Below are positions 1 through 64,000 of a DNA stretch of 64,000 nucleotides, piece by piece. The notes beneath the pieces are model-generated. The model was given only the letters and a program-made list of their open reading frames with translations. It ran no database searches and was not told the DNA's origin. Positions within the stretch are counted from its first letter, which is position 1. Every line of letters starts with the position of its first letter. The stretch is from Dermatophagoides farinae. Taxonomy: Eukaryota; Arthropoda; Arachnida; Sarcoptiformes; Pyroglyphidae. Both the position numbers and the translations under genes were made by a program. The stretch spans positions 5,580,001 to 5,644,000 of the forward strand of contig NC_134678.1 of assembly GCF_024713945.1 (NCBI RefSeq), in the 5' to 3' direction.

Positions 1-568
1 CTTACCGTCATAGATCGTATTCACATCACATTATTATCGTTGCCTCAACCTGCCATTAACCATTGCAATCAAAAGACAATTTTTTAGTCACATCCTTCAT
101 AACCATTGTCTGATTCACACTCATCACATACAAGTCTCTCGTCTGTCATAAAATTTCTAAAATAAATCAAATTTCCCGATCCCCTAATCCCCTTTGATGG
201 TTCCATCTGCTATATTCCCGTTGCTTCAACAACTTCCTCTCCTTGCACTCCCAACGAAAATAAATTCTTCATCACTCCCAATCACTTCCTCCACCCATTC
301 AACGATAATTCACCAAAAAAAAAAAAAAACAAACAAATCTTTCATCATCATTAACACATCAAATCATTTGATCATTTTGCGTCATATGGGAAACTGAATT
401 TCCGCTGGTTACGGAAATTACAGAAAAACAAATGACTAAAAGTTGTTAAAATTTTTATTTGTTTCCAAAAATGCATCGAAATCATCATTTTTTATTTCAC
501 TCATTCTAAATTTCTTTCTCAAAATTTATATTAATTAAAATATTTACAAATCAATTTTTTCATTTTAA
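1..568. other. Left-edge stretch with no supported gene
   Basis: Every frame is broken by stops apart from a 67-codon plus-strand ORF (194-397) that has no recognisable domain and runs through a poly-A tract. The first bases read as a GT donor on the minus strand (gtaag), so this could be a 5' untranslated exon of a gene to the left, but nothing confirms that. The stretch nearest 568 is expected to hold the 3' UTR of the PITRM1 gene. Confidence 0.4.
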
Positions 569-3500
569 TTATTGTTCGCCCGATGCAATTCTTATTTTCC
601 AATGTTTATCATTGGAACTGGTTTCATCGGATTTCGGACCCAGAACTACAACTTTTCCTTCGCCTGAATTAGGACTAGCCAAGTATCTGCAAAATTAAAA
701 TGGGTTAGAAATTCGAATGTTAAAAGATGAAAAAATTTTACCTTTCAGCAACTTCCTGTATATCTTCTCTAGTGACATCCAACAAACGATGACGATACTC
801 TTGACGCATTTGATCTGTTATACCAGTTAAAAATTGTTCTATTCCTTGTTCACCAGGAGGAATAGGTTGATCAATCGATTGAAAAACTTGAAGTTTGGCC
901 TCATCGATCTCTTCATCCGGATAATTCTTTGGTCGTATTAACCATTCACCCACTCTTTCGAATGCGTTGATAGTTGAAATGATATGTGGATCTCGATATG
1001 AATAGAAATGGAACACACCACCTGAATCTAATCGAGCACCACCACCATATGCACCGCCTTTTTCACGTATTTCTTTATGTAAAAATTTCATCGACACCAA
1101 ACTGGAAGCGATACGAAGTTTAGCGTGATCCACATGTGAATATGGTATACAATATACTGAACGACCCAAAAAATTAGTAGAGAATGGAAATATAAAATGT
1201 TCATTCATCGAATTCGATTGCACTGTAGGCATCAAAAATTCCATAGCAGCTGGTTCTTCACTTGAAATCGGTGATGATGTGAATCTGAATGAATTAATAA
1301 ACTTCTCAAGAACTTGTAATGAAGTTCGCATTGTCGCAGCTTCTGCATTTACTGCACATCTCAATGAATTTGATGTAAAACAAATTTGGGCAATTTGCTC
1401 TAAATGAGAGATAATTTCTTTCACCTTGTCTTGACTTGCAGCCATCAAACGAAAATAAGCCAATGATGTCATTCCACTTGTCAATTCACGGAATTTATAT
1501 GCTCCACCAAAGAATGAAGAGGCTCTACGTAAAGCATATTGATGACCTTGATGTGAGACGCCTTGAGCCAATTCTGCTGAACATATTCTGATCAATTGCA
1601 TTAAATGATCGGGATCATCACGAAATCGAACACCATTAAATATTTCGGTCCATATTTGAAACATTTGCTCTAGATTACGTTCCAAACAATATGAGCCAAG
1701 ATAGATGCCTGCTTCAAATTGATCGAATGATGCGGGATGATCGGCAATATGTACCAAGGATGATAGACCTCCAGTGTGCATTTGTATTTTCTGATCCAAT
1801 TGTTTGCGATCCATGTGACCAGCACCAAGTTTACTCAGTATTTGAGCGAACAATGGCAGATATGGGACTAATTTTTTCGGAAACATTTCTGGTTTCAATT
1901 GTATGACTGCATTGAAGTAAACAATACCATTAGTTGGTTGTGCGCTGTATTGAACGGGCACTCCCGATCCGATTTGAATTTTTTCTAGATTGGTTTCAAA
2001 AATTGTTCTACTAATATCTTGAATGTTTAATGTTGGCAAAACACTGAGATCTTCTTGGGTGCTTTGCACTTTTAACAGTTCAGCACCGTTTTTGAATATC
2101 TCTTCACGATCTTTTGTAGATAATTTGGAAATTTTCGAATTTAATAAATCTTGTTCAAGTTTCTGTTGTTGGCTCTCATATTCCAGATCGGGGCTCATCT
2201 CAATAATTAGCCGGTGTTTGTTGTCAATAAAATATTCTTTGATTTTCTTTTTCAAGTAATTAGGATCAGATTGAAGATTTTTTTTAAATTGTTCAACTTG
2301 CTTGTTGATGTTGAGACATTCTATTGGATTGACATCATGATTCCAGGTACTATTGATGTACATTAACAATCCAAGCCCAAAGTTAGATCCTTGGTGTTTA
2401 GTGCTCAATTCGATTCGATGCAAAATAGCATCGATACGTTCCTGAGGAAAACCTTCGGTATAAGCGTCCATTAAGGCCATGTCAATGGCTTTGAACACAG
2501 CACCGCTTTGATCAGATGAAATTCCTTGCAAGCCTATCGAAAATAATGATTGCTTCGTGAAATTATTGTAACCCGAAAATGGTGAATAATCTGACCCAAG
2601 ACCAGAATCGATCAAGGCTTGGTAAAAGGGCGAATTAGGTCCATCCATCAAAAGTGTGCATAATATTGAAAGAGTAAAGTTTTCATATGTATCTTGTAAC
2701 GATTTTAGCATCCAAGCCACACTGGCCGTTGTCTGACGATCTTGAAACGGAGCTAAAGGATCGTTTTGACAACGTATTTTAACCCGTTGATATTGTACCC
2801 ATGAATGTTGATCGGGTATTCGTGATATTTGCCGCAACGATTCGTCAAAGTCAAATTGTTCAATTATTTTTCCAATAGCTTCCAAATGCTTTTCTAAAGG
2901 AAAATTTCCGTATGTAAAAAATCTAACCATACTTAATTAGTACAATTCATACAAGGATAACATCACATACCTTGCATTAGAAGGATGATAATGACGACTA
3001 TGAAATTGTTTGAGCTGTTCATAGGTTAAATCAGGAATGGCTAAAGGGTCACCACCAGATTCATTACGATAGGTATTATCAGGGAATAATTTATTAATTA
3101 ATTTACGAGTATAAATCGATGATGGACTTGACTTTTGACGATAGAAAAAATCAATAAGTTAAATCAATATTTTTATATGAAATTACTCACAAAAACGCCT
3201 TTCATTTCATTGAATACAACGCCTTTGAATACTAATGGTGATTTATCATCTTCAACATTAGAATGTTCTAAACGCCAACCTTCTTGAAGGAAATCTAAAT
3301 AACGTAAACGTGGATGAAATACAGCATCCAAATATATTGACATTAAATTGTAAAAATCTTTTGGATTTTGTGTAGAGAATGGATACATTGTGTAATCACA
3401 TCCAGTGAAAGCATTCATGAATGTAGATAATGAACGGGTCAACATCTTCATGAATGGGTCGCGCACTGGATAACGATGAGAACCACATAGCGCTAAATGT

Positions 3501-3913
3501 TCAAGAATATGGGCCACACCTGTTGAATCTTCTGGTGTCGTACGAAATGAAACACCGAATACATTATTTGAATCATCTCTGGCAATGTGTAAATGTTCGG
3601 CACCATTTTTCTCATAAATTAATCGATACGCTGTTAGACATAGTTCAGGAACTGATTGAACAGATTCTACACGATATCCATGAATATGCTGGCCAACTTT
3701 AAATTGCAATTCGGTCGTATTACTAGAACATGATGTCATTGGATTTGTATTAACCAACGGAGTTTGAATTGACGATGCAACAGTTCGTTTTGTTGGAAAT
3801 AAAAGAATCGGATCCAAATTTTTGAAAAGAACTTGTAATTTTCTGTGGTAAAATTGTCTTTGAGATTGATGAAGTTGTTGAAGAATGGATCGAAAACCGC
3901 GGATTCGATACAT
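569..3913 (-). CDS. PITRM1: Presequence protease, mitochondrial (M16C metallopeptidase)
   Basis: This peptidase degrades cleaved targeting presequences and other short peptides in the mitochondrial matrix. Four coding exons are read on the minus strand: 3913-3191, 3131-2971, 2922-743 minus one base (ending 742), and 686-569, joining to 1060 residues (human protein about 1037). The inverted zinc motif HILEH is at residues 135-139, and the downstream glutamate region GVVFNEMKG is present. Other family blocks are [31 protein letters not shown] and [13 protein letters not shown]. The N-terminal ~45 residues are rich in Arg, Gln and hydrophobics with few acids, as expected for a mitochondrial presequence. 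The introns are 50-60 bp. It is divergently placed from glutamate dehydrogenase. Homology is very clear and exon joins are phase-consistent; only the start codon is less certain. Confidence 0.96.
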
Positions 3914-5066
3914 TTTGAAATTAAATTTTAAACAACCGAATTCTAATGTACAATTGCAATCACATGTTAAGATGATTATTCGCTGAACATTTACGACAGA
4001 TGGTGCAGCGTATAACGATGAATATTCAATTTTTGCTTTTGGCCTTCATTTTCATCTTCATCGTCATTCATAATCATGTGAAACGCTGTTATTTCATACT
4101 GATTATGTTGATAGGTTCGGAAAATCCTTAACAATCAATAAAACTAAAATAAAAGTGTACATGGATAATTTTCCCATCAATTCCTTGTTTTTCCTGTTTC
4201 AATTTGAACAGAGCAAAAGTATATCTCATTTTTTCTTGTTCAACTTGTTTAATTTTTTTTATTTTATCATTGAATAATATGAAATGAAAATATCCAACTA
4301 CAACAGAATTCAACTTGGTGATAATTATTATAAGGGATAGAATAAGAACCTAACATGTGTTTATTTTGGGATCAGAATAGTAAGTTTCTTCGCAACGAAT
4401 TGTGCGCCTGCCAATCTTGTTTCAGGCTTTTCCATCAATCTTGATAAATTTCCACCATATAGCCAAATTTACTATAACAGTGTTTTATGCTACTTCCAAG
4501 AAAGAGTCGAATTTTTTCATTGCGACATTTTACACAGGATTTTTCCTTCGGCTAGGTTAATATATATTGTTTATGTTAGTGATGGACCATAAACGATTTA
4601 TTATACAACCTTGATTTAGTTTCAGGAATTATATAAATTAATACTATACTACTATATTTTGCATTGATTTATATATCTTACACATCTTTTTTCCCAAATT
4701 AGACGATCAATAATTATCAACAGAAAAATAACTTCATCGTTCCCTTAGTATACTAATCGATCGATCCATCAAATCATCACTGATCATCATAGTCTTTAAC
4801 ACCAAACTTCAATTGAATATAATCAATTTGTATCAAATCGAATCATCTTTCGACATTCATTTTTTCGTAGGATAGTGAACTGATATTTGCAAAAGAAGAT
4901 GTAAGTTTATTAATAAAATTTTATCATCAAAATCGTGTCATTTTAATGATATGTTTGGATGCCATTGAAAATAATTGAAATGATTATAAGAGCCATTCTG
5001 ATTTTCCAATTATATTAATTTACTGTTGCTTTTTCCATAGAATTCATCTAATTGTCATCACATAAA
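3914..5066. promoter_or_regulatory. Shared divergent upstream region of PITRM1 and glutamate dehydrogenase
   Basis: About 1.15 kb separates two start codons that point away from each other. Near the glutamate dehydrogenase side there is a likely 5' UTR intron, 4901-5040, with donor gtaagt and acceptor ttttccatag 26 bases before the ATG. No coding exon was seen; a 61-codon minus ORF at 4128-4313 has no recognisable features. Shared regulation is inferred from the geometry alone. Confidence 0.5.
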
Positions 5067-7035
<1,969 letters not shown>

Positions 7036-7624
7036 AAAACAATGGCGATATTCGTTTTGGATTGAGTATACCTTGTTGCATGTTTTTTTTTTGGTTTTTA
7101 ATGAAAAAAATCTACAAACTAATCTAAATTCATAACCATTGTATCTGAAAAAAAAGATTTTAGATCAATTTTTTTAATTGTGTGTGTATGTGTATATGAC
7201 GTATATAAAAATTTTTCTCTTTGTTCTGGTTATAAAAGCATTTTTTCAATTCTTTTATTGTGGTTTAAAAAAAGTATGGATGGATTTAAATTATAAAAAG
7301 CACTAATTTTAGAATCCAGACACAATTACAATAATTTCGAAATTTCTGCATTTGTTTTATGGCGATATAGTATACTTAGCAACGAATCGAATGCCTTTCA
7401 ATTATCTGGCAGAAAAAAAAGCATTCAATGTCAACTATGACGAAAATGCATTAACGAAATAGGGCAGTCGAATTCTGGCGCGTTTTTCTAATCATAACGA
7501 TTCGATGTTCATTGAGATTACGATTATGGTATATAAACTCTTGAACGAAAAAAATTACATTCAATTCATCGAATCAAAGTTTGACTTTGGTGGTGTTGGT
7601 TCACACACATTGCATGTCTAGCGA
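7036..7624. other. Intergenic: GDH 3' UTR and upstream region of the SMYD gene
   Basis: The first part is AT-rich and should carry the GDH 3' UTR. Around 7505-7530 an ATG followed shortly by the donor-like gtata could be a tiny upstream coding exon of the next gene, because the SMYD reading frame starting at 7625 is immediately preceded by TAG, which could also be a splice acceptor. This is not resolved. Confidence 0.3.
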
Positions 7625-9261
7625 ATGGGAAAGTCGAAACTTTTTCGCCAAGGCGATATAATTTATTCAAGTAATGACAAACCGTTCGTTTACGTACTTT
7701 TCTCTGATCAACGTATGATTCGTTGCGATCATTGTTTGTAAGTTTAAAGTGATTCAAGTAAATAAGATTATTTTACCCATCTCTGTTCCAAAAGCAACAA
7801 AATTGAAGATTCAAAATTCACGTGTCTTGGGTGTCGCTATGTTCGATATTGCTGCAAAGAATGTCAGGTAATGATAATGACCATAATATTATAGAATGAT
7901 TATAAAAAAATTGGTTTTTTATCGTTCTTTTAGGAACAATCGATTGATATACATCAGCCAGAATGTCACGTAATTGGAAAAAGGCCATTAAGAACAATGA
8001 CAAGAATGATTTTACGTATTTTGAACAAAACTAATGCTGTGAATCAAAAATTAAGTGATTTAATTTATGGCCATGAAAGAACGTGGGATTGTTTGATGGA
8101 TCATTATGGTCATCTCATTCAAGATTTAGAAACAATGTTGACTTTTGGAGCCATTTTTGAAGAATTAGAATTGTTTAATTTAAAACAGATTTTGACAATT
8201 GAAGAATTGATAAGAATCTATGGAAAAATTCTGATCAATTCATTTGCTATAACTGATCAAAATTCAGGCAGTGTAATAGGAAGAGCACTGTATCTTGGGT
8301 AAGATATTCTGAAGCAAATGAAATGAAATGAATTTCATTATTGATTTTGTTTAAAAGGGCGTCAATATTCGATCATTCTTGTTGTCCGGATCTTTATTAT
8401 CAATTCGATGGTCTGAAAATTTATTTCATTGCATCCAGAGATATCATTTTACGCGTATCTAATATGATCGAAGAAATTTCCGATACAAATGATGAGGATG
8501 GCGCTCAAGATGTGAATCAATTATATATTAGCTATATTGATGAAATTTTGCCTGTTTGGGAACGGCAAAGAATTTTAAAATCCGGATATTATTTCGAATG
8601 TCGGTGTACACGTTGTCAGGATGACCTGCAAAGATTACCATCAATAAATAATGAACCACGATTATCACAATGCTTAGAAATGATTGAAGATTATTTCGAA
8701 TCGGATCATTGTTATGAACTAATTCAAATGGCTGTTGATTATTTTAAATACAATGAAACGCATCCAAACTTTTTAATTCCAGATGATATTCTACATCGAA
8801 AATATCTAATTCAAACGAATCCGGAATTATTTTCAATAAAACAACGAATCGAAGCCCTGATTCAACACCATAGACAGCAAAAAGAATATTCATCACATCA
8901 AATGTTGCTGGAACAATGTCGATTAATATTGACCAATGGATGTGCATTAGATTTGGCAACAATTCTTCGAATTAAAGATTTCATATCATGTCATGAGTGT
9001 GATTCAGAAGAATTGGAACAAATATTACAGATATATTCCCAATATTATGGCAATCATAAACATCCAAGAATCCTACGAAGAATTTGGTTTTGGTTAGGAA
9101 TTCTGCTATTGGACAAATTTTCATCACCTCAATCATCAAAGATCATTGAAAAATCCATTATAAATTCAAATATTTTATTATCATTACATAGAAGAACAAA
9201 GCTTATAAAATCTTATTTACGATTCAAGTTTTTTCAAAATAGATTAGAAACTATCACATAG
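7625..9261 (+). CDS. SMYD-family SET and MYND domain protein (SMYD3-like)
   Basis: A predicted protein-lysine methyltransferase-fold protein. Four exons (7625-7737, 7795-7867, 7934-8298, 8358-9261) join to 484 residues. The MYND zinc finger lies at residues 34-73, with Cys pairs CDHC, CLGC and CCKEC and a final HQPEC. The SET core motif appears as FDHSCCPD, where most SMYD proteins have NHSC, and the post-SET cysteines follow as FECRCTRC. The C-terminal ~180 residues are helical, as in the SMYD TPR-like region. The first ~20 residues of a standard SET N-lobe are missing at this ATG, so a further upstream exon is possible. The choice among SMYD subfamilies is uncertain. Its poly(A) signal AATAAA (9293-9298) falls just before the stop codon of the convergent RING gene. 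Confidence 0.85.
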
Positions 9262-9304
9262 ATCATTGGAAATGATTTTTAATTTTTTTTCAAATAAACA
9301 TCTC

Positions 9305-9661
9305 TTAGGCAACAGCCAGATAAATGCGTGCAACTTTCCAAACAATTCGTCGACATACAGGACCTATGAAACAAAAAACAAAACAAAATTAAAATAGATT
9401 CAAATTCAATTTTCCTTCCACATACATACAATTACCGAAACGACGAATTTTTTGCTGTGCACACGATAAACATGAAATCAAATGGCCACAATCCAATAAG
9501 ACACAATCGATTGTACGTTCACAGCAAAGCCAACAATCTGGTAATTGTTTCGATGATGATAAATTTATGTTACAATCGTTTTGTAGCTCAAATGTTGTTG
9601 TGTCATTAAAAATCATTTGGCTGACCATCATTGGTCCTGAACTTGTTTGAATCCTAGTCAT
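9305..9661 (-). CDS. Small C-terminal RING-finger protein (C3HC4)
   Basis: Two exons on the minus strand, 9661-9430 and 9363-9305, give 96 residues. The intron must use the donor GTATGT at 9429: this restores the codon TGT split T|GT and gives the complete RING, CWLC...CGH...CLSC...CPVC. The more obvious reading through the donor leaves the seventh cysteine missing. The RING is close to the protein end, with about 15 residues after it, as in RFFL, MUL1 and IAP-type ligases. The ATG at 9661 is the best in-frame start, but the open frame continues upstream to 9814 and an unseen 5' exon is possible. The RING is similar to that of the RFFL-like gene at 29.7 kb and shares its intron position. Expected role: E3 ubiquitin ligase; substrate unknown. 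Confidence 0.72.
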
Positions 9662-9972
9662 AATTTCAAAGTTTTCAAGTTTCAAATAGAAATAACATTT
9701 AAATTGTAAACAAGTACAATTGTTGGAATTGACATTTTTCTTTATTAATTCATAATAATAATAATAAAATATAAATTCACAGTTGTAATTTTTTAATAAT
9801 GACATTAATTTCAATGAATCAATTTATGAATGAATTAAACGAATTTTTTTTCGAAATAAAATGAAGAATGTTTTTTTTAATCAAAAGAATGTTGTCGATT
9901 CGTTTGAAAATGAGATGAATTTTACATAAAAGAGAAAAGAAAAAAAACAATTTTAATGTCGGCGAATAAAAA

Positions 9973-10012
<40 letters not shown>

Positions 10013-10431
10013 GGAAAGATTATGGGTCCATATGACAGATTAATCAGCCAGCTAGCAATCAACAAATGAAAGATGTTTGATGTGAAATTATAAATTTTAT
10101 ATACATATAACACCGCCGTTGTATTAGTGATCAGAAGATGATATTACAAGGATTCCCCAATTTGAGTAATAATGATCAATAGGAATATATAAGATGTAAG
10201 TTTGTGGGTGCCCAGCATTCAAAAGAATATTCGATCAATAATTTTGATAAAATTAAAAAAAAATCATCATAGTCCAAATTGGCCAAAATCCCTTTTTTTA
10301 TCTGAACCAGAAACTAAAGTATTATTCGCCGTGTCCGAAAAAAAATTCAAATTTGTTATCACAGAATCAAGTTGAGAAAATGATAAAATAATTGTTCCGA
10401 TTCGCAGTAAATCCAGTTGAATTCGATCAAA
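9662..10431. other. Intergenic between RING gene and SMRTER 3' end
   Basis: No supported coding exon. The stretch holds a GA microsatellite (9978-10008) and AT-rich sequence. The open frame extending upstream of the RING gene (to 9814) has weak composition, with a run of five tyrosines. The part nearest 10431 should be the 3' UTR of the SMRTER gene. Confidence 0.4.
9978..10008. repeat. GA dinucleotide microsatellite
   Basis: An uninterrupted run of GA units of about 31 bases in the gap between the RING gene and the corepressor gene. Confidence 0.9.
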
Positions 10432-13400
10432 TCATGGTTCATCGTCTGACAAGGGCTCGTATGACAGATTATTCAAGTTTGCAGCTGCTGTAGTCGTATT
10501 TGTTTCAACACGTTCTGATGAAGCATTATCTATCAGGTTAAAAATTTTAAATAATTAATAATGTCAATTCGATTAAGAATGAATAAATTAAATTACCATA
10601 AGAATTGTTGTTTAATTTGATCACGCCACTTTTAGCATTTTTACCATCACTAGACGACAATTCATTTGTTATAGAATTATTTTGAACCTCTGGTGAAGAT
10701 GTAGGTGATGGTGGACGGGGATTTTCATCGATCACCATTTCACCTGGTGAACTTGGGGAATCAGGAAACGAAAGTGGCATTGTTTTATTATTATCTGTTG
10801 TTGATAATGAGGCATTTTCCGAGTTTTGAGTGGTGGATGTTTGTGCTAATTCTTTGTTACATTCTTCAGTAGCTAATTTTTTGGATGATGGTGTTGAAGA
10901 TCGAGATAATACTCCAGCATTACCATCCATAACCATTTCAGCCGAAGATTTATCAGGCCCACTATCTTGTTGTTCATTGTTGTTGTTGACATTGGTTGAT
11001 GCAGTAGCGTAATTACTAGATGAAGATGTTCGTTTCATTGCTTCTGCGATTCGATTAGAAATGAAGAACGGAGATTCATGTCCACTTGGTAAATGATGAA
11101 TGGATGAATCAGTAGCGCTATTGGAAATTTTTGAAGGTGTGAGATGTGGCGGTGGATGATATCCGAATGGCAAAGAATAATTAAGAAAATTTGGCCAATT
11201 AGCGGCGCTAACTACTGGATTCGACGGTTGAGAACCTGAAGATGATCCTTGTGGTGGAGATATTGGCTCAATGTAGTGAGACAAATATTTCGAATTGGAA
11301 GGCAGTGGCAATGTACCGCTATTTCCAGCCATACTGGTAGGTGGTGTGGATACATTTCCAGCCATATGAATCACTTGTTGCCTATGCATTGAAGAATCAA
11401 TTGATGTATCCATCGGTTGTAAAGCGCGACGAAGCTTGAAATTATCAGATACTAATGGATTTGAAGCCGCCGAAGTAGTTGAACCACAACCAGACGCAGC
11501 ATTAGCAACCACAGTGCTTAAATCATCTCGAACATTTTTCGACGAACGAGATGAAGATGTTACAACCACTGATGATCCAGGTGATGAACTTGATGATGAA
11601 ATATTTTGAATATTATCAGTAATCATACTGAATATAGTATCTCTCAACGATGGTTTTCCTGACATACTAGACATATCTATTCCACTTGTAGCGGATGGTG
11701 GTGGCCCTTTATGTTGATTGAATAGACCACCGATATCCAAAACACGTTCTTCTACTGGAATGTGTTTAATGTTTAAAATTGGATTACTACTGTTCAAAGT
11801 TGGAGTATTCGATGGAGATGAATTATTATTTAATGATTTCAGGCGATTCAATGACGATGGATAATTTGCAAGACTTCCACTTTTTGTCGAATCCGTGTTG
11901 ATTTGTTTAGTGATAATGGCATCGATCAAATTTGCAGCTGTTATTCCGCCAGATGCAGGATTGGATTCACGATCTTTTTGAAATGATTGAGAAAATAATT
12001 TCGAAGCTTCATCCATTGTTGATTCTGAACTATTGTTTATGTGAATCGGTGTTGATTTATTTGTACCGCTTCTTGGCGATTTAAGTTCATCGTTTTTTGA
12101 AGACAAGGCAGCCGATGCGTTTTCAACATGTTGTCTCAGTCCACGTTCAAAATGTTCTTGACTAAATGGATTAAGCTCACGGCCAAATTTGAGTCCAGGA
12201 TTACTGCCGGCAGGATTGACATTTAATAGAGGGGGATATCCTAACAATTCCGGTCTGAAACCACTAGCCGCAGCAGAATTCGCTCGTTGGTGATGTTCAA
12301 GTACTGAATGAAAATCTGTAGGATAAAAATTTGACTTTTTTTTCTGCTGTTCCGCTAACAATAAATGACGTTCATGTTCAGATAGATGGCCAGCAGTAGG
12401 CAACAATCCAAACGGTGTTGGTCCAGTTCCGGGAGGAAATCCTCGACTTCCAGCTACCTTTGCCATGAGATCAAGATTTTCGGCATGAACTATGCTACTG
12501 GTTGAAGAGGGTCTTGAATCTGATGATCCAACTCGATTGCGATTTGATTTTGAATCTTCTTTGGATTTATTGTTTATGGAGAGATCAGTAATCATATCTT
12601 GAGTATGGCTAGAATCATTTAAAACAGGAGGATAGACAATACGATTAGACACAGCTTGTTTTGTTTGCGGATTCGTTCCAAGATGTTGAGCGAAACCTTC
12701 CGAGAAACATTTCTCAAAGCCTTCTTTGTTCAAGCGTGATGAAAGAGATGATACAGTGGCTGATGTCGTACTGGACGTTGAACTCGGTACCGATAAACTA
12801 GGCTGCTGAACGGCTGCATTAACAAGAGTGGCTAGAGCGTCGTGTTCAGGTGGAAAATTATGCACATTTCCTGCAGCTGCACTTGTGATCCGAGGAGAAA
12901 GAGAATTTTTGATTAAATCTTCTCTCGGTGGTACTGATTGTATAACTGATGTCCCTTTTGATGATGGATTTTGATGCTGATAACATTGTTGTATGACATT
13001 TTGTCGATTCTGTAAAAAATTCAAAATAAAGAAAAAATCAATATGACAATTTCAAATGAGACATACCAGAAAGGCTAATTGATTCCAATGAAGTAAAGCT
13101 TGCTGTTGAGGATCTAGGATAGGGGTACATTTTTCGCCGGTAACACGATCTTGAAGATAAATGGCGGAAGGTGAAGGGGCTGGTGAAATTTGAAATGAAG
13201 GTGTTCTTGGAAGATGTTTATCCGAATTGACACTTGAGGGAGGTGCAGAAGGTGGAGGTGGCGGTATTAATCGTCCTGAATCTTGGTGTGAAATTGTTCT
13301 CTCTGATTCTTTCTCACTTGATGCACTTGATCGTCGTGGTTGCATTTGTTTTGATGTATTAAAATCAATCAATATCTGATTCATGTTACCAGAATCGGAT

Positions 13401-16400
13401 TTTGTGTTTCCATTATTTCCGGAAGGAGCTGGAGGTTTTGAAGATAATGGATAATTCGGCGAAAATGGTCTATGATAAAGCGGAAGTTGAGGTTGCAAAA
13501 CAGATTCATAATTCTTCACACGATCAATAAAATCGTAATTTGGAATCGATCCTGTTGCAGATGTATTGGATTTACTCGAACGCTTATTTCCACCATGTAC
13601 AACAGCAAAATCCAAAGCAGCTGAATCATTTTTTCGAGATGATGGATTAACACTTAAAAGTTGTGATGGATAATGTTGAGAAGTTGGAATCAATGGCGTT
13701 CCTGGAGGAAGAACATTTGGATTGGCTTGATTACCTCCAGGCATGATCAATGGTGTTCCTTGAGTAATTGAACCTTTGGCAAGTTCAGGATTCATATGTC
13801 GATATAAATCATTATAATGTACTGAATGTACATGAGCTGCTGGGTGGAATGACCCTGTTGTTGGATGATGTGATGGATGTGGTAAAACACTTGTTGGATG
13901 AGAAGGCGGTGGAGGAAATTTTGAAGCGGCAGATACGGAAACATTTAATGCAGCCAATGCTGCAGCTTGTTGCTGATGAGGCGAAAGTGCTTGTTGTTGT
14001 TGACCAAGTTGACCAGGCTGTAAAACAACTGGAGTTCCTTGAGTTATAGATCCACTAGTTAGTTTATCGCGAATGGCTGTTTCTGCTTTAGGTGAAATGG
14101 AAAATGTTGTGGATGGTGGTGGCTGAGGTAATTGGGGAGATTTAGAGCTGATTTTAAGAGATGGAGACTGTACAAGGCAAGAGGTAGCCGGACCATATGG
14201 ATTTGATGATTGACCAGAGGAACGATTCAATTTAATTGGGTCGATATGAACACCAGGCGATGAACCAGATGTCATAAAAGCGTCAATCATATTTGGTATT
14301 CGTGATGCCGGATGATTACTCATCAGATTCGATGAATGAGCGTACGGAGGACGTTGAACATTATCCAATGATGAATGCGAAAATGGTGATTTCACCTGAT
14401 GTGGTATGTTCAAAGGTGATGATCGAGCTGAGGATGGGCCACTTGTTGAAGAATCCATTTTCATGATCTTATTGTTGATCGGATGATGGTGATGATAATC
14501 TTTTGGCGAATTACGCTGCAAGATTGTCTGATCATAGGCTCTTTTGGATGATTTACTACTCAAATCTTGTACTTCATCTTCAGCTGGTATAGAATTTGAA
14601 TGTGAAGATCCATATGAAAAATTCATAGCAGCCAAACCTTCAGGTTTCACTAAATTCATACCAGGTCGTTGTTGTTGTTGCAAAGCAGTAGAAGCTAAAA
14701 TATCCATTTTGCTTGAATCTGGCGTAGGTTGTCGGCTTGACGATCCGCCAGTCGGTTGAGGTGGATTAGGTGTAGGAATTTCACGTTTCAAACAAAGAGG
14801 CGTTGAACTATTTGGCGGAATAGTGATTGATGATTGAACGGTAGAACAAGGCTCGATCTTTACAGTAGTTTCAGAAGATGAAGCATGAGTAGTGGTCACA
14901 GAATTTGAGGGTGGTTGAGATATTGATGATTCTGTTTGCAAACTCTTTTCAATTGCTTTCCATATCAGATCACGAACACAAGTTCCACCGCTACTTGAAT
15001 TATTGACAGATTCATTGTTTGCTGATGATGATGTTGAATTGTTACGATCATTAACAGATGAAACAGATGTAGATGCTGAATGTAATGGCGTAGGAGTCCG
15101 ATTTGGATTAACAATTGCAGCAGCAGATGGATTGGTTGAAGGTATAGAAGATGATGATGATGATGATGCTGAAATTTGAATCGATGGAGCATTTGGATTG
15201 ATCAAGAACATCGGCACTTGTGGGGCATCGAATCCCACCAATTTATCTCGATGAAATGATGATGAATAAGGATTAGATGGTTTGATATCCTCCATTTTGT
15301 TTTCTACTTTTAGATTGTTCGAATGTTGATGATTATTTGATGAAGATCTTGATCCGGAAACAGGGAAAGAGAATGACCCGGATCGATCGATACCCGAATT
15401 GTTTTCATTAGTATTTGATGATTCGTCTGCGCTCATCGTAGCCGAAGAATCATAATCACTTTTAAGCGAACCTTGCGAAAGACTTAAAGGTTTGAAATCC
15501 TGAAGATTACTTGAACCAGTATTTTGACCAGGTTTCGCCGTAGAACTCTGAGCTTCTTGATCACCTGCAGCTGGTTTTCCACCGACTGATGAAGAAGCAG
15601 ATGCTGTATCACTTTCATTATTATTGATGTTGCCATCTAAACTTGAAGCGGTAGTATCATCACCACTGAGATCACCATCAATGGCTCCACCAACACTAGA
15701 ACCGTTATCACCATCGGTATCTTCACCTGAATCTACTGCAGAATTCCATGGCCTTCCAATTGATTGATAAAACTCTTTTAATGAAGGAACCAATTGAAAT
15801 TCGCTCTTGAATAGTACAAAAGCTTTATAACAATCTTGAGGAGTTTTTTGGTGATCAAATCCAGTAGATGAAATGGCAGCCCAATTTTTACCATAGGCCC
15901 GAATCATTGTACGAAGCTTTTCTTGATCTTCTGGGGATGACCACACTTTTCGGAAATCTTCTTTTAACATCAGCGATGTATCGACGGTTGAAATTGATGC
16001 TGATGATAAATGTTGATTGGTCGTTTCGGTTAATTTTTGATCAAGATTAGCGTTTCGATTGTTTGATGTCAATCCAGCTAATCGGCGATTTATGCGCATC
16101 ACACAACGTGCACAACCAATCTTAACATCCAACGGTATCTGTAGTTCTTGTGAAATTTGTCGTTTCATTTCATCATCAGACATATCAAGCCATTGTTGTG
16201 GTAATTGTTTGAGATGTAATTTTTTGCGTTTTGGAGAATTCGTAGTCGAATTCGAGGTTGTAGAATTTGTGTTTGAAGAGTGACATGAAGGCATCGGACA
16301 ATGCCGCTTTTCCCGTAGATTATTCGGATAGGCAACTCCATGTTGGTGTTGAGTTTTTTTCAGATGACAGCTGAAACAAACTCGTCCATAGATTTGACTA

Positions 16401-19400
16401 CCATTAGATGTTTTCTGATTTAAATTTGTCGTTTTCAATGCAGATAATTGCAATCCATACAATTGAAAATTGGTTTGAGTAACTGGTCGTGATTTTTGTG
16501 GATTTGTAGAAACAAGATGATCACCACAACAAAGACAACATCCAATTGAAGAACCACTTCCATTATTATTATTATTAGCCGTATCACAAATTGTGGCTGA
16601 AGCAGAACCTTCTGGTGTTGATGTTCCATTTGCTAGATCTGTAACATTATTATTATCACTATTATCACATCGATTGATGACAGACGAATCTGCACTAGCA
16701 CTATTCACTTGAGATGATGTTACGATGGAAGATCCATTTGTGGATGCAATTGTTGAGGATCGTGTTGAACAAGCCGTAGTCGTCGTATTATCACCATAGC
16801 TATTTGCTGTTGAAGATGATGACATTGAAAACGTAATCGTAGCAATACTTGAAGTCAATGGTATCGAATACGGCAATATAACTGATGTTGCTGAATTTGG
16901 ATATTGACGATTGGTCGTGGATGACCCAGATGATCCATCCATTCCGCTCACCGTTGACGATTGCTGTGATTGACTGTTGATCAAATGTGGTGATCCACGT
17001 TGATTGACTAAATTTTGTTGTTGCTGAGCTTTAATCATAGCTCTCGTACGTTTCTTAACATGTTTTCTCAATAATTGTTTGTAATTCTCATGTTTTTTAG
17101 ATAGATAATAATAGTGGATACAATCAGCTATTGATTTACGTTCTAAATATTGAGCAATAATTCCAAATTTCTTTGGATTCATTAGGTATTTTTCGCGGAA
17201 AATTTCCTTCTCTCCTTCCGTCCAGATGTTCACGTTTCTTATCTCTTTATACAATGCCATTGGATCTTGTAGGTAACCATTTCGATTATCAAAGCGAATA
17301 TGATTTTTGAATTCTTTTTCCGTATACATTATCGGAGGAATAACTACATATGAACGCATTTTCTTATCTTCCAATTCTTGATGTTGTAATCCATCCATTA
17401 TCTCTTCAAGTTCGGCATCCGATCGTATTCTATGTTGTTGGGTACTATTTCGTTGTACACGTTCACGATCTTCACGTTGTTTTTTGATTTCGGGAAAATG
17501 TTTCTCAAAAGATTCGCGAATTTTGGCATCACGTTGTTTTTTTACAGGATTAGATTCAATTTTTTCGATTTTTTTCAGCCATTCAATCATTTGTTGATCA
17601 TATTTTTCTGCTTGCGTTTGTTGATCTTTTGTTACGTCTTTTTTATAATGATGGATACGGTCAATTAACTTTGGACGGAATTGTTGATGATGTTCATTGT
17701 TCTCACGAATAATCGGTAAATCCATTGGCTGATTATAAAGAGGCTGAATTTATTTAGAAAATAAACATATGGGTTAATGATGAAAGCTTAAAATGTCATT
17801 AAGACATTTAGATACATACTAATGGATTTGCATAAGATGAATTTTCATCCGTTCCCAATAATCGATTCAAGTGTTGGTGTGCTTTCTTTGCTTTAATCTA
17901 TGAAGATGGAAAAACAAACAATCTTTGTAATGCAAATCAGTGTGAATTAATTACATTCCCTACCATATTTTCATGAATGATTTTCTGCACTAATGTAGGT
18001 TCCGCTTTGATGCCATTTTTTTGTTTTTCTTCTTCATCCGGATCGGTTAGAGGTTTTCTGGTCGCAGCCTCCAATTGTTGCTAATTTGATCAGTGTTGAC
18101 AAAAACAAAACAAAAAAAAATGATTAACAAATGTTCCTTTGATAAGATTACTATTGTGAGTATTTGATGTTTCGTAGGAAAATAACCAACAACAACCAGA
18201 AAATATAAATTTATGCTGATTAACTTCATTCTAACAAAATAAAGGTCATTTCTCTCATTCTAAGGGGCTTTTTTTCATTATCTTTGGTTTTTATTACATT
18301 TTTCTCATTCTCATTTTTTTTATTATATATAGCAATGATGATAGCATTCTCAAAAATAGTCTCATGTTTGATGATTGACAGCATAGCAATTATAAATACA
18401 TACCGCTTTCAGTTTCAATGTATTGATATCCACTTCAATTGTTTGGATCTGTCGATCACAAACATTTATTGATGATAGGATTTGATCCTTCAATGATGTC
18501 AATGGCGAGATACGAGATTCATCCTGAGGAGTGGGTGAAATGGCTTCAAAATGTGGATTATAACCATCCTGATTTGATTTAAAAATTTATGCATTATACA
18601 ATAGGCATTCCATTTGAATCAAGGAAACTTACTTCAACACCATCATCAATGGTCTCAATGACCATTTCATGTTGATTAGAAGGAATAACACGTGAGCCGG
18701 TCGTGATTGCTGCTGATGAATTTGAACTTGATAACGATGAAGATGATAGGCCGTCCACCAAAATTTTCTGTGAAGTTGTAGCATGTCCTGGTTGTTGGAT
18801 AGGGTTATAATAATGATGATGATTCGATAGTGTTAAAGATGATGAGGATGGGGGATGAAAACCACCACTATTTCCACCAATATGAACGAAATGTTGTCCA
18901 GAGGGAACGCCAGTACCCACTCCAGGATGCAATGTCATCAACGGGATACCACCACCAGGAACTGATACTGGAATTGCACTAGGAATCTGTGGAATTGGAC
19001 CAGTGCCTCCGATCTGAATTCCTGGACCACCGCTTGGTCCATAATGTGACATAAGATTTCTTTTGTTAGAAATATCATAAATTTCATGTAATAAATGACC
19101 ATGTGATAAATGGTTATGTTGCAATGATGAACCATGATGTGGATGCTGAGAATTATGGTGGGGATGAATGGATGATGAGGATGATGGCGGTGGAGGTGCC
19201 GTATTGGTTGTGGACGATGCACCATGGTGATGATGGTGCATTAATGATGCTGGTGTTGATGAAGCCGATATTAGACCGGTCTGTATCAATGTGTTCAATG
19301 GATTGGGTGGTGGTGGTGGTGGTGCACCATGTTGTTGCTGATGCTGATGATGAAGATGATGATGATGTTGTTGTTGTGGTTGTTGTTGGTGATGATGATG

Positions 19401-21718
19401 GTTATTGATGGGCGCCGACTCTGCCGACGATATTGTCATCGGCGATGGCATCGAAACGATCGTGGTCAAAGCAGAATTTGAACCAGAATAATTCAATGAA
19501 ATAGGTCCAGCGACAGTAGTAAATTGAGATATCACCGTTGATGTGGGTTTACTTGAATTGAATGCTACGCTTTCTTTTCGAATTTCATTTGTATTGTAAT
19601 TTTGATTCGATAAATCATGTCTTTCAAATGAAAAGTATGTTGAATTAAATAACGGTAAAGTGTATGTCTAAGAATACTTACATGGTTAATAATTTATCAT
19701 TAACTGATGATCGTTTGATCGTCGATTGCGAACCACTATTATTATGTGATGAAGAGATTTTTTTACGATACGATTGGTTTTCAGTGTTGCTATAAACAGT
19801 ATCAAATTGTTTAATTGGTAACAGATTTGAAACAGTCGTTGAATATCGGTTAGTTGTATTTATTAATGAAAACGCTGATGTCGTGGTCGCCGCCGAAGAT
19901 GATTCGTTTTCCGTAATTTCACGTTTATAACTTTGTTGATTACTACTATGTCCAAGTGCAATTTCTTGAGCAAATCGTTCCTATAAGTTTTCGTTTATAT
20001 GGATGATGATGATGATGATGATGATTACGAAAACGAAAAGAAAAAAAAACAAGATGAAATTGTGAAAAAAAAGAAAACATCAAGTTATTGGATTCAATGC
20101 GAATTTTGTTTAAGAAAAATCACGAATACAAAACCGATTAATATACATATATATAATATAAGAAATAAAGAGAGAAGGCATTGAAAGAGACAAGGATTTT
20201 TTTTAGAAAGTGAGAGAAAGAGAGATTCGAGTTATGGTCTATGACGAGCAACTACAACAACTTAAACTTATTTCAATGATAATGATATTGGTATATACGT
20301 TTTATACGAACTGTATGATTGAATGAATTATTTGAAGACGAAATTCAATTCAATCAATAACTATAAAAAAAAAGAGTATAGAGTATAATCATAATAATAT
20401 AATATAATCATCATTATCGAATGCAGTGGAAATCAAACAACAAATAAACAAACTACATAAAATATATGAAATGAATAAAAAAAACAGCAGCACTATTTAT
20501 TTATCTATCATCTCTATTCGTTTTGATCCTTTCCTGATTCCATTCAATTATCATCATTAATAGGATACAATACAATATTATTCTAGACAACAAAATTCAC
20601 AGAAAAAAAATAACTAAACATAGCTGCTAATGGCTGCTATATATTACAGGACAAAATTTGAAAAAAAACAACAAGATAAAATAATCTGTGTGTGTGTGTG
20701 TGACTGAACCAAAAATCCATATCTGTTGTACATGTATATTATATTTATATATGTGTCCAGTTATTAGATTTGCGAAATTAAAAATTGTACAAAAATGAAC
20801 ACACATATATTCAATTATTATTCACAATAATAATATGATGATGAAAACAATGATTATTGGCTAGAGTTTAATTTTTATCTTTCTAATTTTTCTTTTCAAT
20901 AATAATATTTCATCTAATATAATGACGAAAAGAACTTGTTAATAATAGATTTATTTTGTTGCCAAAAAGTCATTGAAAGATATATAAGTGATATATTTGG
21001 TATCTCATTATTTTGAAATGTTTATGATGAGAATCAAACATACACACACAAATATATTAATAATACATACAAAATCTCTTGTCGATGATGATGATGATGA
21101 TGATGATGATAATGGCTTAAATGATGGTGAACAAGCAAACAGATCACAACCACCATCATTTTTCAATAATGGACCCAATGGATATAAAGCGGATGGCGTT
21201 TCATTTAACGCCGTTATCCCCGAACCACTTTCGTTATATGTGGATCCTATTGATTTTTGATGATTGTTATTGGCCAATGGATATAATAATCTTCTGGTTG
21301 AATTATTGTTGTTTGTAACAAATTGATGATCAAATTGTAATGAATGAGGAATAGGTAGCTGTGGCGGAGTAGTACGATTCGGATGATAAAGTAGAGGATT
21401 ATTATTATTATTATTATTGGTTATAAGATGATGTGGTGATTGTGATTGATACGAATTGTGTTGATGAGGATGCTCAAAATGTCCATGATGATAAAGTTGA
21501 TGTTGTTGCCTTTTATTGTTACTATTGATGAGAGTTGATGATGTTGGTGTTGTCGTGGTTGTATATGGAGAATTTCTCGAATGAAGAGCATTATTATCTG
21601 AGGCACTATTTGATATTGATGATGATGATGATGATGATGAGAAAGAGGATGTAACTGGCACATCTTGCTGTTGCAGCTGATGATGATGATGTTGATATAT
21701 AATGGACCTAGAATGCAT
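10432..21718 (-). CDS. Smr: SMRTER/NCoR nuclear receptor corepressor
   Basis: A nuclear scaffold that links unliganded receptors to histone deacetylase complexes. Nine coding exons on the minus strand: 21718-21071, 19980-19682, 19620-18633, 18568-18404, 18080-17964, 17897-17820, 17743-13067, 13009-10597, 10529-10432; together 3160 residues. The coiled coil (IQTIEVDINTLKLKA onward) and the deacetylase-activating SANT1 region (about 770-990, LPLYNQP-like PLPLYNQP, FPEIKKQREDRE, NIWTEGEKEIF) match NCoR. SANT2 lies at about 1360-1415. Two KGSITQGTP-type repeats are present. Near residue 2680 is a CoRNR box (ITAANLIDAIITKQ) matching vertebrate interaction domain N3. IEPISPPQ and the C-terminal SYEPLSDDEP match the NCoR tail. 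The first exon is low complexity (His, Ser, Asn) and is included because its donor phase fits; that exon is the least certain part. Confidence 0.93.
13067..17743 (-). other. 4.7-kb single coding exon of SMRTER
   Basis: This one exon encodes about 1559 residues and carries SANT1, SANT2, two GSITQGTP repeats and long Ser/Asn/Thr-rich linkers. Its acceptor gives PLYNQP, and its donor (GTATGT at 13066) follows LAFL. Exons this long are unusual beside introns of only 50-80 bp, which may indicate ancestral intron loss. Confidence 0.85.
19981..21070 (-). other. First coding intron of SMRTER (1.1 kb)
   Basis: Donor GTATGT at 21070 and acceptor ttatag at 19981, both phase 0. The intron is AT-rich with GAT and GT runs. 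No further exon or RNA gene was recognised in it. Confidence 0.6.
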
Positions 21719-22569
21719 TGAATGAATGAAATCATATCATCATTCAATGTTCTATTGATGATGATCGTGTTGTATAAATGACAATCAATCTATAAGATGT
21801 GGATTGAATAAAATTCTTTTTAATCCAGATTCAAATCAATAATAACAAATGAATGAATAGAATTCAATCAAATTAAGATGGATTGATGATTGTATATCAA
21901 AATTTTCTAATTTAGAAATTAAGTTATCAAACAAATAAAGAAATAATGATAATGATGATAAATTTTCAAGACAAAAGGAATGCAATATACCACACAAACA
22001 CATACACATAAAGAAAAGAAACGGAACGAAAAATATTTAGGATTTTGTTGTTATAAATTGTGTGTTGCAACTTTGTTGGTTTCTATCGTTTCAATATTAT
22101 TATAATAAGATGAATGAAGATGATGATGATGACGATGAATAATAGACATGTATACAAACAAATTTGATAGAAAATGTGAATTATTAGATCATTATTTTTT
22201 GGAATAATAATAATAAAATAAAATCAAAAATCAAATATGACGACCAGAAATTACTTCATTTCACATTTTTTTTTCTTGTGTGTGTATGTGTCTTTTTTAC
22301 CACCAATAAACATCATCAAGATCTAAATGATCATCATCATCATCAAATTCGTCGTGAACCTAACCATTACACACATTACACCACTGAATCACTTGTGCTC
22401 AAATAGAGAGATACAATTTTCACTAGAAACATAGATACACAACAAACATACACACACACACACACACACAGAGGGATAGTAAATGATTTAAGTGGGGGGG
22501 GGGGGAAAAGAAAAGGAATGACTGTGACTGTTTGTGGATAATTTTTTTTTTGCTAGTAGCATATTTATA
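21719..22569. other. Upstream region of SMRTER, no supported gene
   Basis: AT-rich sequence with GAT and CA microsatellites (CA run near 22451-22470) and a run of G near 22494-22504. It probably contains the promoter, 5' UTR or a 5' UTR intron of the corepressor gene. No reading frame with convincing composition was seen. Confidence 0.35.
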
Positions 22570-22570
22570 C

Positions 22571-23023
22571 AGTGGTATCTCGGTTAACGTTGGTAATCCG
22601 TTCCAAGACGACCATCGTTAATCGAAACACGATTTTCCATTGGATATAAGGTTCCTTGATGGCTTATTTGTTTTTTGAAATTTTATATTTGATATTCCGA
22701 TCCATAGACTAGTTCACTGACCATTAAAGAACCGTTAAATGATAAAAATGACCAGAATTGCCATCATACAAATGACTGAAGAACTGAAAATCCTAGCCAA
22801 AAAGTTGATCAAAATCAAATGAGATTTGATTGTTGGAAAACCCGAAAAAAGACGATGATCCAAACAAGCTAAACATGGTCAGAGAAAATTTTTATTCAAT
22901 TAAGTTTTTGATCTGGTTTTATACATGAGTCATGTTTAATAATAATAATAACTTAGGTTATGATGACCATAAATTATACAAAAATTTAATCAAATTTCGA
23001 CCATCGTTAACCGAGATACCACT
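22571..23023. mobile_element. pogo/Tigger-like MITE (Tc1/mariner superfamily)
   Basis: Perfect 19-bp terminal inverted repeats, AGTGGTATCTCGGTTAACG at 22571-22589 and its complement at 23005-23023, bound a 453-bp segment. The end sequence CAGTGGTAnCTCGG followed by AACG and AATCCGTTCCAAG is typical of pogo/Tigger-derived non-autonomous elements. The motif ACCATCGTTAA from the right end also appears about 38 bp inside the left end. A TA dinucleotide lies next to both ends, but the exact boundary base differs (C on the left, none on the right), so the target duplication is not clean. The interior has no intact transposase. Confidence 0.85.
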
Positions 23024-26000
23024 ATCCTATGCCCCACGCTTGGTTGGTATAAGTTTTCTTTTCATTTTTTTTTTCTTTCTTCTTATTGCCTGTTTTGTTT
23101 GTTTGTTTGTTCATTCGTCGGTATATACCAGTCGCGTCATCAGAAAAAAAATACACATACACTATACATCTATACATGGATCCAAGGCTAATATTCAAAC
23201 CAGTCTTACTGTTTTATTATGCTACTACTACCATCATCATCATCATTAAAACAGAGAGAACAAAGAAGCATATACAAAACTATGTTTTTTTTTATACGCC
23301 GCATGTATGAATCAATCAAGTCTTCCATTGTGTTTTTTCATCAAAAAAAAATGATGTTGATGATGTTGATGATGATAATGATGTGGATGAGGATGATCAA
23401 GAATAACACAAATGAATAAAAAAAGGCTTCCTTTTGATAAAAAAAAAAAAACATAGTCGTCCTCGCTTTTTTTTCTTTTCTTTTCTTTTTTTCTCAGATT
23501 GTTTTCATCATGAACTTTGAATTCGAATCCATCAAAAAAAAAAAAAAAAAAATGTAGCCCCACAAAAGTGGCTGAAAGTTTGGTTACATATATATATAAT
23601 AGAATAGATAATACAAACTGTATGTATTGCCCACCCAAATATGTGTGTGTGTCTGTATAAACTACGTTATATACACTGAAACAGAACATTGAATGGAGTG
23701 TGAGTTAGTGAGTGAGTGAGCGAGTGAGAGAGTGAGAGAGAGAGAGAAAGAAAAAAAAGAAAGAAATGAAAATGATAAATTGGCGCAATCAAATTGGGGA
23801 AAAAAATTGAAAATCGAATCATTTTTTTTTCTTTTACGTAGAATTTATTTTTGGTTTTGTTCGATTAGTATCGATACACACACACGCTCAAGTTATAAAG
23901 ATTTAACACACACAGACACACACACATACAGGAGCATATCATCAATAAAGGGTTAGAAATTCAATCACATTATTATTTATTAATCCATGAATGAATTGTT
24001 TCATGACTCCATGAACCATAACTATACGTTCAAAATTATTTTATTGACGTCAAATACAAACAACCAAACCAGAGAAACTATGACCTAAACCTAACAACAT
24101 AATTTTTAGCTTTTTTCTTTCAAAAAAAAAAAAATTTTTTTTTTCATTTCCATTTGATAACACACACATTTATATACACAAATGTAAACAGGTAAAATTT
24201 TTACAAATCTATTAATACAAAATTAAAATCACCTGTCACGGTTAGTTCCAAAAGAAAAAAAAATTATCATCAAAAAAAAAAAAGAAATTACCACATCAAG
24301 ATATCAGATGCGGATATCTATGTTATTTATACATGCCCTTCCCCCATTACAAACACACACACACACTATTATAAATGAAATGAGATTTTTGATGGTGTGT
24401 AAATATACATAAGTAAATCTTGTGGTGTTGTTAGGATAGGGGGAGAGAGAGAGGGAGAGAGAGAGAGATAAAATCAGAAATTTTTTCCATTTTTTTTGTA
24501 GATTTGTCTATATCTCTAAAAAAACCAGTGCAATGATTTTTATGATGATTTTTTGTTTTCATTTCATTCATTCATATTATCAATCAATCATCTTCATTGC
24601 CGATACACTAAATACCCGTGTTTGTATGTGTGTTTGTGTTTTCATTTACTTATCGAAAAATTTTTTTTTTTTTTTTTGATTAAATAAAAAAGAGACCTAA
24701 ACCTAATCTCACCAATTGGTCGAACCAATCAAAACAATTGATATTGAATTGAATGATAGCTGTTTATCAAAATCAAATCAAATCGAATCATCATATCATC
24801 ATTAATTGATTAATATTGATATGATATGATATGATATGATTTGATGATTTTGATGAATGATTGAATATCTATCGTATGGAAAAAGCCAAAACATAATTAA
24901 TTTACATGCACACACACACACTGACATAGCCATGATTTATGATGATGATGATGATGATGATTATAATTAAAAACCGGAAGAGGCGTACATTCACCTTGTG
25001 TGAGATTTTTTTTTTGTTGTTGTGTCCGGCTATCTATTCATATATTATAACATAACACAACTACCGCTACCCCCCAATGCAAGAAAAAAAAATCAATTTT
25101 AACCAACCACTCAGCCCACCATTAGACAAAAAAAAAAATAAACATAGTTCTGTTCAAATAGATGGCCCCATTTTTTTTCTATTTTTTATCTATATATAGT
25201 GTTCCTGAAACATATAGAGAATAGGAAGAGAAAAAAAAAACTAAACGAGCTTAGACTGTTGTTGTTAAGAATTTTATTATTCTTGGATGTGCGTGTGTGT
25301 GTTGTGTGTGTGTGAATTAAGAGAATCGACTGTATTCTACACATACACAACAACAACAACACAAGCCGGTATTAAATTTTTTTTTTCTTTTACTTGAAAA
25401 CAGTACGACGACGACAACAACAACAACAACACAAACCAGACCAAGATGAGAATAATCAAAATAAAAATAAAAAGAACCATCACGACAATAATAACAAAAA
25501 CAACAACAACAACAACTTCAAATGAAAATAATCAACATCATCATCATCATCGTTATCATCAAAAATACGGACGAATCCACAATGACACAAAACTATGAAG
25601 GTAGAGACGAAAGACACCCACCACCATCACCACCACCATCATAATCATCATCATCATCATCATCAAAAGCAACAACATAACCATACATAACACTGAATTC
25701 AGGAAAAAAACGAAAATCCATGCAATATATATCCAATGTACCTTTTTTCTTTTCTATAGAAGCCACGAGTCGAATCGAATGATGAGAGAGCAAAACAAAC
25801 ACAAACATAAACACCATTAAGACTACGAAACAAAAAAAAAAATTTTTGTTGTCGATTATTTTTTTTTCGCTATACCCAAATGATGATGAAATGGATTCGG
25901 TTTTTTTTCGGCTGTCGACATACTAACTACAGTCATTCATCGATATATAAGGATAAGTTTTGTGTATGTATAAAAAAAAATCGATTGTAATGCTGATGTA

Positions 26001-26171
26001 AAACTATCATGTAATTTTTGAAGAATCATTTATCAAACAGACAAATAAACAAACAAAAACAAAAAATTTACTATACTAAATATCCATAGATAGTGGATAT
26101 ACTATTGAAATTTCAAGACACCTTTACCGGAAAATTGATAGATTCGAATCTATTTTGACAGTGTCGATCAT

Positions 26172-26203
<32 letters not shown>

Positions 26204-26988
26204 ATTATTTTTATTATTAGTTCTAAACAAGTCGGTGAACCTGACTTTTATTTATGAATGTCAAATAATAAAAAAAAAATTTCGGATGATTCATTCCCTC
26301 CAATTCCCTTTTCGACATCATCAATATGATTATGATAATAATGAATAAAAATTTCAGTTTAGGACAATTAAAAATTAAAAATCAATTCATATATGAATTG
26401 GTGGGAAAAAAAATTGAATAACAAAAAAAGAATAGACATCAGAATTCGTTGAATTCATTTCATTTTAAGACACACAATTTCATTTTTGTTGCTTGTTTTG
26501 TTCTAATTCTTGGGGCGAGGGGGATTCATAGAATTTTTTTTTGTTGCTCTTTCGATTTTGTATTTGTATTTTATCCACATCTACATCATTATCCATATTT
26601 AAATAATCCATTCTAATCTCTGTATGCGTTATTCTTGAACCAGAAAAAAAATCGTCAATTACCATTGCATAATAATAACAGCCAGCCCACACACACACAG
26701 GGTGGTTTTCTATTTCATCTGTCATCAAATGGGCTGGTAAGATTTTGGGCTATGGGGGGAGCTATGCATGATTATAAATAAGTATTGAAAAAAGATTGCT
26801 CATGCACGATATGATGATGATTATCATCATCACAAACAAAAAAAGGTTGTGCAAAGATATTCTATTCATCTGGAACTAATGCTACCATCTATTATTATAG
26901 AATTTAAACTAATCGAGAATTCTCATTTTTTTCGTCTTGCTCATTTTTTGTTGTTGTTGTTGTTGTTGTTGATCGATTATTCAACCTG
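23024..26988. other. 4-kb gene-free, microsatellite-rich region
   Basis: Poly-A/T runs, CA, GA, GAT and CAA microsatellites dominate; several ORFs here (for example 23312-23689 and 25593-25817) are translations of simple repeats and are not supported as genes. A run of five-base ATATG units lies near 24820-24840 and a GAT/ATG run at 26171-26203. No RNA gene was recognised. Confidence 0.5.
26171..26203. repeat. ATG/GAT trinucleotide microsatellite
   Basis: Uninterrupted run of about eleven ATG units in noncoding sequence; the same triplet recurs throughout the window, including inside coding exons, where it makes Ser, Asp or His runs. Confidence 0.9.
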
Positions 26989-27003
26989 CACAGAGAAAAA
27001 AGC

Positions 27004-27395
27004 AGGTAGTGTACTATTCGATTTGGTAGTGTACAAATGGTAGTGCACACTACCAAATGTATAAGTACTTAACAATTAGGTAGTGTACTATTCGATTTGG
27101 TAGTGTACAAATGGTAGTGCACACTACCAAATGAATAAGTACTTAACAATTAGGTAGTGTACATTACTAGTTGGTAGTGTGCAAATGGTAGTGCACACTA
27201 CCAAATGAATAAGTACTTAACAATTAGGTAGTGTGCAAATGGTAGTGCACACTACCAAATGAATAAGTACTTAACAACTAGGTAGTGTACACGACCTCAG
27301 CTAGGTAGTGTACACGACCTCAGCTAGGTAGTGTACACGACCTCAGCTAGGTAGTGTACACGACCTCAACTAGGTAGTGTACACTATCATTTTTG
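27004..27395 (+). repeat. Left subterminal array: 74-bp and 23-bp tandem units
   Basis: Three 74-bp units start at 27004, 27078 and 27152; a 54-bp shortened unit starts at 27226. Four 23-bp units start at 27280, 27303, 27326 and 27349, and a partial one at 27372. All begin AGGTAGTGTRC. The long units contain the near-palindrome GGTAGTGCACACTACC (7-bp arms, 2-bp centre) and share a tail ending AAGTACTTAACAATT. Confidence 0.95.
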
Positions 27396-28317
27396 AAAGT
27401 AGTTTACAACAATTTAAAAAATTACAACATTATAACATTGTCTATGAACGGCATTAAATATATTTCATACATGTATTGACTTATAATTGCAACAACTATA
27501 AAAATGCCCAATCATCATACTCTGTTTCAAAAAATTTCAACATTGAATTTTTTCATGTTCGAAATGTTTAACTTTGATATTTTTTCTATTTTTTTGCCAT
27601 GGTAAATAGTAAGTAGCTGATTGATTTTTGGAGCAAATATGTAACAATGTTTTGTTGTTATTGAACATATTGTAAAATATTGGGGCATTTATTCATTTAT
27701 TTATTAAAAAATCAATTAATATTTTTACAAATATCTCTAATCTCTAATATACGTAGGTTAATATTATTTTTTGTAAAAAGATAAAATATTTGAACAAGTT
27801 CTGGTTTCCTAAAAACGAAATGAATATTTTATCGTTTTTGAGTTCATATATGTTGAAACTAAAGACGTGACTTTTGTCCCATTAAATCCAAGAGTATGAA
27901 GACAAAGACTTTTGATATGAATAATGGTATGTATCTGAATTGATTAATGCTAACGACAAATATCTTTCAGTTTATTATTCTGGTCTTAAATCGAATTCAA
28001 TATTGGCCAAATTTCAATTAAAGAGAACCAGACAAAGTTTTGTTTTTGACCCACGAATAAGCTTGAAAGTTAACCAGATACATTCTATAAGCATTCGACG
28101 ATAAACAATTAGTAAATATCTCCGATATAATTACTTGTATATACTAGAATCGATTAACAAAACCCATAACTAATTGTTTTTAATTTTTAGCCATCGATCT
28201 TGAAATCTAAAACTGGAACCTCTGAATTTCAATCAAAACCATTATCTTGAAATGACTGTAGTTTTTCTCGTTAACCGAAAATAGAATAAGAATATCTTTC
28301 ATACAAACACTGATATG

Positions 28318-28544
28318 TATAGGGGTAAATAAAGAAATCAAATCACGTTTGAATCATCGATACAAACACAGGTATTTTTATTTATATTTTTTTCTAATAT
28401 TTTTAACTTATTGTAATTGTTGTTGTTTTTTTTTCTTTTTCTTTCTCTTTTTTTCTAATATTTTTTTTCTTTTTCTTTCTCTTTTTTTTCTAATATTTAC
28501 ATGTTTTTCCCCCTTTTTTTGTTAAGATATAGGGGTAAATAAAG
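28318..28544. repeat. Direct repeat pair with duplicated pyrimidine tract
   Basis: ATAGGGGTAAATAAAG occurs at about 28319 and 28529, roughly 210 bp apart. Between the copies a T/C-rich block ending TCTAATATT is itself duplicated. It lies in the interior of the TIR element. A function is not evident; each copy contains an AATAAA. Confidence 0.75.
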
Positions 28545-28964
28545 TTTATTTAAAAAAAAACAAACAGGTATGTAATTGAATTGAAAATCCACGGTTACAA
28601 CTAATCCTTTTCAATTATTTAGTATAATGCCATGTAGTCAAATCTCTCAATGCCGCTGATATGATTCGAATTGCCATATTAACATATTTTTGGGATTTGT
28701 AAACTCGGACATTGTGTTGAAAACATTTAGAACTTGGAGAACGGAACAATATATCTTTTCTATTGGACAACAAAAATTCATACCATAAAATGTTGGATTT
28801 TGGATCAGCATAATACAATTTGTGCATTATCATGATATTTTGTTTTTAAAAATAATATATACTTCATTTATTATTCATTTAATTTTGCAATAAAATTTAA
28901 ATTCAATACAAATAATGAAGAGGAGGTCGAAAGGGTTAAAAAGGGGGAGAGGTCAAAAATCAAA

Positions 28965-29190
28965 GTAGTGTACTAGCTGATTTGGTAGTGTACTATTCGA
29001 TTTGGTAGTGTACTATTCGATTTGGTAGTGTACTATCGATTTTGGTAGTGTACTATCGATTTTAGTAGTGTACAATCGATTTTAGTAGTGTACTATCGAT
29101 TTTGGTAGTGTACTAGCTGATTTGGTAGTGTACTAGCTGATTTGGTAGTTTCGCCACTCCACTACGATTTAGTAGTGTACACACCAGGCT
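28965..29190 (+). repeat. Right subterminal array: ~20-bp units
   Basis: About ten copies of a 20-bp unit of the form GTAGTGTACTAnnnGATTTTG follow one another, with the variable part AGCTGA, TTCGA or TCGAT. The array ends in a degenerate GTAGTTTCG unit and GTAGTGTACACACC next to the terminal repeat. Confidence 0.93.
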
Positions 29191-29692
29191 ATTTTTTTCT
29201 CTGTGTGTGTATTTGTGTGAGTGTTCTGTTGTGTTGTGTCTGTGATATATAGAAGTTATAACGGAAAAAATAAAATTAAAATCCACTTAAACTTGCAAAT
29301 CAATAAAAAAAATTGCGTCGTCGTCGTCATTCTTATCATCAATAAAATTGTACAAGTGTAATTTCTCATTTTGAAGGTAAACTTTTTGATTCATATACTG
29401 TGAAATAAATAACTATATTAACCACAAAATCGATTATTACGTGTGCATCAGAATCAAAAAAAAACTACGATCAAAAATTGTTACTACAATCTTTGTAATT
29501 TATAATTTTTACCCTTGGTTGTTTGAATCAAAAAAAAAATAATGTTTTGTGCAAAATATTCCAACAAAAGTTTCAATTGATTCATTCAATTCGTTTCATT
29601 GGTTTGTTATTAATATTTTTCAAATCCAATTTATTTCATTATGTTAATGATTATTCTTAGTTTATTTTTTATAGTTTTCTTCTGGTTCCATT

Positions 29693-31262
29693 ATGTTCTC
29701 ATATGCGACAGGAACTTCGTCTTCTTCATCATCATCAGCGAATAACCGCAATAATAATAATAATAATAGTAGTAGTAGAGAAAATTGCCGAAATTCAACA
29801 AACCAGAATAACAGCAGCAATCCAAGAGGTCAATCATTTAAATTCAATTTTAACGAATCATTTCGTAAAATTTACGACGATTTTCAAGATATCAAAGTGT
29901 CATTCGATGACATTTCAAGTTAGTATTTTTGGATTTTTTTTTTGTTTCATTGAAATCATAAATTCTTTTTTTCAAACCTTAGAGAATATACCAGAGATGA
30001 ATAAAATATTCAACATATCGAAAACATCTTGTAATTCGTGCAATTCTGTTAATTCAAACATATTTGCACGGAAAAGAAAATGTGGAAAATGTTCATTGAC
30101 ATTTTGTTCACAATGTATGGTTTATAATCCAGTGCCACCAAGAAAATCTATCTGCAATCGTTGTACAGTGTTTAGCCAACATCCGATATCAAAAGAAGCT
30201 TTAAATTCATTAAAAGTTCGTGATTTAAAATGGTTTCTTGCTTCAAAGAATATATCTTCGCATCATTGTTATGTAAGTTTTGTTTTGTATTATTATTATT
30301 ATGAATTATATATCCTAATTTTTCAAATAAAGGAAAAATCCGAACTTATTGATCTGATCATATCGTTTCGCAATGAAACTTCTTCATCATCGTCATCAGG
30401 AATAAATTCTTCTACCAATGCACATCAACGTCGTCATTCTTATGCCAATGCTTCTGCCTCCAGCAATAATGATCAACAACATGAATCAAATTCATCGTCA
30501 TCGAATAATCATCGTCAAAATTTCTATGAAACATCATCACATTCATCGCCAACATCGTTTTATAATAATTTAAACAATCAATCTCCATCGTCAACATCAT
30601 TCGAATCACATAGTGAAACAGTGGATCTAAATCCAAATTCAAATGATAATGATACAATCAATTCAAATAGTGATAAAACTAATAAACAAGCGAATAAAAC
30701 ATCACCATCATCATCGTCGTCGTCTTCGCCGATGAATATAAAATTAAATGATATCAAGAATGAAGAGGAGATACGAAAATTATCTGTAAAACAGTTGAAA
30801 TTATTATTGACTAGAAATTTTGTTAATTTTAAAGGCTGTGTTGAACGTGAAGAATTGGTGGGCAAAGTTTTACTATTGTATAATGATAAAAAACAAAATG
30901 ATATTCTTAAAGGTTAGTTTCAGAATATTTTTTCTTTGATAAATAGCTATAAAAAAATTTGTTGAAATGAAAATCTATAGATCAATTGGAAACAGAAAAA
31001 GCATCGATCAATAGCGGTGGTGTGGATGAAAATCAATGTAAAATTTGTTGGGAAAATGTAATCGACTGTGTTCTATTGGATTGTGGTCACATGCTTACTT
31101 GTACGGATTGTGGTAAAGTGTTGAGTGAATGTAAGTATTGCTTCAATCCTTATTCTATATGTTTCATTCAAAAACAAATCGATAATTGATTCATTATTAT
31201 CATTATTAGGTCCTATTTGTCGACAATTCATAACTCGTGTTGTTCATGTTTTTAAATCATGA
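29693..31262 (+). CDS. RFFL: RFFL/RNF34-like E3 ubiquitin ligase (FYVE-like, SAP-like, RING)
   Basis: Five exons (29693-29918, 29983-30272, 30333-30912, 30981-31130, 31210-31262) join to 432 residues. The FYVE-like zinc finger (CNSC, CGKC, CSQC, CNRC) is followed by the first SAP-like helix pair (SLKVRDLKWFLASKNIS, EKSELIDLI). A long Ser/Asn/His-rich linker comes next, then a second SAP-like segment (LSVKQLKLLLTRNFVNFKG) and a C-terminal RING (CKIC, CGH, CTDC, CPIC). Domain order and the NFVNFKG block match vertebrate RFFL/RNF34 (CARP) proteins, which ubiquitinate caspases and other targets at endosomal membranes. The last intron splits the seventh RING cysteine codon T|GT. The linker is longer and simpler in composition than in vertebrates. 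Confidence 0.9.
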
Positions 31263-31469
31263 ATTTTAATTTTTTTGATTGAAGCCAGCCACACCAACCA
31301 GATCTCTATTCTCTTTAAAATCCTGTTTACGAACAAGATGTTAATGTTATTTGGTCGAAACTCCATTATCCAAATCTGTTTTTTTTGCCGTTTGAAAAAA
31401 GATTTATGTTTTTCACAGTAAATACGTTTATTTTCAAAAAAAAAAAAAAAATAAATTTTCATTATTTTT

Positions 31470-32552
31470 TCATAAATAAAATGTTTTGCTGTTTCCATTT
31501 TGATCCAATACAAATAATTTTAACAATGATAACTTTTGATATTCTTCAATTGCTGTGATTTTAAATGTTTGAATGGGTTCATCGAAAATTTTCGATTCGC
31601 TAACGAAATTCGTGTCGATATGACGATATTCAACAAAACGTAATCCATATTTCGATGTCAGTACTTTGTCATTATTCATGATGAAAACATTCTCATCATG
31701 ATTATTATGATTGGTGAATGAAAATAAATCATAATCAAACCATGGATTTAAATTCAAAATTATCAAATCTTCTTTTGTCCACCAGCGATTAACGGATAAA
31801 TTTTGATGTAGAAAAAATTCATCAATTAAATTAAATTCTCTTGCCATTATTCCCGTTTGACGATGAGCCAATCCAAACACATGTCCTAATTCGTGTATCA
31901 TGGCGCCGAATGTTGTCGTAAAACAACCAGAACGAGTATTTCTATTATTACTATCATTCATAAATCTTTTTACATCAATCGGACGTTGATCATTTAATCG
32001 TTGATGAATTTCTTCAATTTTTTCTGGCCAACAATATAAACAATGTGTACTCAATAATGCTAGACCATCTCCACCTAATGAGACATAGCCTTTTACTTGT
32101 TTAGATGGTATCCAGAATGGTTCATCAGAACGAGGAAAATATCTTGAAAAAGAGCAAAAAGCTAAAAATTTACAATCATTTGAAGCAAGTGGAGAATTCA
32201 TCAATTGATTGGCAATTAAACGCCAAAGTTTTGATTCATTCATCTGCCAAAGAACATCATTATCAAATCTATCGACTAGGAAACGGTGAACAATTGGTCT
32301 ATTATTGTCTTGTTGTTGATCAAATTCTAAACGAAAAGTTTTACCAGTTGTTTTCCAATAGAAATACTGTGCCAACATGGCTGCCAAAGAAATTCTTTTG
32401 CAAGCAGATTCGATCGTATTGGTTTCATTTTCTGGCGCTTCAAATTTACCATCATCAAACCAAGATGATGAAGTTTCACCATTACAAATCAGATAAATTA
32501 ATCGGACAACTTTTACGTTTTTGGGATTCACAGGAAATTCTATGACAAACAT
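31470..32552 (-). CDS. Zinc metallopeptidase, HExxHxxGxxH type (probable PF12044 / YIL108W family)
   Basis: A single-exon gene of 360 residues. It has an extended zinc motif HELGHVFGLAH preceded by FGAMI and followed by TGIM, a likely Met-turn. That is the metzincin arrangement without a matrixin prodomain. The block LSTHCLYCWPEKIEEI and the N-terminal part (VKVVRLIYLICNGE, ACKRISLAAMLAQYFYW) resemble the fungal and invertebrate YIL108W-type putative peptidase family from memory; this assignment needs a profile search. The frame is open to 32606 but begins there with TTG, so the ATG at 32552 is preferred, making the protein probably cytosolic. It ends 207 bp from the RFFL-like gene and starts 157 bp from BOLA1 on the other strand. 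Natural substrate unknown. Confidence 0.75.
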   Translation of the reverse strand: MFVIEFPVNPKNVKVVRLIYLICNGETSSSWFDDGKFEAPENETNTIESACKRISLAAMLAQYFYWKTTGKTFRLEFDQQQDNNRPIVHRFLVDRFDNDVLWQMNESKLWRLIANQLMNSPLASNDCKFLAFCSFSRYFPRSDEPFWIPSKQVKGYVSLGGDGLALLSTHCLYCWPEKIEEIHQRLNDQRPIDVKRFMNDSNNRNTRSGCFTTTFGAMIHELGHVFGLAHRQTGIMAREFNLIDEFFLHQNLSVNRWWTKEDLIILNLNPWFDYDLFSFTNHNNHDENVFIMNNDKVLTSKYGLRFVEYRHIDTNFVSESKIFDEPIQTFKITAIEEYQKLSLLKLFVLDQNGNSKTFYL

Positions 32553-32709
32553 CCATACAGATATTATTATGATGATGACTTTTCCAAATTCTGAATACAA
32601 TGTCAAAACATTGGATTTTTAAAAATAAATACAATTCTGTTCAAATAGTATGTTCAATTTCAAGATTTTGTTATCAAGTATCACAACAATACACACAAGA
32701 ATTTGAGTC
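32553..32709. promoter_or_regulatory. 157-bp divergent promoter region, metallopeptidase / BOLA1
   Basis: Two start codons face away from each other across only 157 bases, so both promoters and 5' UTRs must fit here or overlap. The sequence is AT-rich with no clear TATA arrangement. A bidirectional promoter is inferred. Confidence 0.55.
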
Positions 32710-33309
32710 ATGTCACTTTCTTCAAGGAGTTATACAAGTCTACCACGAATTTTGCAAATAAAAAATTTACTTTCTAACATTGGTTATTCTTTTCACAATT
32801 CTGTGATAAAAAATGGCCCGATTCAAGATCGAATTGAAAGCAAATTGAAATCAAAACTAGATGTAAGTAGTGAATCACAAGATTAATAACATTCCTTTAT
32901 TGATTTTCTTGTCTGACAGTAATAAATCTGATTTTATAATTTAAAATTATTGTCTATGATATTATGAATAGCCATTAAATTTGGATGTTCAAAATGAAAG
33001 CTCAATGCACAATGTACCACGAGGTTCGGAGACACATTTTCGTGTAGTGATTGTTTCGAAAAAATTCGATGGATTAAACGCTCTGCAGGTAGTTTTTTTT
33101 ATCGTATTGAATTTTACACTGATCTTTAGTAATAATTATGATGATGATAGAGGCATCGAAAAGTCGTCAAAGTTTTACGTGAAGAATTTCAAAATATTCA
33201 TGCAATGGCAATCGAAGCATACACTCCTATACAATGGGAAATGGATCTGAATGGAAAATCTGATTGTCGATCACCAAGATGTTTAGGTGGATCAAAATCA
33301 ACGAAATAA
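32710..33309 (+). CDS. BOLA1: BolA-like protein 1, mitochondrial
   Basis: Three exons (32710-32862, 32972-33088, 33151-33309) join to 142 residues. The BolA fold is clear: [17 protein letters not shown], then RHRKVVKVL with the conserved RHR and the C-terminal [10 protein letters not shown]. The N-terminal ~45 residues carry Arg and Ser with no acidic residues at first, consistent with a mitochondrial presequence. BOLA1 works with monothiol glutaredoxin in mitochondrial Fe-S cluster handling and redox balance. The C-terminal tail ([12 protein letters not shown]) is longer than usual. Introns are short with good GT-AG sites. Confidence 0.93.
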
Positions 33310-33572
33310 TAATTTATTGTAAAAATTACTTATGATTAAAATTCATATAATGATGATAGTGAAATATAAAAGATATATATTGATTGATTGATTCCGAAAT
33401 TCGAACATTCATGGATACACAATGTCTATGAATGAATCTAATTCCATGTCAAGCCAAGTAGCGCCACTCATTCTTATTGGCCAACACCACGTTCGAGAAT
33501 TTTTGTTGCCAGTGTTTTCGGCTGATTTTTTTCAATATCATCAATTTTTTCGTTTTAATTTTTGTTCTAAAA

Positions 33573-36500
33573 ATGTCTACTTTTTCAATACCAAGTTCAA
33601 AATGTTTCGATTTGATACAGACATTAAATTTTGATCAATTAGATCAATTATCATCACGAGATATACGTTATATATTACCTTGTTTAGTACGTATGTGTCA
33701 TTGTGATACAATAGATTCATCAAGAAAATGGCTGGAGAATCGGCGAAAATTGAAACGAATTCTCACAACATTTCCGGAAGCAAACGATATTCGTCAAGTT
33801 TTAGATATTGATTATGTTCAATTAGAATCAGAAGTGAAAAAAGATTTGCAATTACGATTAAAATCACCTAGCCAACCACAACCATATGAAACATACCTGT
33901 TGTCATCTGTATTTCAATTATTCAAAATTTCAAACGCTGACAATGCTGAGCATAGTTTGATAAAAATTTTCGAACATAATGATCAAAAACTTTTAATACG
34001 TATGAAATTAGTTTTAAATGAATTGCTTACATTATTTATATATTTTAAAAATCAATCATATCAATTGAACCAGCTACATTCCGGTCCAGTTGCATCAGAA
34101 TTATTTGATACAGATATCTATCTTGATGAAATTGTTGATCTTATCTATTTTGCAATCTCTGAAATGCCAAGCACATTTCAATTGTTTGAGATTGTTGAAA
34201 CATTATTGATTGTTAAAAATGGTCTACCATTGGTCGTGCGTTTAGTGGCTAATTTTCCCGAATCATTTCATGAAATATGTAGCACATTGATAAACAATAG
34301 TGATAGCAATGTGATTGAAGAGCAAAATTTTATTTCATCAAATCGTGTACAAGTATTACGCAAACTTTGCCAAATGAATCAATCAGAAGCTTTATTGATT
34401 CGAAGTGAAGCAATTGAATTATGTCGTATGCCGAATTTGATCGTTATGCTTACATTGGATCACATAAGACATCGTGATGATAGTAATGAGAAAACCAATT
34501 CCGATGTTCTATCATTCTTGACAGGAATATTATTAAGTAATGATGATAAAATTCGTACATGGTTCTCACAATATATTAAACGAAAAAATCTAGACACATC
34601 GCCACAAACAAATTGTTTCCTAGAATTTCGGGAACAACTTTTACGTCGTTTTCGTTCAATCACTGAAACTATGATGAATCTTTCGAATAATTTTTCTTCA
34701 GCAAATGGTAACCCAAAAATTGAAGAATCAATCATAACCGAAGCTTGTTTGATGCTACGTTTATATTGTGCACTTCGTGGTGTAGCCATGATGAAATTGA
34801 ATGACGAAGAAACACAAGCCATAAGCAAAATGATTGTTTGTCGTCCACCACATATTGATATCGGTGTCCGTTTCGTATCGGTAGGTCTTTGTATGATATT
34901 GGCCTTTCCTAAGATGATTATCAGCCAAGAAACTGAAATCATTGAATGGATCAAATGGTTGGTAAAAGAAGAAAATTATTTTGGACAAAAAGCCAATACG
35001 AAAGCATCGTTTGGTGAGATGCTATTATTGATTGCTATATTTTTTCATTCAAATCAATTGACTCAAATCGGAGAATTAGTATCGTCAACAATAGGCATCA
35101 AACATTCATCACGAACCAATGAATTAACCTTAATCAAACATATTTTCATTCAAGATATATTTACTGAACAAACTGTCACCGCACATGCTATAAAGGTACC
35201 AGTGACGAAAAATTTAAATGATTCAATCACAGGTGCCTTGCCCATTCATTGTATCTATCAACTTTTAAAGAGTAGAGCTTTCACCAAAAATAAAGTACCG
35301 ATAAAAAATTGGATTTTTCAGCAGCTATGTAATTGTCGGCCACCGATTCATCACATTCTTCCATCATTGATTGAAGCATATGTAAATTCAATATTGCTTC
35401 CTACTAGCCAATCGGCCCATATGACTAATGAACCGATTGCCGAAGAAGATCTTGTACAAGTATTTCAACGAATCGTATATTCTTTTGAGCCAGATCAAAT
35501 ACAAAAAACTGATCGAAATCCATCAGGCGATGAGGAATCAACAGATGACGATCAAAATGACTCAGATAATGATTCAGATGATCAAGAACGAATGGATGTC
35601 GATGATGATGAAACCGAGAATGAAAATGATGATTCGAATCTATCGACAGGAAATGCTAAAAGCTCAGAAGAATCATTGAATTCGGTATCCTGCTTATTGA
35701 CATCACAGTTATTATTTCTTTACTATGTTCTTCTTTATGAGGATGTTCGGTTAGCAAATATTCGAAATGTAGATCGTCCATCAATGACATATTCAAGTGA
35801 ATTCATGTCTCGTTTGCCAATATTTTATCTAATTCAGCGCACTCAAACATGTCCAGAAGAATATGGCTTACTTAGGCCTCCATTATTGCGATTGATTTCA
35901 TTTCATTATCCACATTTATGTTTGGTTCGTGATTGGCTACCCAGACCGAATTTTTCCGTGTCTAATCATAGATCATTATTCTCATTACATGATCGTCATC
36001 AAGTTAAACAGATTGTTGCTCACCGAAAAAAATTAAGAAAATTATTCCAGACAACTTTACGTTCATTAAAAGAAAAACTATATAATCAGAATCGTGAACC
36101 ATTCTATTATTTAGAACAATTAGTCAAATTGCCTGATGAATTATTATGGCCATTTGCCACTGATTTTATTCAGCTTTTACCATGGATATTGGATGTAGAT
36201 ACACCGAAAAAAATTCTTTTACTAATTCGACAAATTTGGTTCCGCTTAAATTACATATTTCCTACCAAACTTTGGGTTATGACTGTGAATATTCTTCGCA
36301 ATGGATCTATAAACGGATTCTTGAGCTCCTGGAATCAACAAAATTGGGAGGATATTGTTATGAATCCGAATTTTATTTTTCGTTGTGATCAACGTGTTTT
36401 TCGGATACCCGAACTAATGGAGATTCTTTTACACATGATCGATGGATTTCTTTCGGCATCAAAGATTAAATGCACACATCATAATATGGAATGTATTGGT

Positions 36501-37586
36501 CGACATACTGGAGATGAAGAGAAAAAGAAACGTGAAGAATTGTCACGAATTTATAATCTAACTTGGGATTCGGCTGCCATTCAAATGTTATTGGACTGTT
36601 GCTCACCTCAAATTGATCAGAATGTTCGAGAAAAATTTTATCAATATAATCCATGTGATAAAGTGTCTAAACAAAGTTCAATATTAAATCATCAAATTGA
36701 TTGTCTACTATCGAATAGAAGAGAAATTCAAGGATTAATTTGCACACATTTACATCAACGTTTCATTGCTGATTGGAATCTAGCTAAAACGGTTTCAACA
36801 CAAGGTTATGATCCAGAATTCTTACCAATGGCTGTAGCCGGTATCCCGTCATTACATATTTGTTTAGATTTTATACCAGATATACTACAATATACAGATC
36901 TTAGCAAACAGGTATTTTAATTTTTTTTTCATCAATTCAAGTCATTTCTTTCACTAATTTATTTATTTTTACCAAAATTCAAATATATATAGTCATTCGC
37001 TATAGATTTAACATCACATCTATGTGTTCAATATCCAATACCACGTTCATTTAGTATCGCTAAATTATGTTTTGAATTTGCCAACATTCATCTTACCTTA
37101 TTACCAAATCCAAAACTTTGTCAATTTTATCTTTCAATATTACCGGCATTAGAACGTATGACACACACATTTCCACCATTGATTGAAGGGTTCCTAAAAC
37201 TTCTCATACGACTTGGTCAACGTAATTTATCAGCATTCGCAGCAAAACCTGGATCAAAATTTTTCCTAAATTCTACTGATCAAATCCTGTTTCTACCTTC
37301 GTCATCATCATCATCATCATCATATGAAACAATTTCTAATGAATTTGAGTCAAATTCAGATTCATCATCATTAGTTATTAGAACGAACAATAAATCACTG
37401 TTACCGAATCAAGAAAGATTTTCCAAATCTAAATTAATCGATATTTCATGGTTGGAATTTAATCAAAATATAGCGAAAAAAATGTCACCAGAAGAATCAT
37501 TAGCATTGGCTATACATAAAACATTTGCTATGGTATGTCAATTGAGTTCGATTAATCGAATCTATCGTGATAGTAGTACAATTTAA
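33573..37586 (+). CDS. INTS2: Integrator complex subunit 2
   Basis: A subunit of the nuclear Integrator complex, which cleaves snRNA and attenuates other RNA polymerase II transcripts. Two exons (33573-36911, 36993-37586) give 1310 residues. Conserved blocks match INTS2 throughout: PCLVRM, LVANFPESFHEIC, NLIVMLTLDHI, LLRLYCALRGVA, ASFGEMLLL, FTEQTVTAHAIKVPVT, LPIHCIYQLLKSRAFTK, YPHLCLV and KLWVMTVNILRN. The ATG at 33573 aligns with the start of family homology; the frame is open further upstream, but that part is a hydrophobic run unlike INTS2. An acidic, low-complexity insert of about 45 residues (near 650-695) is absent from the vertebrate protein. AATAAA at 37678 lies 92 bases after the stop. 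Confidence 0.95.
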
Positions 37587-37677
37587 TCATATATATAATG
37601 TTTCAATTCATTCATTTGTAAATTATTCATAGATAGAATATTCTATTCATTTATTGTTTTGATGGGAATTTTTTTCA

Positions 37678-37683
37678 AATAAA
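37678..37683 (+). terminator. Poly(A) signal of INTS2
   Basis: Canonical AATAAA 92 bases after the INTS2 stop codon, followed by a T-rich stretch. Confidence 0.6.
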
Positions 37684-38393
37684 AATCTTTGACATTTTTT
37701 ACTATTAAAATATCATGAGCATTTTTTTCATTATTTCTAAATATGTTCAATGTAAAAACGTGAATAAAAAAGAGGTAGATACAGAGGTAAACAAAGTTCC
37801 TTGAACTTGATAGTAGTTTTACATAAGAAAACTTTCTGTAGAATTTTTTTTTTATTTTTGCACTAAATATATAGTTTACAGAATCATATCCAGATGGTGT
37901 TGATGCTTAGATGGAATGCTGAGCAATGAGCACGAATTTGTGTTGTAGACGTATGTAACGATGATAGTAGAGAGATCTAAACTTAACAACAGAAAGGGAT
38001 TCTCACAGTGTCACTCGAATGGTGCTTTTTTTTCCTACTATGTGTTGTTTGTGTATTGTGTTTGTATATGTGTCTGCTTCTATTTTCATGATCATCACTG
38101 TTTCGGTTTTATATATTCTTCACCGCCACCAACAACAATAACAATAAAAGATATACATACGGATGATGCGAATGATATTTCCGCCGATGTAAGAATTTTT
38201 TTCTCTTGAATCATCTGGAGAAATTATCGCATCAATTTGAGGCCAATGATACTTTTTTATTCATTCAAAAAAAAATTGATTACAAATAATTTCGAATACA
38301 GTGATTGTGTGATTTTTTTTTTTTTGAGTTGAATCGATATTCCCCATCATCATCGCGTGGATCGTTGATTAATCACCATAACACCATAAAATT
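37684..38393. promoter_or_regulatory. Intergenic between INTS2 and the SCAF gene
   Basis: About 0.7 kb with no supported coding exon. It should contain the promoter and 5' UTR of the SCAF gene. An 82-codon ORF (37961-38209) is mostly aromatic/His composition from simple repeats and is not supported. Confidence 0.4.
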
Positions 38394-41300
38394 ATGGAGA
38401 TAATACAACGATTCAATGCATCATTATCATCATTGTATGATGATAAATTACCAGTGTCAAAGGCTAAAATATCAGAAATAACAAAGGCAGCAATCACGGG
38501 TATTCGTGTGTATAAACACATTGTACAATCAGTGGAACGTTTTATACATAAATGTCGACCTGAATATAAACTTCCAGCATTATATGTAATTGATTCTATT
38601 GTTCGACATTCACAACATGAATTTCGTAATTCTAAAGAACGTGATGTATATGGACAACGGTTCAATAGGAATTTAGGACAAACATTTCAGAATCTATTCT
38701 CGACGTGCCTTCCCGAGGATAAGGTATGACAATTTTAAGGCATATATACTTAAGATTAATTAAAATTTACGGAATCATTTCTTTGAATATAGCCAAAAAT
38801 TGTACGGGTTCTGAATTTATGGCAAAAGAATAATGTATTCTCGCCTGATGTGATACAACCATTATTGGATTTAGCCAATCCAAATACTTCACTATTACAG
38901 ACTTCTAGCTCGACAATTTCAAGTGAAACTACAAATATTCATCATCATGAATCATCCAACACGTTCTTGGGACAGCAGAAACAGCAGCAACATCAACAAC
39001 AAACATCATCGACTACATCGTCATCATCATCATCTCATCAACATCATAGATCGCACAAAAGATTTTCTAATAATCTTGATTTAGATTTATCACCAAAAAC
39101 CAACGATGGCAATGATTCACAAAAAAGTCAAATGCTGCAGAACCAAGATCAGAATAAAGCATCTTATGATCGAATGTTTTCAGAAGCTTCAGCTGCATTT
39201 CATGCCGTTCGACAATTGGCCAATAAATGCGAGAATCAAAATTCAACAAGTTCGAATGCTGATCAAGCTTTAGCATCTCAACTTCAACAATTGGCATCCT
39301 GTTTGTCACAACTTCAACAAGATCATACTGTTAAAACACTAAATAGTGTTGATGGCTTAAACGAGACCAATTTTGATGTTGATCCAGAACTGGATTTGGA
39401 TGATAATGATGATGATGATGATGATGATATTTCGACGCCTACAGAAGCTGAACCGCCATATCCAAAACCATCAAAATTATCAAAAAAGTTTATTCCAAAT
39501 GAAAAAACATTAAACACATTTGCAGGTTTGATGCAAATCATTCGCCAACAATCTATAAACAAAACATCAGGTGAAGAATCAATTACAACATCAACTGGTA
39601 ACAATGGTGAAATTCAACATCACTTCCATCATTATCATGACGATGGCAATTCAGCACAAGACACCATATTTCAGAAATTTTTCAAATCTTCTGCAGTTAC
39701 ATCAGCTTCAGCAGTAGCAGCTCAAACGCAACAGCAGGCAGCATCAAGTTCAATGCTACTACCGAATCATGTCAATTTACAATCATCTAGCTCAGATTTA
39801 TTAAATTCGTATCATTACCAAAATCAAGGTGATCATACTGAATCCCTAACAGAAAGTTCAGCACAGCTTAATGAAAATCAACAACCATTGGCGACAAATT
39901 CATTAAACAATGAATTTCAACAGTCATCAAAACTTCGTGCATCATTTCGATCATCTCGATCACCATCGAATGATCGAAACCATGGTAGGGATCGTCACCA
40001 TAGGGATCGTGATCGTCATCGTTCATCACGGTATCGTCGGTCATCATCTCGAGATGATCAAGACCGTAGTGAAAGGCGTCGTTCACGTGAACGAAGTCGT
40101 TCATCAAATCACCGTAGATCACGTTCCCGTAGTTCAAGCCGCTCACGTGATCGTTCCGATCAGAATATTGAACGCGAACGTGAAGAACGAGAACGACAAC
40201 GAGAGAAACGTCGTAAAGGCTATCCACCATGTCGAAAAGATCGAATGACCATTTGTAGTACGACTTTATGGATCGGTCACCTTCCTAAGCGAACTACATC
40301 CGAAAGCGAACTTAATGATCTATTTGGTGAATTTGGCGTTATTCAAAGTATCGATGTATGGACTTTTTAAAAATATTTTTATTCTCTTTTTATCTAATGT
40401 ATTTTTTTTTTGTTCTGATTCATAGTTGATTCATTCACGAGGATGTGCATTTGTTTGCATGGATCGGCGCCAGGATGCTTACAAAGCATTTGCCAAGATT
40501 AAATCGCAATCAAAAATTTTAAATTCAAATCAAGTCAAAATTACCTGGGCACCTGGCAAAGGGATCAAAAACAAAGAATATAAAGACTATTGGGAATCCG
40601 ATATCGGCTCTTCATTTATACCACATAAAATATTGCTAGAGCAAGAAGATATTGATTTAGACCAATTGGAAGAAGGTGGCATGATTGATGAAGATTCTAT
40701 ACCGGAACAATTAAAAGAACTGCGCCGACTTAAACGTCAAGAGAAAAAAGAAAAAGAACTTTTCATTAAACAACAGCAACAAATAGCCGCTGTAGCTCCA
40801 ACTATGGTTACAGGTGCTGTTGCAGTTAATTCTTTGATTCCTTACCCTGCCGGATATGTTGCCCCGCCACCACCACCACCAATACCGTTATTAACAGCTC
40901 CCACTTCAACATCTTTCAAAACAAATCCTCACCCATCTCCGATTTCTTTTAATAATTCTCATCATCAAATTCCGATGCCAGTGCCGCCACCACCACCAGC
41001 GACTGCACTATTAGGATTGTCGGGCTCTTTTCCGCCAAATGTTCCACCGCCGCCGCCACCACCACCACCACCATCATCATTAGGTCACCCTAATCTATTA
41101 CCGCCAACGAATCCGGTACATGTTACAGGAAATGGGGCTCAACCACCGAATTTTCCTTGTGTCAATCCTTGGGCTCCGAGAAATTCTTATCCGCTACCGG
41201 TTCCAAGACCACCAGGTGTATTATCAAGTTTAAATCATGTTCCACCACCATCATTACCATTGAATTTAAATCAATCAACAGTCAAACCGCCAATTCTTGA

Positions 41301-42441
41301 AAATAAATTTGAAAATTCTTTCAATCAACAAACAAATATAGAACCTCAAAATTCCAAAATTGAAAATAATGATAATACCCATAATTTTCACGAAATCGAG
41401 AATACTGCTGTAAAAAATTCAAATAATGATAATGAAAATAGTGATGGTGATCATATCAATGATTCTCAGGATACGCCAAACGATAATATTTCGAATCATT
41501 CATTCGGTTCCGATAATATAAACAACAACAATAACCACATAAATCATCAACAAAATCGCGACGTCCATGCAAGAAATTTCAATTCACAGAGATTCAATTC
41601 TCCTATTACAAATGATCAATTTCATCCATTTTCTATGCTTCCTGAAGGACACAGATATTCACATCCACCTTCACCTATTCGTATTTCCGGTCCTATTATA
41701 GAAGCCCCTCTCATGATGAACAATCATCGATTTCCATCTTCTCCTCCACTTATGTTAAAAAATAGAGATTATCAACAAAATCATCCACCGCCACCACCAC
41801 TTGCGCATCATCAACCTCCAATTTTGGGAGGTGCACTACATCCTCGATTTTTACCACCATCTCCTCATTATGGGAATCGTTATCCACCTCCTGGTGGTCC
41901 ACCAATGTTTGACAGTCCACCTATGAGTCTTCATCATCCGCCACCAGTTCAAGGACCACGATTCAATAATGGACCGCGTGGACCGTTTCCACCAATCAAT
42001 CATCATTATCCACATCATAGAGGACCACCACCACCTTCGAATTTCTGTTCTGGTCCACCGATTCCTCCACCGCGAATGCCTCCAATGCATCAAGGACCTC
42101 GAGAATTCTGGCATCCAGCCGATGGACCGATGATGCCTCCATATCCATCGAACAATAATCAACGGCATCGAAATTTTAGAAACAATAATAATTCTAGGTT
42201 TCAGCAAAGAAATCAGAATATCCAACAATCAAAAAATAATCGAAATCATAATCAGAATAACAACAACAACAATAATAATAATACGAATAATAATGGTTAT
42301 GATGTGGCATCACAATTGACAGCAAAAATTGAAAAAATTGATACGATAATTGATCAATCCAATATCGAACCAACGAAGACAACGGATTCGGATTCTAATA
42401 CTGTGATTGAATCCTCATCGACCGCGATCGAATCATCGTAA
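38394..42441 (+). CDS. SCAF4/SCAF8: SCAF4/SCAF8-like CTD-interacting, RRM-containing anti-terminator
   Basis: A nuclear protein expected to bind the phosphorylated C-terminal domain of RNA polymerase II and prevent premature polyadenylation. Three exons (38394-38723, 38793-40355, 40426-42441) give 1302 residues. The CID domain occupies residues 1-140 (ITKAAITGIRVYKHIVQ, PEYKLPALYVIDSIVRHS, PKIVRVLNLWQKNNVF). An arginine/serine-rich region is near 470-570, an RRM at about 595-680 (TTLWIGHLPKRT, RGCAFVCMDRRQDAYKA, IKITWAPGKG-like) and the conserved post-RRM GGMIDEDSIP block follows. The C-terminal half is Pro-rich, then Asn-rich. One exon junction lies inside the RRM, between GVIQSID and LIHSRG. 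Confidence 0.93.
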
Positions 42442-43196
42442 TATTCATTGTGATAATCGTAATTTATTTCATTTCGACGCAAGTATGTCTTTGATATCTG
42501 ATAATCAATACGTGTATCTAATTTTGATTCAAGCAGTTTTTCGTTTCTATTTATGATTTATTTTTATTTCATTATCAGCAATTTTATTGCATCTTGCATT
42601 TTTCCCAAAAATACGCATACACTAATGACTATCATCATCATCATCATCTTCTTCATTTTTGGCCATATTCAGCATGACAGAATCGGTTCTAATCATTTAC
42701 ATCTACTTTAAACTTGCCATTATCAACAAAGTTATTGAATTTTTTTTTCATTACGACATATTGGTCATAATTAATTTTTTCAATTTTTCTCATCGTTGGG
42801 AATTATTTTATTGATTGATTGAAACAACTAAAAAAAAAAAAAAAAATAATTTCAATATATCGTTTTTATCTATTCAATTGTAATCGATTTTATTTTCAAT
42901 TTAGCATTTTTATTCATATTTGATAATCGTAGATAAATAGCTTTTGCTTTTTTTTAATGTTTGCATTGATCATTATTTTATCATTATTATATAATATTGA
43001 TGATACTTAACAATGATAAGTATTTGTCCAAATGAACAAGTATCATGGTTATTGGATAATATGAATTTAACTAATTTTATTATGCACTATTATTCAACTT
43101 GATTAAATTATTATATTCAAATAAACAAAACAAAAAAAAATCAAATTCCAAAATCAAATTATATTGAATGTAAAAATTTCATTTAATTCGTAAAAT
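42442..43196. other. Convergent gap between the SCAF gene and desaturase 1
   Basis: Both flanking genes end here, so the stretch holds two 3' UTRs. It is AT-rich with poly-A runs; no other feature was recognised. Confidence 0.5.
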
Positions 43197-44336
43197 TCAA
43201 ATAAACAATGGACGTTGTGTTGCAAGTTTGAAAAGCAAGGCTGGAAAAACAATCCATAAAGCTGTGGCTATTCCCAAAATCCAATCTAATATGGCATTTA
43301 TGATACGGAAACTTAGACTTTTAGTTTTATCATATAATGCTTCGATGCCTCGTTTAGAAACAATTTCTCTCACCACTGTTGGTGAAGCTGTTTTCAAATC
43401 ATATGCCAATCCAATAGCAGCACATAAGCGAATAAATGATGTTGTAGGATTGAACATTTCCCACTGTGGTCGATCATTGATGCGATAATCATAAGGGAAA
43501 ACATGATGATAATTATGTAGACCTTCGCCTAATGTAAGATAATTGACAAAACGATGATCAGTTGGTCGTATACGGAAATCGTATGGTCGGTATCCAAAAT
43601 GATGAGCCAAAGAATTAACAGCGAATAAATGATGTAACACTACGAATGTGCGAAGAATGACACAGATGGAAAAAGATAACCAAGGATCTTCATTCCAAAG
43701 AATAATCGGAATAACTGTTGGAATGATCATACCAAACAAGATGAAGATTGGAATATAAAATTTGTGTTGCAAAAAGACCAATTTGTCTTCATAGAGATCG
43801 GAAAAATCTAGTTTTTGACCGGCTTGCTTGACTGATTCGGTTTTCTTTACTAACCACCAACCAATATGAGAATAAAATAAACCACGAGTTGGATTCTTTG
43901 GGTCGCCATCGGTATCCGAATATTTATGATGTGTTCGATGATCACGAGCATAAGAAAGAGCACTGCCATTCATTGTGATTGCTTGAAATATGAGAATCCA
44001 TAACTTCAATGGCCAACTAACTTTGAAGGCTCGATGAGCCAAAAGACGATGAGCTCCTACCGCTGCCGCAATTCCAGAATTGGCGCCAAGGATAATTGCC
44101 AACAATATCGTTTTTAAATGTGCTGGATTAATACAAACATGCACATATGAAATGACGACAGCAATATGCCATAAGGACATGATGATTATATTGGACCATT
44201 TAAGTGGTCGTTTCCAAGCCGATTGCTCCACTTTGAATCGAGGATCATCAACACCATAAATTGTTTCAATTTTTTTTATATCATCACCTTGGCAAACAAT
44301 GGATGATTCTTTAACAGAGTGATTCTCAATAACCAT
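43197..44336 (-). CDS. SCD: Delta-9 acyl-CoA desaturase, copy 1
   Basis: An ER membrane di-iron desaturase that introduces a double bond into saturated acyl-CoA. The gene is a single exon of 379 residues. The histidine boxes are HRLLAH (96-101), HRTHH (133-137) and HNYHH (274-278), with the extra NSLAHH histidine at 244-245. Hydrophobic segments near 49-68, 76-95, 112-123 and 192-235 fit four membrane spans. The first box reads HRLLAH rather than the commoner HRLWSH/HRLWAH found in copy 2. Both copies are intronless, unlike almost every neighbour. The central coding block is nearly identical to copy 2, while the ends have diverged. Confidence 0.96.
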   Translation of the reverse strand: MVIENHSVKESSIVCQGDDIKKIETIYGVDDPRFKVEQSAWKRPLKWSNIIIMSLWHIAVVISYVHVCINPAHLKTILLAIILGANSGIAAAVGAHRLLAHRAFKVSWPLKLWILIFQAITMNGSALSYARDHRTHHKYSDTDGDPKNPTRGLFYSHIGWWLVKKTESVKQAGQKLDFSDLYEDKLVFLQHKFYIPIFILFGMIIPTVIPIILWNEDPWLSFSICVILRTFVVLHHLFAVNSLAHHFGYRPYDFRIRPTDHRFVNYLTLGEGLHNYHHVFPYDYRINDRPQWEMFNPTTSFIRLCAAIGLAYDLKTASPTVVREIVSKRGIEALYDKTKSLSFRIINAILDWILGIATALWIVFPALLFKLATQRPLFI

Positions 44337-45003
44337 TTTCGTTTTAAAGAAATCGAATAGTAGCGATGTTTGTTTAATAATGGAGAATTTGTAATTGATG
44401 GCTGGTTTTTATTATTCTTATTTAACATTCATTGTACATGTACAAATGTTAGCAGGTCGACTTTCGAAGATTCTTCTGGGATTCGATTGTTCGTAAGTAG
44501 AGAGCTAAATGTAATTTGTCTCTCATTTGACTATATATCTTTATACATTTTTTATTTTTTTTATTTTTTAAAGTTAACTTCATTCATTATTCATTGGGTA
44601 GATTTACCTTATGTAAAGGATATTTTATAAAAAAAACCATTATCGATTAATGCTTAACTAAAAGAGTTATACTTGAATTTTGATTTTTCACGTGAAAAAA
44701 TAATGTTGCGTGTGAATGATGAAATTAAATAACGAAAATCTCCTTACAATATATTTGTTGTTTTTCAAATAAATTTCTTGATAATTGTTGGCATCTTGAT
44801 TAATCATGTGGTTGTGGATAAACCTGTCATCAAATCTAATCGTTTGTGGTGACGTGGTAACGTTTTTATTTTATTATTTCTTTTAGTGAAAATACAATGC
44901 ATTCAAATTTCTTTTTTGTTAAACAACTTCACACTTCAAACAATGTAGAATGTGATAGGAAACCATCATTATTTTATGCGAATAGGAAATGTCAATATTC
45001 TAT
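44337..45003. promoter_or_regulatory. Upstream region of desaturase 1 / 3' region of desaturase 2
   Basis: A 0.67-kb gap between two tandem minus-strand genes: the lower half is the promoter and 5' UTR of copy 1, the upper part the 3' UTR of copy 2. No coding exon or RNA gene was seen. Confidence 0.45.
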
Positions 45004-46152
45004 TCAAATATAGATAACGCGTTGTGTTGCTAATTTGAAAAACAATGCTGGATAAATAAGCCATAGAGCGGTTGATATTCCGAATATCCAATCGAATATA
45101 GCATTCATGACACGGAATTTCAAACTTCGAATTGGATCATACAATGCTCGAACACCTCTTCGGCTAACAACTCCTTTCACTACTGCAGGTGAAGCAATTT
45201 TTAAATCATATGCCAACCCCAAAAGAGCACAAGTATGAATGAAAGTTCCGGGAGGATTGAACAATTCCCATTGTGGACGATCGTTGATGCGATAATCGAA
45301 TGGAAACACATGATGATAATTATGTAGACCTTCTCCGAAAGAAATATAATTAACAAAACGATGATCAGCTGGCAGTATTCGGAAATCGTATGGTCTATAG
45401 CCAAAATAATGAGCAAGTGAATTTACCGTAAACAGATGATGCAACACTACGAATATACGAAGAATAACACAAATGGAAAAAGATGACCAAGGATCTTCAT
45501 TCCAAAGAATAACCGGAATAACGGTTGGAATGATCATACCAAACAAGATGAAAATTGGAATATAAAATTTGTGTTGCAAAAAGACCAATTTGTCTTCATA
45601 GAGATCGGAAAAATCTAGTTTTCGGCCGGCTTGCTTGACTGATTCGGTTTTCTTTACTAACCACCAACCAATATGAGAATAAAATAGACCACGCGTTGGA
45701 TTCTTTGGATCGCCATCAGTATCTGAATATTTATGATGTGTTCGATGATCGCGAGCGTAAGTCAAAGCACTTCCATTCATTGTGATTGCTTGGAATATAA
45801 GAAGCCATAGTTTTAGTGGCCATTTAGCTTTGAATGTTCGATGTGACCATAAGCGATGAGATCCGGCAGATGTGGCAATACCAGACATGGCACCAATAAC
45901 AATTGAAAACACTGCTGTTTCAATATGGACAAGAGAGATGCAAACGTCTACATAACAAACAATGAAGACAATATGCAAGATAGACAGAATAATTATATTG
46001 GACCATTTTAATGGACGTTTCCAGGCCGATTGCTCCACTTTGAATCGAGGATCATCAACACCATAAATTGTTTTCAATTTTTCAATATCTACAGATTCTG
46101 GGCATCCAATGAAAATACTAGTATTTTGATTTTCATCTTTTACAGAATTCAT
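45004..46152 (-). CDS. SCD: Delta-9 acyl-CoA desaturase, copy 2
   Basis: A tandem paralogue of copy 1; single exon, 382 residues from the ATG at 46152. The frame is open to 46326, but the start is placed where the protein aligns with copy 1 (MNSVKDENQ). Histidine boxes are HRLWSH, HRTHH and HNYHH, and NSLAHYFG keeps the extra histidine. The first box with Trp is the typical insect/arthropod form. Compared with copy 1, residues from about 115 to 220 are almost unchanged, whereas the N-terminus, membrane spans 1-2 and the C-terminus differ more. Substrate chain length cannot be told from the sequence. Confidence 0.96.
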   Translation of the reverse strand: MNSVKDENQNTSIFIGCPESVDIEKLKTIYGVDDPRFKVEQSAWKRPLKWSNIIILSILHIVFIVCYVDVCISLVHIETAVFSIVIGAMSGIATSAGSHRLWSHRTFKAKWPLKLWLLIFQAITMNGSALTYARDHRTHHKYSDTDGDPKNPTRGLFYSHIGWWLVKKTESVKQAGRKLDFSDLYEDKLVFLQHKFYIPIFILFGMIIPTVIPVILWNEDPWSSFSICVILRIFVVLHHLFTVNSLAHYFGYRPYDFRILPADHRFVNYISFGEGLHNYHHVFPFDYRINDRPQWELFNPPGTFIHTCALLGLAYDLKIASPAVVKGVVSRRGVRALYDPIRSLKFRVMNAIFDWIFGISTALWLIYPALFFKLATQRVIYI

Positions 46153-48203
46153 GATGTAGAATATATTTACAAATAGGGAAAGAGTTGAGTTCAAGTTGAG
46201 TGATGGCTGAAGTTTAAAATAAAATTTCTTATATTTTATTGGAGATAAATGCTGAATATTAAACAAGGGATAAGTTTTTACACGAAAATTGATATGATGA
46301 AAGTGGACAAATTTATGTTCTATCATGTTGAAAAATCAAAAATTGAAATTAAAATCATAAGTAATCAAATCATATCATGTACACTTCTTGACCAAAACAA
46401 GACAACTTCTACTGTACAAAACCCTCTGAAACGGAAACAAAATCTCTACTATGACCTATGTGTATAGTGATGATTGATTTATCATTTGAATTTTGATGGA
46501 TTATTATTTTTATCCAACCCCCATTTTAAAAACAATAAAAGATCATTTCTTTCAGGTCAAGGTCCAAGGTTTGATCATGTCATTTTTAAAAAGTGTAACA
46601 TTATCATATTCAAACAAAACAAAACAATCCTGGAAAGTTGTAGGAAAAAATTAGACCCTTGTTATTTAGGTATTATTGTTGTTGTTTTATCAAAAAAAAA
46701 AAAAAAAAAAATTATCATCATATTGAATGATATATGGAATGAAAAAAAACATTTGCATATAACAAAAAAAATATATATATTTCGTGATATATATTTGTCT
46801 TAATTTGTTCAATTTTTCAGTTGACAATTTCAACATCTCTTTTTTACTTGTCCTCTTGAATAAAAGTGAGCCTATGTGAACATTATCGCCACCAACACTA
46901 TATTATTCCCAGATGTGTTTATATATTGTGCTATATTATATTACACAACCATAAATAAATATTACCTTCGAAAAAATGCATCAACTAAAAAAAAAAATTC
47001 AAAATTGAAATGGCTATTTTTTTTTGATCTAACATCATATCATTCTGCGCATGTGTTTATTTAATCAACAAAAAAAAAATTAAAAAAAAAGCGACAGCAC
47101 TGTTCTTGTGTTAGCGGTATATACACCGCTAATGCAGTGGTAGTGGTGTGATTGTCATCCAAGTATCATTTTTATTTTGCTGCTATCACACATCACTGGA
47201 TAATACTTTTCCTTTTTGGTTCACCGTTCATGTATATTTTCAACAATGAGCTCATCAATAAAGCCCAACAAATTTTGCACACACAAAAAAAAAAATGATA
47301 TGCTTTACTTTTTGGCTGCTGCCTTGAAATAGGTTCCATTGTGTGTTTTTATATGCAATATAAATTGTCTTATAAGCGAAAGGAAAACAAAATAGTGACG
47401 ATCAACTTTGTTGCCATGAAATAAAAATTGAGTCCAGATTCTTTTATCGTAATTCTAATTTATATTACTATCGAATAATCAAACAACATTTCATTTGTCC
47501 ATACCGATCAGCACTATTCTCTTTTATGTGTTTTATTAATATTGGCTGCATCGAACGGTTGTTTTGGCGCCTGATGATCCATTATTGTTTTGTCGTACAA
47601 TCTATATTTATTATTCTGTAGAATTAGAATCCACCATCGAGATTTATTCTCCATCTATAAAACTCATCGTTATTTAATAATTGAATTTTTATCATCATTG
47701 TTGTTGCTGTTTTTTCTTGTTTTGTCAAATCAATATAATCATCAAATGTAAGTGTCAAAAATTTTCTTTTTTTTTGTTGAAAATAATATCTATATATGTA
47801 CCATATATAAAATGATATAAAACTTGCTTTTTCTCTACTTATTATCTTTCATATTTTTATCTCTTCTATTTAAAGATCTTTTTTTTCGGATGTGTTTGCA
47901 ACTTTATCATTGCTAATTTTACCGTTTGATATGTTAACATTTTGAATTTTTAATTAAATGGCAATCAATGTTTAAATTATAAAAAACAATCAACAAATTT
48001 TCCATCGTGGTCCAAATATTTTTTTTTCAAGGTTCGAATCATTTTACTTTATTTAAATCTAATTTTTTAATATTATTTCAATTTAAGATTTTACATTTTT
48101 TTTCAATTAGTAGATAACATTCCAATTTTTTTACATTAGCTTATTTTGCATAAACATTTCTCTCTCTCTCTCGATTGTTTATAATTATCATCAGCCACCA
48201 AAT
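46153..48203. promoter_or_regulatory. Divergent region between desaturase 2 and ERK, with a likely ERK 5' UTR intron
   Basis: About 2 kb with no supported coding exon. Donor gtaagt at 47748 and acceptor tcatcag at 48194, ten bases before the ERK start codon, suggest a 5' UTR intron preceded by a pyrimidine tract (ctctctctctc). An 8-bp-arm hairpin lies at 47111-47132. Confidence 0.45.
47111..47132. other. Inverted repeat TTAGCGGT / ACCGCTAA
   Basis: Perfect 8-bp arms around a 6-base ATATAC loop, in the noncoding region upstream of the ERK gene. It could be a transcription-factor site or chance. Confidence 0.6.
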
Positions 48204-51157
<2,954 letters not shown>

Positions 51158-53221
51158 ATATGAATGAAAAATGACAATGATTCATGAATATGACAAGTGA
51201 TTCTTAACTAAGCTACCTTTATAAATATTGTAACTTGTCTCCTATATTTTGATATTACTTGAAATTGAAATCTGAATCACGAATCAGACATCAACAATGA
51301 ATTCTGATTTATCATCCATTCATCTTCCCTCCGTTTTTTTTGTCCCATCGATTGTCATTTTAATTAATTTTTTGAAATCTCCTGATGATTAAAATCCCAT
51401 ATATATCCATATGCATGTGTTTTATCAATCTTGAAAAATTTACTCGAATCGCCTTTTGGAAAACCATTTTGCAATATACCTCATGTTTGCGTATTCATCT
51501 GTGTGACTGGGCGTGTGATAAGAATTTTTAAGTTTAAATTTGTTTTAAAGTTTGAATTTTTGTGCTTTTTAATCTATTAAAAAAAAGACAGTACCTTCTA
51601 TCCAAACAAAAGTCATGCATTAGTTTTCAATCATATCAGAATTCTACATTTTATTTATTCTCCATAAAATTGTCATGAAAAAAAAATTGTCCATCAATAT
51701 TTGTTTTTTTTATTATTTTTTTCCTTTTAACAGAAAAATTAAAGTATCCCTCAAATTCCTGATGATTCAAACTTGTCTTTCACATTTATTTGTTTTGAAA
51801 ATGATTCAAAATTCACTTTTATCTCTCATTCATAGATGGCGGTATATTCAAGTTGTTTGAAAATCTTTTTTGTTAACCAAATAATTTTTGCCGACTTCTA
51901 TGTATAATAATATAATAAATGTCTTTGTCTATGTGTGTGTATTCATTCCATTCAAGGCTGATCATTTCCTGGTTATTGAGCAAATTTCTTTTTCTGTTTG
52001 CTGTTTTTTTCACTGTTTTGATGCAATCAATTGATTACATCCATAAAAATTGAAAAATTTAGATAGAAAAAAAATCTGGATAATGATGAGATCATCAATG
52101 GTTCTACAAGATGAAATGAAATGAAATAATTATTTAATTAAAAAAAAACACACACACAGATGATGCTTCGGGTTTGGCGCACGTACACCCAATTTTTCAT
52201 TAAACCAAGATTTCATTTGTCACCAGAAATTTTTTTCCATGAATTGCATTCAAATGAAAAATGAATCATACATTCATTTGTTTGAATTTTATAGAAAAAA
52301 TCGGAAATTTTTTTTTTCTTTGTACGTTCAATTATTGATTTTGGTTTTATTTTGTTATATATCATTATATCTACACAAAATTGAGAATAATTATAATAAT
52401 AAGAAAAAAAAATAAGAACAAAATGGCGAAAAAGAATGAGAGATAATGAAGATACGAATGATGTTACACGAATATATGACAATGTAATATGCGTGTAAAA
52501 TTGAGATTCAACCACAGCGGAACGGTATTCCTGTATAAATTATTATATGAATGTTTGTGAGTTGTTGTTGGTGCAAAAAGAATAGGAAAAAATTCAAAAT
52601 TTCAAAATGATTTGAGGATTATGTATGTTGGGATTATAAGAGATAGAGTAAGAACGATTGATTGATATTAAAAATTATCATTGAAAAGAATTTTGACCAT
52701 TTTTTAAAAAGAGAATTGCAGACGATATAAGTGTATCAATTGTTTTCGTTTATGTGTTTTTATAAAGAGAAGAAAATTATTTTCATTTTTTTTTTTTTTT
52801 TGACTATTTCATATAAGAATTATTACATATTATATCAGAGGTGAAAGAAAGAAAGGTGAGAAAGGAGAAACGTTGGATTTGAATTAGAACCAGAATTTTT
52901 TTGCTTTTTGAACATTAATAACATTTGTCGTAAGAAATAAGTGATGAGCATGAATGAATGAGGATATTTCGAAAAATACGAATTAAACGTTAATCGAAAT
53001 GTGTTTTGTTTCGTTTTTTTGGACTTATCATTATGAAATGTATTTGCACTGGGGTTTGTTCCTTTCAAATAGAAAGAGAGAGAGAGAGAGAAAGAGTAGT
53101 GATGATAGAACTTGGTCAGATGTCCACATCTTGTTGATTATTTACATATTAATATGTCTGAGGGACTGGTTTTGAATTGATTAAATCTGTTGATGACAAT
53201 GATACCTTGATTCCCCTTCAT
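51158..53221. other. Convergent gap between ERK and E75
   Basis: About 2 kb of AT-rich sequence holding two 3' UTRs. ORFs such as 52213-52515 and 52835-53068 are lysine/phenylalanine-rich translations with no domain and are not supported. Confidence 0.45.
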
Positions 53222-56200
53222 TTAAGCATTTTGAGGATCAACCTCAATTTTGATCATCGAAGAAGTAATGGACGATGCAACTGTTGGCGTTGAATGAATA
53301 CCGGAATGGGAGGAGGAAGACAGAGGAGGAGATGACATTGGTGATACGGTTTTAGGTGGTGATACTTTCTTTGAAAGATTGAGCGGTTGACAATCGAGCT
53401 CATTGTCGGAGACTTGGGCCGCTGTTTGTAATAAAATAGGTCCTTGTGACGCCATTGGTGGTGCTACTGTGGCTGTCAGACAACGTTGAAGATGTGAAAA
53501 TGGATGGCCACCATTTGATGAAGATGAATGATTTGATAGCGCTGATGATGGCCGTGAATGAGCGGATGTTGGCGAATGTGCAGCTGTTGGGACATTGCTG
53601 ATGACTAGAAGTTTTTGGGATGAATTCTGTTGATCCACAAGGTATGTCGATGGTGATGGCGATGTTCGATATATTGGTTGTTGATGATATTGTGATGATG
53701 GACTTGAATTCGATACAATTCTGCTCTGTTCAGAACTGAATGGACATCCACCGCCATTGGAGGAGATATGATGAGAGTAAGGATAACCAGAATTTTGTTG
53801 TGCATATAGCACAGTAACTTGTTGCTGCTGCTGCATACCGACTAAATGCGTTTCCGAAGGATATTGGTTATGTTGATGCTGATGATTGTATTGTTGTACT
53901 GGTGCTGTTGCTGCTACAGATGAATCCTTCAAGATCGACATAGAAATTGGAGTTCCTGGTGTTGTTGCCGGTGTTTGCACGGCTTCCGTATTCATAATGA
54001 TATTGTGGATGAGATCGGTTCGTTTCAATTGTTGTTCATTCATGTAGCGCGATGGCTGTTCTAATGTTTTCAACAATGTCGAATGAGTTGAGGCCAATTG
54101 CGAAGTGGTTGATGTTGAAGACGAATGTGAAGTGATAACGCCGGTAGGTGTCGAAGTTACAACTGCGGTATGATGATTATTTGAAGATGTTGTCGATGGA
54201 CTATGTGGCTCTTCTATACGCGATCCAGTGCCGTTCCTAGCAGCTGCACGAAATTTCTTATGATGGCGATATGCTTCATCCATCAATTTGTTTGTATTGA
54301 CTAATGGCGGTGCTTGCAGGGCTCTTTTCAACACAGGCATATCATCAATGGTCTCGTGTTTTTCACTTCCTGTCTCCGAATCAGACGATGTACAATGATG
54401 AATATGATCTTTGGTGATTGGATGATTTGTTACTGAATCTTCGATTGCCGATTGTGGACTAGAACAGACACTGGGGGTTGGTGTTGGAGCACTGCCATTG
54501 CTGCTTTGTGTTTCTTTTCCTGATTCAATTCCAGAATCAGTTGGCGAATCGGCACGGGCTGTCGATTGATGGATGTGATTATGATTTTGATGACCATAGG
54601 TAGCAGCATCTTCTTCGACCACAACCATTGGTGATGGTGATTTTGTTGTATGTGATGAAGGCGTTGCCGGTGATGTACGGATATAGCTGTAATTGGCCAA
54701 CTTTGGTGCAGATGATGATGAGGAAGAAGATGTGGATGATGAGATCGATCCTTTACGTCCAGTACTTGAGGTTGTATTATCATCGGACGACACACCCGAG
54801 GACATCGAACGAGGTGAGCCGAAACATTGCTGTTGTTGACCAGATCCATTAGTGGCGCCAACCGAATCTTTCACTGAATCCATCCAAAGATCATGATGAT
54901 TGAGGTGATTTGAGTTAATTACATGGTTATGTTCGCCATCGACCGATGCTGGTGAGAAATGTCCCATTATCGTTGATGATGATGAGGTTGATGATGTTGA
55001 TGACCAACGATCGGGAGATTCATTTGATTGACTATCGGGTTGTACAGTTTGATGATGACCCGTGACCAATGTTGTGGTCGTAGTAATACCCGGATCCATA
55101 CGAGGACAGGTAGGTGTAGTATTCGATGATTGTTCCAATCCACCAAAACTTTTTCCCAACAATTTGTCTGAATGTAAGGCATTCAATGTTCGAAGATCGG
55201 GAATCTTTTTGGTCAATTCCACAAACAATGTATTAGCTGCTGCTGCAGCGGAATCTGAAGAATTATGTGGAAAATTTTGATGATGATTTGTCGCGATCGC
55301 TTTCTGTAGAACTTCTTCTAGACGTTTGTTTATTTTTTGTACTAAATCAACGTTTCTTAAACCAGGACGATCTAATTATTTAAAAAGATAAGCAATAAAA
55401 AAACACGTGGTTAATAAGGATAAATATTCCATTTGTAGAATAAGCTGTCATGCTATTATCGACAGACAGATACATATATAAACTTCTATACCGAATGGAT
55501 GAGAAAATGATCACATTGGTAAAAAAAAAAGACAAATCAAACAGAAACTAAACCCATTAAAATGGGCGTAAAATAGACACAGTGTTTGGCAAAGTTCTAA
55601 AGGGAAATGCTAATAAGATAATTTTTTTCTGTGTCTCAAGAACGGAACTAGCCTACTACAATGCTTACGACACTAGACATAACATATCGTATGTGTATGT
55701 GTTTGAATGAAACAGCAATCTGATCTAGGTCAAGGGAATATCTTTACACAAGCACAATGCAAACAACATTGGCTTTTTAAGGGAAACAGACGCTGTCGAA
55801 TGTACGCTATAGTTGTATGTATGTATCGATGACCTCGTAATATACAATATAGATGCAAATTATTAATCGTGCAGGATGTAGCACAATCAAAAAAATGAAT
55901 TATCTTGATCAAATTTGAATATAAGGAAAACTTACCAGGTGCAATAACAACGACGGCACAGAATAGGCCTAATTCTTGATCGGTCAGGCGCAATGAATTT
56001 AATCGTTCAGCAAATTCAAACATTGAATCGAGAAGGAATCGAGCATTCGATGCTGAATGTAATGAATCGCGTCTCAATGATAAACCATTTAAGCATACCA
56101 TTGAATTGGTTTGTGAATCAAACATACAAGCTAATCGAACCAATAAAACTTCAAATACACCAGCCTAAATTTACAAAAATAGAAGAAAATCGATAAATTT

Positions 56201-57912
56201 GATGAATATTATAGAAATTCGAAAAATCTTTCAATACAAACCTTGAGTAATGTGACTTGATCTTCTTGTGCTAGCATACTAAAACCGGGTATACGTTTAG
56301 CAAATTCCACAACACCATGTATGGCGGGAGAAAAACGTTCACTAAAATCTTCCATTAGACGATTAGTACCGTTAGCATCGAGTGTGATTGAATTTTGCGG
56401 TGGTAATGGATTCAATGGACAAGTCTATTGAAAAAAAATTAAGAAAAATTAAAAAATTAAAAAAAATTATTAATTTGTTAACAATTATAGAGTGTGTCAT
56501 CTCATATATTCAAAATATTGTCGATCTATCGATCAATCAAATAAAAAAACAACAACAACAACAAAAGACGATAAACAACAAAATCACAAGATGATCGAAG
56601 GACAAATTTTTCTTTCGCAAACTATCAATCCAAACTCCATAATCAATCATTTAAGGAAATTTCATATTTTCCATACACCCAACCAAGATAATCATTTCTT
56701 ATGATCTCAATCGTGACCCTGAAATTATTGTTCCATTTATGTTTTATTCTCTAAGAATATGTCTATTTTTCATCATTTGATAATGGTTGATGCAGAAAAA
56801 AAACAAAATTCACCAATCGATAATTGATAAATATCAACAAAGTAAAAAAAAGAAAGAAAAATTCACTGTAATTCCATGCATATATTATTCTTTTCATTAT
56901 TTTTCTTTCCTTCAATCGAACATGCCCAATTACCAGATCATTCAATCAAACGTGATGAATATCATGCTTGAAAATTATTACAAAAAAAAAATATTCAGAG
57001 AGAGAGAGAGAGAGAGAAACTTCATAACAAATTCATCAATCCAAAATGTGGATAAAATAAAAAAAAAAAATTTTCTACATTGAAAGGAATATTGCAAGCA
57101 AAATAGAGAAAAAATCGTTAATTATAAAAATAGCACATTATAAATTTTCACACATACGCAAAAACATACACACACACGGTGACATTGATTGCATTTGAAG
57201 CCATGTGAATCGTGTCCTTGATTATTTTTATTTTCACTTTTCTATCCGATATTTTGATTGCAATTACGTTGCAATGCAATAATATAATAATATATATATA
57301 GGAATAAGAATAACTTTTTTGTTTATTATTTGTTGTTCTGTTCAAAGGACAAATTTTACAATAAAATAATGTGGAACACAAAGGGCAAAGATTAGATTAT
57401 TTTATTTTTTGTCCAATAATAATATACTCAAAATAGTATCAAGGTTATGACACTTGAATGGAAAGAGAATCTGAATTGAATACCTAAAAAAAAAATAATG
57501 TGATGTTTGATTTTTTTTTTATTTTCAATGCCATCTAAAATCTACTATTATTATTATTATTATTCGTTAATAATTCATCAATGGCTTATCATTTATTTTA
57601 ACATGAAATGTCGCATATATGAATAAAAAAAATGGTTCTTTTTTGGTGTATTTGCGTGTATCTCACCAAAAAAAAAAAGAAGACCAAAAGACTTGATAGA
57701 ATGTGATTTGATATGATGATGATAATGATGATATACGTGTGTGTTTGTACTTATATAAACGTATGCGCACATCGATCTCAATGTCAAATTCATCCAACAT
57801 CCCAATAATAATGATGATGCTGATGATGATGGATATATAGTTTTTTTTATTATTGTATATAATATATGTATGTGTGTGTGTGCAATAATAATGTTTTGCA
57901 AGATTGTTCGGA

Positions 57913-57947
<35 letters not shown>

Positions 57948-60900
57948 GGTATGTGCGTCAATGTATATCTGTTTTTATATATATTTAGCCAATATAATGG
58001 CCTTGACATTGGCATTGATTTTTTTTTCTTGCATATATAATATAACGACGATCTATACATGTGTGTGTACTATGGATGAATGTGTACAATGTACATGGTT
58101 TTTTGAGACAATCAAGAATCAATCATTTACAATGTATCTTTTTCATTCAATCTATATATCTGATAGAATGATGATGGTGATGGGCAACCAATCAATCAAC
58201 ACCTCTATTTTTTTGAGTGATAAATATTAATTGATTAAATAACAATAATGATGATGGTTGGAAAGATTGTTTCTACAACAAATCTCACTTCCGTTTTAAA
58301 AGAATTTATATTTAATTTTTTTTCACTTTACACAAACTCTCAATTATATTTGGATATGCGAGAAAACAAAAACAAACAATGAATAAATAAACACACACAC
58401 ACACACACAAGATAACGTTGAGCAGATAGAAATTGCTTTTAAATATAAACAAACAAATAGATCAATATATATATGGAAAATAAAGTTTCATCATTTGGAA
58501 CAATCATTACAGAATAGAATCGAAGACAACTACTATATACCTACTATGTGTCACACGATTCTTCTATGAATTATTCTATATTGCATTATTATATGCTATA
58601 TATTGATCCATTAAATTTTTTTTTTTTTTGGCACTCTACATTCAGTTAAAAGTTCTTTTTTCATGATCAAGGAGACTTGTGACGTCAATATATCTATTGA
58701 CGGGGGTGTGTATACAATATATTGGTACTACCACCATTTTCAAGGTTATCTTTAAATGTTTTCTTTTCTTCAAGGATTCTTTCTCCCCTCGCTCTTTCAT
58801 TTCTTTTCCTCATTTCACTTTTCAAAATATATTGGGATATACTGCCATTTTGTACAAATCAAGTGTATTCGAATCATTATTATTTGATCTAGATAAAAAT
58901 TTCAGTGAAATGACGTTTGAGTATTTGTTTGAAAAAAAACAACTATTACTCAATCACAGGAAAAAAATTCTAAATTATATAACCAGAATCTAGAGGGGTG
59001 TCTCCTGAGGAGACTCCTTTGTATCTGTTTCTATTTTTTTTTCTCTTCTCTTTATTTCCAAAAATTGATTTTTTCTTCTTGGTATTTTTGGTTTGTATAG
59101 TTCCAATGAAAAAACAACCAAATACTGAATACTGTATACCATTTTGGCATTTTCATCAAAACAACAACAACCAGAAATTGGTAAAAAAAAATCGACTTTA
59201 AGGAAGTGAACACACACAAACATGTATGAGTAGGAAGATTTAAAAAAAAACAAAACAAAACAAAAAAGAAAAATCCTTGAAAACAAGAATGAATGAAAAG
59301 AATCTTTCTGAATGGCATTTCACTCTCAACAATACACAAACTTGCACTTTTGCACATATTCCCATTCAGGATGTTTCCGGTATATATAATACATGTATGT
59401 ATGTTTAAATAAAGCTAGATGCGTCGTATATTCTCTCTATTCTTCCTTGTTTCTATCATTTGATGATAATGATGATGTGAACGCATGCCGATTGTATAGT
59501 TATTAACAACAAAAAGGTCGAAAATACAGGAAATAATTTTTTTTTTCGTTCTACTTCTGGTTACTCATTAAAACAAAATAATAATAACGTTGACGACAAA
59601 TTTAAAGGAATGAATGAATGAATGAAAAAAAAATCGAATCAAAAACTTACCATTTGTGGACATTGGGCATAAATTGGTCTTGATCTGGCTGTTTCCAATA
59701 ATGGTGCCACTTTTTCTTTTGTATAATCACACGTTTCTTCATGTGCCCGTATTATTGATTGCATCAAATTCTGTTCATCTTCCAATAGTACTGATAATGC
59801 TTTTTCCAATGAATGTGCATTGACTTTTTGCATTGCTGCCAATATTTTTGCCTTTTCACGTTTCGGTACACGGCCAAATCGTACAGCTATATAAAAACAA
59901 TAGTTAATGATTAGTAAAAATAAATAATCATTAATTAATTTGAAAGAAAAATGAAAATAAAGAATGGAATAGAAAAAAAGAAATGAACGAATGATAACAA
60001 CAACAACAATGATGCAAACATATTTTTTTTAAGAATTTTAGTTAGGTTAAACATTTTTTTCTAGTAATAATAGATAAAATAACGGCTTACTACTATTTGA
60101 AGATGAATAATTATTGCTAGAACAAAAATAATCATCGATCTTGATTCCGTCGATGTGATATGATTTGGCAGGTATAAAACCGTTTAAATTATCATGATGA
60201 TTACTATTTTGTTCATTACATTTACTGTAATTGGCCGTATTCATGGCGGTTATCATGACGTTATCAATGACGCATGAATTCTCATTATTCTTACTACTAG
60301 TTGTTATTGATGATTGGTGTTGTTGTCTACCATCTGAATTCGAATCGCTACTACTATTAACGATTGTATGGTATTTATTTTTTCCATTATTTTCACCATT
60401 AGAAAATGGTGGTTTTATAGTTCCTTTAGATCGTAGATAAGAACTTAATAATGGCATTGAAGCAGCCAATGAATCATGTGTATCATTTTGATGTGCCTGT
60501 AAAAGAATCGATGATGGTGATTCAAATTGTGATTGATATAATGATGATGTAAATGGATATGCAATCGATGTTGAATGTGATTGTTTATTATGAGATCGAT
60601 GATTACGTTGATGATGATATGGATTATTGGCACCGGAACAATTAATTGTACGTCCACCTGATGATGATGATAATGATGTACGACTACCGGATATATATTG
60701 TTTACTATTATTACTATTTGTGGTTATAATTTGTCCACTAGTTGATACAGTTTGATCATCACTAGTTGAAACCTGTGATGATGATGATGATGATGATGAA
60801 GGGGATCGTGATCTTGATCTTGATGATGATAATGATTGTTGTTGATGTTTACGATTTGTTTGTGAACGAGATTTAATCATTTTATTATTATTATTTGAAT

Positions 60901-61336
60901 ATTTAGATGATGATGTAAGATGATTGGTCAATAATGGTGATTGTAATAATGTATGATAATCGAATATACCACCACCAATAGGCTGTTGTAATAATGTGGA
61001 AAGAAAAGCCGGTACAGAAATTGAAGATGTTGATGATGGTTGTGTTTGTGATTGATGTGATGATGGTGGTGGTGGTGGAATAAAAGAAAATTTATCCACA
61101 TCAATACCATCATCAGAATGGCTTATATTATTATTATTATTTGTATTATGATTTAAAACCGTATTCGAACCGGTCAATAATATTCGTTGTAATGTGGATG
61201 TTGTTGGCATTATTGTATGATGATTTTTGGAACAACCATTAACATCATTCGATGATGATGACATACAATATGATGATGATGATGATGAGGATAACATTTT
61301 GTTTTTCTTTTTTTTTTTAAAATATTCATTTGTCAT
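53222..61336 (-). CDS. Eip75B: Ecdysone-induced nuclear receptor E75 (isoform without DNA-binding domain; gene continues right of window)
   Basis: A heme/NO-responsive NR1D orphan receptor, an early ecdysone-response repressor. Exons in the window: alternative first exon 61336-60091, then 59886-59651, 56424-56242, 56164-55936 and 55371-53222; total 1347 residues, all phases consistent. Exon two opens AVRFGRVPKREKAKILAAMQ, the segment just after the second zinc finger. The ligand-binding domain runs from TCPLNP to NALHSDKLLG. The long tail carries E75-specific blocks: SPTDSGIESG, DDMPVLKRALQAPPL, LMDEAYRHHKKFRA, LKRTDLIHNI and the CtBP-type PLNLSKK. The histidine of ALHSDKL, equivalent to a known heme ligand in REV-ERB, is present. 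No zinc-finger exon is visible up to 64000. Confidence 0.93.
55372..55935 (-). other. E75 intron between ligand-binding-domain exons
   Basis: 564 bp, donor gtaagt at 55935 and acceptor ataattag at 55372, splitting an Asp codon. No other feature seen. Confidence 0.65.
56425..59650 (-). other. E75 intron of 3.2 kb
   Basis: AT-rich with microsatellites: GA near 56997-57017, CA near 57165-57178, GT then TA near 57913-57950. ORFs inside are simple-sequence translations. No nested gene or RNA was recognised. Confidence 0.55.
57913..57948. repeat. Compound GT/TA microsatellite
   Basis: A run of GT units followed directly by TA units, inside the long E75 intron. Confidence 0.9.
60091..61336 (-). 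other. E75 alternative first coding exon
   Basis: An open frame of 415 codons from ATG, rich in Ser, Asn and His with no known domain. It ends at donor GTAAGC after one base of a codon, and the next exon begins with the two missing bases, so splicing is in frame. The gap to exon 59886 is only 204 bp and holds no zinc-finger exon. Confidence 0.75.
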
Positions 61337-64000
61337 ATGATGTGATGATAAAATTTAAATTGCACACAATAACAATAACAACAACAACAAAAAAAATTGC
61401 ACATTGAATTAAATTATCATAACAAATTAATCTGATCAAAAATTAACAACCAATTATCACTCAAAGAAAAATAAAAAAAAAAATAATTTATTCATTTCAA
61501 ACAAATAAACAACCAAAAATAACAAAAAAAAAAAAAAACAAACAAAAACGATAACAACAACAGGAACAGGAACGATTTTTTAAAAACATTCAAATTATTT
61601 AAGATGATGATAATATAATGGATTCAACAACGATGAATAGTTAACAAAAAAAAAATTGCTGATAAATATAACAAACGACAACAACAAAGCAAGGAAAAAA
61701 GAATCTAATTTCCAATGTCTATGGCGCCATTGTTAATGGTTTGCGGTATGACGCCGTGTAGAACAGTAGGTAAATGGATGTGTGAATCCTATGCTAACTA
61801 ATGACTGAATGAGCAAGAGGCTTTTTCTCAATTGGGCAACAGCTTGAAACAACAACAACAACAACAACAAATGACTGAAATACAGAATTTACAGAAGGAA
61901 AAGACACACATACACACAACACAACACATGTACACATACAAAAAAAAACCACACAGTGAAAATATAGACAAGACACACACACACACGTACAATGACGACG
62001 ACGATTAGGGAGATCCAAGTTCAAGTGCAAGGCTAAATCGCGCACGTCGTTCAATATCGGGATTCAATATAGCAATAATATTATATTATATACACATACA
62101 TATTTTATTAAGGGAAAAAATGAAAAAGGAATGATGCAAAAAAAAAGTAAGCAAGCAAGCAAACAAACAAACGAGCAAGCCTCGTTTTTCTCGCTTCTAC
62201 TGGTTAATGTGTTTTTGTGGGTCTATATCATGAATCAAAGCGTCATGTGTCGTATATATGTGTTGATTTTATTTTTATTATTATTATTATTATGGAAAAC
62301 ATCATAGAGTCGGCGTATTTTTCGATCCAATGTCGCCGTCGTTTCCGTCCCCTCGACGTTCATCATCAAAGTTATATGATGGCAAAAAAATAGGGGGAAG
62401 AAACAACAAAATATCATCAAAAACCGTATTGTCTAGAATATAATAACATATATGACATTTCATTTTCTTTGTTTTGATTCAATTATTGAAAAGAAATCTA
62501 AATCTAAACGGAATATATCATTTTTACCTAATGAATCAATCAAATATTTGATGACAAAAAATGATGAAAAGCCTATAATTTAAATTTACAAACGTGTTTG
62601 CGTGTCTTTTTATGTTTGGAAACGTGTTCACAGCAACAAAATTTCAGCAAACGCTGCAAAAATTGCAATATCTCTCTCTCTTTGTTTCATAGTTAGCTAA
62701 TTCCAATTCTAATCAATACAATACACATATATAAATAAAACGAAGATTTTACAGATTATTAATGAGAAAAATATTATTGCCGATTCAGATGCAAACCAAA
62801 CAAAAAAAAAACAAAAACATAAAAAATAACAAGACATTTTGAAATTATGCGTTTGCGTTTTTTTCTGGTGACCAGAATGATTCCTTTTTGGTGGTGGTGG
62901 TGGCGGTGGTTTTCAATAGTAATCAAAAAGATATAGCGGCAACCAAAAAAAACATACAGACATGTATCACATGCCCCTTAACAATTTCAAGGTTTTTTCT
63001 TTTCCATGACGCCCGGTAAGCTTAATGATCTCATCATTTGTTTGCCACAGCCATCATCATCATCAACAACAACAACAACAACAACGACGACGGCGACAAT
63101 ATTTAGCTAGTTACTTTTTCTCTGGCCACAATATAATGATGCAATTCTTAATGACCAAAAACTAACCTTTATAACTAAACCAAGGGAACAAAAATTTCAT
63201 ATATAATTCATAATAGAATCTCAGTTATATATAGAGAAAATTCTATTATCATTGGAATAACGAATATATAGTAGAATAATAATATTGACAACGAAAAAGA
63301 AAACAAATAATGCAAAGGGGAACAAAAAATTCTAGCATATTGAATTTTGAGAAAGGGAAAAAAATTCATGAATAAATTAAAAAAAAATGCGTGTAGGATG
63401 ATGAATATGGAACATCATAATAATGATCATATATGTATAAAGAAACAAAAAGCCTGTTGGGAAATTTTGTCATCATCATCATCATTATATATCAAAGATA
63501 TGGATAAACATACAAGAAATTGAAATTGTTTGCTTTGTAATTTATCAAAGACGGAACTTATTTGAATCATCAAATATATACCTGTTTAATCTGATATTGT
63601 TAGGAAATATACGTGTGTTTGTCTATGTATGTGGCTAGTAGTTTTTCAAGTGTAGTTATTATCATCTAATTTTTTTTTGTATATTCATTTCATTGTATTT
63701 GATTTTCATTCAAAATAATAGAATAATAAGCTACTGTTGGTTGATTTTTTCTTTCTCTCTCTCTCTCTCACTCTCTATCTCTATGATGTTTTTATCTGAT
63801 GTATATATATAAAAAATTGATAAAATTTGATAAAAACGGATATAATCATGACATATTGCTATTTTGCTATTTAAAATATGAAATTGGAAAAAAAAACCTA
63901 AAACACAGACATACACACGACAATTCAAGGTTAAAATCAACATTTACATTCTATATACATGAAAAAAAAAGAGAGAGATTTATCTATCTTTGTTTATTAA
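61337..64000. other. Right-edge stretch: E75 upstream or intronic, no supported exon
   Basis: AT-rich with CAA, CA and CAT microsatellites. It probably includes the promoter of the short E75 isoform next to 61336, and beyond it the intron that leads to the zinc-finger exons. No cysteine pattern of a receptor zinc finger was found on the minus strand, and ORFs here are simple-sequence translations. Confidence 0.45.

Follow-up and report, generated by a model that had tools for sequence, protein, structure and literature searches.

A complete transposable element lies at positions 26989-29205 of the window, which is the 64,000-nucleotide stretch G000:C2:5580001-5644000 of the 62.4-Mb, 22-contig genome of Dermatophagoides farinae. 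A group-2 allergen exon in this genome (L062) agrees with that host: over 108 residues it differs at two from Der f 2 in the PDB (239.8 bits), and the best Der p 2 entry scored 218.5 bits. It has inverted ends, inside which stand two unlike GGTAGTG arrays (Table 1). The terminal sequence CACAGAGAAAAAA matched exactly at two places in the whole window, namely, the two ends of the element; with up to two mismatches it was found at 19 places, against 4.8 expected. The array sequence GGTAGTGTAC, with up to one mismatch, occurred at 35 places, every one within the element, against 0.65 expected in shuffles.

Table 1. Features of the element, in window positions
Feature	Position	Strand	Remarks
Left 2-bp target site duplication (TG)	26987..26988	.	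2-bp match in 12 of 12 full copies
Left terminal inverted repeat CACAGAGAAAAAA	26989..27001	+	Identical in 11 of 12 full copies; L013 differs
Left subterminal GGTAGTG array, periods 74, 54 and 23 bp, orientation mixed	27004..27388	+	
Inner edge of left array	27367..27420	+	91% identical over 54 bp to L021
Interior without long reading frame	27389..28963	.	Common to 12 full copies, mostly unlike the L021 interior
Piece like an AATAAA-plus-poly(A) tail	28378..28564	+	Also at L022, L025 and L027
Unique right inner flank and start of right array	28862..28991	+	96% over 130 bp in L021
Right subterminal array, period about 20 bp, words nearly all forward	28964..29180	+	
Right terminal inverted repeat CACAGAGAAAAAA	29193..29205	-	CACACA then A's in 10 of 12 full copies
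Right 2-bp target site duplication (TG)	29206..29207	.	

Copies of the element and their target site duplications

A search of the genome with the whole element gave 57 matches, from which 20 stretches were taken for study. Twelve of these were full copies of 2,007-2,371 bp with both ends present: the window copy and L009-L019. The left end, CACAGAGAAAAAAGCA, was found in 11 of them; L013 has two extra bases there, and its end can be read as CAGAGAG or, two bases further out, as CACAGAGAG. The right end, read inward, was CACAGAGAAAAAAATAGCC in the window copy and L009, and CACACA followed by A's in the other ten. All 12 copies begin with CA and end with TG. The first-pass annotation had proposed an element with terminal inverted repeats (TIRs) and subterminal arrays, and had suggested a search for further copies bounded by the same ends. 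The 12 full copies, with matching left and related right ends, support that proposal, but CACAGAG at both ends, as it described them, is confined to the window copy and L009 and does not extend to the other ten.

One subfamily consists of the window copy and L009, which are 98.5% alike (24 substitutions in 1,574 columns, many of them in a T-rich run). This subfamily is 88.3-89.8% alike to the other ten copies in the interior, and those ten are 95.6-100% alike among themselves. The flanks, on the other hand, are unlike between copies: at most 44 of 80 bases were equal in any pair, and the pair that reached this value, L010 and L013, lies in CA repeats at both sites. Directly beyond the ends, all 12 copies showed a 2-bp match (TG, TA, GA, CA, TG, CA, CA, TG, TC, TT, TA and TA), and two was the only duplication length from 1 to 9 that fitted every copy. 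Longer matches were seen only in L013, L015 and L016; the duplications of L013 and L015 are uninformative because both copies sit in CA/TG dinucleotide repeats. Between different copies, the 2-bp flanks matched in 18 of 132 pairs, and none of 100,000 flank permutations reached 12 matches (best, 10). When the boundary was moved by 1-3 bases, 0 to 5 of the 12 copies still showed a 2-bp match. The target duplication, which the first-pass annotation had expected to emerge from a comparison of copies, is thus 2 bp in 12 of 12, two of them uninformative. The family has exact boundaries and consists of dispersed copies, many of them nearly identical, and it is best read as recently active.

Subterminal arrays, interior and insertion sites

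Tandem Repeats Finder detected periods of 74, 54 and 23 bp in the left array (27004-27384) and of 20 bp in the right array (28965-29149), in agreement with the periods first read from the letters (74, 54 and 23 on the left, about 20 on the right). The arrays had also been described as pointing the same way, which holds for most words but not for a minority reversed at both ends. In the window copy, GTAGTG occurred 16 times forward and 4 times reverse at the left end, and 10 times forward and once reverse at the right end; across the 12 copies, the corresponding ranges were 10-21 and 2-7 at the left, and 9-12 and 1 at the right. A near-palindrome, GGTAGTGCACACTACC, lies within the left 74-bp unit. 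A two-word array pattern, searched genome-wide with up to two mismatches, gave 130 matches, and the reversed pattern gave none. The 100 listed of these 130 all fell in 14 loci, namely, the 12 full copies, a right-end fragment (L020) and a longer copy (L021); among them, no array stood outside the family.

Units of 20+54 (=74) bp make up the left array in all 12 copies, with an extra 54-bp step in nine and 23-bp units in 11 (none in L017). The steps of the right array measure 16-25 bp, most of them 18 or 20, except for the last, which is 47 bp in all 12 copies. Over 1,508 interior columns, three copies (L010, L011 and L015) showed zero substitutions and no more than one gap, and yet their left arrays measured 355, 429 and 281 bp, differing by multiples of 74, and their right arrays 289, 231 and 231 bp. 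Interiors free of substitutions, together with unlike array lengths, indicate that the number of array units changes faster than single bases, with the reservation that these lengths come from assembly sequence without reads and that their differences could partly be assembly artefacts. Agreeing interiors and differing arrays make the turnover of the arrays measurable. Asymmetric subterminal repeats, partly direct and partly inverted, are described as characteristic of CACTA elements (PMC2613891), so that the unlike arrays are less surprising than the first-pass annotation had thought.

In accordance with the first reading of the locus, we detected no code for a transposase in the window copy. 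Its longest internal stop-free stretch is 87 aa (73 to 94 aa across the 12 full copies), and none of 17 CMC-type frames matched the copy except for 33 codons of the inner flank, which are shared as DNA with L021. A simple deletion from L021 does not account for the interior of the 12 copies. The tail-like piece in Table 1, with its counterparts at L022, L025 and L027, reads as probably LINE-like, and two further short interior pieces match L023 and L028. All three counterparts have tails with AATAAA and poly(A). The poly(A) of L027 is directly followed by a CMC-type transposase stretch and preceded by a YADD motif, presumably that of a reverse transcriptase. A 76-aa stop-free stretch on the minus strand (window 28615-28845), with a partial match to a broken frame at L023, has the same length in 11 of the 12 full copies. 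The copies are so young that this kept length is no evidence of function.

The target dinucleotides were pyrimidine-purine in nine of the 12 copies, compared with 24% in 157 kb of comparison sequence (p = 3e-4), and (CA)7 or (TG)7 lay within 40 bases of six of the 12 insertion sites. Genome-wide, (CA)7 gave 77,408 overlapping matches on both strands. The 100 matches listed, all from one end of one contig, represent 33 arrays, which places about 2.9% of positions near an array (p = 5e-7); if each overlapping match is counted as an array of its own, the upper bound is 8.3% (p = 2e-4). A looser count, of (CA)4 or longer within 20 bases, gave seven of 12 against 1.1% in a small, non-random comparison sequence. 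L059 and L060 served only as background sequence. This CA/TG preference was noticed after the fact and on 12 copies. We regard it as a tentative and rather doubtful idea that the family is drawn to CA/TG microsatellites and that its end arrays are remade during transposition. Slippage on the arrays during gap repair after excision would lead one to expect array units to change faster than bases. If so, the arrays would record past transposition in an animal group, the dust mites, that is reported to be without Piwi proteins (PMC5805368). A recently moved family with exact boundaries also offers a clean marker by which transposon activity and silencing by small RNAs could be followed in this mite.

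A longer copy and the classification of the family

The left end of the family and a nearly identical right end recur in the longer copy, L021 (C5:223501-226315; 2,815 bp). Compared with the window copy, its left 100 bp is 84% identical, and its right array and end are 70% identical over 283 columns; the unique sequence just inside each array is retained, in the same order (Table 1). Its interior differs from that of the 12 copies and contains a minus-strand frame of 217 aa. A longer copy encoding a transposase had been named in the first-pass annotation as a thing to look for, and L021 is such a copy in so far as this frame is a decayed, transposase-related remnant. We read L021 as an old, decayed member that probably once carried a transposase gene. 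It is without a target duplication (TT/AA) and has one base changed in the right terminal heptamer, so that the link from the family ends to a transposase passes through one decayed copy.

When the genome was searched with the L021 frame, 14 matches, the frame itself among them, fell at E up to 1; the lowest-ranking four were weak (E 0.05-0.2). The frame is identical to those of L043, L044, L045 and L047 at 47% over 169 aa, 59% over 121, 60% over 84 and 69% over 68, respectively. In these close relatives, NL and an R/K-rich sequence come after a DDF or DDY block. L045 and L047 keep CDN..LG..CREC, which fits the C(2)C of CMC transposases; the second D and the CxxC seen in these two are missing from the L021 frame, and the H(3-4)H of CMC transposases was identified neither in that frame nor in its relatives. 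Against Pfam, the L021 frame matched no family. The L044 frame matched Transposase_21 (tnp2) at E = 2.4e-4 and 20.8 bits, below the cut-off of 28.6, and was the only one of the four close relatives to match tnp2: L045 had no match, and L043 and L047 had weak matches to unrelated families (E about 0.01). L051, from a more distant lineage, matched tnp2 at E = 0.0068, also below the cut-off. A profile led by the L021 frame aligned with a 926-aa frame at L056 (E = 8.9e-5; probability 59.5%), and the alignment spans both D blocks and the CxxC. Genome searches by protein and by L021 DNA revealed no intact transposase with the family ends among the best candidates, and GTAGTGTAC was present in none of nine 9.9-kb stretches around the transposase relatives L043-L051. 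The family may therefore be stranded, or it may use the transposase of an element with other ends.

Taken together, the CA..TG ends, the 2-bp duplication and the CMC-type remnant in the longer copy allow a superfamily to be assigned with fair confidence, where the first-pass annotation could match none: this is very probably a non-autonomous animal DNA transposon of the CMC (EnSpm/CACTA) type. That the family is non-autonomous, as first proposed, is supported by a window copy without transposase code. CMC relatives are reported to have mostly CA..TG ends and duplications of 2-5 bp (PMC12730594). CA..TG termini with a short TIR, as described for the group (PMC12730594, PMC6004678), were present in all 12 full copies; the duplication, 2 bp in reported animal CACTA, was found in 12 of 12 (two uninformative) and not in L021; and subterminal repeat arrays, a further CMC character (PMC2613891), are present in the family.

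The locus might be no mobile element at all but an array locus copied by segmental duplication, as the conspicuous tandem arrays and their unlike lengths between copies could suggest. This is scarcely credible, and we rejected it on the flanks, which are unlike from the base beyond the ends, and on the 2-bp duplications in 12 of 12 copies; the confinement of the array pattern to family loci, among the 100 of 130 matches listed, also speaks against it. A derivative of Tc1/mariner, hAT, Transib or Chapaev is very improbable. CAGAG and CACAG starts occur in several superfamilies, and duplications of 5 bp are expected for Transib and of 4 bp for Chapaev. The duplication here is 2 bp, with TA, as in Tc1/mariner, in just three of 12 full copies; a 5-bp match was found in one of 12 (L016); and 8- or 4-bp matches, as for hAT or Chapaev, were found only in L013 and L015, inside CA/TG repeats. 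The hAT reading of the CAGAGAA start was rejected on the absence of an 8-bp duplication outside such repeats. Mirage, the other CMC branch, makes 2-bp duplications, with which the length found here would be compatible.

More weight, though still little, belongs to a TIR transposon of another, possibly unnamed superfamily with 2-bp duplications, into which the L021 relic would have come as a nested CMC insertion. We consider this unlikely. It would agree with the single copy, itself without a duplication, that links the ends to a transposase, with the recurrence of L021 interior pieces elsewhere in the genome without family ends, and with the thin Pfam support for the L021 frame and its relatives; against it, the unique sequence next to the two arrays stands in L021 in the order of the window copy, and the ends and duplication length of the family agree with those reported for CACTA elements of animals (PMC12730594, PMC6004678).

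For a non-autonomous CMC element, a transposase made elsewhere, presumably by a CMC lineage, would recognise the CACAG..CTGTG ends and cut there. The subterminal GGTAGTG arrays may be occupied by a DNA-binding protein or by a transposase domain, by analogy with TNPA in En/Spm (PMC2613891). By cut-and-paste, the element would leave one site and enter another, with two bases duplicated there, and the family would in this manner have been moved in trans.

The kind of element is already known, a CMC non-autonomous family with asymmetric arrays; as a family in D. farinae, it may be new. By description, it resembles the CACTA transposon ENS1_Cis from Ciona savignyi and two MITEs, CMC-NA_1 and CMC-NA_2; all three have 5'-CAC..GTG-3' ends and a 2-bp duplication (PMC6004678), the TIRs being compared over the CAC. 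CMC-NA_1 and CMC-NA_2 are likewise non-autonomous, with no partner found according to that report; they are MITEs, whereas the mite family measures 2.0-2.4 kb and has large arrays. Asymmetric subterminal repeats, direct and inverted, are shared with plant En/Spm and Tgmt*, and in plant CACTA elements defective copies are described as moved in trans and the repeat word as differing between families; Tgmt* is unlike the mite family in its 3-bp duplication, its CACTA ends and its known coding copies (PMC2613891). In the literature, we found no report of the family; Repbase and Dfam lay outside the scope of this search, so that the 'undescribed' put forward as a possibility in the first-pass annotation is not established. 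One D. farinae assembly is reported to be very poor in DNA transposons, with 736 elements totalling 55,004 bp (PMC11074847), although in another assembly transposable elements are given as about 9.7% of the genome, DNA elements being the largest class (PMC8487952).

Other transposon-related sequences in the genome

A transposon of about 4.87 kb with the ends CCCTGGTAGTGCG was found at three loci: L056:1949-6813 (C1), L057 (C5) and L058 (C9). The L056 copy has an open frame of 926 aa, with a Pfam tnp2 match above the cut-off, and a frame of 236 aa on the opposite strand. Over 4,870 bp, L056 and L057 show 100% identity, and both have a TA duplication; the family is a candidate recently active CMC-type element. 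In L058, the frame is shorter (700 aa) and a duplication is absent. The 4.87-kb family shares the GGTAGTG word at its ends with the family in the window, and differs from it in its terminal sequence, in its TA duplication (two of three copies) and in its two frames.

Ends of a further type, CACAGAGAGAAAAAAT, lie near four transposase relatives (L045, L046, L049 and L050). Short, MITE-like inverted pieces of about 130 bp ending in CACAGAGAGAAAAAAT were found at L045:4472-4605 and L046:6417-6550; L050:4522 begins like these pieces, and L049 does not. This 16-base end, with up to one mismatch, gave 120 genome matches, compared with seven for the reversed control. Transposon relics are abundant in the region G000:C9:402900-432400, of about 30 kb, which includes L043, L058 and L049: it contains pieces of four CMC-type transposase lineages and what we take to be a gypsy-like reverse transcriptase. 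Finally, blocks at L044 (C7:2793100-2803000) and L046 (C7:2868400-2878300) lie about 75 kb from each other and are inverted relative to one another; they share >5 kb, at 99.8% identity over 3,355 bp and 93% over 1,204 bp, a tnp2-like frame included.
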